The position numbers and the translations under genes were made by a program. Source: an uncultured Oscillospiraceae bacterium (GTDB taxonomy: Bacteria > Bacillota > Clostridia > Oscillospirales > Oscillospiraceae). Taken from it: a stretch of 64,000 nucleotides of DNA. Shown piece after piece: positions 1 through 64,000 of the stretch. The notes beneath the pieces were generated by a model. It saw only the letters and a program-made list of their open reading frames with translations, made no database searches and was not told the DNA's origin. The stretch spans positions 62,001-126,000 of the forward strand of contig CANROC010000009.1 in assembly GCA_947632175.1 (NCBI GenBank). Reading direction: 5' to 3'. The number at the start of each line of letters is the position of its first letter. Within the stretch, counting starts at the first letter, position 1.

Positions 1-802
1 TTATGTCAACCATCCGCCGGACGTCCTCGGCAAAGGTTTCCCTCCCCGCTTTGGCGGCGGCGGCGAAGCCGAGAATGGCGGGCATGGGCTCGGTGCCCGG
101 GCGGACGCCGCCCTCCTGTCCCCCGCCGGTGACGATGCCGGGAAGGCGGACGCCCCGTCGCACGTAGAGCGCCCCCGCGCCCTTGGGGCCGTGAATCTTG
201 TGGGAGCTGACGGTCAGGAGATCCGCGCCCAGCTTTTTCGGCGTGAAGGGGACCTTCAAAAGCGCCTGGACGCAGTCGGTGTGGAGCAGAATGGAGGGGT
301 TACGGCGCTTCACGGCGGCGAAGATGCTGACGATGTCCGTGACCGCGCCCGTCTCGTTGTTGACCAGCATCAGGGAGACGAGCCCCGTGTCCTCCCGGAG
401 GGCGTCCAGGACCTGCTCTATGCCGATGGCTCCGGTGCTGTCAGGCATCAAAAATGTGACCTCACAGCCCTGGTTCTGGAGGGCCTGACAGGTCTTGCGC
501 ACGGCGTCGTGCTCGGCCGCGCTTGTGATGATGTGGCGCAGCTTGTGGCGCTGGAGGTACGCCCCGCCCCGGAGGGCCAGGTTGTCCGCCTCGGTGCCGC
601 CGGAGGTGAAAAGGAGCTCCTGGGGCTCACAGCCCAGGGCGGCGGCGATGTCCTCACGGGCGGCCTTCAGCGCGGCGGCGGCGCGGCGGCCGGCGGCGTG
701 GCCGGAGGAGGGGTTGCCGAAGTCCTCCGTCAGCGCCCTTGTGACGGCCTCCACGGCCTCCGGGCGGGGGGCGGTGGTGGCGGCGTTATCGAAATAAATC
801 AT
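1..802 (-). CDS. Cysteine desulfurase (NifS/IscS family), C-terminus cut by window edge
   Basis: PLP enzyme that removes sulfur from cysteine for Fe-S cluster and tRNA thiolation. The gene reads leftward from an ATG at 802 and runs off the window after about 267 codons. The start MIYFDNAATT is typical of the family, followed by GNPSSGHAAG, the TSGGTEADNLAL motif near residue 70 and the PLP-lysine motif SSHKIHGPKG near residue 200. The loop carrying the catalytic cysteine would lie beyond the edge, so the NifS/IscS/SufS subtype cannot be settled. It is divergent from the Fe-S enzyme gene mtaB, which fits a supply role (inference). Confidence 0.93.
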   Translation of the reverse strand, partial: MIYFDNAATTAPRPEAVEAVTRALTEDFGNPSSGHAAGRRAAAALKAAREDIAAALGCEPQELLFTSGGTEADNLALRGGAYLQRHKLRHIITSAAEHDAVRKTCQALQNQGCEVTFLMPDSTGAIGIEQVLDALREDTGLVSLMLVNNETGAVTDIVSIFAAVKRRNPSILLHTDCVQALLKVPFTPKKLGADLLTVSSHKIHGPKGAGALYVRRGVRLPGIVTGGGQEGGVRPGTEPMPAILGFAAAAKAGRETFAEDVRRMVDI

Positions 803-812
803 ATGTGTCACC

Positions 813-875
813 TTGATTTCACGCTTTGCGTATACTATAATGTCTGATTATACACCAAAAGAAAAGAGTCAACAA
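813..875. promoter_or_regulatory. Overlapping divergent promoters for the cysteine desulfurase and mtaB
   Basis: Plus strand: TTGATT (813-818), 17-bp spacer, TATAAT (836-841), leading to mtaB. Minus strand: TTGTTG (875-870), 17-bp spacer, TATAAT (852-847), leading to the desulfurase. The two -10 boxes are only 5 bp apart, so the polymerase footprints overlap and the promoters probably compete (inference). Confidence 0.75.
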
Positions 876-884
876 GAGGCAGTT

Positions 885-2171
885 ATGAGGATACACATTC
901 ACACGCTGGGGTGCAAGGTCAACCAGTTCGAGTCCCAGGCCATGGAGGCTCTGTTCACCGCCCACGGGCACGAGGTCACCGCCGACGAGACGGATCTGGA
1001 CGCCGTGGTGGTCAACACCTGCGCCGTCACCGGCGAGGCGGGGCGCAAATCCCGTCAGGCGGTGCGGCATCTCGCGGAGCGCAACCCCGGCGCGGTCATC
1101 GCCGTGTGCGGGTGCTGGAGCCAGGCCGACGGCGAGGACGCCAAGAAGCTGGCGGACGTCGTCTACGGCTCCGGCGACCGGGCCGGGTTCGTGGCGGCGG
1201 TGGAGCGGGCGCTGGAGGCGCGGCAGAGCGTCTTCGCTGTGGACAACGCCCTTGCGCGCCGGGATTTTGAGCGCCTGCCCGCCGGGAGCGCCGAGGGACG
1301 GACGCGGGCGCTTTTGAAGATTGAGGACGGGTGCGTCAACTTCTGCGCCTACTGCATCATCCCCTATACCCGTGGGCGGGTGCGGTCCCTGGAGCTTGAC
1401 GCCTGTGCCGCCGAGGCGGAGAAGCTGGCCGCCGAGGGGTACCGGGAGATCGTTTTGACCGGCATCGAGATCGCCTCCTACGGCGCGGACCTTCCCGGCA
1501 AGCCCACCCTGGCCGACGCGGTGGAGGCCATTGCGCAGGCCGCGCCCGGGTGCCGCGTGCGCCTGGGGTCCCTGGAGCCGAGAGTGGTGACGGAGGACTT
1601 CTGCCGGAGGCTCGCCGCCCTCAGGAACCTCTGCCCCCACTTCCACCTGTCCCTGCAAAGCGGCTGCGACGCCACGCTTGCACGGATGCGGCGGAAGTAC
1701 GACACGGCGCGGTTTTACGCCTCCGTGGAGCTCCTGCGCCGGTTCTTCCCTGACTGCGGCCTCACCGCCGACCTCATCACCGGCTTTCCGGGGGAGACGG
1801 AGGCGGAATTTGCCGAGACGCTGGCGTTTATCAAAAAATGCGCCTTCTCCTCCATGCACGTCTTCCCCTACTCCGTCCGCCCCGGCACCGCGGCGGCGCA
1901 AATGGATCAGCTGCCACGGGCCGTCAAGGAGGCGCGGACCCGAAAGGCCGCCGCTGTGGCCGCGTCCATGAAGGCGGACTTTCTGGCCCGCCAGATTGGC
2001 CTCACCCTCCCGGTGCTCTTCGAGCGGGAGAAAGCCCCCGGCCTCTGGTCCGGGCACACGGGGAACTACTGCGAGGTCCTGGCACGGGGCGAACACCTCC
2101 GCAACACTGTGGCAAATGTACAAATCGCGGGCGTTTCCGACGGGGCGCTTTGGGGAAATGTCCTCTTGTAA
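885..2171 (+). CDS. mtaB: tRNA (N6-L-threonylcarbamoyladenosine(37)-C2)-methylthiotransferase
   Basis: Radical-SAM methylthiotransferase that turns t6A into ms2t6A at tRNA position 37. The 428-residue protein has the N-terminal domain with its three cluster cysteines (HTLGCKVNQ, NTCAVTGEA, VCGCW) and the radical-SAM CxxxCxxC in GCVNFCAYC near residues 150-157. The C-terminal part is TRAM-like. The ATG at 885 is chosen because the family starts at MRIHIHTLGCKVNQ, an AGAGG site precedes it, and the earlier in-frame ATGs lie inside the promoter. The N-terminal motif favours MtaB over MiaB or RimO. Confidence 0.93.
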   Translation: MRIHIHTLGCKVNQFESQAMEALFTAHGHEVTADETDLDAVVVNTCAVTGEAGRKSRQAVRHLAERNPGAVIAVCGCWSQADGEDAKKLADVVYGSGDRAGFVAAVERALEARQSVFAVDNALARRDFERLPAGSAEGRTRALLKIEDGCVNFCAYCIIPYTRGRVRSLELDACAAEAEKLAAEGYREIVLTGIEIASYGADLPGKPTLADAVEAIAQAAPGCRVRLGSLEPRVVTEDFCRRLAALRNLCPHFHLSLQSGCDATLARMRRKYDTARFYASVELLRRFFPDCGLTADLITGFPGETEAEFAETLAFIKKCAFSSMHVFPYSVRPGTAAAQMDQLPRAVKEARTRKAAAVAASMKADFLARQIGLTLPVLFEREKAPGLWSGHTGNYCEVLARGEHLRNTVANVQIAGVSDGALWGNVLL

Positions 2172-2194
2172 ATCGGTATCGGCTCCGGTATAAT
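2166..2194 (+). promoter_or_regulatory. Promoter for serC-serA
   Basis: TTGTAA (2166-2171), 17-bp spacer, TATAAT (2189-2194). The -35 box overlaps the mtaB stop codon, so serC has its own promoter despite the short gap. Confidence 0.65.
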
Positions 2195-2232
2195 TTACTT
2201 CGATAAAGAAAACCCGGAAAGGACGTCCCGCC

Positions 2233-3321
2233 ATGTTCAAGGAACGCGTCTACAACTTCTCCGCCGGCCCCTCCATGCTCCCCGTACCGGTGCTGGAAAA
2301 GGCCGCCGCGGAGATCACGAATTTCAACGGCTCCGGCATGTCCGTCATGGAGATGAGCCACCGCTCCAAAGCGTATCAGGATGTTTTCGACGAGACGAAG
2401 GCCCTTCTGCGGGAGGTCCTGTCCGTCCCCGAAAGCCACGAGATCCTCTTCATGCAGGGCGGCGCCACGGGGCAGTTCGCCGCCGTGGCCATGAACCTCA
2501 TGGGGACGGCCGGCAAGGCCGACTACGCCGTCACCGGCAACTTCTCGGGCTTAGCGGCCAAGGAGGCCAAAAAGTACGGCCAGGTCCATATCGCGGCGGA
2601 CACATCGGAAGCAAACCACACGTACATCCCCCGTCAGGAGGAGCTGGACCTTACCCCCGACGCCGCCTATTTCCACTACTGCGCCAATAACACCATCTAC
2701 GGCACTGAGTGGGGCTACGTCCCCAAGGCCCCCTGCCCCGTAGTGGCGGACATGAGCTCCAGCATCCTCTCCAAGCCCGTGGACATCGCTGCCCACGGCC
2801 TCATCTACGCCGGGGTACAGAAGAACATGGCCCCCGCCGGCATGGCCGTGGTGCTCATCGACAAGTCCCTGGCGGGGCACGAGCTCCCCTGCACGCCCAC
2901 CGTCCTGAGCTACAGGACCATGATCGACAAGGACTCCATGTACAACACGCCCCCCACCTTCAACATCTACATGCTGGGCCTCGTGCTCAAGTGGGTCAAG
3001 GAGTCCGGCGGCCTTGCGGGGATGGAGGCCCTGCGGGAGGAGCGCGCCGGGATGCTCTACGACTTCCTGGATAACTCCCGGCTCTTTTCCGGCTGCGCAG
3101 ATTCGGCCGCGCGCTCGAAGATGAACGTCACCTTCCGCACCGGCTCGAAGGAGCTGGACGCCGAGTTTGTGAAAGAGGCCGCCGCAAAAGGTTTTGTGAG
3201 CCTCGCCGGACACCGCATCGTAGGCGGCATGCGGGCCTCCGTCTATAACGCCATGCCCGTGGAGGGCGTGCGCGGGCTCGTGGACTTCATGGGCGCCTTT
3301 GAAGCGGCGCATCAAAACTAA
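2233..3321 (+). CDS. serC: Phosphoserine aminotransferase
   Basis: PLP aminotransferase converting 3-phosphohydroxypyruvate and glutamate to phosphoserine in serine biosynthesis. The 362-residue length is normal. The N-terminus YNFSAGPSMLP is diagnostic, GGATGQFAAV binds the cofactor phosphate, and the PLP lysine is in AGVQKNMAPAG near residue 200. A GGAAAGGA ribosome site precedes the ATG. serA starts 18 bp downstream, so the two act as an operon. No serB is visible in the window. Confidence 0.95.
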   Translation: MFKERVYNFSAGPSMLPVPVLEKAAAEITNFNGSGMSVMEMSHRSKAYQDVFDETKALLREVLSVPESHEILFMQGGATGQFAAVAMNLMGTAGKADYAVTGNFSGLAAKEAKKYGQVHIAADTSEANHTYIPRQEELDLTPDAAYFHYCANNTIYGTEWGYVPKAPCPVVADMSSSILSKPVDIAAHGLIYAGVQKNMAPAGMAVVLIDKSLAGHELPCTPTVLSYRTMIDKDSMYNTPPTFNIYMLGLVLKWVKESGGLAGMEALREERAGMLYDFLDNSRLFSGCADSAARSKMNVTFRTGSKELDAEFVKEAAAKGFVSLAGHRIVGGMRASVYNAMPVEGVRGLVDFMGAFEAAHQN

Positions 3322-3339
3322 ATCAGAGGTAGAAGCAGT

Positions 3340-4515
3340 ATGATCAAGATCAAGACCATCAACAACATCTCCCCCGCCTGCAAGTCCATTCTGGACCCGA
3401 AAAAATACGAGGTAGGCGAGGATTTGGAAAATCCGGAGGTCATCTTCGTCCGGGCCAGCTCCCTGCTGGACTATCCTTTCGGCGACCGGCTTTTGTGCGT
3501 GGCCCGCGCCGGCATCGGCGTCAACACCATTCCCCTGGAGGCTTTAGCGGAAAAGGGCGTGGTGGTCTTCAACACCCCCGGCGGCAACGCCAACGGCGTC
3601 AAGGAGATTTTTCTTCTGGCCCTGGGCATGGCATGCCGGGACATCCTGGGGGCCATCCAGTGGGTCCTCAACTTTGACACCAGCGAGCGGGACGTCTCCG
3701 TGGTCATGGAGACGGTCAAGAAGAACTTCGCCGGCCCCGAGTACATGGGCAAGAAGATCGGCGTCATCGGCATGGGCAACGTGGGCCGGCGGGTGGCCAA
3801 CATCTGCCAGCACCTGGGCATGGACGTGTACGGCTACGACCCCTATCTCTCCGTGGACGCGGCCTGGGCCATCTCCAACAAGGTGGTGCGGGTGGACCGT
3901 CTGGAGGACCTTTCCGACTGCGACTTCCTCACTCTCCACGTCCCCCTCACCGACGAGACGCGGGACATGGTCAATACGGAATTTATCGCCAAGATGAAGG
4001 ACGGTGTGCGCATCATCAACTACGCCCGCCAGCAGGTGGTGAACGAGGAGGCCATCCGCGCCGCCCTCAACACCGGCAAGGTGGCCCGGTTCGTCACGGA
4101 CTTCCCCACCAATACCCTCATCGGCACGAAAAACGTGGTCATGACCCCGCACCTGGGCGGCACCACCTGGGAGAGCGAGGAAAACTGCGCCGTCATGGCC
4201 GCCCGGGAGGCCGTGGACTACATCGAAAACGGCAACATCAACAATTCCGTGAACTTCGGCCGCGCCGTCATGGCCCCCTCGAAGCTGGCGCGCCTTTGCG
4301 TCTTCCACAAGAACGTCCCCGCCATGATCGCCAAGATCACCGCCGCCGTCTCCGGCGCGGGCATCAACATCGAAAACATGGTGAACGCCACTCTCAAGGG
4401 CGGCAAGATCAGCTACACCATGCTGGAGCTGGGCGAACAGCCGGACGCCTCCCTCGCGGACGCCGTCCGGGCCATCGGCGGCGTGGTGCGCGTGCGCGTC
4501 ATCGACGCCAAGTAA
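3340..4515 (+). CDS. serA: D-3-phosphoglycerate dehydrogenase with C-terminal ACT domain
   Basis: Oxidises 3-phosphoglycerate to phosphohydroxypyruvate, the first step of serine synthesis. The 391-residue protein has the NAD Rossmann motif GVIGMGNVGRRVA near residues 142-154, the catalytic arginine in INYARQQV and the histidine in MTPHLGG. An ACT domain at about residues 320-391 probably senses serine. The usual DVFPxEP segment reads VTDFPTN, so the classical catalytic glutamate is not where expected. I believe a short clostridial SerA subclass shows this too (recollection, not checked). GAGGTAG precedes the ATG. Confidence 0.93.
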   Translation: MIKIKTINNISPACKSILDPKKYEVGEDLENPEVIFVRASSLLDYPFGDRLLCVARAGIGVNTIPLEALAEKGVVVFNTPGGNANGVKEIFLLALGMACRDILGAIQWVLNFDTSERDVSVVMETVKKNFAGPEYMGKKIGVIGMGNVGRRVANICQHLGMDVYGYDPYLSVDAAWAISNKVVRVDRLEDLSDCDFLTLHVPLTDETRDMVNTEFIAKMKDGVRIINYARQQVVNEEAIRAALNTGKVARFVTDFPTNTLIGTKNVVMTPHLGGTTWESEENCAVMAAREAVDYIENGNINNSVNFGRAVMAPSKLARLCVFHKNVPAMIAKITAAVSGAGINIENMVNATLKGGKISYTMLELGEQPDASLADAVRAIGGVVRVRVIDAK

Positions 4516-4561
4516 CCATCCCTCCCCGCGACCTGACTACACACGAAAGGCGGTGCTCCAA

Positions 4562-5470
4562 GTGGAAAAGATCCTTCTGATCGTCAATCCCGTCTCCGGC
4601 AAGGGGCGGGTGAAGACCGTCCTTATGGACCTGCTGACGACCCTGTGTACCGGCGGCAACCCGGTCACCGTCTGCATCACGGAAAAACGCGGGGACGCCA
4701 GCGAATACGCCCGCCTCTACGGGGCGCAGATGGACCGGATCGTGATCACCGGCGGCGACGGATCCCTCAACGAGGTCATCGGGGGCCTCATGCGCCTGGA
4801 GGCCGACGAGCGCCCCATGATCAGCTACATCCCCATGGGCACCACCAACGACATGGCCACCTCCCTGTCCATCCCCAAGTCCCCCAAGGACGCTATCACC
4901 ACCTTGGAGCCGGCCAACCACACGCCCCGGATCATCGACGTGGGCCAGCTGGGGGACGAGTACTTCGGCTACGTGGCCTCCTTCGGGGCCTTTATGGACG
5001 TGCCTTTCTCCACCCCCCAGTCGGCCAAGAACACCTGGGGGTACTTAGCGTACCTGGTGGAGGCCGTGGGACAGCTCACCGACATCACCGCCCACCACTC
5101 CCGGGTCATTTACGACGACGGGTACTTTGAGGGCGACCTTCTCTTCGGCTTCGTCACCAACTCCCTGCGTGTCGCGGGGGGCCTGGTGCGCTTCACCGAG
5201 GACAACGTGGCCCTGGACGACGGGCTTTTTGAGGTCCTGCTCATCCGCAAGCCCAAGAATCTGGCGGAGCTCAACGCCACCGTGGCCAACATCCTCAAGA
5301 AAAACTTCACCGGCGAGAACCTGACGCTCCTCCACACCAGCCGCATCTCCTTCACGTTCGACGAGCCCGTCCAGTGGACCCGGGACGGCGAGGACGGCGG
5401 CGTCTTCCAGACCGTGGACGTCATCAACCACCCCCGGGCGGTACGCATCAGCGTGAAGGGGGAGCTGTGA
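4562..5470 (+). CDS. YegS/DagK-type diacylglycerol (lipid) kinase
   Basis: ATP-dependent kinase of the diacylglycerol/lipid kinase family, probably recycling diacylglycerol into phospholipid synthesis. The 302-residue protein begins VEKILLIVNPVSGKGR, has the nucleotide motif GGDGSLNEVIGGL near residues 63-75 and PMGTTNDMA near residues 92-100. The GTG at 4562 is preferred over the GTG at 4553 because the AAAGGCGG site lies 8 bp upstream of it and touches the earlier codon. The next gene overlaps the stop, so translation is probably coupled. Confidence 0.88.
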   Translation: MEKILLIVNPVSGKGRVKTVLMDLLTTLCTGGNPVTVCITEKRGDASEYARLYGAQMDRIVITGGDGSLNEVIGGLMRLEADERPMISYIPMGTTNDMATSLSIPKSPKDAITTLEPANHTPRIIDVGQLGDEYFGYVASFGAFMDVPFSTPQSAKNTWGYLAYLVEAVGQLTDITAHHSRVIYDDGYFEGDLLFGFVTNSLRVAGGLVRFTEDNVALDDGLFEVLLIRKPKNLAELNATVANILKKNFTGENLTLLHTSRISFTFDEPVQWTRDGEDGGVFQTVDVINHPRAVRISVKGEL

Positions 5471-6243
5471 GCGCCCGCGTTTTGGCCGTGGGCGACGTGG
5501 TGGGCGCCGGCGGCGTGGCCTTTTTAAGCAAGAGGCTCTGGAGCTTCCGCCGGGAGCATCATATCGACTTTGCCGTGGTCAACGGCGAGAACGCCAGCGT
5601 CGTGGGCATCAACCCCCACGAGGCCGCGGAGCTCTTCGCCGCCGGCGCGGACGTGGTCACGTTGGGCAACCACGCCCTCCAAAAGCACACCATCTTCCAG
5701 ATTTTAGACGACAACCCCCGCCTTCTCCGCCCGGCCAACCTCTCCCCGCTCACCCCCGGCATGGGGTACGGGACGTATGACGCGCCCTTCGGGAAAGTTG
5801 CCGTCGTCAACCTCATCGGCCGGTGCGGCATGGACTTCGGCCCTGACAGTCCCTTTTACGAGGCGGAGCGGATCTTGAAGAAGCTGGACGCCCGCGTCAT
5901 CCTGGTGGACTTCCACGCCGAGGCCACCAGCGAAAAGGCGGCGCTGGCCTGGCACCTGGACGGGCGTGTCTCCGCCCTCTGGGGCACTCACACCCACGTC
6001 CAGACCTCTGACGCCACGGTCCTGCCGAAAGGCACCGGCTTCATCACGGACCTGGGCATGACCGGCCCCGCCCTCTCCATCCTGGGCGTCAAGCCGGAGC
6101 AGTCCGTGGCCCGCTTCCTGGGCGATCCCAAGCGCGTCCCCTACGCCGAGGCGCCGGGCCCGTGCAAAATGGAGGCCGCCGTCTTTGACCTGGACCCCCA
6201 ATCCGGCCACTGCCTCCACGCCGAGGCTGTGCGGATCAGCTGA
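5467..6243 (+). CDS. YmdB-family metallophosphoesterase
   Basis: Calcineurin-like phosphoesterase of the firmicute YmdB family, whose Bacillus member hydrolyses 2',3'-cyclic AMP. The 258-residue length fits. Metal-binding motifs are GDVVGAGG at the N-terminus, NGENAS near residue 39, TLGNHALQKH near residue 66, VDFHAEATSEK and the late WGTHTHVQTSD. The GTG start at 5467 overlaps the previous stop (GTGA) and has AAGGGGGAG just upstream. Partnering the lipid kinase gene looks like operon economy rather than shared function. Confidence 0.88.
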   Translation: MSARVLAVGDVVGAGGVAFLSKRLWSFRREHHIDFAVVNGENASVVGINPHEAAELFAAGADVVTLGNHALQKHTIFQILDDNPRLLRPANLSPLTPGMGYGTYDAPFGKVAVVNLIGRCGMDFGPDSPFYEAERILKKLDARVILVDFHAEATSEKAALAWHLDGRVSALWGTHTHVQTSDATVLPKGTGFITDLGMTGPALSILGVKPEQSVARFLGDPKRVPYAEAPGPCKMEAAVFDLDPQSGHCLHAEAVRIS

Positions 6244-6249
6244 CCTTGC

Positions 6250-6283
6250 GGGCGGGTTTACAACCCGCCCCTGCATTTTTATT
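6250..6283 (+). terminator. Rho-independent terminator after the YmdB-family gene
   Basis: Perfect 9-bp stem GGGCGGGTT / AACCCGCCC (6250-6258 with 6262-6270) with a 3-nt loop, followed shortly by a T-rich tract. Confidence 0.75.
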
Positions 6284-6351
6284 TTCACTCTTTTAAAACC
6301 CACAAAAAAGTGATATAGTAAGAGAACACGTCTTTGAAAGGAGGCCGCGCG

Positions 6352-8571
6352 GTGGGAAAGAACAGCAGTACCTTTACCTATGCCAATCTCAAACGGCGCG
6401 GCTGGTCCGACGAACTCATGGAGCGGCTGCTGCCGCCGCCCCGGTATGTCAACGGCGGCGCGAAAGGGCGCTTCCGGGTCTGGCGGCGGCGGGATGTGCT
6501 GGACGCCGAGGAAACGGAGATTTTCAAGACCGGCCAGATCCCCGAGGGGACCCCGGAGCCGGAGCGGCGGCAGACGCCGGCGGACGCGGCGGCCTGCCGC
6601 AGGGTCTACGACGCCCTCTGGGCCGCGGCGGAGAAGGACGATACCCCCGCCTGGCGGCTGGCGGGGATCTACCACCGGGCCTTCCTGACGCGGCTCAATG
6701 CCACGCTGCCCAATGTTCCCCTGCGGCAGGCCGTCTCCTGGTTTTCGGAGTTCACGGCCCTGGAGCGCCGCTATAACGCCCAGCAGGTGACGAACGGGCT
6801 TCGTTGCGCCATCCGCGGCGCGGGGATGGCGGCGCGCCACGGTAAGGACGAGGACTGCGCCGGCCTTCTGGCGCGCTATGTCCCCACGCTCTACGCCATT
6901 TCCGAAAACGCCATCGGCGACATCCAGGGCCTCCAATCGGAGGAGGCGCTGACGGACCTTTTGAACATGCCGGACTTCCCCGTCTCCATGCTCTTCAAGG
7001 ACGGCCTTTCCAAGGTCTGGTCCGTCTGGTATGTGCCCCGGGCCATCCGCACGTCCCTCAGCCTCCTCATGGCCCTGAACCCCCGGGACGAGTACCCGGA
7101 GGCCCGCGCCATGGAGCGGCATTTCATCCTCCACATTGGCGGCACCAACACCGGCAAGACCTACGCCGGCCTCGTCCGGCTCATGCAGGCCCCCACCGGC
7201 ATCTACCTGGGTCCTCTGCGCCTGCTGGCCCTGGAGGCCCAGGAGACGCTGTTGGACGCCCGCGTGGACTGCTCCCTGGAGACAGGCGAGGAGGAGGACC
7301 ACCGTCCCGGCGACACCCACGTGGCCGCCACGGCGGAGAAGCTGGACCTGAAGCGCCGGTTCGACGTGGCAGTCATCGACGAATGTCAGATGATCGCCGA
7401 CCCCGAGCGCGGCTACGCCTGGACCCGGGCGATCTTGGGCGTCCTGGCGCCGGAGGTGCATCTGTGCGCCGCACCGGAGGCCAGGGACATCCTCATCCGC
7501 CTCATCGCCGGCTGCGGCGACACCTACGAGGTCATCGAGCACGAGCGGCAGGTGCCCCTGGTGCCCATGCGGTCCGTGATCTCCCCGGAACGCATCCAGC
7601 CGGGGGACGCCCTCATCACCTTCTCCAAGGTGGGCGTCCTCTCCGTGGCGGAGGAACTGCGCAATCACGGCAAGGAGCCGGCCATCATCTACGGGGCTCT
7701 CCCCTATGCCACCCGCCGGCGGCAGATGGAGGGGTTCCTCAACGGGGACATGAAATACGTGGTCTCCACCGACGCCATCGGCATGGGGCTCAATCTCCCC
7801 ATCCGACGGATCATCTTCATGGAGACGGAGAAGTTCGACGGCAAGGAGCGCCGGGAGCTGCGGCCCGAGGAAATCAAGCAGATCGCCGGCCGCGCCGGCC
7901 GCTACGGCATGTACGCCCGGGGCTACGTAGGCGCCACGGAGAACCTGGCGTTCATCAAGGCCGGCCTCGCCGCCCCCGTGCCGCCCATCGAAAAGGCCGT
8001 AGTGGGCTTTTCGGACCTGGTCCTGCAGGTGGACTTCGACCTTCTGGAGGTCCTCACCGAGTGGAACAAGCTTCCCACCGTGGAGCCCTACGTGAAGCTG
8101 GACATCACCCGCTACATCACCGTGATTACCAAGATGCGGGAGCAGGGCATGGACTTTTCCAAGGAGGAGGAGCTGCGCGCCGCCAACATCCCCTTTGACG
8201 AGACAAGCGAGGACCTGCGGGAGCTCTTTTTCACGTATCTGCGCCTCTACCGCCGGGGCGAGCCCATCAGCCAGCCGGCGCTGAGCGTAGAGGAGCCCAC
8301 CCTGCCGGAGCTGGAGCTTCACTATAAAAAGCTGGACCTCTACTTCTCCTTCTCCAAGGCCTTCGGCCAGGAGGTGGACGAGGACAGGCTCTACGAGGCC
8401 CGGGAGCTGGTGGCGGAGGAGATCAACGAGATCTTACTCACCCGTCTTAAAAACAACATCCGCTTCTGCGCCGTCTGCGGCAAGCCTCTGAGCCTTTACC
8501 ACAAGGGGCGGCTGTGCGACGCCTGCTACCGCCGCACCCGCAAGCCCTCCCCCAGACGGCGGTCCTCCTAA
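6352..8571 (+). CDS. SUV3-like DExH RNA helicase with C-terminal zinc ribbon
   Basis: Superfamily 2 helicase most like the mitochondrial SUV3 degradosome helicase. The 739-residue protein has Walker A GGTNTGKT near residue 263, the DECQM motif II near residue 343 and the helicase-C arginine motif QIAGRAGRYG near residue 515. A SUV3-C-like tail follows. It ends in a likely zinc ribbon, FCAVCGK plus CDACYRR near residues 705-730. The first 250 residues match nothing I recognise. The GTG at 6352 has AAAGGAGG 6-7 bp upstream; the TTG at 6334 would precede that site. RNA unwinding in decay or surveillance is inferred from the family. Confidence 0.83.
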   Translation: MGKNSSTFTYANLKRRGWSDELMERLLPPPRYVNGGAKGRFRVWRRRDVLDAEETEIFKTGQIPEGTPEPERRQTPADAAACRRVYDALWAAAEKDDTPAWRLAGIYHRAFLTRLNATLPNVPLRQAVSWFSEFTALERRYNAQQVTNGLRCAIRGAGMAARHGKDEDCAGLLARYVPTLYAISENAIGDIQGLQSEEALTDLLNMPDFPVSMLFKDGLSKVWSVWYVPRAIRTSLSLLMALNPRDEYPEARAMERHFILHIGGTNTGKTYAGLVRLMQAPTGIYLGPLRLLALEAQETLLDARVDCSLETGEEEDHRPGDTHVAATAEKLDLKRRFDVAVIDECQMIADPERGYAWTRAILGVLAPEVHLCAAPEARDILIRLIAGCGDTYEVIEHERQVPLVPMRSVISPERIQPGDALITFSKVGVLSVAEELRNHGKEPAIIYGALPYATRRRQMEGFLNGDMKYVVSTDAIGMGLNLPIRRIIFMETEKFDGKERRELRPEEIKQIAGRAGRYGMYARGYVGATENLAFIKAGLAAPVPPIEKAVVGFSDLVLQVDFDLLEVLTEWNKLPTVEPYVKLDITRYITVITKMREQGMDFSKEEELRAANIPFDETSEDLRELFFTYLRLYRRGEPISQPALSVEEPTLPELELHYKKLDLYFSFSKAFGQEVDEDRLYEARELVAEEINEILLTRLKNNIRFCAVCGKPLSLYHKGRLCDACYRRTRKPSPRRRSS

Positions 8572-8608
8572 AACTTTCCTCCTTTTTCTTGCGTTTTTTG
8601 TTATTTTG

Positions 8609-8648
8609 CACCAAAAGCATTGACATAAATCTCTAATTGGTGTAAGAT
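8609..8648 (+). promoter_or_regulatory. Promoter for the kinase-DUF362 operon, within an inverted repeat
   Basis: TTGACA (8620-8625), 17-bp spacer, TAAGAT (8643-8648). CACCAA (8609-8614) and TTGGTG (8637-8642) form an inverted repeat around the -35 box and could be an operator; no candidate regulator is evident. Confidence 0.7.
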
Positions 8649-8682
8649 TATCAAATTCAAACGGGAGAAAGGAGGCGCGCGG

Positions 8683-9717
8683 ATGGAAGAATTGAAGGAG
8701 CTTCTGCTGTCCGAGCGCGCCCGCCGTCCGGCCATGGAGGTACGGGACGCGGCGAAGCTCATCTACCAAAACGAGTTCGGCGGCGGGCACCTCATCGCCG
8801 ACCCCGACCGGGCCCGGGCGTGGCTCCGGGAGGAGCTGGAGACCTGCGCCAAGACGGACGCGCCTCTGGCAGAGCCCATCGGCGGCGGCCTGGTCCGCGT
8901 GAATCTGGCCCCGGCGCGGGGCCGCCTCACGCCGGAGACGCTGTTTGCCATGTTTTATCTCTCCTCCGCCCAGACCCGCGGCTCCATGGACGCGTATCGC
9001 GAAAAGCTGTCGCTTCTCTATGACCTGGGCTTTGAAAAGAGCGCGGTGGACGCCTTTTTGGGCGAGTACGAAAAGGCGGGATACCCGCCCCTCTCCCACT
9101 CGGATGCCTACCGCGCCGCCTACGCCCCGGCTTACCGGGTGGTGTCGGAGCGGTATGCCCGCTGGATGGACGTATACAGCGCCGTGGACCGGTTCTCCCG
9201 GTTCGCGGGACCCGTCCTCATCGGCGTGGACGGCATGTGCGCCTCGGGCAAGACCACCTTGGGGACGGCCCTGGCGGAGGTCTATGACGCCAATCTCTTC
9301 CACGCCGACGACTTCTACCTCCCCCGGGAGCGGCGCACTCCGGAGCGCATGGACAGTCCCGGCGGGAACATGGACCGGGAGCGTCTGAACCGGGAGGTGC
9401 TCTCCCCCCTGACCCGCCGCCGGGACGTGGTCACACGCTGGTACGACTGCGGCGCCCTGGAATACGGCCCCTGGCGGGAGTTCCCCTACAAGCGGGTCAA
9501 CGTGGTGGAGGGCTCCTACAGCCTCCATCCCGACCTTGCGGACGTGTACACTTTGAAGATCGCCGTGCGCACCACGCCGGAGACACAGCTTGCGCGTCTC
9601 AACGTCCGGGGACCGGACATGCTGGGGTCCTTTATCTCCCTGTGGATCCCGCTGGAAGAAAGGTACTTTTCCGCCACGGACCTTTGGTCCCGCGCGGATA
9701 TGGTCATCGACACTTAA
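8683..9717 (+). CDS. Uridine kinase-like P-loop kinase with N-terminal helical domain
   Basis: Probable nucleoside or small-molecule kinase. Residues 1-170 form a mostly helical region of unknown role (conserved-looking NEFGGGHLI). Residues 175-344 are a uridine kinase/PRK-type P-loop domain with IGVDGMCASGKTTL near residue 181 and FHADDFYLP, which resembles the substrate-binding aspartate motif of uridine kinases. The substrate cannot be assigned. The ATG has AGAAAGGAGG upstream. The DUF362 gene follows after 19 bp and is probably co-transcribed. Confidence 0.72.
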   Translation: MEELKELLLSERARRPAMEVRDAAKLIYQNEFGGGHLIADPDRARAWLREELETCAKTDAPLAEPIGGGLVRVNLAPARGRLTPETLFAMFYLSSAQTRGSMDAYREKLSLLYDLGFEKSAVDAFLGEYEKAGYPPLSHSDAYRAAYAPAYRVVSERYARWMDVYSAVDRFSRFAGPVLIGVDGMCASGKTTLGTALAEVYDANLFHADDFYLPRERRTPERMDSPGGNMDRERLNREVLSPLTRRRDVVTRWYDCGALEYGPWREFPYKRVNVVEGSYSLHPDLADVYTLKIAVRTTPETQLARLNVRGPDMLGSFISLWIPLEERYFSATDLWSRADMVIDT

Positions 9718-9736
9718 ATTTTTAAAGGAGCATCCC

Positions 9737-10624
9737 ATGGAAAAAGCAAAGGTCTATTTCACGAAAAAGCTCTCCCCCGAAACCGTTGTGGAGATGTACA
9801 AGGTCCTGGGCGTCACCCTCCCGGGCCGCGTGGCGGTGAAGGTCCACTCCGGCGAGGAGGGCAACCAGAACTACCTCCACCCGGAGTTCATGCGCCCCAT
9901 GGTGGAGTACGTCCACGGCACCGTCTGTGAGACGAACACCGCCTACGGCGGGGCCAGGAGCACCAACGCCGGCCATTTAAAGCTTCTCGCCGACCACGGC
10001 TGGAGCAAATATTTCACCGTGGACCTTATGGACGAGCACGGCCCGGACGCGGAGCTCCCCATCCCCGGCGGCAAGGTCCTCAAGCGGGACATCGTGGGGA
10101 AGGACCTCCTCAATTACGATTCCCTCCTGGTCCTGGCGCACTTCAAGGGCCACCCCATGGGCGGCTACGGCGGGGCGCTGAAGCAGCTCTCCATCGGCTG
10201 TGCCTCCGCCGCCGGCAAGGCCAACATCCACTCCGGCGGCAGGGATCTGAACCCCGGCTCCTGCTGGAAAAACCACGCCTCCAAGGACGGCTTCACCGAG
10301 GCCATGGCCGACGCCGCCAGCGCCGTCTACCGCCACTTTGAGGGCAAGTGCGCCTTCGTCAGCATGATGTGCAACCTCTCCGTGGACTGCGACTGCTGTT
10401 TCGACGCCGAGGACCCCTGCATGAGAGACATCGGCACTCTCTCCTCCTTAGACCCCGTGGCCCTGGACAAGGCCTGCATGGACCTCATCGACGCCGCCAC
10501 CGACGACCCCGGCCAGAAGCACTTTTTACAGCGCGTCGAGTCCCGCCACGGCCGCCACACCATCGAAGCCGCCAACGCCTTAGGCTTCGGCACCACCGAT
10601 TACGAGCTCATCTGCCTCGACTGA
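9737..10624 (+). CDS. DUF362 domain-containing protein
   Basis: 295-residue member of the DUF362 family, whose function is not established. Family hallmarks are VAVKVHSGEEGN near the N-terminus, ETNTAYGG, the GYGGALKQLSIGCAS segment near residue 150 and a cysteine cluster DCDCCFDAEDPCM near residue 215 that could hold an Fe-S cluster or metal (inference). The classical appended ferredoxin domain is absent. The ATG at 9737 has AAAGGAG 6 bp upstream. It lies downstream of the kinase-like gene in an apparent two-gene operon. Confidence 0.82.
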   Translation: MEKAKVYFTKKLSPETVVEMYKVLGVTLPGRVAVKVHSGEEGNQNYLHPEFMRPMVEYVHGTVCETNTAYGGARSTNAGHLKLLADHGWSKYFTVDLMDEHGPDAELPIPGGKVLKRDIVGKDLLNYDSLLVLAHFKGHPMGGYGGALKQLSIGCASAAGKANIHSGGRDLNPGSCWKNHASKDGFTEAMADAASAVYRHFEGKCAFVSMMCNLSVDCDCCFDAEDPCMRDIGTLSSLDPVALDKACMDLIDAATDDPGQKHFLQRVESRHGRHTIEAANALGFGTTDYELICLD

Positions 10625-10635
10625 CCCTACAAACC

Positions 10636-10723
10636 CCCGCCCCGGTGACCTCGCCGGGGCGGGTAAAATATCACATACGACAGCGAAAAAAAAGGTTTGC
10701 TTGCGGCTTCGCCGCATTTTTTT
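10636..10723 (+). terminator. Terminator hairpins downstream of the DUF362 gene
   Basis: First hairpin: 10-bp stem CCCGCCCCGG / CCGGGGCGGG (10636-10645 with 10654-10663) without a good T-tract. Second hairpin: TGCGGC / GCCGCA (10702-10707 with 10711-10716) followed by seven Ts, a normal Rho-independent terminator. The second belongs to the dispersed repeat block that begins here. Confidence 0.65.
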
Positions 10724-11185
10724 ATTCCCCACAGCGGCACGGGCGGACACATGGGTCCGCTCCTACGGGGAATAGGGAATGTTATCCCGTTCAACCGACA
10801 TGGGAAGTCATCGCAACGCGGGCCGCCAGGAGTGGCGGCCCCTACGGCGTTCATCGGAGACAATCCGAGCCCTGCAACGAGGGCCGCCGTGGGCGGCGGC
10901 CCGTACGGCATAAATTGAGCTGGTCCGATTTTCCGGAACCGTTGCAACAACGCACCTTGTAGAGGCCGGAGATGGGCAAGGGGGATTCGACCCCCCGTCC
11001 TTCGTCCCCCGTCCCCGCCGCGCGGGCAAATCTAAGAATGCGGCGAAGCCGCAACCTTTTTCGCCCCCTCCTCGTAGGAGGGGGGGCAGGGGGGCAGCGA
11101 ACGTTGAATGACAGAACGGTCCCGCTAATCCGCGCCCGCCAAAGCCCCTCCCAGAGGGAGGGACAATCGTGCCGGGAGCCAGCTC
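10685..11185. repeat. Dispersed mosaic repeat block A
   Basis: Non-coding segment of about 500 bp built from modules that recur in this window. They include a GCGGC-ttc-GCCGC hairpin; a GGGCGGACACATGGGTCCG palindrome near 10750; a segment with paired GGGCCGCC / GGCGGCCC arms near 10820; a CCCCTCCTCGTAGGAGGGG hairpin near 11065; and a CCCCTCCCAGAGGGAGG hairpin near 11146. Similar modules occur at 42406-43201, 44560-44713, 50398-50744 and 56510-57310. No convincing gene is present. Confidence 0.8.
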
Positions 11186-11187
11186 TT

Positions 11188-12795
11188 TTATCCCCACAGC
11201 GCCGACAGCATGGGAACGATCTGCTTTTTCCGGCTCATCACGCCGGGGAGGAAGGCTTCGCTGTCCTGGAGCTCCACGTTGAAGGCCTGGGCGAAGACGT
11301 CCTCGCCGCCGAGGCACAGGACGCGGGTGCCCTCCAGGAGCACGTCGGTGAGCATGAGCATCACCATGGCGTAGCCGTTTTTGGACTTGATCTCCCCCAT
11401 GGCCTCCAAAAACTCCGCCTTGCGCTTTAGATGCCGCTGGGAGTCCATGCAGGTGATCTGGCTGATGCCGAAGGCGTGTCCGGCGATGTGGAACTCCTTG
11501 AAATCTGTCATCAGCAGCTCCCCCACGGGCTTATCCTCCGGCGCGGAGGCGGAGAAGATGAACCGCCCCAGCTCCTCCAAATCGAGCTCCGCCAGGGCGG
11601 CCAGGCGCTCGGCCATCTGCCGGTCGCGGCGGGTAGCGGTGGGAGATTTGAACATGACGGTGTCCGTTACAATGGCGGCGGCCATGAGCCCCGCCAGCTT
11701 CTGGGAGGGCATCAGCCCCCGCTCCTGGTACATCCCGGCGATGATGGTGCAGGTACTTCCCACCGGCTCGTTGCGCACATAGATGGGGTTTTGCGTCTGG
11801 ATATCCGCCAATCTATGGTGGTCGATGATCTCCAAAATTTCCGTCTCGTCCAACCCCGGCACGGACTGGGCCAGCTCGTTGTGGTCCACCAGCACCACCT
11901 TTTTCCGCCGGGGCCTCAAAAGGTGGAACCGGGAGAGCGTCCCCACCACCCGGTCCTTCTCGTCCAGAATGGGGTAGCTCCGATACCGGCTTTGCAGGAC
12001 CACCTCCCGCACGTCGTCTATGTAATCGGTGAGATGGAACGCCTCGATGTCCCGCCGCGTGGCCAAGCGCTCCGCCGGGATGGCCTGGAAGATGCGCCGC
12101 ACGGCCCGCAGGGCCTCGTAGGGCGTGGTGATGACGGTGGTCTCCCCCGTCTCAAGCCCCTCCGGCACCCCCGCGCGGCACAGCACCACGCAGTTCACTC
12201 CCGCCTCCACGGCGGCGCGCAAGATTTCCGGCTGGTCGCCGCAGATGAGCACCGTGTCCTTCGAGCGGAAGATGGGCAGCTGCGCCCCCTGGGGCAGCGC
12301 CAGCACAACCTCGCCGGTGACGGCGTTGCGCAAACTCCCCTCCCCCACAGTCTGCCCCTCCAGCACCGAGAGGATGTTGAACAGCGGCACATCCCGCAGC
12401 GTCGGGTCGCCGATGGTGGCCACGTCATAGGCCGCGATGTCCCCGGCGGTCATCATCCCCAGAAGCCGCCCGTCCTCGTCGGCGATGGGGATGGCGGAGA
12501 TGTGCTTGTCCTCCTCCATGGCCGACCAGACGCGGCTGGCCGTCACCGCGCCGCTTAAGATGGGCGGCACGTCAAAATCCAGGTCCCGCACCTGGGTCCG
12601 CATGTCCTTCACGTAGACGGGCGGCTCGAACCCGAACCGCTCCAAAATCTTCTGCGTCTCGTCGGACAAGTGCCCCAGCCGCGCCGCCACGTACTGCCGC
12701 TCCCCGGTGGAGTTGCGCAAGGCCGCGTAGCTCAGCGCCGCCACCACGGAGTCCGTGTCGGGGTTGCGGTGTCCTGTCACAAAGATCTGCTCCAT
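11188..12795 (-). CDS. ppaC: Manganese-dependent family II inorganic pyrophosphatase with CBS-DRTGG insert
   Basis: Cytoplasmic enzyme hydrolysing pyrophosphate. The 535-residue length shows the regulatory form: a DHH-type catalytic domain interrupted by a CBS-DRTGG-CBS insert at about residues 65-305. The N-terminal metal motif is VTGHRNPDTDSV (residues 6-17), and the DHH motif is IIDHHRLAD in the second half of the domain. The C-terminal DHHA2 part follows (MLMLTDVLLEG). In this subclass the insert binds adenine nucleotides, which inhibit or activate. The ATG at 12795 has AAAGGAAGTGA upstream. Confidence 0.93.
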   Translation of the reverse strand: MEQIFVTGHRNPDTDSVVAALSYAALRNSTGERQYVAARLGHLSDETQKILERFGFEPPVYVKDMRTQVRDLDFDVPPILSGAVTASRVWSAMEEDKHISAIPIADEDGRLLGMMTAGDIAAYDVATIGDPTLRDVPLFNILSVLEGQTVGEGSLRNAVTGEVVLALPQGAQLPIFRSKDTVLICGDQPEILRAAVEAGVNCVVLCRAGVPEGLETGETTVITTPYEALRAVRRIFQAIPAERLATRRDIEAFHLTDYIDDVREVVLQSRYRSYPILDEKDRVVGTLSRFHLLRPRRKKVVLVDHNELAQSVPGLDETEILEIIDHHRLADIQTQNPIYVRNEPVGSTCTIIAGMYQERGLMPSQKLAGLMAAAIVTDTVMFKSPTATRRDRQMAERLAALAELDLEELGRFIFSASAPEDKPVGELLMTDFKEFHIAGHAFGISQITCMDSQRHLKRKAEFLEAMGEIKSKNGYAMVMLMLTDVLLEGTRVLCLGGEDVFAQAFNVELQDSEAFLPGVMSRKKQIVPMLSALWG

Positions 12796-12818
12796 AAACG
12801 CTCACTTCCTTTGAGGCT

Positions 12819-12847
12819 ATCATACACTAAAATCGGGAATCTGTCAA
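12819..12847 (-). promoter_or_regulatory. Promoter for the pyrophosphatase
   Basis: On the minus strand: TTGACA (12847-12842), 17-bp spacer, TATGAT (12824-12819). Confidence 0.8.
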
Positions 12848-12864
12848 AAAGTCTTTGCCCTTTC

Positions 12865-12893
12865 TTGAAATTTCCCCGCGCGGCTGTTAAAAT
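12865..12893 (+). promoter_or_regulatory. Promoter for recQ
   Basis: TTGAAA (12865-12870), 17-bp spacer, TAAAAT (12888-12893), back to back with the pyrophosphatase promoter. Confidence 0.7.
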
Positions 12894-12922
12894 GGGGAAA
12901 ACGCTCGAAAGGAGGGACACAG

Positions 12923-14779
12923 ATGGAGGACAAGCGCTCGCTCCTGCGCCGCGTCTTCGGCTACGCCAGCTTCCGTGAAGGCCAGGAGCCCCTCATCGAC
13001 GCGATCCTCGAAGGCCGCGACGTCTTCGGCATCATGCCCACCGGCGGCGGCAAGAGCATCTGCTACCAGCTCCCGGCGCTGATGCTCCCCGGCCTCACCC
13101 TGGTCGTCTCCCCGCTCATCTCCCTCATGAAGGACCAGGTCACCGCCGTCACGGCTCTCGGCGTCCCGGCGGCGTACATCAACAGCTCCCAGTCCGCCGA
13201 GGAATCCCGCGCCGTCTTCGCGGGCCTGCGGCGCGGGGACTACAAGCTCCTCTATGTGGCCCCGGAGCGGCTGGAGGCCGAGGGCTTCGTCGCCGCCGTC
13301 CGGGAGGCCAACGTCACGCTCCTGGCGGTGGACGAGGCCCACTGCATCTCCCAGTGGGGCCAGGATTTCCGCCCCAGCTATCTGAAGATCCCCGCCTTCC
13401 TCCGGCGGCTCCTCCGCCGCCCCGTGGTGGCGGCCTTCACCGCCACCGCCACGGCCCAGGTCCGGGAGGACGTGATCCGTCTTCTGGAGCTGCGCGCCCC
13501 CGTATGCGTCACCACAGGCTTCGACCGGCCAAATTTGCGCTTTGACGTGCTCCACGTCTCCGGGGAGGAGAAGGACGCGGCCCTCTCGTCGCTTCTCCGG
13601 AAATTCCGGGACAGGAGCGGCATCATCTACTGCTCCACCCGCCGCGCGGTGGAGGACGTCTGCGACGCCCTGCGAAGCGCCGGATACCCCGCCACCCGCT
13701 ACCACGCGGGCCTGGAGGATGAGGAGCGCCGCCGCAATCAGGACGATTTCCTCTATGACCGCGCCCCCATCATGGCGGCCACCAACGCCTTCGGCATGGG
13801 CATCGACAAATCGAACGTGGGCTTCGTCATCCACTACAACATCCCCAAGTCCATGGAGGCGTACTACCAGGAGGCCGGCCGCGCCGGCCGGGACGGCGCC
13901 CCGGCGGACTGCGTCCTCCTCTTCAGCCCCAAGGACATACGCACCGCCAAATTCCTCATCCAGAACTCCAACGAAAACCCGGACCTCTCCGAGGAGGAGC
14001 AGGCGGCCCTCCAGGCCCGGGACCTGGAGCGTCTTCGCCGCATGGAGGGCTACTGCAAGACCCGCTCCTGCTTCCGGGCCTACATCCTGGACTACTTCGG
14101 CCAGGCCCACCAGAGCCGCTGCGGCAACTGCGGCAACTGCTCCGACGAGCGCGTGGAGGCGGACGTCACCCGTCAGGCCCAGATGGTCCTCTCCTGCGTC
14201 CAGCGCATCCACAGCAAGCTGGGCTACTACGTGGGCGTCACCGCCGTGGTCCACTGCCTCGTGGGCAGCCGCAGTCAGAAGGTGGAGACTTTGGACCTCA
14301 GCTCGGTCCGCACCTACGGCCTCATGAAGGGCACCGCCAAGACCGACGTGCGCGCCCTCATCGACGAGCTCATCGCCCAGGGGTACCTGGTCATAGAGAC
14401 CGCGCACAGCACCCTCCGCCCCACACAAAAAGCCCGCGCGGTGCTCTTTGAGGGGGAGCGCGTCACCATGCTCCTGCGCCGGGGCGAGCGCCCCGCGCGG
14501 GGCAAGGAGAAGAGCGTGCGCGTCCCCCAGCCCGCCCCGGTCTACGAGCCGGACGACGAGGGCAACGACCTGCTCACGCGCCTGAAGCTCCTGCGCCTGC
14601 AGATCGCCCGGGAGGAGGGCGTCCCCCTCTACGTCGTCTTCTCCAACGCCACTCTCCTGGAGATGACCCGCCAGCGGCCCCGGACCGTGGAGGCGCTGCT
14701 GGACATCCCCGGCGTGGGCACCGTCAAGGCCCAGCGCTACGGGGAGCTCTTCCTGGAGGCCATCCGGGACGCCACGTGA
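12923..14779 (+). CDS. recQ: ATP-dependent DNA helicase RecQ
   Basis: 3'-5' DNA helicase used in recombination and fork repair. The 618-residue protein has the RecQ FREGQ motif, Walker A TGGGKS near residue 40, motif II DEAHCISQWG near residue 137 and the arginine motif QEAGRAGRDG. Four zinc cysteines (CKTRSC, CGNCGNC) lie around residues 380-405, followed by an RQC winged helix. The C-terminus (from about 540) is an HRDC domain ending in DIPGVGTVKAQRYG. All core motifs are intact. GAAAGGAGGG precedes the ATG. Confidence 0.95.
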   Translation: MEDKRSLLRRVFGYASFREGQEPLIDAILEGRDVFGIMPTGGGKSICYQLPALMLPGLTLVVSPLISLMKDQVTAVTALGVPAAYINSSQSAEESRAVFAGLRRGDYKLLYVAPERLEAEGFVAAVREANVTLLAVDEAHCISQWGQDFRPSYLKIPAFLRRLLRRPVVAAFTATATAQVREDVIRLLELRAPVCVTTGFDRPNLRFDVLHVSGEEKDAALSSLLRKFRDRSGIIYCSTRRAVEDVCDALRSAGYPATRYHAGLEDEERRRNQDDFLYDRAPIMAATNAFGMGIDKSNVGFVIHYNIPKSMEAYYQEAGRAGRDGAPADCVLLFSPKDIRTAKFLIQNSNENPDLSEEEQAALQARDLERLRRMEGYCKTRSCFRAYILDYFGQAHQSRCGNCGNCSDERVEADVTRQAQMVLSCVQRIHSKLGYYVGVTAVVHCLVGSRSQKVETLDLSSVRTYGLMKGTAKTDVRALIDELIAQGYLVIETAHSTLRPTQKARAVLFEGERVTMLLRRGERPARGKEKSVRVPQPAPVYEPDDEGNDLLTRLKLLRLQIAREEGVPLYVVFSNATLLEMTRQRPRTVEALLDIPGVGTVKAQRYGELFLEAIRDAT

Positions 14780-14818
14780 GCCCCGCCCGCGGTTTTTCAT
14801 TTTTTCCACGCTTTTTTC

Positions 14819-14847
14819 TTGAATTTCGGCGGGCGCGGTGGTATACT
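14819..14847 (+). promoter_or_regulatory. Promoter for the secreted M3-like peptidase
   Basis: TTGAAT (14819-14824), 17-bp spacer, TATACT (14842-14847), 57 bp before the chosen start. Confidence 0.75.
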
Positions 14848-14903
14848 TTTTTCTGTTCTTTCTTTTGCAAAGCAGCCAAATAAACAAAACTGGAGGAAAC
14901 ACT

Positions 14904-17135
14904 ATGCGCAAAAAACTTCTTTCCCTGCTTCTCGTCGTGTGCATGGTCCTGACCCTCGCCCCCGCCGCGCTGGCGGACAACGATGTCCTCGGCGCCGCCC
15001 CCGGCGCGGACAGCGGCGTGCGTGAGACGGACTTTCTGGACGAGCATCCCCACGGGGACGTGGACTACGAGGACATGGAGATCGTGGAGTTGACGGAGGA
15101 GGAGTTCCTCGCCGCCATCGACGATGTCAAGGCCCTCATCGCCGCCAATGCCGCCAACGAGACGGTCCTCGAGGCCTTTCACAAGGTGACGGACATGATG
15201 GACATGCTCCAGGGTAGCCTGACGCTCCTGAACATCCGCAACTCCGCCGACGTGAACGACGAGGCGTCCCAGGAGGCATACAAGGAATACGAGGCCCTGT
15301 ACTACGACCTCATCAACCCCTTCATGTTCCTCATTCAGGACATGCTGAAGTCCGACTGCCGGGACTATCTCGTCGAGACCGACGGGCTCACCGTGGACGA
15401 GGTGGCCGCCTATGAGGCATTTGAGGAGATCTCCGAGGAGGAGACCGCCCTTCAGCAGCAGATCACCGACTATCAGCTGGCCTACTCCACCGCCGCCGGC
15501 GAGGAGGACGAGGACACCATGCTCGAGATGTTCCTGGCCGTCCGGGACGCCAACATCGAATCCCTGAAATTCTACGACGGCTATGACACCTACCCCGAGC
15601 TGGCCTACGCCGATATCTTCGGCCGCGACTACACCCTGGAGGAGGCCCAGGCGTTCTTTGAGGCCGTCAAGACCTACATCGTCCCCCTGGCAAAGGAGTA
15701 CGACGCCATCGCCGAGGTGGAGCAGGAGTTCGGCGACGAGACTGTCCAGAGAATCCTTTACGATGATTACACCACCGACGAGACGCTGGAGCTCATCCGC
15801 CCGTACCTGGGCAAAATGTCCAGCGAGCTTCTGGAGGCCTGGGACTATATGATCGGCCACCACCTCTATGACATCGGCTATACCGATGCCGTCAAGGACG
15901 GCCGGGGCTTCACCACCTTCATCTCCGGCTACAACGCGCCTTTCTTCTTCAACACCCCCACCGGTTTGCTCTATGACTTCACCACCGTCATCCACGAGTT
16001 CGGCCACTACAATCACTCTTTCTCCCAACCCACCGACTGGGCCGAGGGCACCTGCTCCTTCGATGTGGCCGAGGTCCACTCCCAGGCCCTGGAGCTCCTC
16101 TTCACCCAGTTTTACGACGATATCTTTGACGAGTATGCCTACGTCGCGAAGGATTACGTGATAGACAACATCATCATGTCCGTCATCCAGGGCAGCCTCA
16201 TCGGCGAGCTGGAGCTTTACGCCTACAGCTCCTCCGATGTGACCGCTGACATGATCGATGAAAAGTACGAGGAGCTCCAGGCCGAATACGGCCTCAACCT
16301 CATCCCCTGGGTGGAGATCCCGCACCTGACCATCCAGCCCCTTTACTACATCAGCTACGCCACCTCCGGCATCGGCGCCCTCTCCTTCTGGAACGTGGCC
16401 CAGGAGCAGGGCTATGACGCGGCCACCGACCTGTACCTGGAGTTCGTCGCCGAGCCCTACTACGGCGAGTTCCAGGCGGAGTTCGAGGACATCCTGTCCA
16501 TCAACCCCATGGACACGGACTACATCGCCGAGCTTGCCGAGACCCTCTATGAGGCGCTGGACGTGGAGGAGAAGCTGACGACCGTCACGCTCTTCCCCGA
16601 TGTGCCGGTGGGGACTCCCTACATCACCAACTACATGAACTGCTGTCACTTCGACCTGATCCACGGCGACGCGGACGGTCTTTTCCACCCCGACCGGAGC
16701 GCCACCCGCGCCGAGGCGGTCCAGGCCTTCTATAACCTCCTCTGTCTGCTCGATCCCGAGACGGACGTGGAGAAGAGCCCCTTTACCGACATTTCCGGCA
16801 AGTGGTACGAGGACGCCGTTGACCTGTGCGCCGCCTACGGCATCGTGAACGGCACTGTCAATGAAAAGGGCGAGCTCGTCTTTGATGGCGACGCCCCCAT
16901 CACCCGCGAGGAGCTGGCCGTCATCGCCTACCGCTTCCTCACGCTCATCTTCCTCGACCTCCCCACGGAGCCCAACCCCGAGCTCTCCGGCGTCTCCGTC
17001 TCCCCCTGGGCCGCCGACGCCATGAACACTCTGGCCAACATCGGCTGGCTCGACACCACCGCCGATCCCAAGCGCGTCGAGACCCGCAACACCCTGGTTG
17101 CTTTCCTCAACAACACCCTGGTCCAGCTCCTCTGA
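14904..17135 (+). CDS. Secreted M3-like zinc peptidase with C-terminal SLH repeats
   Basis: 743-residue exported protein. Residues 1-24 are a signal peptide (MRKKLLSLLLVVCMVLTLAP) cut around ALA-DN. The centre is an M3/oligoendopeptidase-like metallopeptidase with HEFGH near residue 364; the downstream DVAEVHSQALE resembles the third-ligand glutamate motif of M3 enzymes. Two SLH-type repeats follow residue 565 (LFPDVPVG, then FTDISGKWYEDAV), implying attachment to secondary cell-wall polymer. The ATG at 14904 has TGGAGG upstream. M3 enzymes are usually intracellular, so a wall-anchored version is unusual. The acidic composition suits a surface protein. Confidence 0.82.
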   Translation: MRKKLLSLLLVVCMVLTLAPAALADNDVLGAAPGADSGVRETDFLDEHPHGDVDYEDMEIVELTEEEFLAAIDDVKALIAANAANETVLEAFHKVTDMMDMLQGSLTLLNIRNSADVNDEASQEAYKEYEALYYDLINPFMFLIQDMLKSDCRDYLVETDGLTVDEVAAYEAFEEISEEETALQQQITDYQLAYSTAAGEEDEDTMLEMFLAVRDANIESLKFYDGYDTYPELAYADIFGRDYTLEEAQAFFEAVKTYIVPLAKEYDAIAEVEQEFGDETVQRILYDDYTTDETLELIRPYLGKMSSELLEAWDYMIGHHLYDIGYTDAVKDGRGFTTFISGYNAPFFFNTPTGLLYDFTTVIHEFGHYNHSFSQPTDWAEGTCSFDVAEVHSQALELLFTQFYDDIFDEYAYVAKDYVIDNIIMSVIQGSLIGELELYAYSSSDVTADMIDEKYEELQAEYGLNLIPWVEIPHLTIQPLYYISYATSGIGALSFWNVAQEQGYDAATDLYLEFVAEPYYGEFQAEFEDILSINPMDTDYIAELAETLYEALDVEEKLTTVTLFPDVPVGTPYITNYMNCCHFDLIHGDADGLFHPDRSATRAEAVQAFYNLLCLLDPETDVEKSPFTDISGKWYEDAVDLCAAYGIVNGTVNEKGELVFDGDAPITREELAVIAYRFLTLIFLDLPTEPNPELSGVSVSPWAADAMNTLANIGWLDTTADPKRVETRNTLVAFLNNTLVQLL

Positions 17136-17155
17136 TCCCCTTTCCGACTAAGCGA

Positions 17156-17184
17156 ATTATACCACAAAATAAGCAATTTGTCAA
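17156..17184 (-). promoter_or_regulatory. Consensus promoter pointing into the 3' end of the peptidase gene
   Basis: On the minus strand: TTGACA (17184-17179), 17-bp spacer ending TTTGTGG, TATAAT (17161-17156). It points leftward, antisense to the peptidase gene, and no gene for it is evident. Its spacer resembles that of the minus-strand promoter at 44035-44063. Confidence 0.55.
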
Positions 17185-17205
17185 GTATTTTTTAGTAAAA
17201 TAAAT

Positions 17206-17234
17206 GTACGGGCGGGGCTAATCCCCGCCCGTAC
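17206..17234. repeat. 12-bp perfect inverted repeat
   Basis: GTACGGGCGGGG / CCCCGCCCGTAC (17206-17217 with 17223-17234), 5-nt loop, no T-tract. It may stall transcription from the left or be a relic of the dispersed palindrome family. Confidence 0.6.
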
Positions 17235-17264
17235 CGCTCTGAAAGGGATTTTCGCGGAAAATGC

Positions 17265-17293
17265 TTGCAATTTGGTTGGGAACGCGCTAAACT
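17265..17293 (+). promoter_or_regulatory. Promoter for the LRR lipoprotein
   Basis: TTGCAA (17265-17270), 17-bp spacer, TAAACT (17288-17293). Confidence 0.65.
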
Positions 17294-17324
17294 AGGAAAC
17301 GAAACCACAGGGGAGGGTAAAACG

Positions 17325-18350
17325 ATGAAAAAAATGCTCGCGCTTTTCCTGGCGCTTACGCTCATGCTGGGCCTCGCCGCCTGCGGGACGGGGGACGGCG
17401 GCCCCGACAAAACCGACCCGCCCAAGACCGGCGCGGCGAACCCCGGCAAGGAAACACAGCCCCCCAAGGACGGCGACCCCACGGATCCCGCCGGCACGGA
17501 GCCTTCCGATACGGACCCCGCCGGCACGGAGGAGCCCGGTCCCTTCGGACCGGAGGTCCTGGAGCGCGTCGCCTCCGTCAACGCGGACAACGCCGAGGCC
17601 GCGGGGACCTGCGGCGCGGATCTTGCCTGGTATCTCTCTGACAACATGCTGATCATCCGCGGCACGGGGGACATGGAGGATTACAGCCCCTATAACGCGC
17701 CGTGGGCCGAGGCCGCCGGCCGGATCGGGCTTGTCTACCTGGAGGACGGCGTGACCTCCGTCGGCAATTACGCGTTTTACTATTTCACGGAGATCCAGGC
17801 GGTCTACATGCCCGACAGCGTGACGGCCATCCGCATGGACGCGTTCAGCAATTGCGGCAATCTCACCTATGTCAGATGGCCGGAAACCCTGACGGAGATC
17901 GGTATGAACGCTTTTGAATCCACCGGTCTTGCGTCGGTGTCGATCCCCAAGGGCGTGACCGCTCTCCCGGAGGGCGCCTTTATGTATAACATGAAACTGA
18001 CCTCCGTGGACCTCCCGGAGGGGCTCCTTGCAATCGGTCAGCACGCGTTCCAGGCTTGTAAGCTTACGTCGGTGACGATCCCGGACAGCGTCACCACCAT
18101 CGGGACCGGAGCCTTTTACTCCAACGCCCTCACGGAGGTAACGATCCCCTCCAGTGTCACGTCTCTCTCCGGCCAGGCGTTCGGGAACTGTCCCCTGACC
18201 ACCGTCACCTTTTTGGGCGACGCGCCGGAAACGGACGGGAGCCGCAGTACCCTGTTCGGTCTGAAATCCGGCACGACGATCCGCTACTCCGGCGACGGCT
18301 TTGACCGGTATATCGAAGACTGCCCCGACTATAACTGGGTCAAACAGTGA
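17325..18350 (+). CDS. BspA-type leucine-rich-repeat lipoprotein
   Basis: 341-residue predicted lipoprotein. The signal peptide ends in a lipobox LGLAAC at about residue 20. A disordered Pro/Thr/Asp/Gly-rich linker runs to about residue 80, then BspA-like (LRR_5) repeats of roughly 22 residues fill the rest, with repeated phrases such as SVSIPKGVTALPEGAF and SVTIPDSVTTIGTGAF. Such proteins are surface-exposed adhesion or recognition modules; the ligand is unknown. The ATG at 17325 has AGGGGAGGG upstream. It is monocistronic, followed by a palindromic element. Confidence 0.85.
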   Translation: MKKMLALFLALTLMLGLAACGTGDGGPDKTDPPKTGAANPGKETQPPKDGDPTDPAGTEPSDTDPAGTEEPGPFGPEVLERVASVNADNAEAAGTCGADLAWYLSDNMLIIRGTGDMEDYSPYNAPWAEAAGRIGLVYLEDGVTSVGNYAFYYFTEIQAVYMPDSVTAIRMDAFSNCGNLTYVRWPETLTEIGMNAFESTGLASVSIPKGVTALPEGAFMYNMKLTSVDLPEGLLAIGQHAFQACKLTSVTIPDSVTTIGTGAFYSNALTEVTIPSSVTSLSGQAFGNCPLTTVTFLGDAPETDGSRSTLFGLKSGTTIRYSGDGFDRYIEDCPDYNWVKQ

Positions 18351-18369
18351 CCGCCCACACGCCGCACCG

Positions 18370-18726
18370 CCCCGCGCCTTTTGGCGCGGGGCTCAGGTTG
18401 TCGAAAAAGGCCTGCGGCCTTTTCCGACAAAGGGGAACGTGCGAAAAAGATTTCGGAAATGTCTGCGGACATTTCCGAAATCTTTTTCTGCTGTTTTGCT
18501 CCGCGCACGGCCTCGTCGTCGCCGATGCCGCTTTGCCTCGGGCTCCCTCCGGTCGCCCTCGGGCGCTGGCATCGCTCCTCCTCTCCCCAGCGGGCTTCGC
18601 CCGCCGGGGACCCCAGACCGCACACTCCGCAAAACAAAAGGTATTTTTTCCGACGTACATGCCGCCGGAAAAAATGCTCGATTTAAGTTTTTTGACAACC
18701 TGCGCCCCGCGCCAAAAGGCGCGGGG
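18370..18726. mobile_element. MITE-like palindromic element with 39-bp terminal inverted repeats
   Basis: 357-bp non-coding element. The terminal arms 18370-18408 and 18688-18726 are inverted repeats matching at 37 of 39 positions, and each arm contains its own CCCCGCGCC-tttt-GGCGCGGGG hairpin. Inside are an imperfect 15-bp hairpin (arms 18398-18412 and 18416-18430) and a perfect 20-bp hairpin (18444-18463 with 18468-18487, loop TGCG). The open frames crossing it on both strands arise from the symmetry. No transposase is present, so any movement would be in trans. Confidence 0.75.
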
Positions 18727-18766
18727 CTTTTCTTGGCCTTTTTTTGATATTTTTTTAACGAAACCC

Positions 18767-18823
18767 TTGACATTTCCCCGGGAGCTTGCTATACTACTCA
18801 AGGATTTTGTCCCATATGAGACA
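18767..18823 (+). promoter_or_regulatory. Promoter and palindromic operator for the Crp/Fnr-ABC operon
   Basis: TTGACA (18767-18772), 17-bp spacer, TATACT (18790-18795). The near-perfect palindrome TGTCCCATATGAGACA (18808-18823) lies just after the expected transcription start, where a bound dimer would block initiation. The adjacent Crp/Fnr gene is the obvious candidate regulator (inference). Confidence 0.78.
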
Positions 18824-18840
18824 GTTTTGGGGGTGGGCCC

Positions 18841-19485
18841 ATGACGGACAGGGAGCTTACGGTCCTGGCCGGGACCTTTCTTTTTCGGGGGCTGACAAAG
18901 GCGGAGGTCGCCTCGGCGCTTTCAGGGCGCGGCGCGGAAAAGCGCGTCTACGCCCGGGGGGAGACGATCTACTCCCCCACCGGCTTCCGCCGGGAGCTGG
19001 GCATCCTCCTTGCGGGGACCGTCACCGTGACCAAGGGGGCGCTGACGGTCAGCGAGCTTGCCGCCGGGGACCTTTTCGGCGCGGCGGCGCTCTACACCGA
19101 CGAGGCGCGCTACGTCTCCACCCTCACCGCCCGGACGGCCTGCGAGGTCCTGTTCCTCACTCAGGAGAGCGTGGACGGCCTTCTTGAGTCCTCAAGCCTC
19201 ATCCGGGAAAACTATCTTAAGTACCTGGCCCAGCGCATCCGCTTCCTCTCGGCCAAGGTGGACGCCCTCAGCGTGGGCACCGGGGAGCGGAAGCTGTCGG
19301 CCTACCTCCTGCGCCATGTGGACGGGACGGGCCGCCTCACCGTCCGGTCCATGACGGAGCTGGCCTCCACCTTGGGCATCGGCCGGGCCAGCCTCTACCG
19401 GGAGCTTGCCAAGCTCCAGGCCGCCGGCCTCATCGAGCACGCCGGCAAGACCGTTCAGGTGTTGAAACCGGAGCTTCTGCCATAA
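18841..19485 (+). CDS. Crp/Fnr family transcriptional regulator
   Basis: 214-residue regulator with an N-terminal cyclic-nucleotide-binding-fold sensor (about residues 10-125; GELAAGDLFG-like stretch SELAAGDLFGAAALY) and a C-terminal winged helix containing ELASTLGIGRASLYRELAKL (about residues 165-190). No N-terminal cysteine cluster of the Fnr type is seen, so an oxygen-sensing Fe-S form is unlikely. It starts an operon with an ABC uptake system and probably controls it through the palindrome in its own leader. The effector is unknown. The ribosome site GGGGGTGG is weak. Confidence 0.85.
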   Translation: MTDRELTVLAGTFLFRGLTKAEVASALSGRGAEKRVYARGETIYSPTGFRRELGILLAGTVTVTKGALTVSELAAGDLFGAAALYTDEARYVSTLTARTACEVLFLTQESVDGLLESSSLIRENYLKYLAQRIRFLSAKVDALSVGTGERKLSAYLLRHVDGTGRLTVRSMTELASTLGIGRASLYRELAKLQAAGLIEHAGKTVQVLKPELLP

Positions 19486-19530
19486 GCCTCAAGCTTCGTT
19501 TTGAATTTCGCGATCAGAAAGGAAACCACC

Positions 19531-20544
19531 ATGAAAAAGCTTCTTATTTTACTGCTTGCCCTTGCCCTCGTCCTGTCCCTGGCCGCCTGCGGCGGGAAAG
19601 ACGATGAAAAAGAGAACGCCGACGAGCCCGTCAGCGTCAACTTCGCCGTCCTCACCGGCCCCACCGGCGTGGGCGCCGTGGACCTGTGGGAGCGGGCCGA
19701 CGCCGGCAAGACCGTGGACAAGTACACCGTCACCGCCGTGGCCGACAACAGCCAGATCCAGACCGGCCTCATCAACGGCGACTATGACATCGCCGCCGTA
19801 GCCACCAACGTGGCCTCCGCCCTCTACAACAAGACCGAGGGCCAGGTCCAGGTCATCGCCGTCAACACTCTGGGCGTGCTCTACATCCTGGAAAAGGGCG
19901 ACACCGTCCACTCCGTTGCCGACCTGAAGGGCAGGACCATTTACTCCCCCGGCCAGGGCGCCAACCCCGAGTACGCCCTCAAGTATATCCTCACCAAAAA
20001 CGGCCTCACCGTCAGCACTCCCACCGAGGAGGTGGCCGACGCCGACGTGCGGATCGTCTTTGACGACGCCAGCGTCATCCAGACGAAGATGGCCGCCGGG
20101 GAGATCGACCTTGCCATGCTCCCCGTCCCCGCCGCCACCGCCGTTTTGATCAACAATACTGACGTCCGCTCCGCCCTGGACATGACGGCGGAGTGGGATA
20201 AGCTGGGCGCCGGCGGCCAGCTCACCATGGGCTGTGTGGCCGTCCGGGCGGAATTTGCCAAGGCCCACCCCGACGCGGTGAAGCGCTTTTTGGAGGAATA
20301 CGAGAAGTCCATCAACGCCGTGAAGGCCGACGTGGACCACGCCGCCCAGCTGTGCGAGCAATACGGCATCGTCCCCAAGGCCGCCATCGCCAAGCGCGCC
20401 ATCCCCGACTGCTCCCTCACCTTCCTGGCCGGCGCGGACATGCGCGCCACGCTGGAGCCCTACTACCAGGTGCTCTTCGACGCCAACCCCGCCTCCATCG
20501 GCGGCAAGATGCCCGACGACGGGTTCTACTGGAATGCGCGGTAA
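19531..20544 (+). CDS. ABC transporter substrate-binding lipoprotein (NMT1/SsuA-like)
   Basis: 337-residue lipoprotein with signal peptide and lipobox LSLAAC near residue 20, then a periplasmic-binding fold of the nitrate/sulfonate/taurine-type class (GLINGDYDIAAVATNVASAL, VADLKGRTIYSPGQG). The mature protein would capture a small solute outside the membrane for the next two gene products. The ATG at 19531 has AGAAAGGA upstream. The substrate cannot be assigned from sequence. Confidence 0.83.
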   Translation: MKKLLILLLALALVLSLAACGGKDDEKENADEPVSVNFAVLTGPTGVGAVDLWERADAGKTVDKYTVTAVADNSQIQTGLINGDYDIAAVATNVASALYNKTEGQVQVIAVNTLGVLYILEKGDTVHSVADLKGRTIYSPGQGANPEYALKYILTKNGLTVSTPTEEVADADVRIVFDDASVIQTKMAAGEIDLAMLPVPAATAVLINNTDVRSALDMTAEWDKLGAGGQLTMGCVAVRAEFAKAHPDAVKRFLEEYEKSINAVKADVDHAAQLCEQYGIVPKAAIAKRAIPDCSLTFLAGADMRATLEPYYQVLFDANPASIGGKMPDDGFYWNAR

Positions 20545-21298
20545 GCCACTCAAGACCCTCATACGCCTCCTGGCCCCAGCCGTCTTTTGGCTGGGGCTGT
20601 GGCTCCTGGCCGCCGCGCTCATCGACCAGCCCCTCTTCCTCCCCGGCCCGGGACTGGTGTTTTCCACTCTCTGGGAGCTTTTGGGGACGGGACGGTTCTG
20701 GGAACACGTCCTTTGGACCCTCCTGCGAGTGGTCTCCGGTACCCTTCTGGGGGTGCTCGGAGGGGTGTCGGCGGGGGTCCTGACAGCCTTCCTACCCCCC
20801 GCCGACGCCCTCCTTTCACCGGCTCTCCGGGTGGGGCGCGCGGTCCCCGTGGCCAGCTTCATCGTCCTGCTCCTCCTCTGGGTCGGCTCGGACTGGGTCC
20901 CCGTGGCGGTCAGCGCCATGATGGTCACGCCCGTGGTGTGGGAGGATGTCCGCGCCGGCCTCGCCTCCCCCGGCCATGACCTTTTGGAAATGGCCCGCGC
21001 TTACGGAATGGGGCGTTTTCGCCGGTTCCGCACCGTCTACCTCCCCGCCGCCCTGCCGTATTGCAGGACCGGCATTCTCAGCTCTCTGGGCCTTGCCTGG
21101 AAGTCCGGCGTGGCCGCCGAGGTCCTCTGCACTCCCCGCCGCGCCGTGGGCACTCAAGTCTACTACGCCAAGCTCTACCTGGAGACGCCGTCCCTCTTCG
21201 CCTGGACCGTCACGGTGGTGGCGCTGTCGCTTTTGCTGGAAAAGGCCGTCCGGCGGGCCTTGCGGAAAAAAGAAGGGGGCGGCGGCGATGCGGCTTGA
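20534..21298 (+). CDS. ABC transporter permease (SsuC/TauC-like)
   Basis: 254-residue inner-membrane permease of the BPD_transp_1 class with about six hydrophobic segments. The cytoplasmic coupling loop is around residues 140-165 (EMARAYGMGRFRRFRTVYLPAALP), the usual EAA-type motif. The ATG overlaps the binding-protein gene by 11 bp. It forms the channel of the Crp/Fnr-linked uptake system. Confidence 0.88.
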   Translation: MRGKPLKTLIRLLAPAVFWLGLWLLAAALIDQPLFLPGPGLVFSTLWELLGTGRFWEHVLWTLLRVVSGTLLGVLGGVSAGVLTAFLPPADALLSPALRVGRAVPVASFIVLLLLWVGSDWVPVAVSAMMVTPVVWEDVRAGLASPGHDLLEMARAYGMGRFRRFRTVYLPAALPYCRTGILSSLGLAWKSGVAAEVLCTPRRAVGTQVYYAKLYLETPSLFAWTVTVVALSLLLEKAVRRALRKKEGGGGDAA

Positions 21299-21866
21299 AA
21301 ACGTCACTTTCGCTTACGGCGACAAGGTCATCCTCCGGGACTTCACTTTGGAGCTTCCGGACGCCGGCGTCACCGCCCTGTCCGGCCCCTCCGGGTGCGG
21401 GAAAACCACGCTCCTGCGGCTTCTCGCGGGCCTGGAGACGCCGCAAAGCGGGCGTGTGGACGCGCCGGGGCTTTCTAAAACCGTCATCCTCTTCCAGGAG
21501 GACCGGCTGCTGCCGCACTTCACCGCCGCCGGACAGCTCCGGGCGGTGCTCCCCCGCGGCGCGGACCCCCTCCCCGCTCTCGCGGCGGTGGGGCTGGAGC
21601 GGGAGGCGGATACCCCCGTGGAGGCCCTCTCCGGCGGGATGCGCCGCCGCGTGGCCCTCGCCCGCGCCCTGGCCGCGGCCCCCGGCAAGCGCCTTCTCCT
21701 CCTGGACGAGCCCTTCACCGGCGTGGACGCGGAGAACGCCAAAAAGATCATGAAAAGCCTGCGCTCCCTCCGCCTCCCCATCCTCCTCACCGCCCACGAC
21801 GCCGAGAGTTTGCGTATGGCCGACACCGTCCTGACCTTCTCCGGCCCTCCCCTCCGGGAGCTTTAG
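21288..21866 (+). CDS. ABC transporter ATP-binding protein (SsuB/TauB-like)
   Basis: 192-residue ATPase, short for the family (about 240-260). It has Walker A GPSGCGKTT near residue 36, Q-loop LFQEDRLLPH, signature ALSGGMRRRVALARAL and Walker B LLLLDEPFTGVD, then the H-loop histidine in LTAHDAES. All catalytic motifs are intact, so the shortness reflects compact loops. The ATG at 21288 overlaps the permease gene by 11 bp. It completes the Crp/Fnr, binding protein, permease and ATPase operon. Confidence 0.88.
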   Translation: MRLENVTFAYGDKVILRDFTLELPDAGVTALSGPSGCGKTTLLRLLAGLETPQSGRVDAPGLSKTVILFQEDRLLPHFTAAGQLRAVLPRGADPLPALAAVGLEREADTPVEALSGGMRRRVALARALAAAPGKRLLLLDEPFTGVDAENAKKIMKSLRSLRLPILLTAHDAESLRMADTVLTFSGPPLREL

Positions 21867-21891
21867 TTCGTCAGTCAGGCAGATGCCAAAA

Positions 21892-21914
21892 CCCCCTCCT
21901 GATTCAGGAGGGGG
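21892..21914. terminator. Bidirectional terminator between convergent operons
   Basis: 10-bp stem CCCCCTCCTG / CAGGAGGGGG with a 3-nt loop, A-rich on the left and T-containing on the right. It lies between the ABC operon (+) and the lipoprotein gene (-). Confidence 0.65.
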
Positions 21915-21931
21915 CGTCATTTTGTGTCTTG

Positions 21932-22444
21932 TCAATCCGTCTCTCCGCTCATGAGGCGGCGGCAGAGGGCGGACAGGGGTTCGCGGTCCTGGCCTATGGC
22001 GAAGAGGAGAAATCTGCCCCGGCGCTCCAGAATATAGTTCTCAAACCGCGCCGCCTGGTCCGGGAGATAAAATTCGAATCCCTTTCGCTGGTCCTCGGCA
22101 TAGATCCTCAGGGCCTCTTCCAACCGGTCCGCCGCCTCCGAATCGGCTCCCTCGAGGAGGATAAACTGATTGGCCGAAGCCCCCATCGTCACGCCGTAGT
22201 ACCTGGCGTCCACCAGATCCTCCGGCGAGGCCTCGACCCGGTCCCCTCCCAGAAGGAGAAGCTCAGGCACCGTCTCGGGGTCCACCATGGCCATTTCCCC
22301 GGCAAAATACCCGCTGGCGCACAGAGTTCCCGCGATGGCGTCCAAATCCAACGCAACGTCCTCCTCCGATGCGGTCCTCCCGCAGGCGGAGAGGGAGAGT
22401 AAGAGGAGCGCGGCCAGGTATGTCGTTAAAATTCGTCTTTTCAT
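21932..22444 (-). CDS. DUF4358-like lipoprotein
   Basis: 170-residue predicted lipoprotein with lipobox LLSLSAC near residue 19. The remainder (DLDAIAGTLCASGYFAGEM, MGASANQFILLEGADSE, LEEALRIYAEDQRKGFEFYLPDQ) resembles the DUF4358 family, whose role is unknown. The assignment is from memory of the family pattern. The ATG at 22444 is chosen because the signal peptide starts there and AGGTGAAAAGG precedes it. It sits 10 bp after the anti-sigma gene, so it is probably co-transcribed with that ECF system. Confidence 0.6.
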   Translation of the reverse strand: MKRRILTTYLAALLLLSLSACGRTASEEDVALDLDAIAGTLCASGYFAGEMAMVDPETVPELLLLGGDRVEASPEDLVDARYYGVTMGASANQFILLEGADSEAADRLEEALRIYAEDQRKGFEFYLPDQAARFENYILERRGRFLLFAIGQDREPLSALCRRLMSGETD

Positions 22445-22454
22445 CGGTCCCTTT

Positions 22455-23276
22455 TCACCTCTTTTCCGGCTCAAACTGGTCGGCCCAGGTGTGGAGGAGC
22501 TCGTCGGCCAGGGGGGCGGCGGAGGGCGGGTAGGCGGCGTGGAGCGTGTAGAGGATACCGGCGCGGACGAGGTAGGCGTCATAGGTGACATTGCCGCTCT
22601 CCAGGGCGGTGGAGCGGATCACATGGCAGGTGAAGCCGCCGGCAGCGGTGAAGGTCTCCTCCGTGTAGTCCACATCCTCCGTGGTGCGGACGCCGAAGGC
22701 GGCGTCCGCGCTGTCGTTCTCCGTGCGTAAACTGGCCTGGGCCTGGAGGCGCACGTCCCCCTCCCGAAGACTCGTCATAATGCTCACGGTGACGATCTCT
22801 CCCCTCTTTCCCCCGAAGACGGAGAGGGTCGTCCCCGTCTCCTTCACAGCCCAGCGGATGGGCTGAAGCTCCTCAAGGCCCACGTACTCCAGAGCTTGGG
22901 CGGCGGTTTCGAACTCACGGACGTAGTTGTTGGGGAGCCAGTTTGACCAGACGGTCGTCTCCTCAATCTGCCGGCGGATGAGGGCCGGGACCTCCCGGAT
23001 GTCCCCGGTCAGGGCATCCTCCGGGAAAGGCGTGAGCTGGGCGCTGATGTCGTAGCCGGACTCGAAGGCGCCGTCCTCTCCCTTTCGGAACTTCGCCAAA
23101 AGCGCGGTGCCCGCGCCGGACGCGGCGAAGGCCGTGAGGGTCCCCAAAAGCAAAACAGCGCAGACGGCGGCAATCAGAACCCGCCGGACGGGTCTTCGCT
23201 TTTGAGGCGGGAACCGGGCCGCGACCAGCTCCTCGTCGATGAGGCCGACGGCGTCGGCCAATCTCGGTATGTTCAT
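22455..23276 (-). CDS. Membrane-anchored putative anti-sigma factor
   Basis: 273-residue protein encoded with, and overlapping, the ECF sigma gene upstream (ATGA). Residues 1-30 are cytoplasmic with a short helix DAVGLIDEELVAARF, residues 31-52 form one membrane helix (VLIAAVCAVLLLGTLTAFAA), and the rest is an extracellular domain of DUF4367-like character. The arrangement is typical of clostridial anti-sigma proteins that hold the sigma factor until an envelope signal. No zinc-binding HxxxCxxC motif is seen. Confidence 0.72.
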   Translation of the reverse strand: MNIPRLADAVGLIDEELVAARFPPQKRRPVRRVLIAAVCAVLLLGTLTAFAASGAGTALLAKFRKGEDGAFESGYDISAQLTPFPEDALTGDIREVPALIRRQIEETTVWSNWLPNNYVREFETAAQALEYVGLEELQPIRWAVKETGTTLSVFGGKRGEIVTVSIMTSLREGDVRLQAQASLRTENDSADAAFGVRTTEDVDYTEETFTAAGGFTCHVIRSTALESGNVTYDAYLVRAGILYTLHAAYPPSAAPLADELLHTWADQFEPEKR

Positions 23277-23824
23277 ACGGAAATGCCTTCCTTTCTCAGG
23301 TAGTCTCTCAGACGGTTCCGGGCGCGAAAGAGGAGGGATTTGACCTTGTTCTCGGTGAAACCGTACCTTACGGCAATCTCCGACACGGAGTCAAAGTACC
23401 AGTACCGCCGGACGAAGACGCAGCGGGCCTCCGGGCTTTGGCGCCGCAGAAAGCCGCTGATGACCCGCCCGATCTCCTCGTTCCCGGCGTCCGGGGCGAT
23501 GCTCTCGTCCGGCAGGAGCTCCGAAAGCTCCGAAAGCGGCACCAGGGCGGCCGAACGCTTTTGGGCGGTGTCGTGCCGGAGCCTTTTCAGGGCCAGATTC
23601 CGGGTGATGCCGGCGGCAAAGGCCATGAGACTGCGGGGCCGCGCGGGGGGAATGGCGTCCCACAGGGCGAGGCAGGCGTCGTTGACGCACTCCTCCGCGT
23701 CCTGGGTGTTGCCCAAGAGGTTGTCCGCCACATGGCGGCAGAGGGGGCCGTACTTGGCCTCCGTCTCCCCGATCGCCCGCTCGTCCCGGGCAAGGTAGAG
23801 CTCTATGATCGCCCCGTCCTCCAC
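23273..23824 (-). CDS. ECF-type RNA polymerase sigma factor
   Basis: 183-residue sigma-70 family protein. Region 2 spans about residues 20-90 (DAEECVNDACLALWDAIPPARP), and region 4 is about residues 120-175 with helix-turn-helix DSVSEIAVRYGFTENKVKSLLFRARNRL. The GTG start has AGGAGG 7 bp upstream. It overlaps the anti-sigma gene. The promoters it recognises cannot be deduced here. Confidence 0.88.
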   Translation of the reverse strand: MEDGAIIELYLARDERAIGETEAKYGPLCRHVADNLLGNTQDAEECVNDACLALWDAIPPARPRSLMAFAAGITRNLALKRLRHDTAQKRSAALVPLSELSELLPDESIAPDAGNEEIGRVISGFLRRQSPEARCVFVRRYWYFDSVSEIAVRYGFTENKVKSLLFRARNRLRDYLRKEGISV

Positions 23825-23894
23825 GCCTGCGCCTCCTCTCTTCTTTAATCACTTTATAAGTACCCTTTTCAGAGGCCCAGGTTGCGTGAAAACG

Positions 23895-23924
23895 AAAAAA
23901 AAGGAAGGCCGATGCCGGCCTTCC
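23895..23924 (-). terminator. Rho-independent terminator for the ABC exporter genes
   Basis: On the minus strand, a 9-bp stem GGAAGGCCG / CGGCCTTCC with a 4-nt loop followed by eight Ts (23902-23895), directly after the exporter stop codon. Confidence 0.85.
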
Positions 23925-23932
23925 CGAATCCA

Positions 23933-25834
23933 TTATGCGTTTTTCTGGTTGAGGGCGCGTTGTTGTTCGTTGAACTGGAGGGTGTAGAGCTGGTAGTAGC
24001 GGCCTTTGTTGTGGAGGAGCTGCTGGTGGGTGCCCTGCTCCTGGATGACGCCGTGGCTCAGGAGGATGATGTTGTCCGAGTGCTGGATGGTGCTGAGGCG
24101 GTGGGCCACGATGAGCATGGTGCCGATGTTTTTCATCTTCTCCAGGGAGTCCTGGATGAGAATTTCCGTCTCCGTGTCGATGTTGGCGGTGGCCTCGTCT
24201 AAAATCATGACCTCGGGCCGGTGGAGGATGGTGCGGGCGAAGCTCAGAAGCTGCCTCTGGCCGGCGGAGAAGTTGTTGCCACGCTCCCGGACCACCTCGT
24301 CCAGGCCGTTCTCCAGCTTGTCGATGAAGTGGTCGGCGTTGACGTAGCGGCAGGCCTGCCAGATCTCCTCGTCGGTGAAAGACTCCTCCCGGAGGACGAT
24401 GTTGGAACGGATGGTGCCGGAGAAGAGGAACACGTCCTGGAGCATCTGGCCGAAGTGGCGGCGGAGGGAGGAAATTTTGATGTGCTTGATGTCGATGCCG
24501 TCGATCAATATCTGCCCTTTCTGGATGTCGTAATTGCGGCAGATGAGGCTCAATATGGTGGTCTTGCCGGAGCCCGTGGAGCCCACGAAGGCCACCGTCT
24601 CCTTTGGCTTTACGTGGAAGCTCACGCCCTTCAGGACCCACTCGCCGGGGACGTAGGAAAACCACACGTCCTTAAATTCGATCTCGCCCTCGATGTGGTC
24701 AAGCTCGATGGCGTCGGGCTCGTCCGTAAGCTCGGGCTCCAGGTCGAAGATGGTGAAGATCTTCTCAGCGGAGGCGAAAGCGGACTGGAGCTGGTTAAAC
24801 TGCTCGGCCAGGGTCTGGATGGGGTTGAAGAAGCGGGAGATGAACATGTAAAAGCTCACCAGCGTGGCGCCGGTGATGGTCTGGCCCAGGAAGCTCGTCT
24901 GCTTGATATACCCCCGGCCGCACAGGTAGAAGAGGCACAGCACCGAGCTTATGTAGAGCATGTAGACCATGGGGCGGAAGATGCCGAAGACGAACATCTG
25001 GTTGCGCTTGGCCTTTTTGAGGCCGTCGGACTTTTGCAGGAACTCCTGGAGCTTGGCGTCCTCCCGGTTGAAGATCTGGGTGATTTTGATGCCGGAGAGG
25101 TTTTCCGAGAGGTAGGTGTTGATGTCCGTGGTCCGGTCCTTCACTGTGCGGAAAACGCGGCGGGTGAAGGTGCGGAAGATGACGGTGAAGAGCACCAGAA
25201 ACGGGATAAAGCACAGAATCATCAGCGTCAGCTCATAGTTCAAGAAGAGCATGGCCGCCAGGACCCCCACGATGACGAAGACGTTGCGGATCATGTTCAC
25301 CAGGATGTTGGTGAACATCATGGAGATGGCGTTGGTGTCGTTGGTGACTCTCGTCACGAGCTTGCCCACGGGGATCTGGTTCAATTGGTTATGGGAAAGG
25401 CTTTCGATGTGGGTAAAGAGGTCCTGCCGGAGGCCCGAGAGGATGCGCTGGCCCGTCTTTTGCAGGACGATGGACTGGAAGTAGGTGCTCACCAGGGAGA
25501 TGATGAGGATGCCGGCGTACACCGCCACCCGCACATAGAGGCTTCTGAGGGCGAAGCCGTCCTGCTGGACCACGTCCTCGATGTCGCCCATGAGCAGGGG
25601 CGAGATGATGTCGTAGGCGATGGCCAGGAGCATGAGCACCAGCACCAGCAGGAAGCTCTTCCAGTAGGGCTTGGCGTAGGGCAGCATCCGGGCCATGATC
25701 TCCCGGTCGGGGACGTTGCGGTCAAAGGTCACGGCGGCCTTTTTCTTCTTGAGGGTGATGTACGCCGCCAGGAAGAGGACGGTGAAGGCGCCGATGACGC
25801 CGCCGACGACATAAAGAGGAGTGAACTCACCCAT
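23933..25834 (-). CDS. Heterodimeric ABC exporter, subunit with consensus ATPase motifs
   Basis: 633-residue half-transporter with six membrane helices (about residues 10-340) and a C-terminal ATPase. Walker A is GSTGSGKTT near residue 415, the signature reads FSAGQRQLLSFAR, and Walker B with the catalytic glutamate is VMILDEATANID. It pairs with the upstream gene product, which has an aspartate at that glutamate. In TM287/288- and BmrCD-type exporters such asymmetry gives one active and one degenerate site. Probable drug or lipid export; substrate unknown. The ATG has GGAGG upstream. Confidence 0.88.
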   Translation of the reverse strand: MGEFTPLYVVGGVIGAFTVLFLAAYITLKKKKAAVTFDRNVPDREIMARMLPYAKPYWKSFLLVLVLMLLAIAYDIISPLLMGDIEDVVQQDGFALRSLYVRVAVYAGILIISLVSTYFQSIVLQKTGQRILSGLRQDLFTHIESLSHNQLNQIPVGKLVTRVTNDTNAISMMFTNILVNMIRNVFVIVGVLAAMLFLNYELTLMILCFIPFLVLFTVIFRTFTRRVFRTVKDRTTDINTYLSENLSGIKITQIFNREDAKLQEFLQKSDGLKKAKRNQMFVFGIFRPMVYMLYISSVLCLFYLCGRGYIKQTSFLGQTITGATLVSFYMFISRFFNPIQTLAEQFNQLQSAFASAEKIFTIFDLEPELTDEPDAIELDHIEGEIEFKDVWFSYVPGEWVLKGVSFHVKPKETVAFVGSTGSGKTTILSLICRNYDIQKGQILIDGIDIKHIKISSLRRHFGQMLQDVFLFSGTIRSNIVLREESFTDEEIWQACRYVNADHFIDKLENGLDEVVRERGNNFSAGQRQLLSFARTILHRPEVMILDEATANIDTETEILIQDSLEKMKNIGTMLIVAHRLSTIQHSDNIILLSHGVIQEQGTHQQLLHNKGRYYQLYTLQFNEQQRALNQKNA

Positions 25835-27608
25835 TGTGCGCGCCTCCTTCCTCCTCCAGCTTCTGGAGGTCCACCATGTGCTTATAGGCCGGACACGTCT
25901 CCAAAAGGTCCGCGTGGGACCCCATGGCCACCAGCTCCCCGTCCTCCAGGTAGATGATCTTGTCCATCCGCTCGATGGTGGAGATGCGGTGGGCGATGAG
26001 GATGGTGGTCCTGCCGGCCCGGGTCTTCTTGAGGTTGTCGAGAATGGTCTTCTCCGTGCCGGTGTCCACGGCGGAGACGGAGTCGTCCAGGATGAGGATG
26101 GGCGCGTCCTTCAAAAGGGCGCGGGCGATGGAGATGCGCTGCTTCTGCCCGCCGGAGACGGTGACGCCCCGCTCGCCCAGGACCGTCTCATACCCCTCGG
26201 TGAACTCCCGGATGTTGCTGTCCACGTCGGAGAGGACGGCGGCGGCGGTGACCTTTTCCATGTCCGGCTCGCCGTTTGTGAAGGCGATGTTTTTGGCGAT
26301 GGTGTCCGAGAAGAGGAAGTTGTCCTGGGGCACGTAGGCGCAGGCGGCGCGCACGTCCCGGATGCGCACGTCGTTCACGTCCTGCCCGTCCACGAAGACG
26401 GTGCCGTCGGGGACGTTGTAGGTGCGCAGGATGAGGTCCACCAGCGTGGTCTTCCCCGCGCCGGTGCGGCCCACGAGGCCGATATTCTCCCCCGGCTCGA
26501 TTTTGAAGGAGAGGTTTTTCAGAACGTCGTACTCCCCGTCGGGATACCGGAAGGTGAGATTTTTAAACTCGATGCCGCCCTTCACGTCGGGAAGCTCCCG
26601 GACGCCGGGGCGGTCCACCACGTCCTGCTTGGCGTCCAGAAGCTCCGAGATGCGCTTCAAGGACGCCTTGCCGCGGCTGGTCATGTCGATGAGCTCGCTC
26701 ACCGCCATGATGGGCCAGACGATGGCGTTGAAGTAGCCGATGTACTCAAAAAGCTGTCCCGCGTTGAAGGCGCCCTTGTGGACGAGGTAACCGCCGTAGC
26801 CCAGGACCACGCAGATGACGGACTCCACAAAGAGCGTCACCAGGATATGTAAGAGCACGGAGGCGCGGGTGAAGTCCACGTTGGCCTTTTCGTTCTCGCG
26901 GTTCAGCTCCTTGAAGGCCCAGAGCTCCTTGGCCTCCTTGACAAAGGCCTTGATGACGGCGATGCCGGAGAAGGACTCCTGGGAGAAGTCCGAGAGCTTG
27001 GAGAAGGCGGCCTGGCGGATGTCCCATTTCTTCTCCATGTAGCGCCCCACCACCGAGGAGACGGCGAAGAGGAAGCCCATGGGGATGAGGGCCAGGAGCG
27101 TCAGAGTGGGGTCCATGCGGAACATCTTCACGATGGCGAGAATGCCCAGCATGGCGGCGTCCGCCAGCATGAGAAGGCCGTTGCCGTAGCACTCCTGCAC
27201 CGTGTCCAGGTCGTTGGTGAAGAGGCTCATGAGGTTGCCCACCTTGTTGACCTGGTAGTACTGCTGGGAGAGGTCCTTGCAGTGGTCGAACATGGCGTTG
27301 CGGATGTCCGCCTCCACGCGGATGGCGGAGCCGAAGAAGCACACGCGCCACAGGAACCTGCCGAAGACCATGGAGATGACCACCACCAGCATGGGCAGGC
27401 AGATTTTGTCCAGCAGGAAGTCCATGGTGAAATCATACGTCACGCCGTCCACCAGGACCTCACCGTCGTTGAGGCCGTTGACCACCATCTGGTAGAGATT
27501 GGGCACCACCAGCTGCATGTAGTCCACCACGGCCAGCGCCAAAAACCCCAGCAAGAGGAGGGCGCCGTATTTCAGGTAATATTTGTTGATGTGCTTACCG
27601 AAGATCAT
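25827..27608 (-). CDS. Heterodimeric ABC exporter, subunit with degenerate Walker B
   Basis: 593-residue half-transporter. Membrane domain residues 1-330, ATPase with Walker A GRTGAGKTT near residue 378, signature VSGGQKQRISIAR and Walker B ILILDDSVSAVD, where an aspartate replaces the catalytic glutamate. This marks it as the partner with the degenerate site. The ATG at 27608 is chosen because MIFGKHINKYYLKYG starts the first membrane region and AAGGAG precedes it. It overlaps the next exporter gene by 8 bp. Confidence 0.88.
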   Translation of the reverse strand: MIFGKHINKYYLKYGALLLLGFLALAVVDYMQLVVPNLYQMVVNGLNDGEVLVDGVTYDFTMDFLLDKICLPMLVVVISMVFGRFLWRVCFFGSAIRVEADIRNAMFDHCKDLSQQYYQVNKVGNLMSLFTNDLDTVQECYGNGLLMLADAAMLGILAIVKMFRMDPTLTLLALIPMGFLFAVSSVVGRYMEKKWDIRQAAFSKLSDFSQESFSGIAVIKAFVKEAKELWAFKELNRENEKANVDFTRASVLLHILVTLFVESVICVVLGYGGYLVHKGAFNAGQLFEYIGYFNAIVWPIMAVSELIDMTSRGKASLKRISELLDAKQDVVDRPGVRELPDVKGGIEFKNLTFRYPDGEYDVLKNLSFKIEPGENIGLVGRTGAGKTTLVDLILRTYNVPDGTVFVDGQDVNDVRIRDVRAACAYVPQDNFLFSDTIAKNIAFTNGEPDMEKVTAAAVLSDVDSNIREFTEGYETVLGERGVTVSGGQKQRISIARALLKDAPILILDDSVSAVDTGTEKTILDNLKKTRAGRTTILIAHRISTIERMDKIIYLEDGELVAMGSHADLLETCPAYKHMVDLQKLEEEGGAHNG

Positions 27609-27671
27609 GTCCCGCTCCTTGATGAAATAAACGTTTTCTGTAGTGCAACCCGTATGTTCGCAAGGAATCTC

Positions 27672-27700
27672 ATTATAGCACACCTATTCCGGCTTTGCCA
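27672..27700 (-). promoter_or_regulatory. Promoter for the ABC exporter operon
   Basis: On the minus strand: TGGCAA (27700-27695), 17-bp spacer, TATAAT (27677-27672). Confidence 0.6.
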
Positions 27701-27742
27701 CACTTATTTTCCCATAAAGATTGCGTTTCTTGCGGTTTTTTG

Positions 27743-28483
27743 CTATTTCAGCGCTTGTCTCAGCTCCTGGGGGACGCCGCGCGGTCCCCGGACGGAGAAG
27801 ACGCCGTACCGGTCCCGGAGGACAGGCAGGGGAAAAAGGCCGGGATCGTAGCGCTTTTGGAGCCGGAGGCGCATGAGGGCGTCCATATGCACCCGGCCGT
27901 CATCGAACTTACAGGGGATGTCCGCGCGCGTCACGCGGCATTTGTAGAGGATGGCCGAGACGGGCGCGCCCACGTACAAATAGACGGTGTCGCCGGTTTT
28001 GACGCCCCTCCCCTGCTTCCAGTCGATCTCCTCCGCGCGGTCGAAGGCCGCCTGCACGTCGTAATAGGCGGGGTTGGCGGGGACGAGCCACGCTTTCGGC
28101 GGCCTGCGCTTCTGCGCCGTCTCCCGGGAGGCCGTTGCAAGGAAGCTCTCGTCCAGCCACCGGGCGATCTCCTCAAGGGGCACCGTACCGTCCAGGAGGA
28201 TGGAGATCCAATTGCCGCGGCTGATGTGGTACCCCCGGAAAAAGCCCTCCTGCCAGATGAGGAGGTCGGCTAAAAGCGGGTCGCTCAGCTTCACATTGAG
28301 GATGTCCACCGTCTCCTCCCGCGCAAGCCCCAATCTCGGCGCGGGGACGTCCATCACCAGCGCGAACCACTTCCTGTTGTCCCGGTGCCGGAACGCGGCG
28401 TAGCGCGGGTAGCGCTCCCACAGATACTCAGGCGTTACCTTGTACTTCTTTTCAATATAGGCAAACAGCTCTTCTCTCATCAT
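27743..28483 (-). CDS. MmcQ/YjbR-like protein with C-terminal EVE/PUA-like extension
   Basis: 246-residue protein. Residues 1-125 match the MmcQ/YjbR pattern (YLWERYPRYAAFRHRDNRKW, WISILLDGTVPLEEIARWLD), a small fold often called DNA-binding although its role is not established. Residues 130-246 look like an EVE/PUA-type module (VKTGDTVYLYVGAPVSAILY), a fold used to recognise modified nucleobases in other proteins. The fusion hints at nucleic-acid binding (inference). GAGAGGAG precedes the paired ATGs. It is monocistronic by spacing. Confidence 0.68.
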   Translation of the reverse strand: MMREELFAYIEKKYKVTPEYLWERYPRYAAFRHRDNRKWFALVMDVPAPRLGLAREETVDILNVKLSDPLLADLLIWQEGFFRGYHISRGNWISILLDGTVPLEEIARWLDESFLATASRETAQKRRPPKAWLVPANPAYYDVQAAFDRAEEIDWKQGRGVKTGDTVYLYVGAPVSAILYKCRVTRADIPCKFDDGRVHMDALMRLRLQKRYDPGLFPLPVLRDRYGVFSVRGPRGVPQELRQALK

Positions 28484-28604
28484 TGCCCCGCTCCTCTCCT
28501 TTGTTTTCTCAGTATAGCAAAGTCACACTCCGGATGCAAGAGCGGGACTTTCGGAGATTTTTTTCGATTTTTTGCCTCTGACGTGAGAAAAAAACAAAAA
28601 ATTC

Positions 28605-28633
28605 TTGACAGTTATGGTTAAAGGCGCTTTTAT
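28605..28633 (+). promoter_or_regulatory. Promoter for the second ECF sigma gene
   Basis: TTGACA (28605-28610), 17-bp spacer, TTTTAT (28628-28633). It sits over upstream in-frame codons and so supports the later start codon. Confidence 0.55.
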
Positions 28634-28655
28634 GGGGAAAAGGGAGGGATCGCGT

Positions 28656-29240
28656 ATGCGGACGCCGGGGCCAGCGGGCCTTTCCGACGAGAGGATCGTC
28701 GAGCTGTACTGGCGCAGGGACGAGGCGGCCATCCGGGAGACGGACAGGAAGTACGGGGCCCTGCTCACCGGGATCGCGTACCGGTTTCTCCATGACGAGC
28801 AGGACGCGGAGGAGTGCCGGAACGACACGTATCTTGGCGCGTGGAACGCCATACCGCCCGCAAGGCCCGCGGTCCTCCCGGCGTTTCTCACACAGATCAT
28901 GCGGCGCGTCGCCATCAACCGCTATAAGGAGCGGTCGGCCAAAAAACGGGTACCCTCGGAGCTCACCGTCTCCATGGAGGAGCTGAGCGCCGTCCTGCGA
29001 AGCGGCCAGACGCCGGAGACGTCCCTGGAGGCGGAGGAGCTGGGGCGGCTCATCAGCGGCTGCGCGCGGGGGCTTCCGGCGCGGCGGCGGTATATTTTTA
29101 TAGGCCGCTTTTACCTCGCCGAGCCCGTGGAGACCATCGCCGGGGAGCTTTCGATCTCGGTCCCCACCGTCTATCGGGAGCTCCAGGCCATCAAGCGTGG
29201 CCTCAGGGAGTTTCTGGAAAGGAATGATGTCACGCTATGA
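28656..29240 (+). CDS. ECF-type RNA polymerase sigma factor
   Basis: 194-residue sigma factor of the same clostridial class as the one at 23273. Region 2 contains DAEECRNDTYLGAWNAIPPA and region 4 the helix-turn-helix EPVETIAGELSISVPTVYRELQAI, split by a charged linker. The ATG at 28656 has AGGGAGGG 7 bp upstream; earlier in-frame starts coincide with the promoter. A stop-start overlap (ATGA) links it to a following anti-sigma gene that is broken, so this sigma may be unrestrained or inactive in practice. Confidence 0.87.
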   Translation: MRTPGPAGLSDERIVELYWRRDEAAIRETDRKYGALLTGIAYRFLHDEQDAEECRNDTYLGAWNAIPPARPAVLPAFLTQIMRRVAINRYKERSAKKRVPSELTVSMEELSAVLRSGQTPETSLEAEELGRLISGCARGLPARRRYIFIGRFYLAEPVETIAGELSISVPTVYRELQAIKRGLREFLERNDVTL

Positions 29241-29609
29241 ACGAACAGCTTCTCTTGAACGCCATGGATTTTCTGGACGGGGCGCTTTTGGAAGAGCATT
29301 TCAGACAAAAGTGATGTCCACGCGTTTCACGCCGTGAGCTTTGTCGCCAACATGCCGGAGGACCGGTTCGGCGTGGGCATCTATTTCCCGCCCTATCAGG
29401 GCATACCCGAGGGCCTGACGGAGGGCGGCGATACCGTCACGGTCAATGGGATCGAAGTCGCCTATCGGGACCAGTCGGAGGGCTCGGGCTTTCGGTACTG
29501 CTTCGCGGCGGAATTTACTTATGGCGGCTGCCGCTATCAGGTCCACGCCATGGGAAACTCGGACGAGCGCGTCTTTTGGGACGCTCTGGACAGGCTTTTG
29601 GGCTTATAG
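29237..29609 (+). pseudogene. Remnant of an anti-sigma factor gene
   Basis: The first frame, from the ATG overlapping the sigma stop, encodes only 25 residues (MNEQLLLNAMDFLDGALLEE...), a typical cytoplasmic start of clostridial anti-sigma proteins, then hits TGA at 29312-29314. A different frame then continues to a stop at 29609 and looks like the extracellular C-terminal end of such a protein (FVANMPEDRFGVGIYF, ERVFWDALDRLLG). The membrane helix that should join them is missing. A deletion plus frameshift is the simplest reading; a real small downstream gene starting at the GTG at 29334 is the alternative. Confidence 0.65.
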
Positions 29610-29761
29610 AGAAATGCAGGAGCAGCCACGCTGCAGAACTGGCGGAATATGAGAAAGCAAAAAAGAAGCCGGGGTAGGAGCATTTTCCCACCCCAGCTCT
29701 CCTTTAAGATGCGACTTTCCTGATAACGAACCCAGAACGCTTCATTATTCAGGAGGTGCCC

Positions 29762-31258
29762 TTAATAATTCACGAAGCCGACGACAGACACCACATCATA
29801 GGAACTGCCATTCATCACACAAACGTAGTAGGTACCACGAGTAGTGATGGAAAAATCATGATTCACGGATCCACTAGCGGCAGTCACATAGCGGAAGGTA
29901 CCGCTAGGGTCAACAATACCGATCCACACAGCGGAAGACGCAGGCGACACAGATACATTAATGTTTATTTTTTGTCCCGCTTCCATGCTGCAAGCTTCTG
30001 TGGCAATACTGATAGACCCTTTGTCGACATCCCAGGCAATGGTTTTCATGGCTCTAGCTTTGCCGCCCAAATCCATAGAAATCGCCGTAGAGAGATCAAT
30101 GGTGGCGGTATATTCCGTCATCTGATCAATGGTGGCGGTATATTCCGTCATCTGATCAATGGTGACTATATCGGTATCTTTTTCCTCACATTTATACTCT
30201 TTGATGGCATTATCCTGCCCATCGCTAAAGCTAAGCGCGAGATCATCGGAAGTTTTGTCGGTGTCAACAGTTGCCGCGAACGCTGAAGTTGTGAGGCAAC
30301 CCACGACAAGGGCGAGGGCAAGCACCAGCCCCAGCAGAGAGTGGAAGTTTTTGTTGGGTTTCATCATAATAGATATTCTCCTTTTGAGTTTGTATCGGCA
30401 CGTGGTAAAAGAAACATACAGCTTCGATCCGACATACCGAGAGGTGGAAGCGTAGTTGATTAGGAGGTAACCATACTCTTTTCGCTGCTCATAATCGAGG
30501 AAACTGACAATTTCCTCGTCGCAGGAGGTCTCCAGCCAGTACGCAAAATCCTGGTTCAGCAGATAAACAATGGGGTTAAACCAGTGGATACATTGGATCA
30601 TGTTTATCAGGAGTTTCTTCCACAGGTCCCCACGCCGGAAGTGCGTTAACTCATGGGCAAGGATAAAACGGGCATCACTGTCTGGCAAGTTCTCTGACGG
30701 TAATAAAATCGTTGGGCGGAAGAATCCAATCAGCATGGGACTTTGAACCACGGGAGATGTCAGAAGCCGAATCTCACCGGTGACACCTACAAGGCGGGCG
30801 CTTTCCAGTGCAATCTGCTGAAAGCGGCCATTCAAATCGTTGCTCGCCTGCTCGATTAGGCGGCGGTAACGCAGGAGCCGCCAGATATTCCAGAAGATAA
30901 GGCTGGCGGCCACCAGAAGCCACACGGCTGCGATCCACTCGACCGTCAGTCCCCAATCAAAGCCGCCATTTATATGCCCAATTTGCGTGAGCTGTTTAGC
31001 GGTAATGACAGAGGTGGATGGGATATAAATCGACTCCGTGTTGCCATTGGCTGCGATAATGGAGGGGTGAACGGGGACTAGTGCCCACAGCTTATGGAGC
31101 GGCAAAACAAAGAGTAGGGAAATGGCTGTTATACTGCGGTACTGCCAGTTCTGGCTGAGGCGCTTCCTGCCGGCCACTAACAACAGTTTCATCAGCACAT
31201 ACGTCGTGCTTCCCGTGATGCTGAGCAGGGCAGTAGTCAAAAACAAATTGACAGCCAT
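29762..31258 (-). CDS. BlaR1/MecR1-like M56 peptidase with a repeat-bearing extracellular tail
   Basis: 498-residue membrane sensor-protease. The first 300 residues are an M56 domain with several membrane helices and the zinc motif HELTHFRRGD near residue 215. After a further membrane helix near residues 315-335 comes an extracellular region with two tandem TIDQMTEYTA units and a beta-rich C-terminus, not a penicillin-binding domain. By analogy with BlaR1 it would relieve BlaI repression on sensing an envelope signal. The ATG at 31258 has GAGG 6 bp upstream and is preferred to the ATG at 31270. Base composition is clearly lower in GC than its neighbours. Confidence 0.8.
   Translation of the reverse strand: MAVNLFLTTALLSITGSTTYVLMKLLLVAGRKRLSQNWQYRSITAISLLFVLPLHKLWALVPVHPSIIAANGNTESIYIPSTSVITAKQLTQIGHINGGFDWGLTVEWIAAVWLLVAASLIFWNIWRLLRYRRLIEQASNDLNGRFQQIALESARLVGVTGEIRLLTSPVVQSPMLIGFFRPTILLPSENLPDSDARFILAHELTHFRRGDLWKKLLINMIQCIHWFNPIVYLLNQDFAYWLETSCDEEIVSFLDYEQRKEYGYLLINYASTSRYVGSKLYVSFTTCRYKLKRRISIMMKPNKNFHSLLGLVLALALVVGCLTTSAFAATVDTDKTSDDLALSFSDGQDNAIKEYKCEEKDTDIVTIDQMTEYTATIDQMTEYTATIDLSTAISMDLGGKARAMKTIAWDVDKGSISIATEACSMEAGQKININVSVSPASSAVWIGIVDPSGTFRYVTAASGSVNHDFSITTRGTYYVCVMNGSSYDVVSVVGFVNY
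30095..30166. repeat. 30-bp tandem repeat inside the M56 gene
   Basis: Two perfect 30-bp copies (30095-30124, 30125-30154) and a partial third, each encoding ten residues (TIDQMTEYTA-type) in the extracellular tail. The length keeps the frame, so copy number could vary without breaking the protein. Confidence 0.85.
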
Positions 31259-31259
31259 C

Positions 31260-31640
31260 TTACGCCTCATTATCCAGCCACGCCTTTAGCTCCTTGCGGT
31301 CCTCGTCTGAGAGAGGAGTATCTCCACAGAGCGCAATGAAGAACTTTGTCACCGAACCATTACACATGGCTTCTAGCATCTCCTGGGCGATGCTCTGCAT
31401 ATACGCTGCTTTCGTCCGGATCGGGTGATAGTAGGGCACTCGGCCCCTGCGAACAGATTCCACCAGGCCTTTCTGGCTGAGCCGGGACAAAAACGTGGCC
31501 AGCGTTGAAGCCTTCCAAGCCTTCCCGTGGTACTGGGCGAAATAGGCATTCAGATCCGCCGCAGACATAGGCGTCTCCGATTTCCACAACACCTCCATAA
31601 TCTCAGATTCTGTGTTACTCATTTTTTTGGATCGATCCAT
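31260..31640 (-). CDS. BlaI/MecI-family transcriptional repressor
   Basis: 126-residue winged-helix repressor. Residues 5-75 contain the DNA-binding core (NTESEIMEVLWKSETPMSAADL, TLATFLSRLSQKGLV); the C-terminal helices would dimerise and hold the cleavage site for the M56 partner. The ATG at 31640 is chosen over an upstream GTG because AAAGGTGAT precedes it. It overlaps the M56 gene region. The matching TAC/GTA operator repeats lie over its own promoter. Confidence 0.88.
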   Translation of the reverse strand: MDRSKKMSNTESEIMEVLWKSETPMSAADLNAYFAQYHGKAWKASTLATFLSRLSQKGLVESVRRGRVPYYHPIRTKAAYMQSIAQEMLEAMCNGSVTKFFIALCGDTPLSDEDRKELKAWLDNEA

Positions 31641-31683
31641 AACAGTTATCACCTTTCCCAGTGCGTCCACTGTGAATAGCCTG

Positions 31684-31736
31684 ATTTTACTACAGCATCA
31701 TAGAAATGTCAAGTGTTTTTCTACGACAATGTAGAA
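31684..31736 (-). promoter_or_regulatory. blaI-M56 promoter with two BlaI-type operator sites
   Basis: On the minus strand: TTGACA (31712-31707), 17-bp spacer, TAAAAT (31689-31684). The inverted repeat TTCTAC-N6-GTAGAA (31719-31736) sits just upstream of the -35 box, and TACTACA (31688-31694) overlaps the -10 box. Both resemble the TACA/TGTA half-sites bound by BlaI/MecI, so autorepression is likely. Confidence 0.72.
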
Positions 31737-31837
31737 GAAAACGCACAACAATTTGCACAGACCGTTGTCGTTTGCCGTCCCAATCAACGAATTACCTGCG
31801 TGGTTGCTGCTCCATGCCCTAAGGAAAGGAGCGCATT

Positions 31838-32227
31838 ATGAAAAAGAAAATCGCTATGCTGTCGGTGTCCGCCGTCACGCCGATTTTGGAGGCCCTGCCC
31901 TACGGGGCTGTCTGCAATTTTGGTACGGACTGTGGCGGGAGTATCCGCAGGACCTATTCCTATTTCGATCTGACCCCCTTCGGCTACGCCAACTTCGCGC
32001 CGCTCATCACGGCGGCGCTGTCCTGCGCGGTCTGCCTATTATGCCTTGTGCGGATTTGGAAGGACGCCCCGGCGCTGAGGAGAGCCGTTGCCGTCCTCGC
32101 CACCCTTGCGGCCGTCACGTCCCTGCTCCCCCTGGCCCTCGGTCTTGCCTATATGACCGCCGTAAGCTTTCTCGTCACCGCGTCCATCCTCGTCCTCCTC
32201 GTCCTCGCCCTCGCAAAACCCCGTTGA
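31838..32227 (+). CDS. Small multi-pass membrane protein, unknown function
   Basis: 129-residue protein with a hydrophobic N-terminus and three further membrane-spanning stretches (about residues 52-73, 82-105 and 108-126). No family is recognised. AAGGAAAGGAG precedes the ATG. The promoter of the following cobalamin locus overlaps its stop codon. It could be a product of a recently acquired segment, as it adjoins the lower-GC blaI-M56 pair, but its own composition is host-like. Confidence 0.55.
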   Translation: MKKKIAMLSVSAVTPILEALPYGAVCNFGTDCGGSIRRTYSYFDLTPFGYANFAPLITAALSCAVCLLCLVRIWKDAPALRRAVAVLATLAAVTSLLPLALGLAYMTAVSFLVTASILVLLVLALAKPR

Positions 32228-32253
32228 CAAGCTCCGGCGGGGCGTGGTATAAT
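32224..32253 (+). promoter_or_regulatory. Promoter for the cobalamin operon
   Basis: TTGACA (32224-32229), 18-bp spacer, TATAAT (32248-32253), followed by the riboswitch. Confidence 0.75.
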
Positions 32254-32269
32254 CCCGGGTGAAAAGTGA

Positions 32270-32412
32270 ATATCGGGACCGCGGTTCGAAAGGTTGTTTA
32301 CTGAATAGATCAAACGGGGAAGCCGGTTCGAATCCGGCGCAACTGCCATTACTGTAACTGACGCGCCCGCTCTATGGGCGTGTCTCAAGTCAGAATACCG
32401 GCCCGGTTCTTT
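32270..32412 (+). ncRNA. Cobalamin riboswitch
   Basis: B12-sensing leader RNA. Visible conserved parts are GGGAAGCCGG with GAATCCGGCGCAACTGCC (B12-box core region near 32319-32348), ACTGTAACTGA, a GCGCCC / GGGCG hairpin, and the closing element AGTCAGAATACCGGCC (32388-32403). The arrangement matches the cobalamin aptamer class. It precedes a corrinoid uptake and salvage operon and is followed by a terminator, so B12 binding probably lowers expression of the whole operon. Confidence 0.9.
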
Positions 32413-32515
32413 GTCGCGATGCTTTCTGGGTAAAAGAGAAGTGCAGCGTTTGCCTTTGCCATTTGCAAGGGAGCGGTGCGCTCTTTTTTGCCCGTTTGGC
32501 AGGGGCTTGTATGCT

Positions 32516-32552
32516 GCACATTTTTTGCGTTGAGCGGAAAATGTGCTTTTTT
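32516..32552 (+). terminator. Riboswitch expression-platform terminator
   Basis: Stem GCACATTTT / AAAATGTGC (32516-32524 with 32538-32546), 13-nt loop, six Ts. It lies between the aptamer and the binding-protein gene and is the likely attenuator. Confidence 0.75.
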
Positions 32553-32605
32553 CTTGCCGGAAAGGACGCGTGGAATAATATTTGTCCATGAAGGAGAAAA
32601 AACAC

Positions 32606-33805
32606 ATGAAACGAAAAGTCCTGTCCCTGCTTCTGGCCGCCCTGGTGCTCCTGGCGCTTCTCGCCGCCTGCGGCGAAACGCCCGCCGGCCCCACCGAAAC
32701 GCCCGCTCCGTCCGAAAGCGCCCCGGCCACCGATCCCCCGGAGAGCGTCCCGGCCACCGAGGCGGAAAGCTTTGACGGCCGGTGGGTCTTCGACCACGCC
32801 GTGGAGCTTGCCTACGCCAAGCGCTTCACCATCGACGTCTACAAGGGCGGCTATCAGCTCGCCGCCACCGACGACGGGACGAAGCTCCTCATCGTGCCGG
32901 AGGGCATGAGCGTCCCGGCGGAGGCGCCGGAGGACGCCATTGTCATCCGGCAGCCTCTGGGAAATCTTCTGGTGGCCTCCACGCCGGTGACGTCGCTTAT
33001 CAACGCCTGCGGGGCGCTGGACGCCGTCGCCCTCACCACCACGGACCGGGACGACTGGTACATTGATGAAGTGAAAGCCGCCATGGACGCAGGGAAAATC
33101 GCCTTCCTCGGGTCCTCCAAGGAGCCGGACTATGAGCTCCTGGCGGCCTCGGGGAGCAAGCTTGCCATCTATAACGCCATGCTCACCGAGGATGTGGCGG
33201 CGCAGTTCGATACCCTCGGCATCGACGTGCTTCTGGACCTCTCCTCCCAGGAGGAGCACCCCCTGGGACGGGTGGAGTGGGTCAAGCTCTACGGGGCCAT
33301 GCTCGGGAAGGACGAGGAGGCCCGGGCCGTCTTTGACGCCCAGGCGGCTTACATCGACGAGCTTGCCGCAAAGGAGAAGACCGGCAAGAGCGTGGCGATC
33401 TTCTACATCACCTCCTCCGGCACTCTCAGCACTAGGAACGCCGGGGACTACATGGCGAGGATGGTGGAGCAGGCCGGTGGGGAGTACGCGCTCAGTGACG
33501 TGGGCGTGGGCCAGTCCGGCACGGCGAAGCTGGAGTATGAGGCCTTTTACGACAAGGCCAAGGACGCGGACTACGTCGTCTACATCTGGTCCATGGGCGG
33601 CCGGCCGGAGACGCTCTCGGACTTCCTGGCGCGGGCCGACATCCTCTCGGAGCTCAAGGCCGTGAAGGAGGGGAACGTCTGGTGCACGACTCCCGATTAT
33701 TTCCAGATCCAGGACACCATCGGCGTCATGGTGAACGACCTCCGGCTGATGATGGAGGCAGGGCCGGACGTCCATGAGCTTACGTATTTATGGCGGCTCC
33801 GGTGA
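32606..33805 (+). CDS. Corrinoid ABC transporter substrate-binding lipoprotein (BtuF-like)
   Basis: 399-residue lipoprotein with lipobox LLAAC near residue 23, a short Pro/Thr/Glu-rich linker and a class III (BtuF/FhuD-type) binding fold. Recognisable pieces are PVTSLINACGALDAV, the ISSSGTLSTRN-like ITSSGTLSTRNAGDYM and the late TPDYFQIQDTIGVMV. The riboswitch upstream and cobalamin genes downstream make a corrinoid the likely ligand. The ATG at 32606 has AAGGAG upstream. It overlaps the permease gene by 16 bp. Confidence 0.83.
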   Translation: MKRKVLSLLLAALVLLALLAACGETPAGPTETPAPSESAPATDPPESVPATEAESFDGRWVFDHAVELAYAKRFTIDVYKGGYQLAATDDGTKLLIVPEGMSVPAEAPEDAIVIRQPLGNLLVASTPVTSLINACGALDAVALTTTDRDDWYIDEVKAAMDAGKIAFLGSSKEPDYELLAASGSKLAIYNAMLTEDVAAQFDTLGIDVLLDLSSQEEHPLGRVEWVKLYGAMLGKDEEARAVFDAQAAYIDELAAKEKTGKSVAIFYITSSGTLSTRNAGDYMARMVEQAGGEYALSDVGVGQSGTAKLEYEAFYDKAKDADYVVYIWSMGGRPETLSDFLARADILSELKAVKEGNVWCTTPDYFQIQDTIGVMVNDLRLMMEAGPDVHELTYLWRLR

Positions 33806-34869
33806 CGACGCGCCGCGCAAGGGCGGCGCGGTATACCGCCGTGTTCGTGGGGCTGGGCGTTCTCTTCGTCCTTGCCGTTTTTTGGAACATCCACACCGGG
33901 AGCGTGGACATCTCCGTCCGGGAGATCTGGCGGATCCTGCTCCATAAAAGCGAGGTCCGGCGGGAGATCGAGCTTGGCACCGCCGGGGCCTCCACCGTCT
34001 CGGCCTACAACATCATCTGGAAAATTCGCCTCAAGCGCGTCCTGCTGGCCGCCGTGCTGGGCGGGGCACTGGCGCTCTCCGGCTTTCTTCTCCAGACCTT
34101 CTTCCGCAACCCCATCGCCGGGCCCTTCGTCCTGGGCATCTCCTCCGGGGCGCGGATGTTCCTGGCCATTGTGACCGTGGCCCTCAGCGCCACTGTGACG
34201 CGGGTGCCGCTTTGGATCACGGTGGCGGCGTCGTTTTTCGGCTCCATGCTCACCATGCTCTTTGCCCTGGCCTTCGGGCGGCGCACCAGGAACATGTCCA
34301 TGCTCCTGGTCATCGGCATCATGCTCAGCTACATCTGCTCCGCCGTCACGGACTTCCTCATCAACTTCGCCGATGAGGCGGACATCGTGAACCTCACTCA
34401 CTGGTCCATGGGCAGCTTCTCCGGCGGCTCCTGGCAGGAAGTGGGCGTCTCGGCGCTCATCGTCCTGCCCACCGCCCTGGCGGTCTTCCTCCTGTCCAAG
34501 CCCCTGTCGGCCTATGCCCTGGGGGAGGGCTACGCCCAGAGCGTGGGGCTCGATGTGCGGCGGTTCCGGCTGGCGCTCATTGCCCTGTCCAGCGTCCTGT
34601 CGGCGTGCGTCACGGCCTTCGCCGGTCCCGTCTCCTTCGTGGGCATCGCGGTGCCCCACATCTGCCGGATCCTTTTGCGGTCGGAGAAGCCCATCTTGAT
34701 GGTCCCGGCGTCCTTTTTGTGCGGCGCGGTCTTCTGCATGGTCTGCGACCTCGTGGCCCGCACCGTCTTCTCCCCCACCGAGCTTGCGGTGGGGACGGTG
34801 ACCAGCGCCATCGGCGCGCCCATCGTCATCTGGCTCATGATCTCCCGCCGCCGGGAGCAAAAGGAGTGA
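33790..34869 (+). CDS. Corrinoid ABC transporter permease (BtuC/FecCD family)
   Basis: 359-residue permease of the FecCD family with about ten membrane helices. Family motifs are the FRNPIAGPFVLGISSGA stretch near residue 115 and SFVGIAVPHICRILLRSEK near residue 280. The genetic context (riboswitch, BtuF-like and BtuD-like partners) points to cobalamin or cobinamide import. The start overlaps the binding-protein gene; its ribosome site is poor, which suggests coupled translation. Confidence 0.87.
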   Translation: MAAPVTTRRARAARYTAVFVGLGVLFVLAVFWNIHTGSVDISVREIWRILLHKSEVRREIELGTAGASTVSAYNIIWKIRLKRVLLAAVLGGALALSGFLLQTFFRNPIAGPFVLGISSGARMFLAIVTVALSATVTRVPLWITVAASFFGSMLTMLFALAFGRRTRNMSMLLVIGIMLSYICSAVTDFLINFADEADIVNLTHWSMGSFSGGSWQEVGVSALIVLPTALAVFLLSKPLSAYALGEGYAQSVGLDVRRFRLALIALSSVLSACVTAFAGPVSFVGIAVPHICRILLRSEKPILMVPASFLCGAVFCMVCDLVARTVFSPTELAVGTVTSAIGAPIVIWLMISRRREQKE

Positions 34870-34874
34870 GCGCC

Positions 34875-35993
34875 ATGGAAAACGCCTATCTTCAACTGGA
34901 CGACCTCACCGTGGGCTACGGCCGGGAGGCGGTCGTCTCCCACATCTGTCTTGCTCTGCGCCGGGGGGAGATCGCGTCCCTCGTGGGGCCCAACGGGTCC
35001 GGCAAATCCACGATCCTCAAGACCCTCACCCGCCGCATCCCGGCCCTGTCCGGGAAAATGCTCCTGGCCGGCGCGGACATCGCCTCCCTCCCGGGCCGGC
35101 GTCTGGCGGAGAAAATGGCCTCGGTGCTGACGGACCGTGTGACGCCGGCGCTCACCACCTGCTTCGATATCGTCTCCGCCGGACGCTACCCCTATACCGG
35201 CGGCTTCGGCCTCCTCACCGCCCGGGACCGGGAGGTGGTCAACGCCTGCCTTGCCATGGTCAACGCCGCTTCCATCGCGGACCGGGATTTCGCCTCCGTC
35301 AGCGACGGCCAGCGCCAGCGGGTTCTCTTAGCCCGCGCCCTGGCCCAGGAGCCGGAGATCGTGGTCCTCGACGAGCCCACGTCGTTCCTGGACATTCGGC
35401 ACAAGCTGGACCTTCTGGAGATTTTGCGCGGCCTTGCCAGGGACCGGGGCGTCACCGTCCTCATGAGCCTCCACGAGCTGGATCTGGCCTCCAAGATTTC
35501 GGACCTGGTCGCCTGCGTGGGGCAGGGACAGGTCCTGGCCTGCGGCAAGCCGGAGGAAATATTGACGGACGACCGCGTCCGGGCGCTCTACGGCCTGGAG
35601 CGCGGGTCCTACAACGCCCTTTTGGGGAGCGTGGAGCTGCCCCGCCCCGCCGGCGAGCCCCGCGTCTTCGTCCTCGGCGGCGGGGGACGCGGCATCCGCC
35701 ACTATCGGGCGCTCCAAAAGGCGGGCGTCCCCTTTGCCGCCGGGGTCCTCCCGGAGAATGACCTGGACATGGCCGTGGCTCTCCCCCTGGCCCAGCGCGT
35801 CATCGTCTGTCCTGCCACGGGACCCGTCCCCCCGGCGGCACTCGACGACGCCAAGGCCCTCATGGACCGCACCGATGCCGTGCTGGACGGCGGCTTTATC
35901 TCAGAGATCAACGCCGCCCTGCTCCGCTATGCCCGTGAGAGTGGAAAACAGGTGGTAACGGACGCAAGTGAGCTTACGGAGGTGACGCTATGA
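34875..35993 (+). CDS. Corrinoid ABC transporter ATPase with unusual C-terminal domain
   Basis: 372-residue protein, about 110 longer than a usual BtuD/FepC ATPase. Residues 1-255 form the ATPase: Walker A GPNGSGKST near residue 38, signature VSDGQRQRVLLARAL (aspartate where glycine is usual) and Walker B IVVLDEPTSFLD. Residues 258-372 form an extra domain (FVLGGGGRGIRHYRALQKAG, VPFAAGVLPENDLD) that looks like a nucleotide- or corrinoid-binding Rossmann-like unit; this is inference. The ATG at 34875 has AAAGGAG upstream. cbiA overlaps its stop (ATGA). Confidence 0.83.
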   Translation: MENAYLQLDDLTVGYGREAVVSHICLALRRGEIASLVGPNGSGKSTILKTLTRRIPALSGKMLLAGADIASLPGRRLAEKMASVLTDRVTPALTTCFDIVSAGRYPYTGGFGLLTARDREVVNACLAMVNAASIADRDFASVSDGQRQRVLLARALAQEPEIVVLDEPTSFLDIRHKLDLLEILRGLARDRGVTVLMSLHELDLASKISDLVACVGQGQVLACGKPEEILTDDRVRALYGLERGSYNALLGSVELPRPAGEPRVFVLGGGGRGIRHYRALQKAGVPFAAGVLPENDLDMAVALPLAQRVIVCPATGPVPPAALDDAKALMDRTDAVLDGGFISEINAALLRYARESGKQVVTDASELTEVTL

Positions 35994-37345
35994 ACGCCCC
36001 CCGCGTGATCCTCGCCGGCACAGGCAGCGGCTGTGGGAAGACCACGGCCTCCTGCGCCGTCATGGGCCTTTTGCGCGCCCGCGGCCTTAATGTCGCGGCC
36101 CTCAAATGCGGCCCGGACTACATCGACCCTATGTTCCACCGGACCGCCATCGGGGTCCCCTCGGCCAACCTGGACCCCTTCTTCTGCCCTCCGGCGCTTT
36201 TGCGCGCCACTCTGGCCGCCCACGCCGGGGCGATCACCGTCATCGAGGGCGTCATGGGCTACTACGACGGGTCCGGCCCGGAGGGCACGGACTTCAGCAC
36301 CTATTCGGTGGCCCGCGCCGTCTCCGCCCCCGTGATCCTCACGGTGAATGGGCGCGGCTCCACCACCTCGGCCCTCGCCGCCCTGGAGGGGTTTGTCAAT
36401 TTCATGCCGGAGAGCCTCATCCGCGGCGTCATTTTCAACGGCGTGACGCCCTGGACCTACGAGAGCATGAAAGAGCGCACTCTCCGCCGCTTCGGCGGGG
36501 CCGTCGCACCGCTGGGGTACCTCCCGGCCCTGCCGGAGGAGCTGACCATGGAGTCCCGGCACCTGGGGCTCGTGACGCCGGAGGACGCGGCGGACACCGC
36601 CGGGAAGCTTCGGCGGCTCACGGAAATTTGTGCGGAGACACTGGACTTAAGCGGCATCGTCGCGCTTGCCAACAGTGCCCCTGAGCTCACCTTCGACCCG
36701 CCAAGCTTGCCCGCCCTCGCCCCCGTCACCCTGGCGGTGGCGCGGGACGCGGCCTTCTCCTTCGTCTATGAGGACACCCTGCGCCTTTGGGAGGCCATGG
36801 GGGCGCGTCTTCGCTTCTTCTCCCCTCTCCATGACGAGCCGGTGCCGGAGGACGCCTCCGGCCTCTACCTCCCCGGCGGCTACCCGGAGCTCCACGCCGA
36901 GACCTTGGCCGGAAACCTGCGCGCCGCCCACAGCGTCCGGGACGCCCTCCGCGCCGGGATGCCCACCGTTGCCGAGTGCGGGGGCTTTCAGTACCTGGGC
37001 GCGTCCCTGGACGGGCACGAAATGTGCGGCGTCCTGCCCCATGCAAGCGCCAACACAGGACATCTCGTCCGCTTCGGCTACCTGACCCTCACCGCCCGCC
37101 GCTCCGGCCTTTTCGGGGACGCCGGCCTCACTCTCCCCGCCCACGAATTTCACTACTACGACAGCACGGACACCGGCGACGGCTTCACCGCCCGGAAAAC
37201 CAACGGCCGGGAGTGGCCCTGCGCCGTCTACACCGATACCCTTTACGCCGGCTACCCACACCTCTACCTCCCCGCCTGCCCCGCCGCCGCCGAGAGCTTT
37301 CTGCGCCGGTGCGCGGCTTTTAAGCGAGGTGACGGCCATGGGTAA
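35990..37345 (+). CDS. cbiA: Cobyrinic acid a,c-diamide synthase
   Basis: Amidates the a and c carboxylates of cobyrinic acid using glutamine and ATP. The 451-residue protein has an N-terminal P-loop domain (AGTGSGCGKTTASCAV near residue 10) and a C-terminal class-I glutamine amidotransferase domain with the nucleophile cysteine in VAECGGFQYLG near residue 328. The late HEFHYYDS supplies the histidine region. Length is normal. It overlaps both neighbours in the operon. Confidence 0.93.
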   Translation: MNAPRVILAGTGSGCGKTTASCAVMGLLRARGLNVAALKCGPDYIDPMFHRTAIGVPSANLDPFFCPPALLRATLAAHAGAITVIEGVMGYYDGSGPEGTDFSTYSVARAVSAPVILTVNGRGSTTSALAALEGFVNFMPESLIRGVIFNGVTPWTYESMKERTLRRFGGAVAPLGYLPALPEELTMESRHLGLVTPEDAADTAGKLRRLTEICAETLDLSGIVALANSAPELTFDPPSLPALAPVTLAVARDAAFSFVYEDTLRLWEAMGARLRFFSPLHDEPVPEDASGLYLPGGYPELHAETLAGNLRAAHSVRDALRAGMPTVAECGGFQYLGASLDGHEMCGVLPHASANTGHLVRFGYLTLTARRSGLFGDAGLTLPAHEFHYYDSTDTGDGFTARKTNGREWPCAVYTDTLYAGYPHLYLPACPAAAESFLRRCAAFKRGDGHG

Positions 37346-38306
37346 GCTGCTCCTCCTCGACACCGCCGCGCTGGTCCTCGGCTTCCTCATTGATTTTGTC
37401 ATCGGCGACCCCCGTGCCCTCCCCCATCCGGTGGTGGGCATGGGAAAGCTCATCACTTTTTGTGAAAAGCACCTGCGCCGGGGCGACGGCGGCGATCTGC
37501 GGCGCGGGGCCCTCACCGTGCTGATCGTCGCCGGCCTCAGTACCGCCCTGCCCGCCGCCGTACTCGCGCTGGCGTGGCGGGTCCACCCCCTCGTCTACCT
37601 GACGCTGGCGTCCCTCATGTGCTTCCAGCTCGTGGCCGCCCGGGACCTCGTCCGGGAGAGCCGCGCCGTGCAGACGGCCCTGGAGGCCGGGGACGTGGAG
37701 GCCGCACGGAAGGCCGTCTCCATGATCGTGGGCCGGGACACGCAGGCCCTGGACGAGGCCGGCATCTGCCGCGCCGCCGTGGAGACGGTGGCGGAGAACA
37801 CCTCCGACGGCGTGATCGCGCCGCTATTTTGGATGGGCCTTCTGGGACCCGCCGGCGGCTTTTTCTACAAGGCCGTGAACACCATGGACTCCATGATCGG
37901 CTACAAAAATGAAAAGTACCTCTATTTTGGCCGCGCCGCCGCGAAAACCGACGACGCGGTGAACTTCCTCCCCGCCCGCCTCGCGGCGCTTCTCATGGTC
38001 CTGGTCTGCCCGCTTGTGGGGCTCAACGGGAAAAACGCCTTTCGCGTTTTCCGCCGGGACCGGCACAAGCACGAAAGCCCCAATTCCGCCCAGACCGAGT
38101 CCGTCTGCGCCGGTGCGTTGGGCGTGGAGCTGGCGGGGGACGCCTCCTATGGCGGTGTTCTCCACAAAAAGCCCCGCCTGGGCGACCCCCTCCGGCCCAT
38201 CGAGCCCCGGGACATCACGAAAGCCGGACGGCTCATGTACGCCGCCTCGGCGGCCATGCTGGCGCTCATTCTCATCCTCAGAACGGCGGTGATCGCGTGT
38301 ATCTGA
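37338..38306 (+). CDS. cbiB: Adenosylcobinamide-phosphate synthase
   Basis: Membrane enzyme attaching the aminopropanol (phosphate) arm to adenosylcobyric acid. The 322-residue protein starts with a hydrophobic segment, then FVIGDPRALPHPVVGMG, the family hallmark near residues 20-36. AENTSDGVIAPLFW near residue 155 and the NTMDSMIGYKNEKY segment are also typical. The ATG at 37338 has GAGGTGA 6 bp upstream and is preferred to the GTG at 37329. It overlaps cbiA by 8 bp and cobD by 10 bp. Confidence 0.93.
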   Translation: MGKLLLLDTAALVLGFLIDFVIGDPRALPHPVVGMGKLITFCEKHLRRGDGGDLRRGALTVLIVAGLSTALPAAVLALAWRVHPLVYLTLASLMCFQLVAARDLVRESRAVQTALEAGDVEAARKAVSMIVGRDTQALDEAGICRAAVETVAENTSDGVIAPLFWMGLLGPAGGFFYKAVNTMDSMIGYKNEKYLYFGRAAAKTDDAVNFLPARLAALLMVLVCPLVGLNGKNAFRVFRRDRHKHESPNSAQTESVCAGALGVELAGDASYGGVLHKKPRLGDPLRPIEPRDITKAGRLMYAASAAMLALILILRTAVIACI

Positions 38307-39337
38307 CCAAGAAAAGCCCCCACGGGGGCGACATCTACGAAATCGCCCCGGAGATCGACTTCTCCGCCAACCTCAACCCCTTTGGGATGCCCGCGCCCGT
38401 CCGGGAGGCGCTTTTGGCGTCGGTGGACGGCTGTGTGCGCTACCCGGACCCCTACTGCCGCGCCCTGCGGGCAGCCATTGAGAGGGCCGAGGGCGTCGAG
38501 GCGGGGCACATCCTCTGCGGAGCCGGCGCGTCGGAGCTTCTCTACGCCTACGCCGCCGCGCTTTTGGGGGACAGGCCCGCCCTCATCGTGGCTCCCACCT
38601 TCTCGGAGTACGCCGCCGCCCTCAAGGCCGCCGGACGGGGCGCGGAATACTATTTCCTCCGGCCCGAGGACGGCTTTCGCCTCACGGAAGATGTCCTCTC
38701 TCTCGATTTTTCCCGGTACGCCGCCGTCTTTCTCTGCTCCCCCAACAACCCCACGGGCCTCACCGTCGCCCCGGCGCTGCTCACGGCCCTGGCCGCCAAA
38801 GGCGTCCCCCTGCTGCTGGACCTGAGCTTTCTCGATCTCACCGAGACGCCGGCGCTCTACGACATTCCGGCGCTTATCGAACGCTTCCCCAACGTGGCCG
38901 TCCTCCGCTCCCCCGCCAAGAGCTTCGCCCTCCCCGGCGTGCGGCTGGGGTATCTTCTGTCCTCGGACGACGCCCTCTTGGAGCGCATGGCGGAGCGCGT
39001 CCCCTGCTGGAACGTCTCCGTCCCGGCGCAGGCGGCGGGCGTCGCCGCCATGAAGTGCGGAGCGTGGCTTCGCGCCACGGTCCGGGAAATCGCCGCGGAG
39101 CGTGGCCGTCTCATCCCGGCGCTGGAAAATCTGGGCCTCACGGTCCTCCCCGGCGAGGCCAACTTCCTGCTCCTTCACGGGGAAAAGCCCCTGGCGGCGC
39201 CCCTGCAGCGGCGCGGGCTCGCCGTCCGGGACTGCTCTGACTTCACAGGGCTCCCGGCGGGCTATATCCGTATTGCCGTCCGTAGCCGCGAGGAAAACGA
39301 CCGGCTCCTGAATACACTCAGGGAGGTGCTCACATGA
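38297..39337 (+). CDS. cobD: L-threonine-O-3-phosphate decarboxylase (CobD-type)
   Basis: PLP enzyme making (R)-1-amino-2-propanol O-2-phosphate for CbiB. The 346-residue protein has the N-terminus [22 protein letters not shown], the cofactor-pocket stretch [10 protein letters not shown] near residue 150 and the PLP lysine in [15 protein letters not shown] near residue 213. Close to histidinol-phosphate aminotransferase in fold, but the start motif and context favour CobD. The GTG at 38297 lies inside the cbiB stop overlap. Confidence 0.9.
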
Positions 39338-40791
39338 AAAAAGCCAGACCCATCATGGTCCAGGGCACCATGTCCGGCGCGGGGAAGAGTCTTCTGTGCG
39401 CCGCGCTCTGCCGCATTTTCCACGAGGACGGATACAGGGTGGCCCCCTTCAAGTCCCAGAACATGGCCCTCAACTCCTACATCACCGACGAGGGGCTGGA
39501 GATGGGCAGGGCCCAGGTGGTCCAGGCCGAGGCCGCCGGCATCGCCCCCTCGGTGCTCATGAACCCCATCCTCCTAAAGCCCACCACCGACGTGGGCTCC
39601 CAGGTCATCGTCAACGGCGAGGTCCGGGGCAACATGCGGGCGGCGGACTACTTCCGCTATAAAAAAGCGCTGATCCCCGACATCCTCCGGGCTTACGACA
39701 CGCTGGCCAGCCAAAACGATGTCATCGTCATCGAGGGGGCGGGCAGTCCAGCGGAAATCAACCTGAAGGCCGACGACATCGTCAACATGGGGCTTGCCAA
39801 AATGGTCTCCGCCCCCGTCCTGCTGGCGGGGGACATCGACCGGGGCGGCGTCTTCGCCCAGCTCTACGGCACCGTGGCCCTTTTGGAGCCGGAGGAGCGG
39901 CGGATGGTGAAGGCCACGGTGATCAACAAGTTCCGGGGCGACGCCTCCATTCTGGCCCCAGGCCTCGATATGCTCTACGACCTCGTGAAGGTCCCCTGCG
40001 CCGGGGTGGTGCCCTACATGCGCCTGGAGATTGACGACGAGGACAGCCTGTCCGAACGCCTGACGGCGGGAGAGCGAAAAACCATCGACATTGCCGTCGT
40101 CTCCCTCCCCCGCATCTCCAACTTTACGGACTTCTCCCCCTTCTCCCGCTTCCCCGGCGTCTCCCTCCGGTATGTGAGGAGCCCCGCGCAGTTCGGCGAT
40201 CCCGATCTCATCATCCTCCCCGGCACCAAGAGCACCCTTGCGGACCTTGCGTGGATGCGGCAAAACGGCCTGGAGACCCTGGTCCTCAAGGCCGCCCATC
40301 GGGGCGTCCCCGTCTTCGGCATCTGCGGCGGGCTTCAGATGCTGGGTAGGACCCTCTCCGACCCGGCGGGCGTCGAGGGCGGCGGGCAAATGGCGGGCCT
40401 GGGCCTTTTGCCCCTCGACACGGTCTTTTCCCCGGACAAGACCCGCGCCAGGACCTCCGGCGTCTTTGCCGGCCTTACAGGCGTCTTCTCCGGCCTCAAC
40501 GGCCTTGCCTTTGAGGGCTACGAGATCCACATGGGCCAAAGCGGCCTCGCCGCCCCGGTGGCGGAGTCTGGGAACGTCTACGGCAGCTACATCCACGGCC
40601 TTTTCGACGAAAACGGCGTGGCGGAGGCCGTGGTCGCCGCCCTCTATGAGCGGCGCGGCCTCCCCTTTGACCCCGGCGCCGGCTTCGACCGGCGGGCCTA
40701 TAAGGAGGGCCAGTATGACAAGCTGGCCAAAACGGTCCGGGAGGCCCTGGACATGGACTTGATCTACAAAATTTTGGAGGACGGCGTATGA
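39334..40791 (+). CDS. cobQ: Cobyric acid synthase
   Basis: Amidates the b, d, e and g carboxylates of adenosylcobyrinic a,c-diamide. The 485-residue protein has the N-terminal P-loop-like [17 protein letters not shown], the family stretch [13 protein letters not shown] near residue 38 and a C-terminal glutamine amidotransferase domain with the cysteine in [12 protein letters not shown] near residue 330 and the histidine in [10 protein letters not shown]. It overlaps cobD and cobO by 4 bp each (ATGA). Confidence 0.94.
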
Positions 40792-41297
40792 TCCACATCT
40801 ATCACGGCGACGGCAAGGGCAAGACCACCGCCGCCTGCGGCCTTAGTCTCCGCATGGCCGGTCACGGCGGGCGCGTGCTGTTCGCCCAGTTTTTCAAAGA
40901 CGGCTCCTCCGGCGAGGTCGCCGCCCTCGCCTCCCTGCCCACGGTGGAGACCCGCCATCCGGCCGTCCACTTTGGCCGCTACGGGACTCTCACGGAGCCG
41001 GAGCGTGGCCAGCTTCGGACGTGTTACCGCGCCTACCTCGCGGACGTCCTCGCGGAGGCCGAGGCCTATGATCTCGTCGTCCTGGACGAGGTCGTCTCCG
41101 CCTACAACTATCACGTCATCGACCGCGAGGCGCTGCTTAATTTCCTCCGCGCCCAGGGTCCCCGCCGTGAGATTGTTTTGACAGGCCGCGCTCCCGCCCC
41201 GGAGCTTTTGGAGCTCGCCGACTACGTCACCGAAATGCGCAAGCAAAAACACCCCTTCGACCGGGGCGTTATCGCCCGGGAAAGGGTAGAATACTGA
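40788..41297 (+). CDS. cobO: Cob(I)yrinic acid a,c-diamide adenosyltransferase (CobO/BtuR type)
   Basis: Transfers the 5'-deoxyadenosyl group from ATP to cob(I)alamin or its precursors. The 169-residue protein begins with the P-loop [16 protein letters not shown], followed by LFAQFFKD and [15 protein letters not shown]. The late [13 protein letters not shown] matches the family end. It is the last gene of the riboswitch operon. Corrinoid delivered by the transporter would be adenosylated here. Confidence 0.92.
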
Positions 41298-41362
41298 ATC
41301 GCAACTCCCGGTTGACAGATTTCCAGCCGCCCTTTGGTGGACCGCAACCGCGAAAAGCGCTA

Positions 41363-41405
41363 TGGTTTTCCCAGCGGCAGGCCCGTAAGGCCGCCGACAA
41401 AACCA
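41363..41405 (+). other. Stem-loop in the leader of the XRE membrane gene
   Basis: Outer stem TGGTTTT / AAAACCA (41363-41369 with 41399-41405) and inner stem CGGC-a-GGCC / GGCC-GCCG (41375-41383 with 41389-41396). It ends two bases before the GGGGAGGA ribosome site, so it could gate translation. There is no T-tract and it matches no riboswitch I know. Confidence 0.5.
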
Positions 41406-41421
41406 CGGGGAGGAAGAGATC

Positions 41422-42405
41422 ATGATCTTAGCGGACAAGATAACCAATCTACGGAAGAAAAACGGCTGGTCCCAGGAGGAGCTGGCGGAGAAGATGCGGG
41501 TGTCCCGCCAGGCGGTGTCCAAATGGGAGGGCGCGCAGACCGTGCCGGATCTGGAGAAGATTCTGGCGCTGAGCCGGCTTTTCGGCGTCACCACGGATTA
41601 TCTTCTCAAGGACGAGCTGGAGGAAGAGGAGTTTACGGACGAGCCGGACCGGGTCCCCGTCCAGCGCGTCTCCCTGGCACTGGCAAATGAATTTCTGGAA
41701 TGGCGGCGCCGGGCGGCCAAGCGCATCGCCGCCGGGGTCCTCTTGTGCGTCGTCTCCGTGATCCCACTGCTTTTGCTGAGCGCCGCCACGACGGTGCCGG
41801 GGACATCCGTCTCCGAACCTCTCGCCGCCGGCGCGGGCCTCGCGGCGCTGCTCGTCCTCGTCGCCGCCGCCGTGGCGCTCTTCGTCTCCTGCGGCTTTAA
41901 GGACGCGCCATACGAGTTCCTGGGCAGGGAGCCCTTCGAGACGGAATACGGCGTGGACGGCATGGTCCGGGAAAAGCGGAAGGCCTATCGGCCCGCCTAC
42001 GCAAAAACCAACATCATCGCCGCCTGCCTGTGCGTCCTGTCCCCCATCCCGCTTTTCGCGGGGCTGGTCACGGAAAATGAGTTTCTCATCGTGGCCATGC
42101 TGACGGTGACGCTCCTCCTGGCGGGCGTGGGCGCGGCGCTTTTCACCCTCTCGGGCGTGCGCTGGGCCGCCATGCAAAAGCTCCTGAAGGAGGGCGACTA
42201 CGCCCCGCGGGATCAAAGAACGGCCCGTATCAAGGAAACCGTCTCCACCGTCTACTGGCTCACCGCCACCGCCGTCTACCTCGCCTGGAGCTTCCTGACA
42301 AACGCCTGGGACCTCACCTGGCTCGTCTGGCCCCTCGCCGGCATCCTCTTCGCCGCCGTAATGGGTGTGTGCAGGCTGGTGACGGAGCGGGAAGCAAAGA
42401 AATAA
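41422..42405 (+). CDS. XRE-family regulator fused to a membrane domain
   Basis: 327-residue protein. Residues 1-65 are an XRE/Cro helix-turn-helix ([22 protein letters not shown], the common firmicute pattern) followed by an acidic linker. Residues 95-325 hold about six membrane helices in three hairpins with a cytoplasmic loop ([23 protein letters not shown]). Such proteins are probably membrane-tethered one-component regulators; signal and targets are unknown. GGGGAGGAAG precedes the ATG. Confidence 0.82.
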
Positions 42406-43201
42406 AGCCTCCGTGTCCAAAGCCCTTCCAAAGCTCCTCCCTCCGGGAGGGGTTGTCGAGCAAAGCGATGGGCAGGGCAGGAACGTCTCTTAACCTCCCC
42501 CCGGGGGAGGTGGCGCGAAGCGCCGGTAAGGTCCGTGCGGCGGCGGGAAAAAGGTTTGCGGCTTCGCCGCATTCTTTGATTCCCCACCCGCCCACCCCAC
42601 GATAATTGACACGTTTCGTACACCGCCGTACGGGCCGCATCTCCGCGCTAAGAGCCGCCGCTGCGCGGCGGTTGCGCTCGTGATGCGCGCCTGCGGTCGC
42701 AGGCCCACGGCGGCCCTTTTTCGTTGACTGGCTTGTACCGTTTTATCGGAACCGTTTCCGTCCCGCAACCGCGCACGGGCGGACACATGGGTCCGCCCCT
42801 ACGGGGGATGTGGGAGGTTATCCCATTCAACCGACATGGGAGGTCATTGAAACGCGGGTCGCCGGGGACGGCGACCCCTACGGCGGTGTTCGGGGGCAAT
42901 CTGAAACCTGCAATGCGGGCCGCCAGGAGTGGCGGTCCCTACGGCGTAATTGGGGCGGATTTGTTTTATCGGGACCGCTCTGTCATCCAACGCTCGCTGC
43001 CCCCCTGCCCCCCTCCTACGAGGAGGGGGTTCCGGGACGGAGGCGGGCGCGATTTATCGGAACGGTTCCGACAACACACCTTGTAGGGGCCGCCACTCTT
43101 GGCGGCCCGCACGCAACACATCCGGTTTTTCGGAAGCATCCGTTACGCCCCACGGGCTCGAATACCCCGCCGCTGCGGCGGCACCCCTTTTTCCGAAAAA
43201 G
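42406..43201. repeat. Dispersed mosaic repeat block B
   Basis: About 800 bp without a credible gene. Modules shared with other blocks are the CCTCCCTCCGGGAGG hairpin (near 42435), TTGCGGCTTCGCCGCA (near 42555), GGGCGGACACATGGGTCCG (near 42777), a segment with GGGTCGCC / GGCGACCC arms (42857-42878), an inverted copy of the CCTCGTAGGAGGGG module (near 43010) and the 45-bp unit 43157-43201. The stretch near 42650-42705 reappears inverted in block D near 50615-50670. Module order differs between blocks. Confidence 0.8.
43157..43201. repeat. Left copy of the 45-bp direct repeat bracketing the HNH island
   Basis: Begins CTCGAATACCCCGCCG and ends TTTTTCCGAAAAAG, with a GCCGC-tgc-GGCGGC palindrome inside. 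It is identical over all 45 bases to 44515-44559. After the right copy the sequence continues as in block D, GGGTCA then a short purine stretch; after this left copy it switches at 43202 to unrelated sequence, as expected for an insertion or recombination joint. Confidence 0.85.
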
Positions 43202-43277
43202 ACACGCTATTTCCATTTTCTTGCTGCGCAATCGTCCCGGAAGAGGTTGCGTTCGAACCGGGCTCGGAGGTGCCTGG

Positions 43278-43321
43278 GACCCCCTTGGGACCCCCTTGGG
43301 AGGTGCTTCGGACCCCCTTGG
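43278..43321. repeat. 11-bp tandem repeat at the left of the HNH island
   Basis: Four 11-bp units: GACCCCCTTGG at 43278-43288, 43289-43299 and 43311-43321, with a diverged unit GAGGTGCTTCG at 43300-43310. Its role is unknown. Confidence 0.8.
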
Positions 43322-43427
43322 GGCATACTTAGTCGATACTTTATCCATGCTTCGGCTTGCTTCGTGCCCGTGCCCTGGTGCTGATCGTAGCCGGCTACCA
43401 GGTACCACCGACGCGGCCTCCTGCGTG

Positions 43428-43605
43428 GGCCCTTGTCCGCGCCCGTCCCATTATGCCACGGCGTCAAGGGTCTCCGGCCGGCCCCGGCCTGGTGCTCCCT
43501 GGGGGCTGTGAGCGGGCCGGCCTCCGATGAACGCCGCCAGTGTGCGCACTGGCGTCGCCCTTGACTTGCCGTGCCCCTGGGGCCTCCTGGGCCCGGACAA
43601 GGGCC
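43428..43605 (+). ncRNA. Candidate structured RNA upstream of the HNH gene
   Basis: Four helices nest in this 178-nt span. P1: GGCCCTTGTCCG (43428-43439) with CGGACAAGGGCC (43594-43605), 12 perfect pairs over 154 nt. P2: CACGGC-GTCAAGGG (43457-43470) with CCCTTGAC-tt-GCCGTG (43558-43573), 14 pairs with one bulge. P3: GGCCGGCCC (43476-43484) with GGGCCGGCC (43514-43522). P4: CGCCAGTG (43535-43542) with CACTGGCG (43547-43554), TGCG loop. Together they form a multibranched RNA that ends just before the HNH ribosome site. A further stem, CCTGGT / ACCAGG (43374-43379 with 43397-43402), may extend it at the 5' side. The family is not identified. Confidence 0.6.
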
Positions 43606-43623
43606 AGAAAGGAGATGCCGGAA

Positions 43624-43938
43624 ATGGCAAGTGCAAACATCAGCAGGAAGACAAGGTTCGAAGTGTACGAGAGGGACGGCTTTCAATGCGCGCTGTGTGG
43701 CTGTCGCGATGGGTTGCAGATTCATCACGCGGTGCCACGAAGAGTAGGGGGGTCGGATTTTGCGGAGAATCTGATCACGCTGTGCTCGAAGTGTCACGCG
43801 CAGGCGCATGGGATTGATTGCTATCCGGGCGTGGTCGATCAAGAGGACGTGGAGCAGGCGTGCATGGAGTATCTGGCGGACATGTACACGGAGGTTATGG
43901 AGGACGGCACAACATCGACTTGGTATCCGTTCAAATGA
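43624..43938 (+). CDS. Small stand-alone HNH endonuclease
   Basis: 104-residue protein consisting almost wholly of an HNH domain. Zinc cysteines are C22-x2-C25 (CALC) and C54-x2-C57 (CSKC); active-site candidates are H34/H35 in QIHH, N49 in AENL and H58. The C-terminal 40 residues are acidic and helical. The ATG at 43624 has AAAGGAG 9 bp upstream; the ATG at 43615 abuts that site. No RuvC, PLMP or intron-encoded DNA-recognition domain is present. GC content is below that of the surrounding island. It is preceded by the structured RNA candidate and ends in a strong hairpin, suggesting a mobile nuclease element. Confidence 0.85.
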   Translation: MASANISRKTRFEVYERDGFQCALCGCRDGLQIHHAVPRRVGGSDFAENLITLCSKCHAQAHGIDCYPGVVDQEDVEQACMEYLADMYTEVMEDGTTSTWYPFK

Positions 43939-44029
43939 AACGGGGAGGCCCGGAGGCTTCGGCCTCCGGGTCTCCCTGCGTAGAAGTGATGTACCTGGGA
44001 CCTCAGAAAGACGGGCGCACTTTCTGAGG
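43932..44029 (-). ncRNA. Candidate short minus-strand RNA at the HNH 3' end
   Basis: Starting about 6 nt after the promoter at 44035-44063, the minus strand reads a 10-bp hairpin CCTCAGAAAG / CTTTCTGAGG (44029-44020 with 44010-44001), a 24-nt linker, then a 15-bp GC-rich hairpin with a CGAA loop (44-bp region 43976-43943) followed by GTTTCATTT. That is a compact 95-100-nt RNA with a 5' hairpin and a terminator-like 3' hairpin. Its end reaches the HNH stop codon, so it could touch HNH mRNA or serve as the HNH terminator. Confidence 0.55.
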
Positions 44030-44034
44030 ATACC

Positions 44035-44063
44035 ATTATACCACAAATTGGGCTGATTGTCAA
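44035..44063 (-). promoter_or_regulatory. Perfect consensus promoter inside the HNH island
   Basis: On the minus strand: TTGACA (44063-44058), 17-bp spacer ending TTTGTGG, TATAAT (44040-44035). Both boxes match the sigma-A consensus exactly. Confidence 0.8.
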
Positions 44064-44103
44064 GCCCAAATACAAGATGTTGTGGCTGGGGAAAACCTGG
44101 GGA

Positions 44104-44514
44104 AGATCTCAAGCGATTTCCGATCGGATAAACCCCGCTGAGATCTAAGCGACATATGATCGGGCCTCGACCTCTGCGCCCGGTGTGTCTGTTGTCGAAG
44201 CGTTGTCCTGCCTCCGGCCGCTTCGCGGCCTCCGAGGGCCCGGCTGGCGCCGGGCAAGGTACGCGCGCCCGCTTTAAACGCTCGGTGGGCCCGCCGCTAC
44301 GCGGCGGCTACGCCCCGCCCCCGGGGCCTTGCGGGGGACGGCCCCGGCGTCGGGGGCCCATCCTCGCCGGGCGCGCGGCCCACGCGGCCGGCGATTCCGC
44401 CAACGGTCGTTTCTGCGCTCGACGGTGCGCTGGTGGGCCCGTCCGCCGCCCTCCGGGGCCTGCGGCCCCTTGCGCCGCTGGCGCGGCGCCCCCGTGATCC
44501 AAGCATCTGCGTTT
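44104..44514. other. GC-rich hairpin array forming the right part of the HNH island
   Basis: No credible gene. A large hairpin AGATCTCAAGCG / CGCTGAGATCT (44104-44115 with 44136-44146) is followed by a chain of short strong hairpins: GGCCGC/GCGGCC (44216-44230), CCCGGC/GCCGGG (44239-44254), CCGCCGC/GCGGCGG (44291-44307), GGGGCC/GGCCCC (44455-44469) and GCGCCGC/GCGGCGC (44472-44489). The density of clean stems exceeds what I see in other gaps and suggests a structured RNA or DNA-recognition region. Confidence 0.55.
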
Positions 44515-44559
44515 CTCGAATACCCCGCCGCTGCGGCGGCACCCCTTTTTCCGAAAAAG
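44515..44559. repeat. Right copy of the 45-bp direct repeat bracketing the HNH island
   Basis: Identical over 45 bases to 43157-43201. It runs on into repeat block C as in the related block D, so this copy sits in its normal context. Confidence 0.85.
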
Positions 44560-44713
44560 GGGTCAAGGAAATAAGGTTGCGGCGCTTCGCGCCGCCTTTA
44601 TAAAAAAATGCGCCGCAAAGCGGCGCAAACCTTTTTCGCCCCCTCCTCGTAGGAGGGGGGGACAGGGGGGGAGCGAACGTGGGACGACGGGGCGGTTCCG
44701 GCTGACCGGTCGC
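44560..44713. repeat. Dispersed mosaic repeat block C
   Basis: Modules GCGGCGC-ttc-GCGCCGC (near 44580), GCGCCGC-aaa-GCGGCGC (44610-44626) and the CCCCTCCTCGTAGGAGGGG hairpin (near 44642) follow the right 45-bp repeat, in the same order as in block D near 50540-50590. Confidence 0.78.
44602..44626 (-). terminator. Terminator for the minus-strand cobalamin operon, supplied by a repeat module
   Basis: On the minus strand, stem GCGCCGC / GCGGCGC with a 3-nt loop followed by A and seven Ts (44608-44602). It is the first good terminator after the cobC stop. Confidence 0.65.
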
Positions 44714-45280
44714 TCATATCCCCTCATACCTCCCGCTCTCCGTGTCCACGGCATACCCTCTCCCCGCCGCCGGCTGCCACTGGTAGCGGGTTTTGTGTGC
44801 CTCGGGGAAAAGCGCCTGCATGATGGCGGCGATGGGGCCGCCGTGGGTGAAGAGGGCGGCGGGGCGGGCGTCGGCCAGGAGGCGGTCCAGCGCCGCGAGG
44901 ACTCGCTCGCGCATCTGATTCCCGCTCTCGCCGCCGGGAGCGACGTTGGCCTCGTTGTCGCCGGCGATCCAGGCAAGGTAGGCCGGGTCGTTTTTCAGCT
45001 CCTCATAGCCGCGCATCTCAAAGTCCCCGAAGTCCATCTCCCGAAGCCCCGGCTCCACCTCAAAGGGCACGGGGCCGTAGAGCTCCAAAAGCGTCTCCCG
45101 GCACCGCCGCGCGCCGCTGGTGAGCACGCGGAACCCCTCCAGACTCGGAAGGCCGCCGGAAGCCCGAAGCGACCGCAGCGCCTCTCTCCCCCGGTCCGTG
45201 AGGGGGAGGTCCGTTTTCCCGCAGTATAGATGCGCCTCGTTGGCCGCCGTCAGGCCGTGGCGAAACAGAAGAAGCTTCAT
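44714..45280 (-). CDS. cobC: Histidine phosphatase, probable alpha-ribazole phosphatase (CobC)
   Basis: 188-residue phosphoglycerate-mutase-like phosphatase. The phosphohistidine motif is LLLFRHGLTAANE (residues 3-15), with the second arginine in LTSGARRCRETL, FGDFEMRGYEEL, and the late catalytic histidine in LFTHGGPIAAIM. At the end of a cobT-cobU-cobS operon it probably dephosphorylates alpha-ribazole-5'-phosphate or adenosylcobalamin-5'-phosphate. The ATG at 45280 has GGGAGG upstream and overlaps the preceding stop. Confidence 0.85.
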   Translation of the reverse strand: MKLLLFRHGLTAANEAHLYCGKTDLPLTDRGREALRSLRASGGLPSLEGFRVLTSGARRCRETLLELYGPVPFEVEPGLREMDFGDFEMRGYEELKNDPAYLAWIAGDNEANVAPGGESGNQMRERVLAALDRLLADARPAALFTHGGPIAAIMQALFPEAHKTRYQWQPAAGRGYAVDTESGRYEGI

Positions 45281-45654
45281 TTGAGCCTCCCGGCAAGGCC
45301 GCAGAACATCCGCGTGACGCTGTCGGCCTGAGAGGCCAGATACGCGCACAGCCTGCCCGCCGCCTCCCGCCACGCCCGGTTTTCCGCGCCCAGGGGGACG
45401 ACGCCGCAGAAGATGTCCTCACAGATGAGGACGCTGTTCTCCCACTGTCTTTCGTGCGCCCGGAAAAGCTCCACCGGGTCCACGCCCTCCCGGACGCACC
45501 GGAGGGCAAAGCTTTCCAGCCCCGCGATGCACCGGGCGGACCAGTCGGGCTCTCCGTCCCCCCGGCAGATGAAAATGTCTTTCTCCCCCAACGCAAAGCG
45601 GCTCATGGCGTATTCTCGCTTCCCCTGATACGCCCCGCCGATGATCAGATCCAT
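45277..45654 (-). CDS. Short CobU-like protein (adenosylcobinamide kinase family)
   Basis: 125-residue protein, much shorter than CobU (about 180). It has a P-loop-like GGAYQGKRE at residues 6-14 and the CobU-type C-terminal pattern CEDIFCGVVPLGAENRAWRE, GRLCAYLASQADSV. It lacks the guanylylated-histidine segment of full CobU. A full CobU paralog lies two genes upstream in the same operon. It may contribute kinase activity or complement the divergent CobU; this is inference from motifs. Confidence 0.7.
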   Translation of the reverse strand: MDLIIGGAYQGKREYAMSRFALGEKDIFICRGDGEPDWSARCIAGLESFALRCVREGVDPVELFRAHERQWENSVLICEDIFCGVVPLGAENRAWREAAGRLCAYLASQADSVTRMFCGLAGRLK

Positions 45655-45666
45655 AGGCTCCTCCCC

Positions 45667-46425
45667 TCAAATCAGCGCAAAAACCGCGATCCCGCACGCC
45701 TCCGCGAAGGTCAGCGCGTAGCCGGACGCGTCCCCGGAGAACCCGTCCAGCGCCCGGTACGCCCGCCACACGTGGTGGCCGTACCCCAGGACCACGGCGA
45801 CGCCCGCAAATCCGTATTTTCCCAAAAGCATAAACCCGGTGGCCAGCTCCAGCGCCAACAAAACGGCAAGCGTCACCGCGTGGCCCTTTTTGACCCCGCG
45901 CCTGTACGCCCCGGCGTACTCGCTCACCGCCATGGGCCGCAGGACCGTCACCGCCAGTCCCGCCGCCGTGCGGGAGACCGTGGAGATAAGCAGGAGCGCG
46001 AAAAGATTCGCCTCCTCCTTCACGGAGGCCAAAAGGGCGAACTGTGCCACTGTAAGCAGAACCCCCGCCAGCACCGCGAAGGACCCCACGTGCGGGTCCT
46101 TCAAAATGCGCCGCCGCTCCTCCACGTCCCGCCAGGACTTCACCGCGTCCGTCACGTCCAGATACCCGTCAAAGTGGATGCCGCCGGTGACGAGGAACGG
46201 GAAAGCGCACAGCGCCGCTCCCGCCAAAAGCCGCGGAGGCTCCCAAAGCCGCAAAAGGACCGCCAGGAGCGTCCAAAGTCCGCCCACCAAAGCCCCGACC
46301 ACCGGCAAAAACAGCGTCATCAGGGGCCGCGCCTCCTCGTCCCACACCTTGCCGGGAACGGGGATCGCGGTGAACATGGAAAGGCACATCAAAAACGCCC
46401 GAAAAGCCTTTTTCACTCTCCCCAT
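45667..46425 (-). CDS. cobS: Adenosylcobinamide-GDP ribazoletransferase (cobalamin synthase)
   Basis: Membrane enzyme joining adenosylcobinamide-GDP and alpha-ribazole phosphate. The 252-residue protein has about six membrane helices and the metal/substrate motif TGGIHFDGYLDVTDA near residue 55, then RRILKDPHVGSFAVLAGV, both typical of CobS. The ATG at 46425 follows AAGGGGG and overlaps cobU by 13 bp; a GTG at 46416 is a possible alternative. Confidence 0.92.
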   Translation of the reverse strand: MGRVKKAFRAFLMCLSMFTAIPVPGKVWDEEARPLMTLFLPVVGALVGGLWTLLAVLLRLWEPPRLLAGAALCAFPFLVTGGIHFDGYLDVTDAVKSWRDVEERRRILKDPHVGSFAVLAGVLLTVAQFALLASVKEEANLFALLLISTVSRTAAGLAVTVLRPMAVSEYAGAYRRGVKKGHAVTLAVLLALELATGFMLLGKYGFAGVAVVLGYGHHVWRAYRALDGFSGDASGYALTFAEACGIAVFALI

Positions 46426-46955
46426 ACCCCCTTGTGGACCGTGACACACCCGGCGCACAGCTCCAGAACCGTGTCGCAGGCCGCCGCCAGCGCCCGGTCG
46501 ATGGAGGCAAGGTCCGCCCGGTAGCGTTCGGTGAAAGCGTCGTATTTTATGGCATCGGAGTAGATGTAGTCGGAGACGAACACCGCGTTCCCTGCGTCCA
46601 TCGCGACCTTCAAAAGCCCCTCAGCGCACCGTCTGGCGGCGCCGGTGTCGGCCTCAACTGCCCCATCCGGATACATCTCATTGAGCAGCAGCGCCGTCAC
46701 GCTGTCCACCAGAAAGGTCCCCCGGTGATCGCCCAGAGACAGGCAGTCCTCCACCCTTCTCGGGACCTCCAGCGTCTCAAAGCCCATCCCCGCCCGGTCC
46801 GCCACGTGCCGGCGGATACGGGCCCGGTCCTCGTCGTCCGAGGGGAGCATGGTGGCCACATAGTACCGCTTCCCGCCGCCGGCCAGGCGCAGGGCACACC
46901 GCTGGGCCAGGGAGGACTTGCCGCTCTTGACCCCGCCGGAAATGAAAACCGTCAT
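46413..46955 (-). CDS. cobU: Adenosylcobinamide kinase/guanylyltransferase family protein (divergent CobU)
   Basis: 180-residue CobU-family protein. The P-loop is SGGVKSGKSSLAQ (residues 6-18), VATMLPSDDEDRARIRRH carries the candidate guanylylated histidine near residue 48, and FLVDSVTALLLNEMY is the usual Walker B-like strand. The canonical late NEVGxGIVP...R...GR segment is replaced by VSDYIYSDAIKYDAF and ERYRADLASIDRALA. The short paralog downstream retains the canonical late segment. Overlaps cobT by 4 bp. Confidence 0.83.
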   Translation of the reverse strand: MTVFISGGVKSGKSSLAQRCALRLAGGGKRYYVATMLPSDDEDRARIRRHVADRAGMGFETLEVPRRVEDCLSLGDHRGTFLVDSVTALLLNEMYPDGAVEADTGAARRCAEGLLKVAMDAGNAVFVSDYIYSDAIKYDAFTERYRADLASIDRALAAACDTVLELCAGCVTVHKGVWGE

Positions 46956-48040
46956 ACGCCCTCCTTCCGGACATCGTCCAGATACCCGTCGTCGATGCCC
47001 GCCTCATCGAAGGTGGCCATCTCCCGCATCACCGCCGCGGCGGCGTCCAGCATCATCATGGCGATGGGGCACCCGCTGCCCTCCCCCAGACGCATCCGCA
47101 AATTGAACAGCGGCTCTAAGCCCAGCGCCTCCATGGCGGCGCGATACCCCGGCTCCGCGGAGGCGTGGGAGGGGATGAGGAACCCCCTCGCCTCCGGGCA
47201 AAGCCGCACGGCGCACAGCGCCGCCACGGCGCAGATGAACCCGTCGATCACCGCCGGGACCCGCCGGGACGCGGCCAGTAAAAACGCCCCGCACATGGCG
47301 CAGATGTCCAGGCCCCCCACCTTCGCCAGCACGTCGATGGGGTCGGCCCCGTCCGGCGCGTTCACCGCAAGGGCCCGCTCGATGACCGCCACCTTCCGGC
47401 AAAGCCCCTCGTCCGTAAGCCCGCCGCCCCGGCCCGTGACGGCCGGGACGCTCGCCCCGGTCAGCGCCGCCAGCACGGCGGAGGACGTGGTGGTGTTGCC
47501 GATGCCCATCTCCCCCACGCCCAGGACCGCCGCGCCGCGATCGACAGCCTCCGCCGCCGTGTCCGCGCCGGCCCATATGGCGTGGAGCGCGTCCGTCCGG
47601 CTCATGGCTGGGCCCTTGGCGATGTTGGCCGTGCCATAGGCGATCTTTCTATTCAGAATACGACTGTCCGACAGCTCCGCGTTCACCCCCACGTCGCAGA
47701 CGCAGAGCTCCACGCCGAACTTGCGAGCCAGCACCGAAGCGCCGGTCCTCTGCCGGACGAGATTCACCGTCTGCGCCGCCGTCACGGACTGGGGCGCCAC
47801 CGCGACGCCCTCCTCCACCACGCCGTTGTCGGCGCAGAAGACCAGCAGGGCCTTTTTCTCCAATGTATTGCATACCCGCCCGGTGATGCCGGCAAGCTGT
47901 ACGGACAGCTCCTCCAGCCGCCCCAGGCTTCCCGGCGGCTTGGCAAGCTCCGCCTGCCGCCGCCGCGCCCTCTCCATGGCGTCCCCGTCCAGGGGCCGCA
48001 CGCTCCCGATGAGCGCCCAAAGCTCGCGCTCTTTACACAT
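46952..48040 (-). CDS. cobT: Nicotinate-nucleotide-dimethylbenzimidazole phosphoribosyltransferase
   Basis: Makes alpha-ribazole-5'-phosphate, the lower-ligand precursor. The 362-residue protein has PPGSLGRLEELSVQLAGI near residue 35, FCADNGVVEEGVA near residue 65, GEMGIGNTTTSSAVLAAL near residue 175 and the catalytic glutamate region SHASAEPGY near residue 300. Length is normal. The ATG at 48040 has GGCGG upstream; the longer upstream extension belongs to the overlapping small gene. It overlaps that gene by 8 bp. Confidence 0.93.
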   Translation of the reverse strand: MCKERELWALIGSVRPLDGDAMERARRRQAELAKPPGSLGRLEELSVQLAGITGRVCNTLEKKALLVFCADNGVVEEGVAVAPQSVTAAQTVNLVRQRTGASVLARKFGVELCVCDVGVNAELSDSRILNRKIAYGTANIAKGPAMSRTDALHAIWAGADTAAEAVDRGAAVLGVGEMGIGNTTTSSAVLAALTGASVPAVTGRGGGLTDEGLCRKVAVIERALAVNAPDGADPIDVLAKVGGLDICAMCGAFLLAASRRVPAVIDGFICAVAALCAVRLCPEARGFLIPSHASAEPGYRAAMEALGLEPLFNLRMRLGEGSGCPIAMMMLDAAAAVMREMATFDEAGIDDGYLDDVRKEGV

Positions 48041-48326
48041 CTGCGTCCGCCTCCGATTCGCCCCCACTTTGGCGCGCCTTACGGGCGCGGCGTCTTGCGC
48101 GGCGGCGCTTTTCCCGGTTTCTCTCCAGTCTGTCCTCGCTCCGAGGCTCCTTGAGCCCCGCCGCCTCCAGCGCCCGGGGCCACGGCCCCCAAAACGCCTT
48201 GATGGCCACAACCTCGTCCTCCGCGAAATCCGCCCTGCGCGGAAGCCTGTCCGCACCCCGCGCCAAAAGCTCCTCCCGCTTATCTTGGAGCAGGCGAAGG
48301 CAATCGTCTTTTCCCAGCTTTCTCAC
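48033..48326 (-). CDS. Small protein with homing-endonuclease-associated-repeat-like motif
   Basis: 97-residue basic protein at the head of the minus-strand cobalamin operon. The central LPRRADFAEDEVVAIKAFWG and WPRALEAAGL resemble the HNH/homing-endonuclease-associated repeat, a small DNA-binding-type unit; the Arg/Lys-rich C-terminus (KRRRARRRARKAR) suits nucleic-acid binding. The GTG at 48326 lies about 17 nt after the expected transcription start and has GGGGGG upstream. Its link to cobalamin is unknown; it could be an autoregulator (inference). Confidence 0.68.
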   Translation of the reverse strand: MRKLGKDDCLRLLQDKREELLARGADRLPRRADFAEDEVVAIKAFWGPWPRALEAAGLKEPRSEDRLERNREKRRRARRRARKARQSGGESEADADV

Positions 48327-48349
48327 ACGCACCGCCCCCCTATGCCGCC

Positions 48350-48378
48350 ATTTTACCACGCCGTCGCCTCCGGCGCAA
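48350..48378 (-). promoter_or_regulatory. Promoter for the minus-strand cobalamin operon
   Basis: On the minus strand: TTGCGC (48378-48373), 17-bp spacer, TAAAAT (48355-48350). No riboswitch can fit between it and the first start codon, unlike the other cobalamin operon. Confidence 0.6.
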
Positions 48379-48461
48379 GCCCTTCGGGGGCCTTCATCCC
48401 TCGGAAACTGCCTCCCTGCCGGCCTTAACAACCGTGTTAAGGAAAATCCCGCTTTGCGCGC

Positions 48462-48490
48462 TTGTTTTTGAAGCCGTCTTTTGCTATCAT
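48462..48490 (+). promoter_or_regulatory. Promoter for the small XRE gene
   Basis: TTGTTT (48462-48467), 17-bp spacer, TATCAT (48485-48490). Confidence 0.6.
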
Positions 48491-48517
48491 ATGGATACAA
48501 AGCTCAGGAGGTCATGT

Positions 48518-48919
48518 ATGGATATCGGCGGAACCATAAAAAAATTACGGCAAAAGCGGGGCTTAACACAGGAGGCATTCTCCCAAGCGATGGGGGTATC
48601 CGTCCAGACGGTTTCCCGTTGGGAAAACGGCGTAAATGCCCCGGATCTGTCTATGCTCCCGCAATTGGCGGTCTATTTCAGCGTGACCACAGACTATTTG
48701 CTGGGCTTGGAAAGGAAGAATACAATGGCTAAGCTCATCGAAACCACGGAGATCTTTGAACTGGCATCCCGTGAGGAAGCCGAGGAAATGATACGGAGAT
48801 TCAAGGGCGAGAAATTCCCCGTGCTGAAGGAGCACACCATCACCGCCGCCGGAGACAAGGTGAGGCTGGTGGTCACAAAGGAATTTAACAGCGAGCTCGA
48901 TCGTATGAAGTTCGACTGA
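48518..48919 (+). CDS. XRE-family transcriptional regulator
   Basis: 133-residue protein with an N-terminal helix-turn-helix (residues 5-60; LTQEAFSQAMGVSVQTVSRWEN) and a C-terminal 65-residue domain of unknown type (EEAEEMIRRFKGEKFPVLKE, KVRLVVTKEFN). The ATG at 48518 has CAGGAGG upstream; upstream in-frame codons lie over the promoter. A terminator follows, so it is monocistronic. Base use is closer to average than its GC-rich neighbours. Confidence 0.83.
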   Translation: MDIGGTIKKLRQKRGLTQEAFSQAMGVSVQTVSRWENGVNAPDLSMLPQLAVYFSVTTDYLLGLERKNTMAKLIETTEIFELASREEAEEMIRRFKGEKFPVLKEHTITAAGDKVRLVVTKEFNSELDRMKFD

Positions 48920-48928
48920 CCTCAGTCC

Positions 48929-48969
48929 AAGGCGTGGTCGCAGGGCACATCCGCCCCGGACCACGCCTT
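48929..48969 (+). terminator. Terminator after the XRE gene
   Basis: 11-bp stem AAGGCGTGGTC / GACCACGCCTT (48929-48939 with 48959-48969), followed by TT. Confidence 0.65.
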
Positions 48970-48987
48970 TTAAACGGTCAGCGGCAC

Positions 48988-49016
48988 TTGACAGCCGACC
49001 CTTCCTATGGTATGCT
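48988..49016 (+). promoter_or_regulatory. Promoter for marR and the hydrolase
   Basis: TTGACA (48988-48993), 17-bp spacer, TATGCT (49011-49016). The palindrome CTAATTAG (49030-49037) lies in the leader and could be a MarR site (weak). Confidence 0.7.
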
Positions 49017-49062
49017 TCTTCTTGGATTCCTAATTAGTCTTCTCATAAGTGAGGGCACCAAG

Positions 49063-49488
49063 ATGTACGACAAGCTTTTTCTGGCGCTGATGGGGGCCTC
49101 CGCCGCTCACGGGGAGGTGAGCCGGCGGGCGTTTGCCCGGATGGGGCTCACGGAGGGACAGCCCAAGATCCTCTACATCCTCCGCCGGGGGGACGGGCTC
49201 ATGCAAAAGGAGCTGGCGGCTCTTTGCGGCGTCCGGGAATCGACGCTGACGGTGCTCCTGCGCTCCTGTGAGGACCGGGGCCTCATCCGCCGGGAGCGTC
49301 AGGCTACGCTGTCGGGCAAATCCGCATTATATGTCACCCTCACCGACGAGGGCAAACGTGTGGCGGACGCGCTGGAGGAGGCTGTGGAATCCATGGAGGA
49401 GCTGGGCTTTCGGGGGTTTTCCGCCCAGGAGCGGCAGGCGCTTCTGGAGATGCTTTCGAAAGTCACGAGAAATTTGAAGGGAGAATAA
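49063..49488 (+). CDS. MarR-family transcriptional regulator
   Basis: 141-residue winged-helix regulator (LTEGQPKILYILRRGDGLMQKELAALCGVRESTLTVLLRSCEDRGLIRRE-type core spans residues 24-75, wing at LTDEGKRVADALE). The ATG at 49063 has GTGAGGG upstream. The hydrolase gene starts 3 bp after the stop, so MarR probably controls its own operon in response to a small ligand handled by the hydrolase (inference). Confidence 0.85.
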   Translation: MYDKLFLALMGASAAHGEVSRRAFARMGLTEGQPKILYILRRGDGLMQKELAALCGVRESTLTVLLRSCEDRGLIRRERQATLSGKSALYVTLTDEGKRVADALEEAVESMEELGFRGFSAQERQALLEMLSKVTRNLKGE

Positions 49489-49491
49489 CAC

Positions 49492-50397
49492 ATGCGCCTT
49501 AAGAAAACCGTCTGCGCGCTCCTGGCCCTCGCCCTGGCGGCGGGACTTTTGGCCGGATGCGCCAAAAAGGAGGACACCATGAAAGAAAGAAAGCCGCGGG
49601 AGCTTCCCGCCGACGTAAGCTATACGGTGGAGCGCAGCGAGCACACCGTCAGCTACACCGACACCCAGGGCCGCGCCGTCACCCTCTACGGGACCATGGC
49701 CGCCCCCCGGGAGGAGGGGAAATTCCCCGCCGTCATCCTGTGCCACGGCTTCAACGGCCACAACACGGACTTCCCCACGGAGTTTAAGACCTGGGCCGCC
49801 CGGGGCTACGTCTGCTATGCCTTTGACTTCTGTGGGGCGCAGGCAAACGGCCGGAGCACCGGCCGCACGGCGGCGGACTACTCCCCCGCCACCATGAAGG
49901 AGGACCTGCGCGCCGCCATCGCGGACGTAAAAACGCTTCCCAACGTAGACCCCACTCAGATCTTTCTCTTCGGCGGCAGCCAGGGCGGCTTCATCGCGGC
50001 CCTCACGGCGGCGGACGAGGACATCCGGGATGAGATTGCCGCGCTGGCCCTCTACTTCCCCGCCTTCAACATCCCCGACGACTGGCGCCACGCCCCCATC
50101 CAAAATACGCCCCTCATGGGCTACTCCATCGGCAAGGAGTTCATCAGCTCCATCCGGGACCTGGACCCCTTTACCGTCATCGGCGGCTACCCCGGCGACG
50201 TGTGCATCGTCTGGGGCGACAAGGACGCCCTGGTGGCCCGCAAGTACATTGACTCTGCCGTCACCGCCTACGGCCCCGACCGCGTAGACCTCACCGTCAT
50301 CCCCAACGCCGGCCACGGCTTCGCAGGCCCCGCCCTCACCACCGCCGTCAACACAGTCCTCGCCTTCCTGGAGGCGCATACCTACGAGACAACGTAA
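49492..50397 (+). CDS. Exported alpha/beta hydrolase
   Basis: 301-residue lipoprotein-type hydrolase. The signal peptide ends in lipobox LLAGC near residue 23. The alpha/beta fold has the oxyanion region LCHGFNGHN, nucleophile serine in FGGSQGG near residue 163, aspartate in WGDKDALV and histidine in NAGHGF near residue 280. An esterase or acyl-hydrolase role on the outer face is likely; the substrate is unknown. GAAGGGAG precedes the ATG. It is encoded with the MarR gene. Confidence 0.85.
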   Translation: MRLKKTVCALLALALAAGLLAGCAKKEDTMKERKPRELPADVSYTVERSEHTVSYTDTQGRAVTLYGTMAAPREEGKFPAVILCHGFNGHNTDFPTEFKTWAARGYVCYAFDFCGAQANGRSTGRTAADYSPATMKEDLRAAIADVKTLPNVDPTQIFLFGGSQGGFIAALTAADEDIRDEIAALALYFPAFNIPDDWRHAPIQNTPLMGYSIGKEFISSIRDLDPFTVIGGYPGDVCIVWGDKDALVARKYIDSAVTAYGPDRVDLTVIPNAGHGFAGPALTTAVNTVLAFLEAHTYETT

Positions 50398-50744
50398 CGG
50401 CCCCGCCGCAGAATTGCGGCGGCGGGAAAAGTTTTGCGCCTTCGGCACAGCTTTTGATTTCCCACCTGCCCATCCCCCCGCCGCCGCGGCGGCACTCCTT
50501 TTTCCGAAAAAGGGGTCAGGGGGAAAAAGGTTGCGGCGCTTCGCGCCGCGTTTATAAAGAATTGCGCCGCAAAGCGGCGCAAACCTTTTTGACCCACTTC
50601 GGGGCAAAGGCTGCGCCCGCAGGCGCGCATCACGAGGCCAACCGCCCCGAAGGGGCGGCTCTTAGGCCGGAGACGAGGCGGCGCGAAGCGCCGGAAAGGT
50701 CGCCGCGCGGGCAAAACTAACACTGCGCCGCATGCCTTTCCCGC
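50398..50744. repeat. Dispersed mosaic repeat block D
   Basis: Non-coding gap. It contains a CCGCCGCCGCGGCGGC palindrome followed by TTTTTCCGAAAAAGGGGTCA (near 50490-50516, a diverged copy of the 45-bp unit), GCGGCGC-ttc-GCGCCGC and GCGCCGC-aaa-GCGGCGC hairpins (50530-50580), and a segment near 50615-50670 that matches block B in inverted orientation. Confidence 0.78.
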
Positions 50745-51524
50745 TTAGCCTATTGTGCACAATTTACCTCTGAGAACATAGCCGATCCTCTCATAACAGG
50801 CGTTCGACGCGGCATAATCGGCGTCCGTATACAGCGTCGGCATAAATCCCGCGTCCTTTGCCATTTTGGACACCTGATAGACAAGATTCTCCGCGTAGTG
50901 CATTCTCCGGTATCCCTTACGCGTGTATACCAAACCTATGTGCGCCAGCTCGTCCGTCGGCTTCATGCTGCAAACGGACACGCCTTTGCCCTCTTGATTT
51001 CTCCAAAGAAAAACACTGCCGCTTCTTATGGCCTCCTCCGCTTTGCGGCGGTATGCTTCGGGGCTGTCCTGATCTACCCCGGTTTCCTGATGGAACAGAT
51101 CCATAAGCTCAACCAGCTCATCCATATCCTCCGGCGCGCATCTGTGTAACGCGCCGTCAGCCCCTCTATGCGGTTCTATTAAGCGCGGACAGTCATAGGC
51201 AAACATGTTCGTCTTGACGGACAACGCCGCCGATCTCCTGATAAAATGCTCCGCCAGATCATATTTCAAATTGAACGTATGGCCCTTCGTGAGTAACCCA
51301 TGCTCTCTCACAAGCTCATAGGCCCTCTCCTTTTCCTCCTCCGCCGCTCCGTCCGGCGTCCAGATCCATACGGGATACGGGTCGCACGAAAAGCAAACGA
51401 TCAGCCGTTCATGGTCTGTCAGAAGCAGCTCACAGCCCCCGCCCATAATGCGCCCAAGCATGGAAAACGTATATTTGTCCTGCTCCAACAGCTTATAGTC
51501 TCTTTCATCTGCAAAATGATCCAT
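50745..51524 (-). CDS. GNAT-family acetyltransferase
   Basis: 259-residue protein. The C-terminal half is a GNAT fold: IGLVYTRKGYRRMHYAENLVY resembles the acetyl-CoA binding motif A, and YTDADYAASNACYERIGYV motif B. The N-terminal 120 residues match a companion domain seen in some two-part GNAT proteins. The substrate is unknown. The ATG at 51524 has GGAGG 5 bp upstream; a TTG at 51536 is an alternative. Base composition is less GC-rich than most of the window, hinting at transfer with the neighbouring XRE-TPR gene. Confidence 0.8.
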   Translation of the reverse strand: MDHFADERDYKLLEQDKYTFSMLGRIMGGGCELLLTDHERLIVCFSCDPYPVWIWTPDGAAEEEKERAYELVREHGLLTKGHTFNLKYDLAEHFIRRSAALSVKTNMFAYDCPRLIEPHRGADGALHRCAPEDMDELVELMDLFHQETGVDQDSPEAYRRKAEEAIRSGSVFLWRNQEGKGVSVCSMKPTDELAHIGLVYTRKGYRRMHYAENLVYQVSKMAKDAGFMPTLYTDADYAASNACYERIGYVLRGKLCTIG

Positions 51525-51559
51525 ATCATCCTCCAAAAACGCCGATTTGCCGAACAGTT

Positions 51560-51706
51560 GTCCGCTGGATATTTGACACTATACCACTCAATCGCGAAGA
51601 AATCAACAGACGAAAGCGCCGAAAAGGTTGGCTTGATGGTGATAAGGAACTAATCAAACTTATCAACGATCGGCTGACGGTTTCGGGTGCAAAAAGCTCT
51701 CTCTGA
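51560..51706 (+). pseudogene. Possible C-terminal fragment of a lost gene
   Basis: An open frame without a start codon ends at TGA 51704-51706 and reads IPLNREEINRRKRRKG, then WLDGDKELIKLINDRLTV before the stop. The composition is protein-like and a strong terminator overlaps its stop. It may be the tail of a decayed gene; the parent is not recognised and chance is possible. Confidence 0.35.
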
Positions 51707-51734
51707 TTAAAGATGATCAGAGAGAGCTTTTTTA
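51691..51734. terminator. Strong bidirectional terminator
   Basis: 13-bp perfect stem AGCTCTCTCTGAT / ATCAGAGAGAGCT (51695-51707 with 51716-51728), As before it and six Ts after it. Confidence 0.85.
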
Positions 51735-51810
51735 CTGCCTACTTGGTCACATATAGGGAATACCCATACTAACGGTATAAATATTTCACTCCAAATTATA
51801 CGGATGGTGT

Positions 51811-51839
51811 GTTCAAAAACAAGAAAAAGCTGGTACAAT
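51811..51839 (+). promoter_or_regulatory. Possible promoter for the XRE-TPR gene
   Basis: GTTCAA (51811-51816, weak), 17-bp spacer, TACAAT (51834-51839). Confidence 0.45.
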
Positions 51840-51871
51840 ATTGTCAAACAGTAAACCAGGGGGGATTTGTA

Positions 51872-52945
51872 ATGAACATCAATCTGGCCGATACCATTCG
51901 CGCGTTCCGGAAAGCGCGTTCGCTGACACAGCAGCAGTTGGCGGATGCGTTGGGGGTTACCGTTGGGGCAGTCTACAAATGGGAGGCGAACTTATCCGCG
52001 CCTGATCTGTCGCTGCTCGTCGAGCTTGCCGACCTGTTTGATACATCGGTGGACGTCCTGCTCGGCTATCATGTGAAAAGCAGTAAGCAGGCCGACACGG
52101 CCGCCAGACTCAAGGATTGCTTGCAAAACAGGGAACCGGACGGACTTGCCGAGGCGGAAAAAGCGCTGCTTCGCTATCCGAACTGCTTTGACATCGTGTA
52201 TCAAAGCGCGATGCTCTATTACCTTTTTGGGCTGATGAGCTGCGAAAAGCCGCGGCTTCTGCGTTCCATTGAACTGATGGAGCGCGCGATCCTTTTGCTG
52301 GGGCAGAATACCGACCCGAAAATCAGCGAAATTTCCATCACTTATGACATGGCCAACGCGTATATGGAGCTGGGCAAGGAGGAAAAGGCCCTGGAGCTGC
52401 TGAAAAGCAACAACCCGCGCGGCATCAACGACGATGTGATTGGGCAGTCTCTCGCGGCTTTCTGCAACCGCCCCGAGGAGGCGGTGGAATATCTCTCCAC
52501 GGCGCTTGTTTCCGTATCAGCAATGCTGATACGGATCGTCAACGGCTTTGTAAATGTGTATTTCAAGCGGAACGACTATGCCTCGGGCGCTTCGATTCTC
52601 AAGCTGGCCTTGGATTTTTTCGCGGGTCTGAAATTGGAGGGGAAAAGCAATCTGTTTGACAAGCCCTGCGTGAGCTTCCTGATTTGTCTTGCCCATGCGC
52701 AGCTGAAGCTGGAAAAGCCAGGCGACGCCCGCGCCTCCCTGTTGGCGGCGAAAAAGCTGGCGGAGGAATTTGACCGGGCTCCCCGCTATTGCGCTGACAG
52801 CCTGCGTTTTGTCAGCGCGGTAAAACAGCAGACAGCCTTCGACAGCTTAGGCAGCACCGCTGGGGAAACAGCCGCCAAAACGATAACCTCTCTGGAAAAC
52901 GAATCTCTCAGCCGGATGTGGGAGGAAATCACAAATGAAGAATAA
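51872..52945 (+). CDS. XRE-family regulator with TPR-like C-terminus
   Basis: 357-residue protein. Residues 1-65 form an XRE helix-turn-helix (LTQQQLADALGVTVGAVYKWEA). The remaining 290 residues are alpha-helical with TPR-like spacing (YDMANAYMELGKEEKALELL, FLICLAHAQLKLEKPGDARASL), as in Rgg/PlcR-like and other peptide-sensing regulators; peptide sensing is inference. The ATG at 51872 has GGGGGGA upstream; upstream codons lie over the promoter. GC content is lower than in the core genes. No small peptide gene is visible nearby. Confidence 0.8.
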   Translation: MNINLADTIRAFRKARSLTQQQLADALGVTVGAVYKWEANLSAPDLSLLVELADLFDTSVDVLLGYHVKSSKQADTAARLKDCLQNREPDGLAEAEKALLRYPNCFDIVYQSAMLYYLFGLMSCEKPRLLRSIELMERAILLLGQNTDPKISEISITYDMANAYMELGKEEKALELLKSNNPRGINDDVIGQSLAAFCNRPEEAVEYLSTALVSVSAMLIRIVNGFVNVYFKRNDYASGASILKLALDFFAGLKLEGKSNLFDKPCVSFLICLAHAQLKLEKPGDARASLLAAKKLAEEFDRAPRYCADSLRFVSAVKQQTAFDSLGSTAGETAAKTITSLENESLSRMWEEITNEE

Positions 52946-52989
52946 TACTATCTCCAGATAAAAATATCCATAAACAGACCACACAGAAA

Positions 52990-53016
52990 GGCGGCGTGAC
53001 GATGCGTCATGCCGCC
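52990..53016. terminator. Hairpin between convergent XRE-TPR and htrA genes
   Basis: 12-bp stem GGCGGCGTGACG / CGTCATGCCGCC (one G-U pair), 3-nt loop, no T-tract. Likely a shared terminator. Confidence 0.5.
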
Positions 53017-53076
53017 CTCTGCTGCAAAATAGCTGCTTGTCAATAATATTAGGCTTTTTCTATGCTCTCCCGCTCT

Positions 53077-54447
53077 TTACGCCCAATTCCCGTTCCCGAA
53101 GGGCCAGCCGGGGATGGTCTGTGTCTGCGGGGACTGCTGTTCCGGTGTCTCGGCGTCCTCCGTCTGCTCGTCTAACGTAGCGGTGATGGTAAGGGTCCGG
53201 CCCTGGCGGTAGACGGTGAGGGTGACGGTGTCCCCGGCGCGGTGGGCGGCGATGGCGGCGGCCAGCTCCGTGTGGGAGGCGACGGCCTTGCCGTCCAGGG
53301 CGGTGATGATGTCGCCCTCCCGAAGTCCCGCTTTCTCGGCGCAGGAGCCCTCGTTCACCGACTCCACCGCCGCGCCGGCGGGCAGGCCGTAGCGCTGCAT
53401 GGCCTCGGTGACTGTGCTGGCGGTGACGCCGAGAAGCGCCTTTCCGGCAAAGCCGCCGTTCTCCATGATGTCGGTGAGCAGCTCCTTCACGTCGTCGATG
53501 GGGATGGCGAAGCCCAGGCCCTCGGCGCTGACGTTGGTGGACGCCCTGGTATATTTGGCGGTGACGATGCCCACCACGCGCCCCTGCTCGTCAAAGAGCG
53601 GCCCACCGGAGTTGCCGGGGTTGATGGCGCAGTTGGTCTGGAGCATGTTCATGCTCTCGGAGCTGTCGGTGGAAATGATCCGGTCGAGGGCGGAGACGCG
53701 CCCGTCGGAGAAAGAGAAGGTCAGCTCGCCCAGGGGATTGCCCACGGTGCAGACCCACTGTGCCACCCGCAGGGAGCCGCTGTCGCCGATGACGGCGGGG
53801 GTCAGGCCCTCGGCGTCGATCTTAATGACGGCCACGTCGTGTCCCTCGTCGCCGCCCACCAGCTTGGCGTCATACTTGGTTCCGTCATAGAGTGTGACGG
53901 CGATGTCCGCGCCGCCGCGGGCGTCCTCGATGACGTGGTAGTTGGTGGCGATGTACCCGTCGGCGGTGAGGATAAAGCCGGAGCCGGAGGCGGCGGAGGT
54001 GGTGGTCTGGCCCCAGATGTTCACCGTGGTGGACACCGTGATGCCCACGCAGGAGGGCAGCACCGCCTCATAGAGCTCCTCGGGGCTCACCGCCGCGCCG
54101 GCGGCGCCGAGGGGCGCGCCGGAGGTGAGGAGCGTATGGCGTCCGCTCTCGTCGTCCTTGTCCTCCGTCTCGCCGGTCTTGTCCGATTTGTCCGTCGCGT
54201 CCGCCGCGCCGGCCTCGCCGGGCGTCCCGCTCCCGTTGGGCGCCTGGACCTCCGGCGCCGCCACCGGGAAAGCGGCCCGGTAAAGCGCCGACCCGCCGAA
54301 GCCCGCCGCTCCGGCGACAATGGCCAGCGCCAGCACCAGCGCCACGCCCTTGAGAACCTTTTTCCCCTTTTTCCGGGGCTTTTCCGGCGCGGGGGCGAAA
54401 GGCTCGCTCATATGGTTCATGTCGTTAAAATTGTTCATGTCATCCAT
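53077..54447 (-). CDS. HtrA/DegP-like membrane-anchored serine protease
   Basis: 456-residue S1C protease. Residues 1-30 are cytoplasmic, one membrane helix follows (about 31-55), then a Gly/Asp/Lys-rich linker to about residue 105. The trypsin-like domain has histidine in NYHVIEDAR, aspartate in GHDVAVIKI and serine in NPGNSGGPL. One PDZ domain (about residues 335-425; VNEGSCAEKAGLREGDIITAL) precedes a Gln/Pro-rich tail. It degrades misfolded envelope proteins. The adjacent two-component genes and shared CCTGAAA repeats suggest it is their target. Confidence 0.93.
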   Translation of the reverse strand: MDDMNNFNDMNHMSEPFAPAPEKPRKKGKKVLKGVALVLALAIVAGAAGFGGSALYRAAFPVAAPEVQAPNGSGTPGEAGAADATDKSDKTGETEDKDDESGRHTLLTSGAPLGAAGAAVSPEELYEAVLPSCVGITVSTTVNIWGQTTTSAASGSGFILTADGYIATNYHVIEDARGGADIAVTLYDGTKYDAKLVGGDEGHDVAVIKIDAEGLTPAVIGDSGSLRVAQWVCTVGNPLGELTFSFSDGRVSALDRIISTDSSESMNMLQTNCAINPGNSGGPLFDEQGRVVGIVTAKYTRASTNVSAEGLGFAIPIDDVKELLTDIMENGGFAGKALLGVTASTVTEAMQRYGLPAGAAVESVNEGSCAEKAGLREGDIITALDGKAVASHTELAAAIAAHRAGDTVTLTVYRQGRTLTITATLDEQTEDAETPEQQSPQTQTIPGWPFGNGNWA

Positions 54448-54487
54448 GGGAAATTCTCCTTTCAGGTCTTGGCCTCTTGATGCTCTT

Positions 54488-54520
54488 ACTATACCCTTGA
54501 AACCTGAAAGGACCCTGAAA
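54488..54520 (-). promoter_or_regulatory. htrA promoter with two 11-bp-spaced direct repeats
   Basis: On the minus strand, TTTCAGG units at 54520-54514 and 54509-54503 (period 11 bp, about one helical turn) lie just upstream of TATAGT (54493-54488) in place of a -35 box. This is typical of OmpR-family activators. The response-regulator promoter has the same pair. Confidence 0.7.
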
Positions 54521-54574
54521 GACCCGTGAACATTTTTTGAACGATTTGTGCTTTTTTGATGAACCGCGTCGTTC

Positions 54575-55780
54575 CTACTTGACCAGCGGCAGCTCCACGA
54601 AGAAGGTGTTGTACCCGCCCTGGGACTGGGCCCAGACGCGCCCGCCGTGGGCCTTGACGATCCCGGCGGCGATGGGCAGGCCCAGGCCGTAGCTCTCGTT
54701 CATGCTCCTTGCCTTGTCGGCGCGGTAGAAGCGCTTGAAGATGTCCGTCAGCTCCTCCCGGCTCAGCTCCTCCCCTGGCGAGGCCACGGACAAAAGCGCG
54801 TGCCGCCCCCGGCGGCGCAGGGTCAGCGAGACCGTGCCGGGAATGGCGGAATATTTGAGGGCGTTGTCCAGCAGCACCTCCGGCACCTGCCGGAGGTGGT
54901 CGGCGCTGCCCCGGACGAAAAGCTCCGGCTCGGCGTAGCTTTTGAGCGTCAGCCCCCGCTCGAAGAAGACCGGCTCAAAGGGCAATGCCGCGTCCTCCAC
55001 AAGGGCCGTGAAGCTGAGCCGCTCCATGCTCTTCCCCACCGCGCCGTTCTCCACCCTGGCCAGCTCCAGAAGGCCCCCCACCAGCCCACGCATCTGCCGG
55101 GCCATGGTGAGGATGTTGCCGGCGTACCGGGCCGACGCGGCGGCGTCCTCCGGGGCGGCGGCCAGGAGCTCGGCGTTGGTGGTGATCACCGTCAGCGGCG
55201 TCTTGAGCTCGTGGGAGGCGTCGGCCACGAACCGGCGCTGCTGGTCCCAGGCCCGCTCCACCGGCCGCACGGCCCACCGGGCCAGAAAGACGCTGATGAG
55301 GAAAAACGCCGCCAGGCTCACGATGCCGATGCCCAGACACGCCCGCACCAGATTCTGGAGCGTCGCCCGCTCGCTGGACATGTCCGCGAACACCACACAG
55401 GGCCCCAGGCGGCTCTCGGAGGCCAGATACCGCAGGCCGTACTTCTCCAAAACCCCCGTCTCCTGCCCGTCCTCAAGGGCGTCCTCCAAAATCTCCAGAA
55501 GCTTGTCCTGGTCGGAGAGGTCGAAGTATCCCCCCGCCGCCACCGGCTCCCCGGCAGCGTCCATCTGGATCACGAAATAGGGGATCTGGACCTCGCTGTC
55601 CGCCTCGCCGGGGCGGAACATCTGAGAGGGGTCCTCCGCCACCGTCTCCAGCACCCTCAGGCTCTCCCGCTCAAGGTCCCGCCCGGTGATGCCGTACACC
55701 AGCGCGAACATCAAAAGGAGCACCGCCAGCACCAGGACCATGTTGAGCCCAATAAAGGTGAGCTTCAGCCTGCGTATCAT
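54575..55780 (-). CDS. Sensor histidine kinase
   Basis: 401-residue membrane kinase. Two membrane helices (about residues 8-30 and 150-172) flank an extracellular sensor of about 120 residues. A HAMP-like stretch follows (ARWAVRPVERAW), then the phospho-accepting histidine in DASHELKTPLTVI near residue 195. The ATPase has the N-box EVLLDNALKYS and late YGLGLPIAAGIV; the G1 position reads ASPGEELS, unlike the usual DxGxGI. Partner of the response regulator it overlaps (ATGA-type, 4 bp). Confidence 0.9.
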   Translation of the reverse strand: MIRRLKLTFIGLNMVLVLAVLLLMFALVYGITGRDLERESLRVLETVAEDPSQMFRPGEADSEVQIPYFVIQMDAAGEPVAAGGYFDLSDQDKLLEILEDALEDGQETGVLEKYGLRYLASESRLGPCVVFADMSSERATLQNLVRACLGIGIVSLAAFFLISVFLARWAVRPVERAWDQQRRFVADASHELKTPLTVITTNAELLAAAPEDAAASARYAGNILTMARQMRGLVGGLLELARVENGAVGKSMERLSFTALVEDAALPFEPVFFERGLTLKSYAEPELFVRGSADHLRQVPEVLLDNALKYSAIPGTVSLTLRRRGRHALLSVASPGEELSREELTDIFKRFYRADKARSMNESYGLGLPIAAGIVKAHGGRVWAQSQGGYNTFFVELPLVK

Positions 55781-56448
55781 GCCCTCACCTCCAGATGGTA
55801 CCCCAGCCGCCGCGCGGAGACGATCTCCACATCGGACCCGATGGCCGCCAGCTTCTTGCGGAGAAAGCCCACATAGACCTCCACGTGGTTCTCCACGGCG
55901 TTGGAGTCATACCCCCAGACCCGGGCCAGGATCGTCTCCTTGGAAAGATTCCGCTCCCCCGCCTGCATAAGGGCCCGCATCACGTCAAACTCCCGCGCCG
56001 ACAGCCGCATCTGCCGCTGGCCGCAGATGAGCGTGGCCGAATCCAGGTCCAGCACCGTGTTCCCGGCCCGCAGCTCGTCCACCTCGTTCCCCTGCCGCCG
56101 CAAAAGGGCGTTGACGCACGCCAGCAGCTCCCGGCTGTCAAAGGGCTTGGTCAAATAGTAGTCCGCCCCGGCGTTGAGCCCCGCGATCCGATCCTCCAGC
56201 CCGCTTCGCGCCGTGAGCATCAAAATCGGCGTGGCGTTCCTCCGCGCCCGCACCGCCCGCGCCACCTCCAGCCCGTTCATCCCGGGCATCATCACGTCGA
56301 GAATGAGGAGATCGTACACCCCCAGCATCGCATACTCCGCCCCCGTCTCCCCGTCATACACCGCCTCCGCCTCAAACCCCCGGTCCTTCAACAGCGCCAC
56401 CAGCGAATCCGCCAGCATCTTCTCGTCCTCAATAATCAAAATCTTCAC
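55777..56448 (-). CDS. OmpR-family response regulator
   Basis: 223-residue regulator. The receiver domain has acidic residues in IEDEKML, the phospho-aspartate in LLILDVMMPGMNG near residue 52 and lysine in YLTKPFDSREL. The C-terminal winged helix ends GYDSNAVENHVEVYVGFLRKKL. The GTG at 56448 is preferred because VKILIIEDE is the standard start and GGGAGG lies 8 bp upstream; a GTG/ATG pair at 56457/56454 sits too close to that site. The 11-bp-spaced repeats in its own promoter and in that of htrA suggest autoregulation plus htrA control. Confidence 0.92.
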   Translation of the reverse strand: MKILIIEDEKMLADSLVALLKDRGFEAEAVYDGETGAEYAMLGVYDLLILDVMMPGMNGLEVARAVRARRNATPILMLTARSGLEDRIAGLNAGADYYLTKPFDSRELLACVNALLRRQGNEVDELRAGNTVLDLDSATLICGQRQMRLSAREFDVMRALMQAGERNLSKETILARVWGYDSNAVENHVEVYVGFLRKKLAAIGSDVEIVSARRLGYHLEVRA

Positions 56449-56466
56449 ACCCATCACCTCCCGCCC

Positions 56467-56502
56467 ATTATACTACTCCCGAATCCTGAAATGAACCTGA
56501 AA
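56467..56502 (-). promoter_or_regulatory. Response-regulator promoter with two 11-bp-spaced direct repeats
   Basis: On the minus strand, TTTCAGG units at 56502-56496 and 56491-56485 (period 11 bp) upstream of TATAAT (56472-56467), matching the htrA promoter arrangement. Confidence 0.7.
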
Positions 56503-56509
56503 ACGAATC

Positions 56510-57310
56510 AATTCACAATTCTTTTACACCCGCGGCGAAAAAAGGTTGCGCCGCTCCGCGCCGCCTTCATAAAAAATTACGCCGCAGGCGCAAACCTTTT
56601 TGAGCCCCCTCCTCGTAGGAGGGAGGCAGGGGGGAAGCAAACGTCAGATACCGGACCGGTCCCCACAAAACGTACCGGCTTCCGCCTCGCACCAAAGCCC
56701 CTCCCTCCGGGAGGGGTGGCCGCGCGAAGCGCCGGCCAGGGTGGGGGCGTCTATTTTTCCTGTTTGCGTTATCCGCCGTAGGGGTCGCCCTCCCGGGCGA
56801 CCCGCCTATCGATAATCGACCCGCCCCAATCACCGCCGTACGGGCCGCCGCCCACGGCGGCCCTTTTCCGTTGACTGACATGTACCGTTTTTCGGAACCG
56901 TTCCCATCCGGCAACGTGCCCCGGGCGGACACATGGGTCCGCCCCTACGGTGAATATGGAAGGTTATCCCATTCAACCAACATTGGAAATCATCGCAACG
57001 CGGGTCGCCGGGGACGGCGACCCCTACGGCGTGAATGGATACGCATCCCAAAAACGGTAGGGGCGGGTTCCAAACCCGCCCGTCCCCCGTCCCCGCCGCG
57101 CGGGCAAATCAAAGCCTGCGCCGCAGGCGCAACCTTTTTCGCCCCCTCCTCGTAGGAGGGGGGCAGGGGGGCAGCGAACGTCGGATACCGGACCGGTCCA
57201 GACAAAACGCGCCGGCTTCCGCCTCGCACCAAAGCCCCTCCCTCCGGGAGGGGTGCCCGCGCAAAGCGCCGGAAAGGTCCCCGCCGCGCGGACCACAAAA
57301 AATTGCCCCC
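56510..57310. repeat. Dispersed mosaic repeat block E with a duplicated 145-bp module
   Basis: Gap of about 850 bp without a credible gene. Segments 56593-56740 and 57131-57277 are near-identical direct copies carrying the CCTCCTCGTAGGAGG hairpin, a GATACCGGACCGGTCC palindrome and the CCCCTCCCTCCGGGAGGGG hairpin. Between them lie the GGGCGGACACATGGGTCCG palindrome (near 56923) and GGGTCGCC / GGCGACCC segments (56782-56800 and 57002-57024). Confidence 0.8.
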
Positions 57311-57313
57311 CGT

Positions 57314-57733
57314 TTACGCCTCTCCCCGCTCCAGAATCCCCCTCGCGAAATCCGCGGCGGCCTTCCGGTCGTCCTCGTTCGGTCTGCCCTTATGGAGCAT
57401 GGCGAAAGCGCCGCGGCAGGAAAACTCCTCCCGCGCGACGGGGATTTTCTTCTCCGCCAGCAGCTTTTCCACATACTTGCGGGTAGATTTGACGGCGGCG
57501 GACGTGCTGAAGCTCACGACCTTGCCCACGGACACGCGGATGCCGGCGATGAACTTTTTGACCTCGTCGTCCACATCGAAGGCATACGGCGCGCTGCCGA
57601 GGAACAGGATGTCCACATCCTCCTCCAGCGGCTCCGACACCGTTTTCGCCTCCACGCCGGCGGCGTCCGCGATGGCCTCCGCGATCTTTTTCGTGTTGCC
57701 GCCTCTTGAGTAGTACCGTACCGCGATCTTCAT
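57314..57733 (-). CDS. Flavodoxin-family protein
   Basis: 139-residue protein with a flavodoxin fold. The FMN phosphate loop is YYSRGGNTKKIAE (residues 7-19), and later strands ILFLGSAPYAFDVD and VVSFSTSA line the flavin site. The loop around residue 110 (FSCRGAFAMLHKGRP) is typical of small flavodoxin-like oxidoreductases. It overlaps the glutathione-peroxidase gene by 4 bp, suggesting it supplies or handles electrons in peroxide defence (inference). Confidence 0.83.
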   Translation of the reverse strand: MKIAVRYYSRGGNTKKIAEAIADAAGVEAKTVSEPLEEDVDILFLGSAPYAFDVDDEVKKFIAGIRVSVGKVVSFSTSAAVKSTRKYVEKLLAEKKIPVAREEFSCRGAFAMLHKGRPNEDDRKAAADFARGILERGEA

Positions 57734-58272
57734 CCCAGCGTCTCCTCCACCTTCGCCTTCACCTTGTCCATGGATTCCGTGGGCTCAAACCGCGCGGCGA
57801 TCTGGCCGCTCCGGTCGATCAAAAACTTCGTGAAGTTCCACTTGATCTTGCCGTTATTTTTATAGTCGCCGTCCATCTTCTTCACAATGGGCTTGAGGAC
57901 CAGCCCCATCGGGCCGGAAAACCCGGCGAAGGCGGTGTTCTCCGTCAGATACTTGTAAAGCGGGATGGCGGTTTCCCCGTTGACGTCGATCTTGGCAAAC
58001 TGCGGAAAGGTGATGCCGAACCGCCCGGTGCAGAAGCTGTGGATCTCCTCGTCGCTGCCCGGCGCCTGCTCCCCGAACTGGTTGCAGGGGAAATCCAGGA
58101 TCTCCAGCCCGTCCTTCCGATGAAGCTCGTAGAGCTCCTGGAGCTCGCGATACTGGGGCGTGAACCCGCACCCGGTGGCCGTGTTCACGATGAGCAGGAC
58201 CTTCCCCCTGTACTCGGAAAGCGCCGCCTCGCTCCCGTCCCGCGCCTTGACCTTGAAACCGTAAATGTCCAT
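57730..58272 (-). CDS. Glutathione peroxidase-family thiol peroxidase
   Basis: 180-residue peroxidase of the GPX family with cysteine rather than selenocysteine: peroxidatic C35 in NTATGCGFTPQY, glutamine and asparagine in LDFPCNQFGEQ and the tryptophan in IKWNFTKFL. Bacterial members normally use thioredoxin; the cysteine in FPCNQF may be the resolving residue. The ATG at 58272 has GGAGG upstream. The coupled flavodoxin gene follows. Confidence 0.9.
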   Translation of the reverse strand: MDIYGFKVKARDGSEAALSEYRGKVLLIVNTATGCGFTPQYRELQELYELHRKDGLEILDFPCNQFGEQAPGSDEEIHSFCTGRFGITFPQFAKIDVNGETAIPLYKYLTENTAFAGFSGPMGLVLKPIVKKMDGDYKNNGKIKWNFTKFLIDRSGQIAARFEPTESMDKVKAKVEETLG

Positions 58273-58320
58273 ATCATGACCTCCGTTCCTTTTCACAATA
58301 TTTAATATCACACTATCAAT

Positions 58321-58349
58321 AGCATAGCGCCGCCTCCATGAAATGTCAA
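58321..58349 (-). promoter_or_regulatory. Promoter for the peroxidase-flavodoxin pair
   Basis: On the minus strand: TTGACA (58349-58344), 17-bp spacer, TATGCT (58326-58321). Confidence 0.75.
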
Positions 58350-58352
58350 TCC

Positions 58353-60755
58353 TCATGGCATGAAATTTCTACAAGTCGTTTTTCCCGCACCCCCCATCGC
58401 CACCCTCAGCACGTTCCGTGCCGAGCGCTGGAGCTCGGCGCGGGTAAGGCCGTCCTCCCTGCCCAGGGAGGCAAGCTGGGAGGCGTCGAATTTATACCGT
58501 TTTTGCAGGGGCGTCATGTTTCCCGGCATGAGGACGTCCACCTGGGCGCGGACGCGGTAAGCGTTGTCGGTGAGGAGCGGAAATTCGGGACTTTGGGCGC
58601 GGCGCATCCACCAGTCGGTGACGACACAGCCGTCAAAGCCCCACTCGCCCCGCAAAACCGTGGTCGCCAGGTCGTAGTTATAGTGGCTCCAGACGCCGTT
58701 TATCTTGTTGTAGCTGGTCATGAGGCACCGGGGGCGGCCCTCCCGGACGCAGAGCTCGAAGTTTTTGAGATAGATTTCCCGCAAAGCCCGCCGGGAGACG
58801 CGGCTGTCGTTATAATTGCGGTTAAATTCCTGGTTGTTGCAGGCGAAGTGCTTGGGGCACGCCGCCGCGCCGCCTTGCTGGATGCCCCGCACCGCCGCGG
58901 CGGCGGTACGGCCGGAGAGCAGGGGGTCCTCGGAATAATACTCAAAATTCCGGCCGCACAGGGGGTCACGGTGGATGTTGAGCCCCGGCGAAAGGATCAC
59001 GTCCACGCCGAAGCGCCGCGCCTCCTCCCCCACCAGGGTAAAGACGCGCTCCGTGAGCTCCAAATTCCAGGCGCAGGCGACGGCGGTGCCGCAGGGGAGG
59101 AGCGTGGCGCGGCGGGCAAGGCGCAGGCCGGAGGGCCCGTCGGCGGTGATGACAGGCGGGATACCCCGGTCACGCAAAGCTTTGGTGATGCCCCCGAAGG
59201 CCCCGGCGTTGCCGGGGGCGCCGAGACTTGAGTTCATGGCCCCCTCGCCTCTGGTGAGGTCGGCAAGCTCCCGGTCGGAGAGCTGGGCGATGAACGCGTC
59301 CAGGGTGTGCCGCCCCGCCTTCACGTCCTCGAAGGTGATGCCCCGGTCCCCGGTGGGCGGGATCTCCCGGGGCAGCTCCGCCAGAATGCGCGCCCGCAGG
59401 TTCCCGGACCCCTCCCCCGCCGGGGCGCACGCCTCCCGGCACTGTCTCACAACCAGCGTCTCTGGTAAGTCGAAGGCGAAGACCTCGTTGTCCGTCAGGC
59501 AGTCGGTGCCCAGGAAAAACCGGTACGTCCCCGCCTCCAGGACGAAGGCGTCGGGATGCCCCGTGACGCCGGTGTCGTCGTAGGAGGCGAAGAGCTCGTA
59601 GGGCACGGCGATCTCCACCGTCCCCGTCTCCCCCGGCGGCAGGAGCGCGGTCTTTTGGAAGCCGCACAGGCTCCGTTTGGCCTTGCCCAGCGCCCCCTGG
59701 GGCGCGGAGACGTAGAGCTGGACCGTCTCTTTCCCCGGCGCGTCCCCGGTGTTGGCGACGGCGGCCAGGACAGCAAGCTCCCGCTCGCCCTGACGGACGC
59801 CGGCAAGGCGCACATCGAAGCTCGTATAGCCCAGCCCGAAGCCAAAGGGGTAGAGCACCTTGTTCGGGGCGAAAGTCACGAAGTGCCGGTAGCCCACGTA
59901 GATGCCCTCGGCGTAGTCGTTGAAGTCCTTCCCGCCGAAATTTTTGGCGGAGGGGTAGTCTTCATAGCTCCGCGCCACGGTGTCCGCCAGCTTCCCGGAG
60001 GGGGAGACGCGCCCGGACAGCACGTCCGCTATGGCGTTCCCGCTCTCCTGCCCCAGCTGCCAGACGTAGAGGATGGCGTCCAGTCGGTACTCCTCCGTAA
60101 AGGCCATGTCGATGACATTGCCGCAGTTTAAGAGGAGCGCTACCCGGTCAAAGGCGGCGGTGACCTTTCGGAGCATGTCCCGCTCCGTGGCGGTGAGGTA
60201 ATAGCTTCCCTCCGTGAGCTTGTTTTCCCGGTCCTCCCCGGCGGCGCGGCCGATGACCACCAGCGCCAGGTCCGCGCGCTTTCGCGCGTCCCGCACCGTC
60301 TCCTCCGAAAGCGGCATCTCCTCGTGGTTGTAGGGCCAGTTGCCCCAGTAGCCGTGGCTCGCCTCGTTCTCCGGGCGGGACGCCCAGTCGTCGTAGAGGC
60401 TCTTGAGGGCCTTGTCGTACCGCACTCCGGCCCGGTCCAGGCCCTCGAAGAACCCCACGGTGTAGGACGGATGGACGTCGCCGCCGGACCCGTAGCCCAC
60501 GGTGAACCAATCCCGCTGGACGCGGCCAAAGACGGCCGCCGTCTCGTTTTCCCGGATGGGCAGGGCGCGGCGGTCGTTTTTCAAAAGCACGATGCCCTCC
60601 GTGGCCAGCGCCCGGACGGCCTCGGGCATCCCCGGCGTCACGTCACTGCCACCGGAGGCGCGGTTCTCCTCCTGGGCCAGCCCCGACCCCATGAGCCGGT
60701 TGACGGCCAGGGCCAGCTTCTTCTCGATCTTCTTTCTCAAAACGCCTTTTTTCAT
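58353..60755 (-). CDS. Glycoside hydrolase family 3 enzyme with swapped domain order
   Basis: 800-residue predicted intracellular beta-glycosidase, no signal peptide. The usual C-terminal alpha/beta domain comes first (TEGIVLLKNDRRALPI near residue 50, LLLNCGN, YPFGFGLGYTSF), then a fibronectin-III-like domain (about 340-440), and the catalytic barrel last (about 500-780). The barrel has ITADGPSGLRL, KHFACNNQEFNRN and the nucleophile region CVVTDWWMRR. Such inverted GH3 enzymes are known in Ruminococcus and Butyrivibrio. The ATG at 60755 overlaps the GH2 stop and has GGAG upstream. Substrate is probably a beta-glucoside or related oligosaccharide. Confidence 0.9.
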   Translation of the reverse strand: MKKGVLRKKIEKKLALAVNRLMGSGLAQEENRASGGSDVTPGMPEAVRALATEGIVLLKNDRRALPIRENETAAVFGRVQRDWFTVGYGSGGDVHPSYTVGFFEGLDRAGVRYDKALKSLYDDWASRPENEASHGYWGNWPYNHEEMPLSEETVRDARKRADLALVVIGRAAGEDRENKLTEGSYYLTATERDMLRKVTAAFDRVALLLNCGNVIDMAFTEEYRLDAILYVWQLGQESGNAIADVLSGRVSPSGKLADTVARSYEDYPSAKNFGGKDFNDYAEGIYVGYRHFVTFAPNKVLYPFGFGLGYTSFDVRLAGVRQGERELAVLAAVANTGDAPGKETVQLYVSAPQGALGKAKRSLCGFQKTALLPPGETGTVEIAVPYELFASYDDTGVTGHPDAFVLEAGTYRFFLGTDCLTDNEVFAFDLPETLVVRQCREACAPAGEGSGNLRARILAELPREIPPTGDRGITFEDVKAGRHTLDAFIAQLSDRELADLTRGEGAMNSSLGAPGNAGAFGGITKALRDRGIPPVITADGPSGLRLARRATLLPCGTAVACAWNLELTERVFTLVGEEARRFGVDVILSPGLNIHRDPLCGRNFEYYSEDPLLSGRTAAAAVRGIQQGGAAACPKHFACNNQEFNRNYNDSRVSRRALREIYLKNFELCVREGRPRCLMTSYNKINGVWSHYNYDLATTVLRGEWGFDGCVVTDWWMRRAQSPEFPLLTDNAYRVRAQVDVLMPGNMTPLQKRYKFDASQLASLGREDGLTRAELQRSARNVLRVAMGGAGKTTCRNFMP

Positions 60756-63058
60756 GTCCGGCTCCTCGCGTAAAGCTCCGCCGGCTCTAGGCCCTCGCCC
60801 TCGACCCGGACGGTCATCTCTCCCCCGTCGGGGATCACCACGGCCAGGGCCCTGCCCCGGTACGTCTCGTATTCGCCGCTGAGAAAACGGCTCTCCGTCC
60901 TGGGGGCGGCGCTGCCGAAGGCGAGAAGCGTCCCGCCGGCGACGGTGACGCGCAAAATCCTGTCCGCGCCGGCCTCTATGACGCCGTTTTCCCCGATGAG
61001 GTCCACGTGGATAAACTGAAGCCTGCCCGCGAAGGCCCCGCCCTCCGGCCTGAGGCCGATGGAGAGCTTCCCGGCGGCGGAGGTGAGGGACGATTCGGCG
61101 ATTTTGTTCCCCGCCCCGTCCTCCGCCACGGCCCGGAGGGTACCGGGGGTATAGGGGAGGTCGAAGACGGCCACGCAGTTTTCGGTGGGAGCGGAGCCCA
61201 CCGGCTCGCCGTTCAAAAAGAGGGCGATCCGAGGGGCCTGGGAGACCACTTCGACCCTGGTGGGAACCCCCTCCGACCCCCGCCAGGACCATGTCGGAAC
61301 CCCCTCGGACCCCCGCCAGGGACCCTTATAGAGAGGGGTTTTTTCGGGTCTCGGAGGCGTGGAGGCGATGTAAGGCGTCTTGCGGACGCCCCAGACCGTC
61401 ATGGCAAGACCGCCCTCGGCGTTGTCGTCGCCCAGGATGTCGAAGGCCCCGGCGTCCGCCAGGAGCCAGGGGTAGGGCTTGGCGAAGGCCATGGCGTCCG
61501 GGGAATCGCTCCAGGCCCCCAGGCCCGTCTCCCCCAGGTAGTCCCAGGCCGTCCACATGAAGTCCCCGATGAGGTAAGGAGTCTTCTCCACCGCCGCCCA
61601 GTTCTCCGCCAGCATCCAGGGGAAGGTCTCGCTCCCCACGATGACGCGCCCCGGGTGGAGCGCCCCGTCCGGGGCATAGCGGGGGGAGGCGTAGTTGTAG
61701 CCGGCGATGTCCACGATGTCCAGATAGGGCGAGACGGCCCGGTCGGCCTCGTCGCTTGCGGACACGTCCAGCATCCCGTGGAACTGCCGCGCCATCAGGG
61801 CGTTGAAGGAGGCGCTGTCGGTGACGGGAGACTCCTCCCAGGGGTCGGGCACGCCGTGGGCGCGCCGCCAGGAGCCCAGGAGGATGGGGTAGTTGGCCCC
61901 GGTGGTGACGGGGCGGTCAGGGTCCAGCCCGTGGAGGGTATCCGTCAGGGCACGGGCCAGCCGAAGGCCCCGCTCCTCCCCCGGCTCGGAGACCTCGTTG
62001 CCGACAGACCACATCACCACGCTGGGGTGGTCGTAGTCCTTGTCCACCATGGCCGTGAGGTCCCGCCGCCAGTTTTCCTCAAACCGGTCGGCGTAGTCGA
62101 AGGGGGTCTTATGGCGGTACCACATGTCCCACGCCTCGTCCATGACATAGACGCCTAGGGCGTCACAGGCGTCCAGCATACTTTTGGACGCCGGGTAGTG
62201 GGTGGAGCGGATGGCGTTGAAGCCGGCGGCCTTGAGGCGGCGGACACGCCGCCACTCCGCCTCCGGGAAGCTGCGCGCGCCTAGGATGCCGTTGTCGTGG
62301 TGGACGCAGCCGCCCCGGAGCTTGACGGTCTTTCCGTTGACGCGAAAGCCGGCGGCGTCCCAGGCGAGGGTGCGGATGCCAAAGGAGACGCTGGCGGTGT
62401 CGCCGCTTGGAAGAACGGCGCGGCAGGTGTAAAGGTGGGGCGTCTCGTCGCTCCAGAGCTTGGCGCCGGGGACGGCGAGGGTCACGCGCTCCCCCTCCCC
62501 GGAGGCCACAAGGTCGTCGCCGTCCAGGATGTCGATGTGGACCCACCGCCCCGCGCTGACCTCGATGACGGCGGGGTCGTGGGAGAGGGTCCTGATTTTC
62601 AAATCGTAGGGCCCGATGTGCTCCCGCTCCCCCAGCCAGAGGAAGACGGGGCGGTGGAGGCCCGCGCCGGAGTAAAAGCGGGAGTTGGGAAGGCCCGTGC
62701 CGTCCACGCGGACGAGGAGGGTGTTCTCCTCCCCCGGCCGCACGCCGTCGCCGGGGATGAGAAACTGGCTGTACCCGTAAGCGCAGCCGCCCACAGGCTC
62801 GCCGTTTAAGAAGACCTCCGCCATGGGGCAGGCGGCCTCGAACTCGAAGAGCACGGACTTGCGCCGCCAGCTTTCCGGGGCCGTGAAGGTCTTTTCGTAG
62901 AGGTAGACTCCGCCCTCGAACCAGGCGTTGCCGGGGCCGCCGGGGCCGTCAGGCCGTCGGGCCTCCGTCTGCATGGCGTCGTGGGGCAGGAGGACGGAGA
63001 CAGGCGCGGCGCCCTCCTTGCGGAACGTCCAGCCGGTGTTGAAATCGAATCTTTGCAT
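60752..63058 (-). CDS. Glycoside hydrolase family 2 beta-galactosidase-like enzyme
   Basis: 768-residue GH2 enzyme, no signal peptide. An N-terminal sugar-binding domain (WFEGGVYLYEKTF, ACPMAEVFLNGE) and an Ig-like domain lead to the barrel, with acid/base glutamate in WSVGNEVSE near residue 375 and nucleophile glutamate in VIVGSETFPW near residue 480. A DUF4982-like C-terminal part follows. Near residues 590-612 a tandem WRGSEGVPT unit appears twice, an apparent in-frame duplication in a linker. The ATG at 63058 has AAAGGGGG upstream. Encoded with the GH3 gene for oligosaccharide breakdown. Confidence 0.9.
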   Translation of the reverse strand: MQRFDFNTGWTFRKEGAAPVSVLLPHDAMQTEARRPDGPGGPGNAWFEGGVYLYEKTFTAPESWRRKSVLFEFEAACPMAEVFLNGEPVGGCAYGYSQFLIPGDGVRPGEENTLLVRVDGTGLPNSRFYSGAGLHRPVFLWLGEREHIGPYDLKIRTLSHDPAVIEVSAGRWVHIDILDGDDLVASGEGERVTLAVPGAKLWSDETPHLYTCRAVLPSGDTASVSFGIRTLAWDAAGFRVNGKTVKLRGGCVHHDNGILGARSFPEAEWRRVRRLKAAGFNAIRSTHYPASKSMLDACDALGVYVMDEAWDMWYRHKTPFDYADRFEENWRRDLTAMVDKDYDHPSVVMWSVGNEVSEPGEERGLRLARALTDTLHGLDPDRPVTTGANYPILLGSWRRAHGVPDPWEESPVTDSASFNALMARQFHGMLDVSASDEADRAVSPYLDIVDIAGYNYASPRYAPDGALHPGRVIVGSETFPWMLAENWAAVEKTPYLIGDFMWTAWDYLGETGLGAWSDSPDAMAFAKPYPWLLADAGAFDILGDDNAEGGLAMTVWGVRKTPYIASTPPRPEKTPLYKGPWRGSEGVPTWSWRGSEGVPTRVEVVSQAPRIALFLNGEPVGSAPTENCVAVFDLPYTPGTLRAVAEDGAGNKIAESSLTSAAGKLSIGLRPEGGAFAGRLQFIHVDLIGENGVIEAGADRILRVTVAGGTLLAFGSAAPRTESRFLSGEYETYRGRALAVVIPDGGEMTVRVEGEGLEPAELYARSRT

Positions 63059-63083
63059 CAAAGCGCCCCCTTTCATTTTTTCC

Positions 63084-63145
63084 ATTGTAATCCGGCGCAA
63101 AGGAGCTGTCAAGCGGTTGTGTTTTTGGGAAAAAACATGTATAAT
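63084..63145. promoter_or_regulatory. Back-to-back promoters for the GH2-GH3 operon and fbp
   Basis: Minus strand: TTGACA (63112-63107), 17-bp spacer, TACAAT (63089-63084), to GH2. Plus strand: TTGTGT (63117-63122), 17-bp spacer, TATAAT (63140-63145), to fbp. The -35 boxes are 4 bp apart, so one regulator could affect both. Confidence 0.75.
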
Positions 63146-63176
63146 ACTTGTAAAATGGGAAAAAGGAGCGGATCGT

Positions 63177-64000
63177 ATGCCGGAAACAAGTCAGGAGCTG
63201 CGCTATCTTCAGAGCCTCGCCCAGCGCTTCCCCACCATCGCCTCCGCCGCCAGCGAGATCATCCGCATCGAGGCGGTGCTGAAGCTTCCCAAGGGAACGG
63301 AGCACTTCATGTCCGATCTCCACGGGGAGAACGAGGCGTTCATCCATATCCTCAACAACGCCTCCGGGTACATCCGGGAGAAGATCGACACGGTGTTCGG
63401 GGAGGAGCTGCCGGCCGGCGAGCGGGCGGACCTTGCCACGCTCATCTACTACCCGGAAAAGAAGCTTCCCGCCCTGAAGCTGGCCCAGACGGACCTCCAG
63501 GTGTGGTATAAGCGGACGCTCATGGAGCTCATGACCCTCTGCCGGTTCGTCTCCTCCAAGCATACCCGCGCCCACGTGCGCAAATGTCTGCCCCAAAGCT
63601 GTGCCTACGTGCTGGACGAGCTTCTCCACGCCCACTTTGAGGACCACAACAAGAAGCTCTACTACGAGACGATCATGGACTCCATCATCGCCTACCACCG
63701 GGCGGACGCCTATATCCTCCGCTTTTGCGAGCTTATCAAGCGGCTGGCGGTGGACAGGCTTCACATCGTGGGGGACCTCTTCGACCGGGGACCCAGGCCG
63801 GACCTCATCCTGGAGCGGCTCATCGAGCACCACGACGTGGACATCCAGTGGGGCAACCACGACGTTGTCTGGATGGGCGCCGCCGCGGGAAGCCCCGTGT
63901 GCGTGCTGACGGTGCTGAAAACCACCTTCGCCTACAACAACACGGACACTTTGGAGCACGGCTACGGCATCACTCTCCGGGAGCTGGACCACCTGGCCCA
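63177..64000 (+). CDS. fbp: Fructose-1,6-bisphosphatase, firmicute class III, cut by window edge
   Basis: Gluconeogenic phosphatase of the class III type. The first 274 residues are present. Metal-binding motifs are FMSDLHGENEAF near residue 44, HIVGDLFDRGPRPD near residue 197 and WGNHDVVWMG near residue 226, of the calcineurin-like superfamily. The remaining roughly 370 residues lie beyond the window. The ATG at 63177 has AAAAGGAG upstream. Confidence 0.94.
   Translation, partial: MPETSQELRYLQSLAQRFPTIASAASEIIRIEAVLKLPKGTEHFMSDLHGENEAFIHILNNASGYIREKIDTVFGEELPAGERADLATLIYYPEKKLPALKLAQTDLQVWYKRTLMELMTLCRFVSSKHTRAHVRKCLPQSCAYVLDELLHAHFEDHNKKLYYETIMDSIIAYHRADAYILRFCELIKRLAVDRLHIVGDLFDRGPRPDLILERLIEHHDVDIQWGNHDVVWMGAAAGSPVCVLTVLKTTFAYNNTDTLEHGYGITLRELDHLA

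Follow-up and report, generated by a model that had tools for sequence, protein, structure and literature searches.

Long direct repeats bracket a family of probably mobile elements with a small HNH endonuclease gene and structured segments in Oscillospiraceae

How a 1,313-bp segment with a single small HNH endonuclease gene came to lie between two identical 45-base sequences is the question raised by a locus of an uncultured Oscillospiraceae bacterium, analyzed here in a window (the whole stretch of DNA studied) of 64,000 nucleotides. The identity of the two repeat copies was verified, as were the contents listed in an initial annotation: an HNH gene, a folding leader, an 11-bp tandem repeat, a minus-strand promoter with a hairpin, and a chain of GC-rich hairpins (Table 1). 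That annotation read the segment as a mobile HNH-plus-RNA element inserted into a dispersed repeat, and named empty sites, further copies, covariation and Rfam matches as the things to look for.

Table 1. Features of the inserted element and its flanking repeats (window coordinates)
Feature	Position	Strand	Remarks
Left 45-bp direct repeat copy	43157..43201		Target-site duplication; core of host dispersed repeat
Right 45-bp direct repeat copy	44515..44559		
Inserted element	43202..44514	+	START 43202, END 44514; missing from 26/29 host-repeat copies; L097 START junction identical
START-proximal hairpin TTGC-TGC-GCAA	43221..43231		Candidate equivalent of other members' START hairpin; judged by eye
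11-bp repeat ACCCCCTTGGG	43279..43322	+	Two tandem copies, third one unit further on
Conserved helix P1	43457..43573		Outer stem CACGGC/GCCGTG, TT bulge, core GTCAAGGG/CCCTTGAC; covariation and fold
Shine-Dalgarno-like AGAAAGGAG	43606..43614	+	
HNH endonuclease, 104 aa	43624..43938	+	
Strong hairpin, HNH stop to minus-strand RNA	43942..43976		Possible shared terminator
Putative ~95-nt RNA from consensus minus-strand promoter	43935..44029	-	
Promoter TTGACA-17-TATAAT, perfect	44035..44063	-	-35 44063-44058, -10 44040-44035; consensus; hairpin follows
GC-rich 3' part	44160..44514		Varies among members

Insertion into a dispersed repeat was borne out. The host repeat is matched on both sides, in the left flank up to 43201 and in the right flank from 44515, and 26 of 29 copies fetched from the same genome are uninterrupted: they carry the 45-mer with 0-4 mismatches, followed directly by a GGGT-starting sequence that resembles the one to the right of 44559. 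The remaining three copies are more diverged. The 45-bp repeat at this locus is not due to chance. However, this 45-mer forms the conserved core of the host repeat (exact in 12 of the 29 copies), and its identity here is therefore by itself no proof of a recent duplication.

The expectation of further copies held only in part, since no second copy was found in the source genome while strong relatives, inserted at different sites, occur in 19 of 400 sampled Oscillospiraceae genomes (source genome included). Carriers include the cultured species Yanshouia hominis. Beyond the earlier reading, these relatives make up a whole family, found here within one bacterial order and matching nothing in the searched libraries, whose elements measure approximately 1.0-2.2 kb and often sit at gene 3' ends. 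At 28 of the 37 family loci the element lies between direct repeats 34-143 bp long (median 53), and each of the other nine has less than 1 kb available on one side. By one and the same exact-match search, a repeat of at least 30 bp was detected at 27/37 family loci, compared with 0/52 generic HNH loci and 1/29 host-repeat loci. For L080, L084, L094 and L083 the repeat was picked among several candidates, and L098, L103 and L106, which repeat loci already in the set, were left out of the counts. Among irregular members, the START segment of L084 is found again beyond the target gene, the target of L087 contains nested repeats, and L089 bears an HNH remnant at START. Tandem copies at one site were seen in L094, L104 and, apparently, L288, an arrangement compatible with a target that is left intact.

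Empty sites exist in relatives for both of the other members examined: of 20 genomes from the genus that carries the rplL insertion, 15 have an uninterrupted rplL, and a FemAB target is uninterrupted in 10 of 21 relatives' genomes. They refute the reading of the locus as an ancient tandem duplication or an assembly artefact, for which nothing but the single copy in the source genome speaks and which, given the same anatomy at 28/37 loci with differing targets, has a negligible probability. The window element is very probably a member of a mobile family with long direct repeats. Searches for a virus or plasmid home of the family found none: a single-protein scan of viral contigs yielded no relatives, the best 80 matches of an alignment scan were short generic HNH matches with up to 53% identity, and matches to 45 plasmid and 76 phage records all stayed below 60% identity.

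The FemAB locus also bears on the origin of the repeats. Its two repeat copies are identical at 35/35 positions while relatives differ at 6-12 positions (15 loci), indicating that this repeat is a true target-site duplication, made locally. At the START side the junction is precise. It falls at the same position in rplL in L088 and L109, with repeats of 93 versus 143 bp, and at the same position in the host repeat in the window and L097, with repeats of 45 versus 40 bp, although this shared-target evidence comes from two pairs only, the members of which may not be independent. START is directly preceded by a G in 21 of 28 cases, and the END position varies among members. Targets that are gene ends run antisense to the element. 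In 8 of these 9 cases, one edge of the repeat falls within about 13 bp of the stop codon or of the end of the RNA, a closeness not predicted by a random stagger.

Two alternatives draw on these observations. One holds that the element is a satellite integrated by a helper tyrosine or serine recombinase, with the repeats as attL/attR identity blocks by which the 3' ends of genes are restored. Targets of the kind seen here (tRNA-Leu, 6S RNA, rplL and ychF) with restored 3' ends are typical of integrases, and the repeat edges near stop codons fit, as does L111, where the repeat in the tRNA gene starts next to the anticodon arm, at a place that also has an inverted repeat. In L088, moreover, the terminator downstream of the functional rplL copy resembles that of L109, as though carried in. 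A slight excess of inverted repeats between the end of the repeat and the adjoining flank was also seen, with 13 of 200 permutations as high. However, inverted repeats around the junction were about as strong as those of a control stretch (4.83 versus 4.78; 23 loci, with L079, L087, L104, L080 and L099 left out, the last two for too short a region), and a permutation test at the junction found none linking repeat end and START (L079, L087, L104 and L084 were omitted from both repeat-end tests). START is similar although the targets are many and unrelated, the FemAB repeat is intragenic and was made locally, and among the longest ORFs no recombinase was recognized. The satellite model is considered unlikely.

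The other alternative is a homing endonuclease element, spread by homologous recombination after HNH cleavage with a replacement gene tail carried along and no transposition step of its own. Its low copy number, its patchy presence (3 of 10 sampled members of one genus), the sharing of sites within lineages, the selection on HNH described below and the seemingly carried-in terminator of L088 would all suit such an element. Yet a single genus holds the element in three unrelated targets (window, L077 and L078), the locally made FemAB duplication needs a non-homologous event, and, since the duplication rebuilds the junction site, there is no obvious self-protection. Homing is therefore rather improbable. 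A carried gene tail had come into consideration owing to the repeat edges near stop codons and the L088 terminator; because the FemAB duplication is local, it is retained only as a rival.

The HNH endonuclease is the sole conserved protein of the family, the other conserved parts being structured nucleic-acid segments. Members usually have a covarying helix 5' of the gene and sometimes a ribbon-helix-helix-like ORF. The window protein, queried in a longer 132-aa ORF reading, matches Pfam HNH (PF01844) with 38.9 bits against a cut-off of 21.4, and its AlphaFold model has a pLDDT of 91.5. The HNH and zinc residues are invariant in 18 aligned sequences and dN/dS was 0.046 in one pair, values that point to purifying selection. 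When ten ORFs, among the longest of nine elements, were scanned against Pfam, nine had no match to any family and the tenth was HNH, so that no transposase, integrase, recombinase or reverse transcriptase was recognized in this set; the L085 element has no ORF of at least 120 aa.

Whether the family is a reduced OMEGA system (IscB- or IshB-like and RNA-guided) that has lost RuvC and PLMP was considered because IscB is the best NCBIfam model for 18/18 members, though far under that model's cut-off, and also the best PDB match for the HNH domain. A structured segment also lies immediately 5' to the gene, as it does in IscB, and four of five non-family matches of a phylum scan resemble IscB-type ORFs. 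The judgment of the initial annotation that this is not a known OMEGA nuclease nevertheless holds as far as it was tested. The 104 aa include no RuvC or PLMP region, and matches cover HNH only. Window positions 42400-44800 gave no Rfam HEARO (RF02033) match with an E value of 5 or less, and 31 relative loci gave none at gathering level. Group I and group II intron models gave none at that level in the window or the relative loci either, and the structured RNA goes unrecognized by Rfam. RNA-guided targeting was rejected for the region within 40 positions of the junction, where elements matched their own targets no better than other targets (9.52 versus 9.27; 25 of 28 elements, L079, L087 and L104 being left out). 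An HNH tree unites the family in one clade (95/86) but resolves no sister group that would attach it to IscB. The family also makes long duplications, which IS200/605-type elements are not known to make, and a reduced OMEGA origin is very unlikely.

The structured segments were examined for the covariation that the initial annotation had anticipated, and both the P1 outer stem and the END hairpin covary. Because MAFFT misaligned the END hairpin stems, arms were extracted by hand rather than with covariance models, a choice that favors pairing in the following counts: 118 of 129 pairs in the P1 outer stem are Watson-Crick (19 sequences; shuffled mean 60, maximum 82), as are 98 of 99 in the END hairpin (11 sequences; shuffled mean 65, maximum 86). 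An automatic scan, run without a shuffled control, backs the P1 count by finding this stem in 27 of 37 loci and missing it in 10. The END hairpin was seen in those 11 members only; the window member has neither it nor the ribbon-helix-helix-like ORF. Non-canonical P1 pairs, read on the plus strand, are A.C in 17 cases and G.T in 9, and the structured RNA may derive from either strand. In the window, the leader folds better than 100/100 shuffles on the plus strand (z -3.9) and 97/100 on the minus strand (z -1.9), and the GC-rich hairpin chain has a z of -5.9 relative to 20 shuffles. The START hairpin of other members has the form GGTAT-stem-AGGGTA. In L097, which is 241 bp longer than the window element, mostly within the GC-rich 3' part, the 11-bp unit has changed in parallel and the first hairpin of the minus-strand RNA (44001-44029) keeps its loop and shows a compensatory change. 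The minus-strand promoter recurs in L078 (perfect) and L097 (one mismatch).

These helices, along with one fixed junction and a long, loose target duplication, are also what would be expected if the structured RNA were reverse transcribed at a nick, as occurs in non-LTR elements, by a group II intron or another resident reverse transcriptase acting in trans. The source genome has four RVT_1 loci, all outside the element, and the HNH profile also matches the endonuclease domain of group II maturases. Nevertheless, with its fixed end upstream of the coding strand, the element would need the minus strand as template; the precise end, 5' of the HNH gene, is the wrong one for priming on HNH mRNA. 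The minus-strand RNA of L078, read by eye, apparently stops at a terminator, neither tails nor a truncation series were seen, and copy number is low. Retro-mobility in trans is doubtful.

The initial reading of a mobile HNH-plus-RNA element is thus supported by empty sites, by relatives at different sites and by covarying helices. The explanation favored overall, by a modest degree of confidence, is a family of small mobile elements in which an HNH nick at START is followed by copying into a wide stagger. The HNH protein, perhaps complexed with element RNA, would cut or nick one target strand at the START junction, at a position that may be specific within a lineage and usually after G, and the second strand would be broken at a loose distance of 34-143 bp. 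Copying of the element into the stagger would follow, with DNA as the source in the case of host repair and RNA in the case of a reverse transcriptase acting in trans, and filling in of the stagger would leave the long duplication. At the 3' ends of genes, insertions would be retained since the gene stays complete through the duplication. Since no reverse transcriptase or transposase was recognized, something would act in trans or the repair would be the host's. That the HNH protein nicks at START, the position of the second break being loose, is a predicted enzyme action that we infer from sequence and give a little short of even chances; any particular copying enzyme would be named with less assurance still. 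Somewhat more tentative than the nick is the proposal of a transposase-free class of bacterial elements, in which an HNH protein of about 104 aa and a structured RNA form the insertion machine and nick site-specifically, the element then being copied into a 34-143 bp stagger with host or resident enzymes as the sole help.

If true, movement by means of one 104-aa HNH nuclease and a structured RNA, with target duplications of very great length, would represent a new mode of DNA mobility and would be relevant to the incorporation of HNH nucleases into IscB and Cas9. Whether a tiny HNH protein and an RNA start insertion at a chosen site is a testable question, the elements being small and well comparable across species, and safe sites at gene 3' ends could interest genome engineering.

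Several known systems invite comparison. Integrative elements have attachment sites at gene 3' ends and share with the family the kinds of target and the restoration of 3' ends, but the family has no recognized recombinase or clear core inverted repeat, and its elements are 1-2 kb long. Homing genes of fungal mitochondria place an endonuclease unit near a gene end together with a duplicate of the 3' end of the host gene; insertion there, the duplicated 3' end and a gene that stays whole are common to both, while the FemAB repeat lies inside its gene and family targets are many and unrelated. Group I and group II introns differ in that the family lacks Rfam intron matches, has 34-143 bp direct repeats and lies antisense to its gene-end targets. 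R2-type non-LTR retroelements combine a site-specific nick, one precise junction, a variable target duplication and a structured RNA, all of which recur in the family, the nick as a proposal; the family, however, has no recognized reverse transcriptase, and its precise end lies on the side of the ORF opposite to that expected. HEARO/OMEGA IscB systems, with which IshB is grouped here, likewise have a small mobile HNH gene directly preceded by structured RNA, and among NCBIfam and PDB models the family HNH is closest to IscB, whereas the family has no RuvC, PLMP, HEARO match or guide match and does have long target duplications. IS1549 and IS1634 are not known to have HNH or structured RNA. One source places HEARO RNA in IscB 5' UTRs (PMC9755519), and another gives long, variable direct repeats of 8-514 bp for IS1549 and IS1634 (PMC2266710). 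The family's repeats of 34-143 bp are long and variable in the same manner as those of this IS1634 family, the members of which encode transposases, while none was recognized among the longest ORFs of the HNH family.

The two 45-bp repeat copies, the 1,313-bp interval between them and the internal features listed in the initial annotation were all found in the window. The element lies in a dispersed repeat of the window genome, and a 162-bp part of this repeat gave 40 genomic matches at 85-100% identity. The repeat family is large and GC-rich, with a conserved 45-bp core that ends in TTTTTCCGAAAAAG. In 26 of 29 other host-repeat copies fetched, the 45-mer is present with 0-4 mismatches and runs directly into GGGT, as it does to the right of 44559, while the remaining three are more diverged. 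Because these 26 copies are uninterrupted, the interval together with one of the 45-mers is an insertion, as had been proposed. The window genome contains no second copy of the element.

Features of the window
Feature	Position	Strand	Details
Element	43202-44514		START at 43202, END at 44514
HNH gene	43624-43938	+
45-bp direct repeats	43157-43201 / 44515-44559
GC-rich dispersed-repeat pieces	10701-11139, 42428-43201, 44515-44715, 50434-50706, 56544-57292
Cobalamin riboswitch	32265-32420	+	41 bits
Exact 30-bp tandem duplication	30094-30153
Inverted repeats of 40 nt	18369-18408 / 18688-18727		95% complementary, spacing 279 nt

Most family loci carry long direct repeats. Among 37 loci (window counted, three duplicates removed), 28 have the HNH gene between direct repeats, which measure 34-143 bp (median 53) and differ by 0-4 mismatches; in all nine loci without them, one side extends for less than 1 kb. 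A uniform exact-repeat search found at least 30 bp in 27 of the 37, missing the L099 repeat at that length because it requires a mismatch; the same search reached 30 bp in none of 52 generic HNH loci, where the longest repeat was 23 bp, and in one of 29 host-repeat loci (31 bp). Five loci come from two other families of the order. Of these, L289, L290 and L291 have repeats of 40, 84 and 36 bp, with no more than two mismatches and partly low-complexity sequence in the 84-bp case; no direct repeat was found within 3.4 kb in L292, and L288 looks tandem.

The START junction, 5' of the HNH gene, falls at the identical nucleotide in the window and L097, and likewise in L088 and L109, with differing repeat lengths; G precedes START in 21 of 28 cases, and a hairpin is seen by eye near START in many members. 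END varies among members. Tandem copies at one site, found in L094, L104 and apparently L288, are expected if duplication leaves the target intact. In L084, the START segment recurs past the far end of the target gene (2712 and 5908, reverse-complement orientation), which suggests a rearranged insertion.

Empty sites were found in relatives. For the rplL insertion of genome G271, a joined-flank query crossed the junction without a break in 15 of the 20 members of the genus; the site is occupied in two genomes (G271 and G755), and three of the 20 gave no usable match. The site of the FemAB insertion (L077) had a match in 10 of 21 genus members (66-76% identity), and the best match crosses the join in all 10; some of the matches may be paralogues. 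In the occupied gene the two copies of the repeat agree at 35/35 positions, and 15 loci of relatives, paralogues included, differ at 6-12; this repeat was therefore made from the local target or that of a very close strain.

Targets include ribosomal protein L7/L12 (two genomes), YchF, nicotinate phosphoribosyltransferase, a metallophosphoesterase, an FAD-binding protein, FemAB, the 5' end of an EngA-like GTPase, tRNA-Leu and the 3' end of 6S RNA (L083); the target gene of L093 had no Pfam match. Nine gene-end cases were chosen by inspection, without formal control (L083, L084, L085, L088, L093, L102, L109, L111 and L112). In all except L109, one repeat edge lies no more than about 13 bp from a stop codon or RNA end. 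The repeat restores the 3' end, so that the target gene remains complete, with different last codons in L085. L090 has a similar arrangement by eye, on a short contig. FemAB is broken within its first third, and thus gene rescue is not a rule; selection plus END-side erosion is our guess for the repeat edge at stop codons. In L088, the left rplL copy keeps a native-type terminator, and the terminator after the functional (right) copy resembles that of another species' rplL (L109).

Across 18 sequences the HNH and zinc residues do not vary, and dN/dS between the window and L097 is 0.046, a rough value with dS saturated. The AlphaFold model has a pLDDT of 91.5. The best NCBIfam match is IscB HNH, at 51.5 bits against a cut-off of 175, as is the best PDB match, and the HNH tree does not place a sister group of the family. 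Some members carry an additional small ORF resembling ribbon-helix-helix proteins; only two of six such hand-translated ORFs reached PF01402, both under its cut-off. Ten of the longest ORFs, drawn from nine elements, were compared with Pfam at E 0.01; nine had no match and the tenth includes the HNH gene. L085 lacks any ORF of 120 aa or more.

Among 400 genomes from the same bacterial family, a protein search found strong relatives (at least 79 bits) in 19, window genome included; three of ten genus members are among these. Relatives named from the best 80 of 528 candidates, the first 19 being the close ones, include MAGs of uncultured Oscillospiraceae, Yanshouia hominis, Flavonifractor, Dysosmobacter and Oscillibacter. 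The order-level scan, at E 1e-15, matched 8 of 394 genomes, and five of the eight belong to two other families. The phylum-level scan (398 genomes) gave five matches besides the window genome, and four of these look, judged by a motif, like IscB-type ORFs. No family member was among the matches listed from viral contigs, and none of the titles and abstract openings listed from the open-licence literature described the family.

A helix before the HNH gene, P1, has an outer stem and the core GTCAAGGG/CCCTTGAC. Counted over 19 members extracted by hand, 118 of 129 cells of the outer stem are Watson-Crick, against a mean of 60 and a maximum of 82 after shuffling. For the END hairpin, which has a G-run loop, the count is 98 of 99 cells from 11 members, against a shuffled mean of 65 and maximum of 86. 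The arms of both were hand-chosen, which favours pairing. The END hairpin is absent from the window member. An automatic scan, run without a shuffled control, found the outer stem again in 27 of 37 loci (205/235 cells Watson-Crick), and its plus-strand mismatches, which include 17 A.C and 9 G.T, lean weakly towards an RNA on the minus strand. The leader, upstream of the gene, is 86.8% identical between the window and L097 and the gene 77.1%, despite saturated synonymous sites (dS about 2.2), so selection acts on the leader. On the minus strand, past the HNH gene, the window, L097 and L078 have a consensus promoter in common; in the window it would drive a putative transcript of about 95 nt, whose first hairpin is compensatorily changed in L097. 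L083 has a 42-bp GTCAAGGG...CCCTTGAC hairpin twice, upstream and downstream of the HNH gene.

A fixed junction at one end, a loose break opposite and long filled-in staggers resemble nick-primed insertion. The first nick may be made by the HNH protein, apparently the sole enzyme in the element that is available for it. No guide-like matches of the element to its targets were found, and integrase cores gave no clear signal. Four reverse-transcriptase (RVT_1) loci, on contigs C6, C7 and C19 of the window genome, are possible helpers in trans. Long variable repeats, of 8-514 bp, are described for IS1549 and IS1634 (PMC2266710), but these elements carry transposases.
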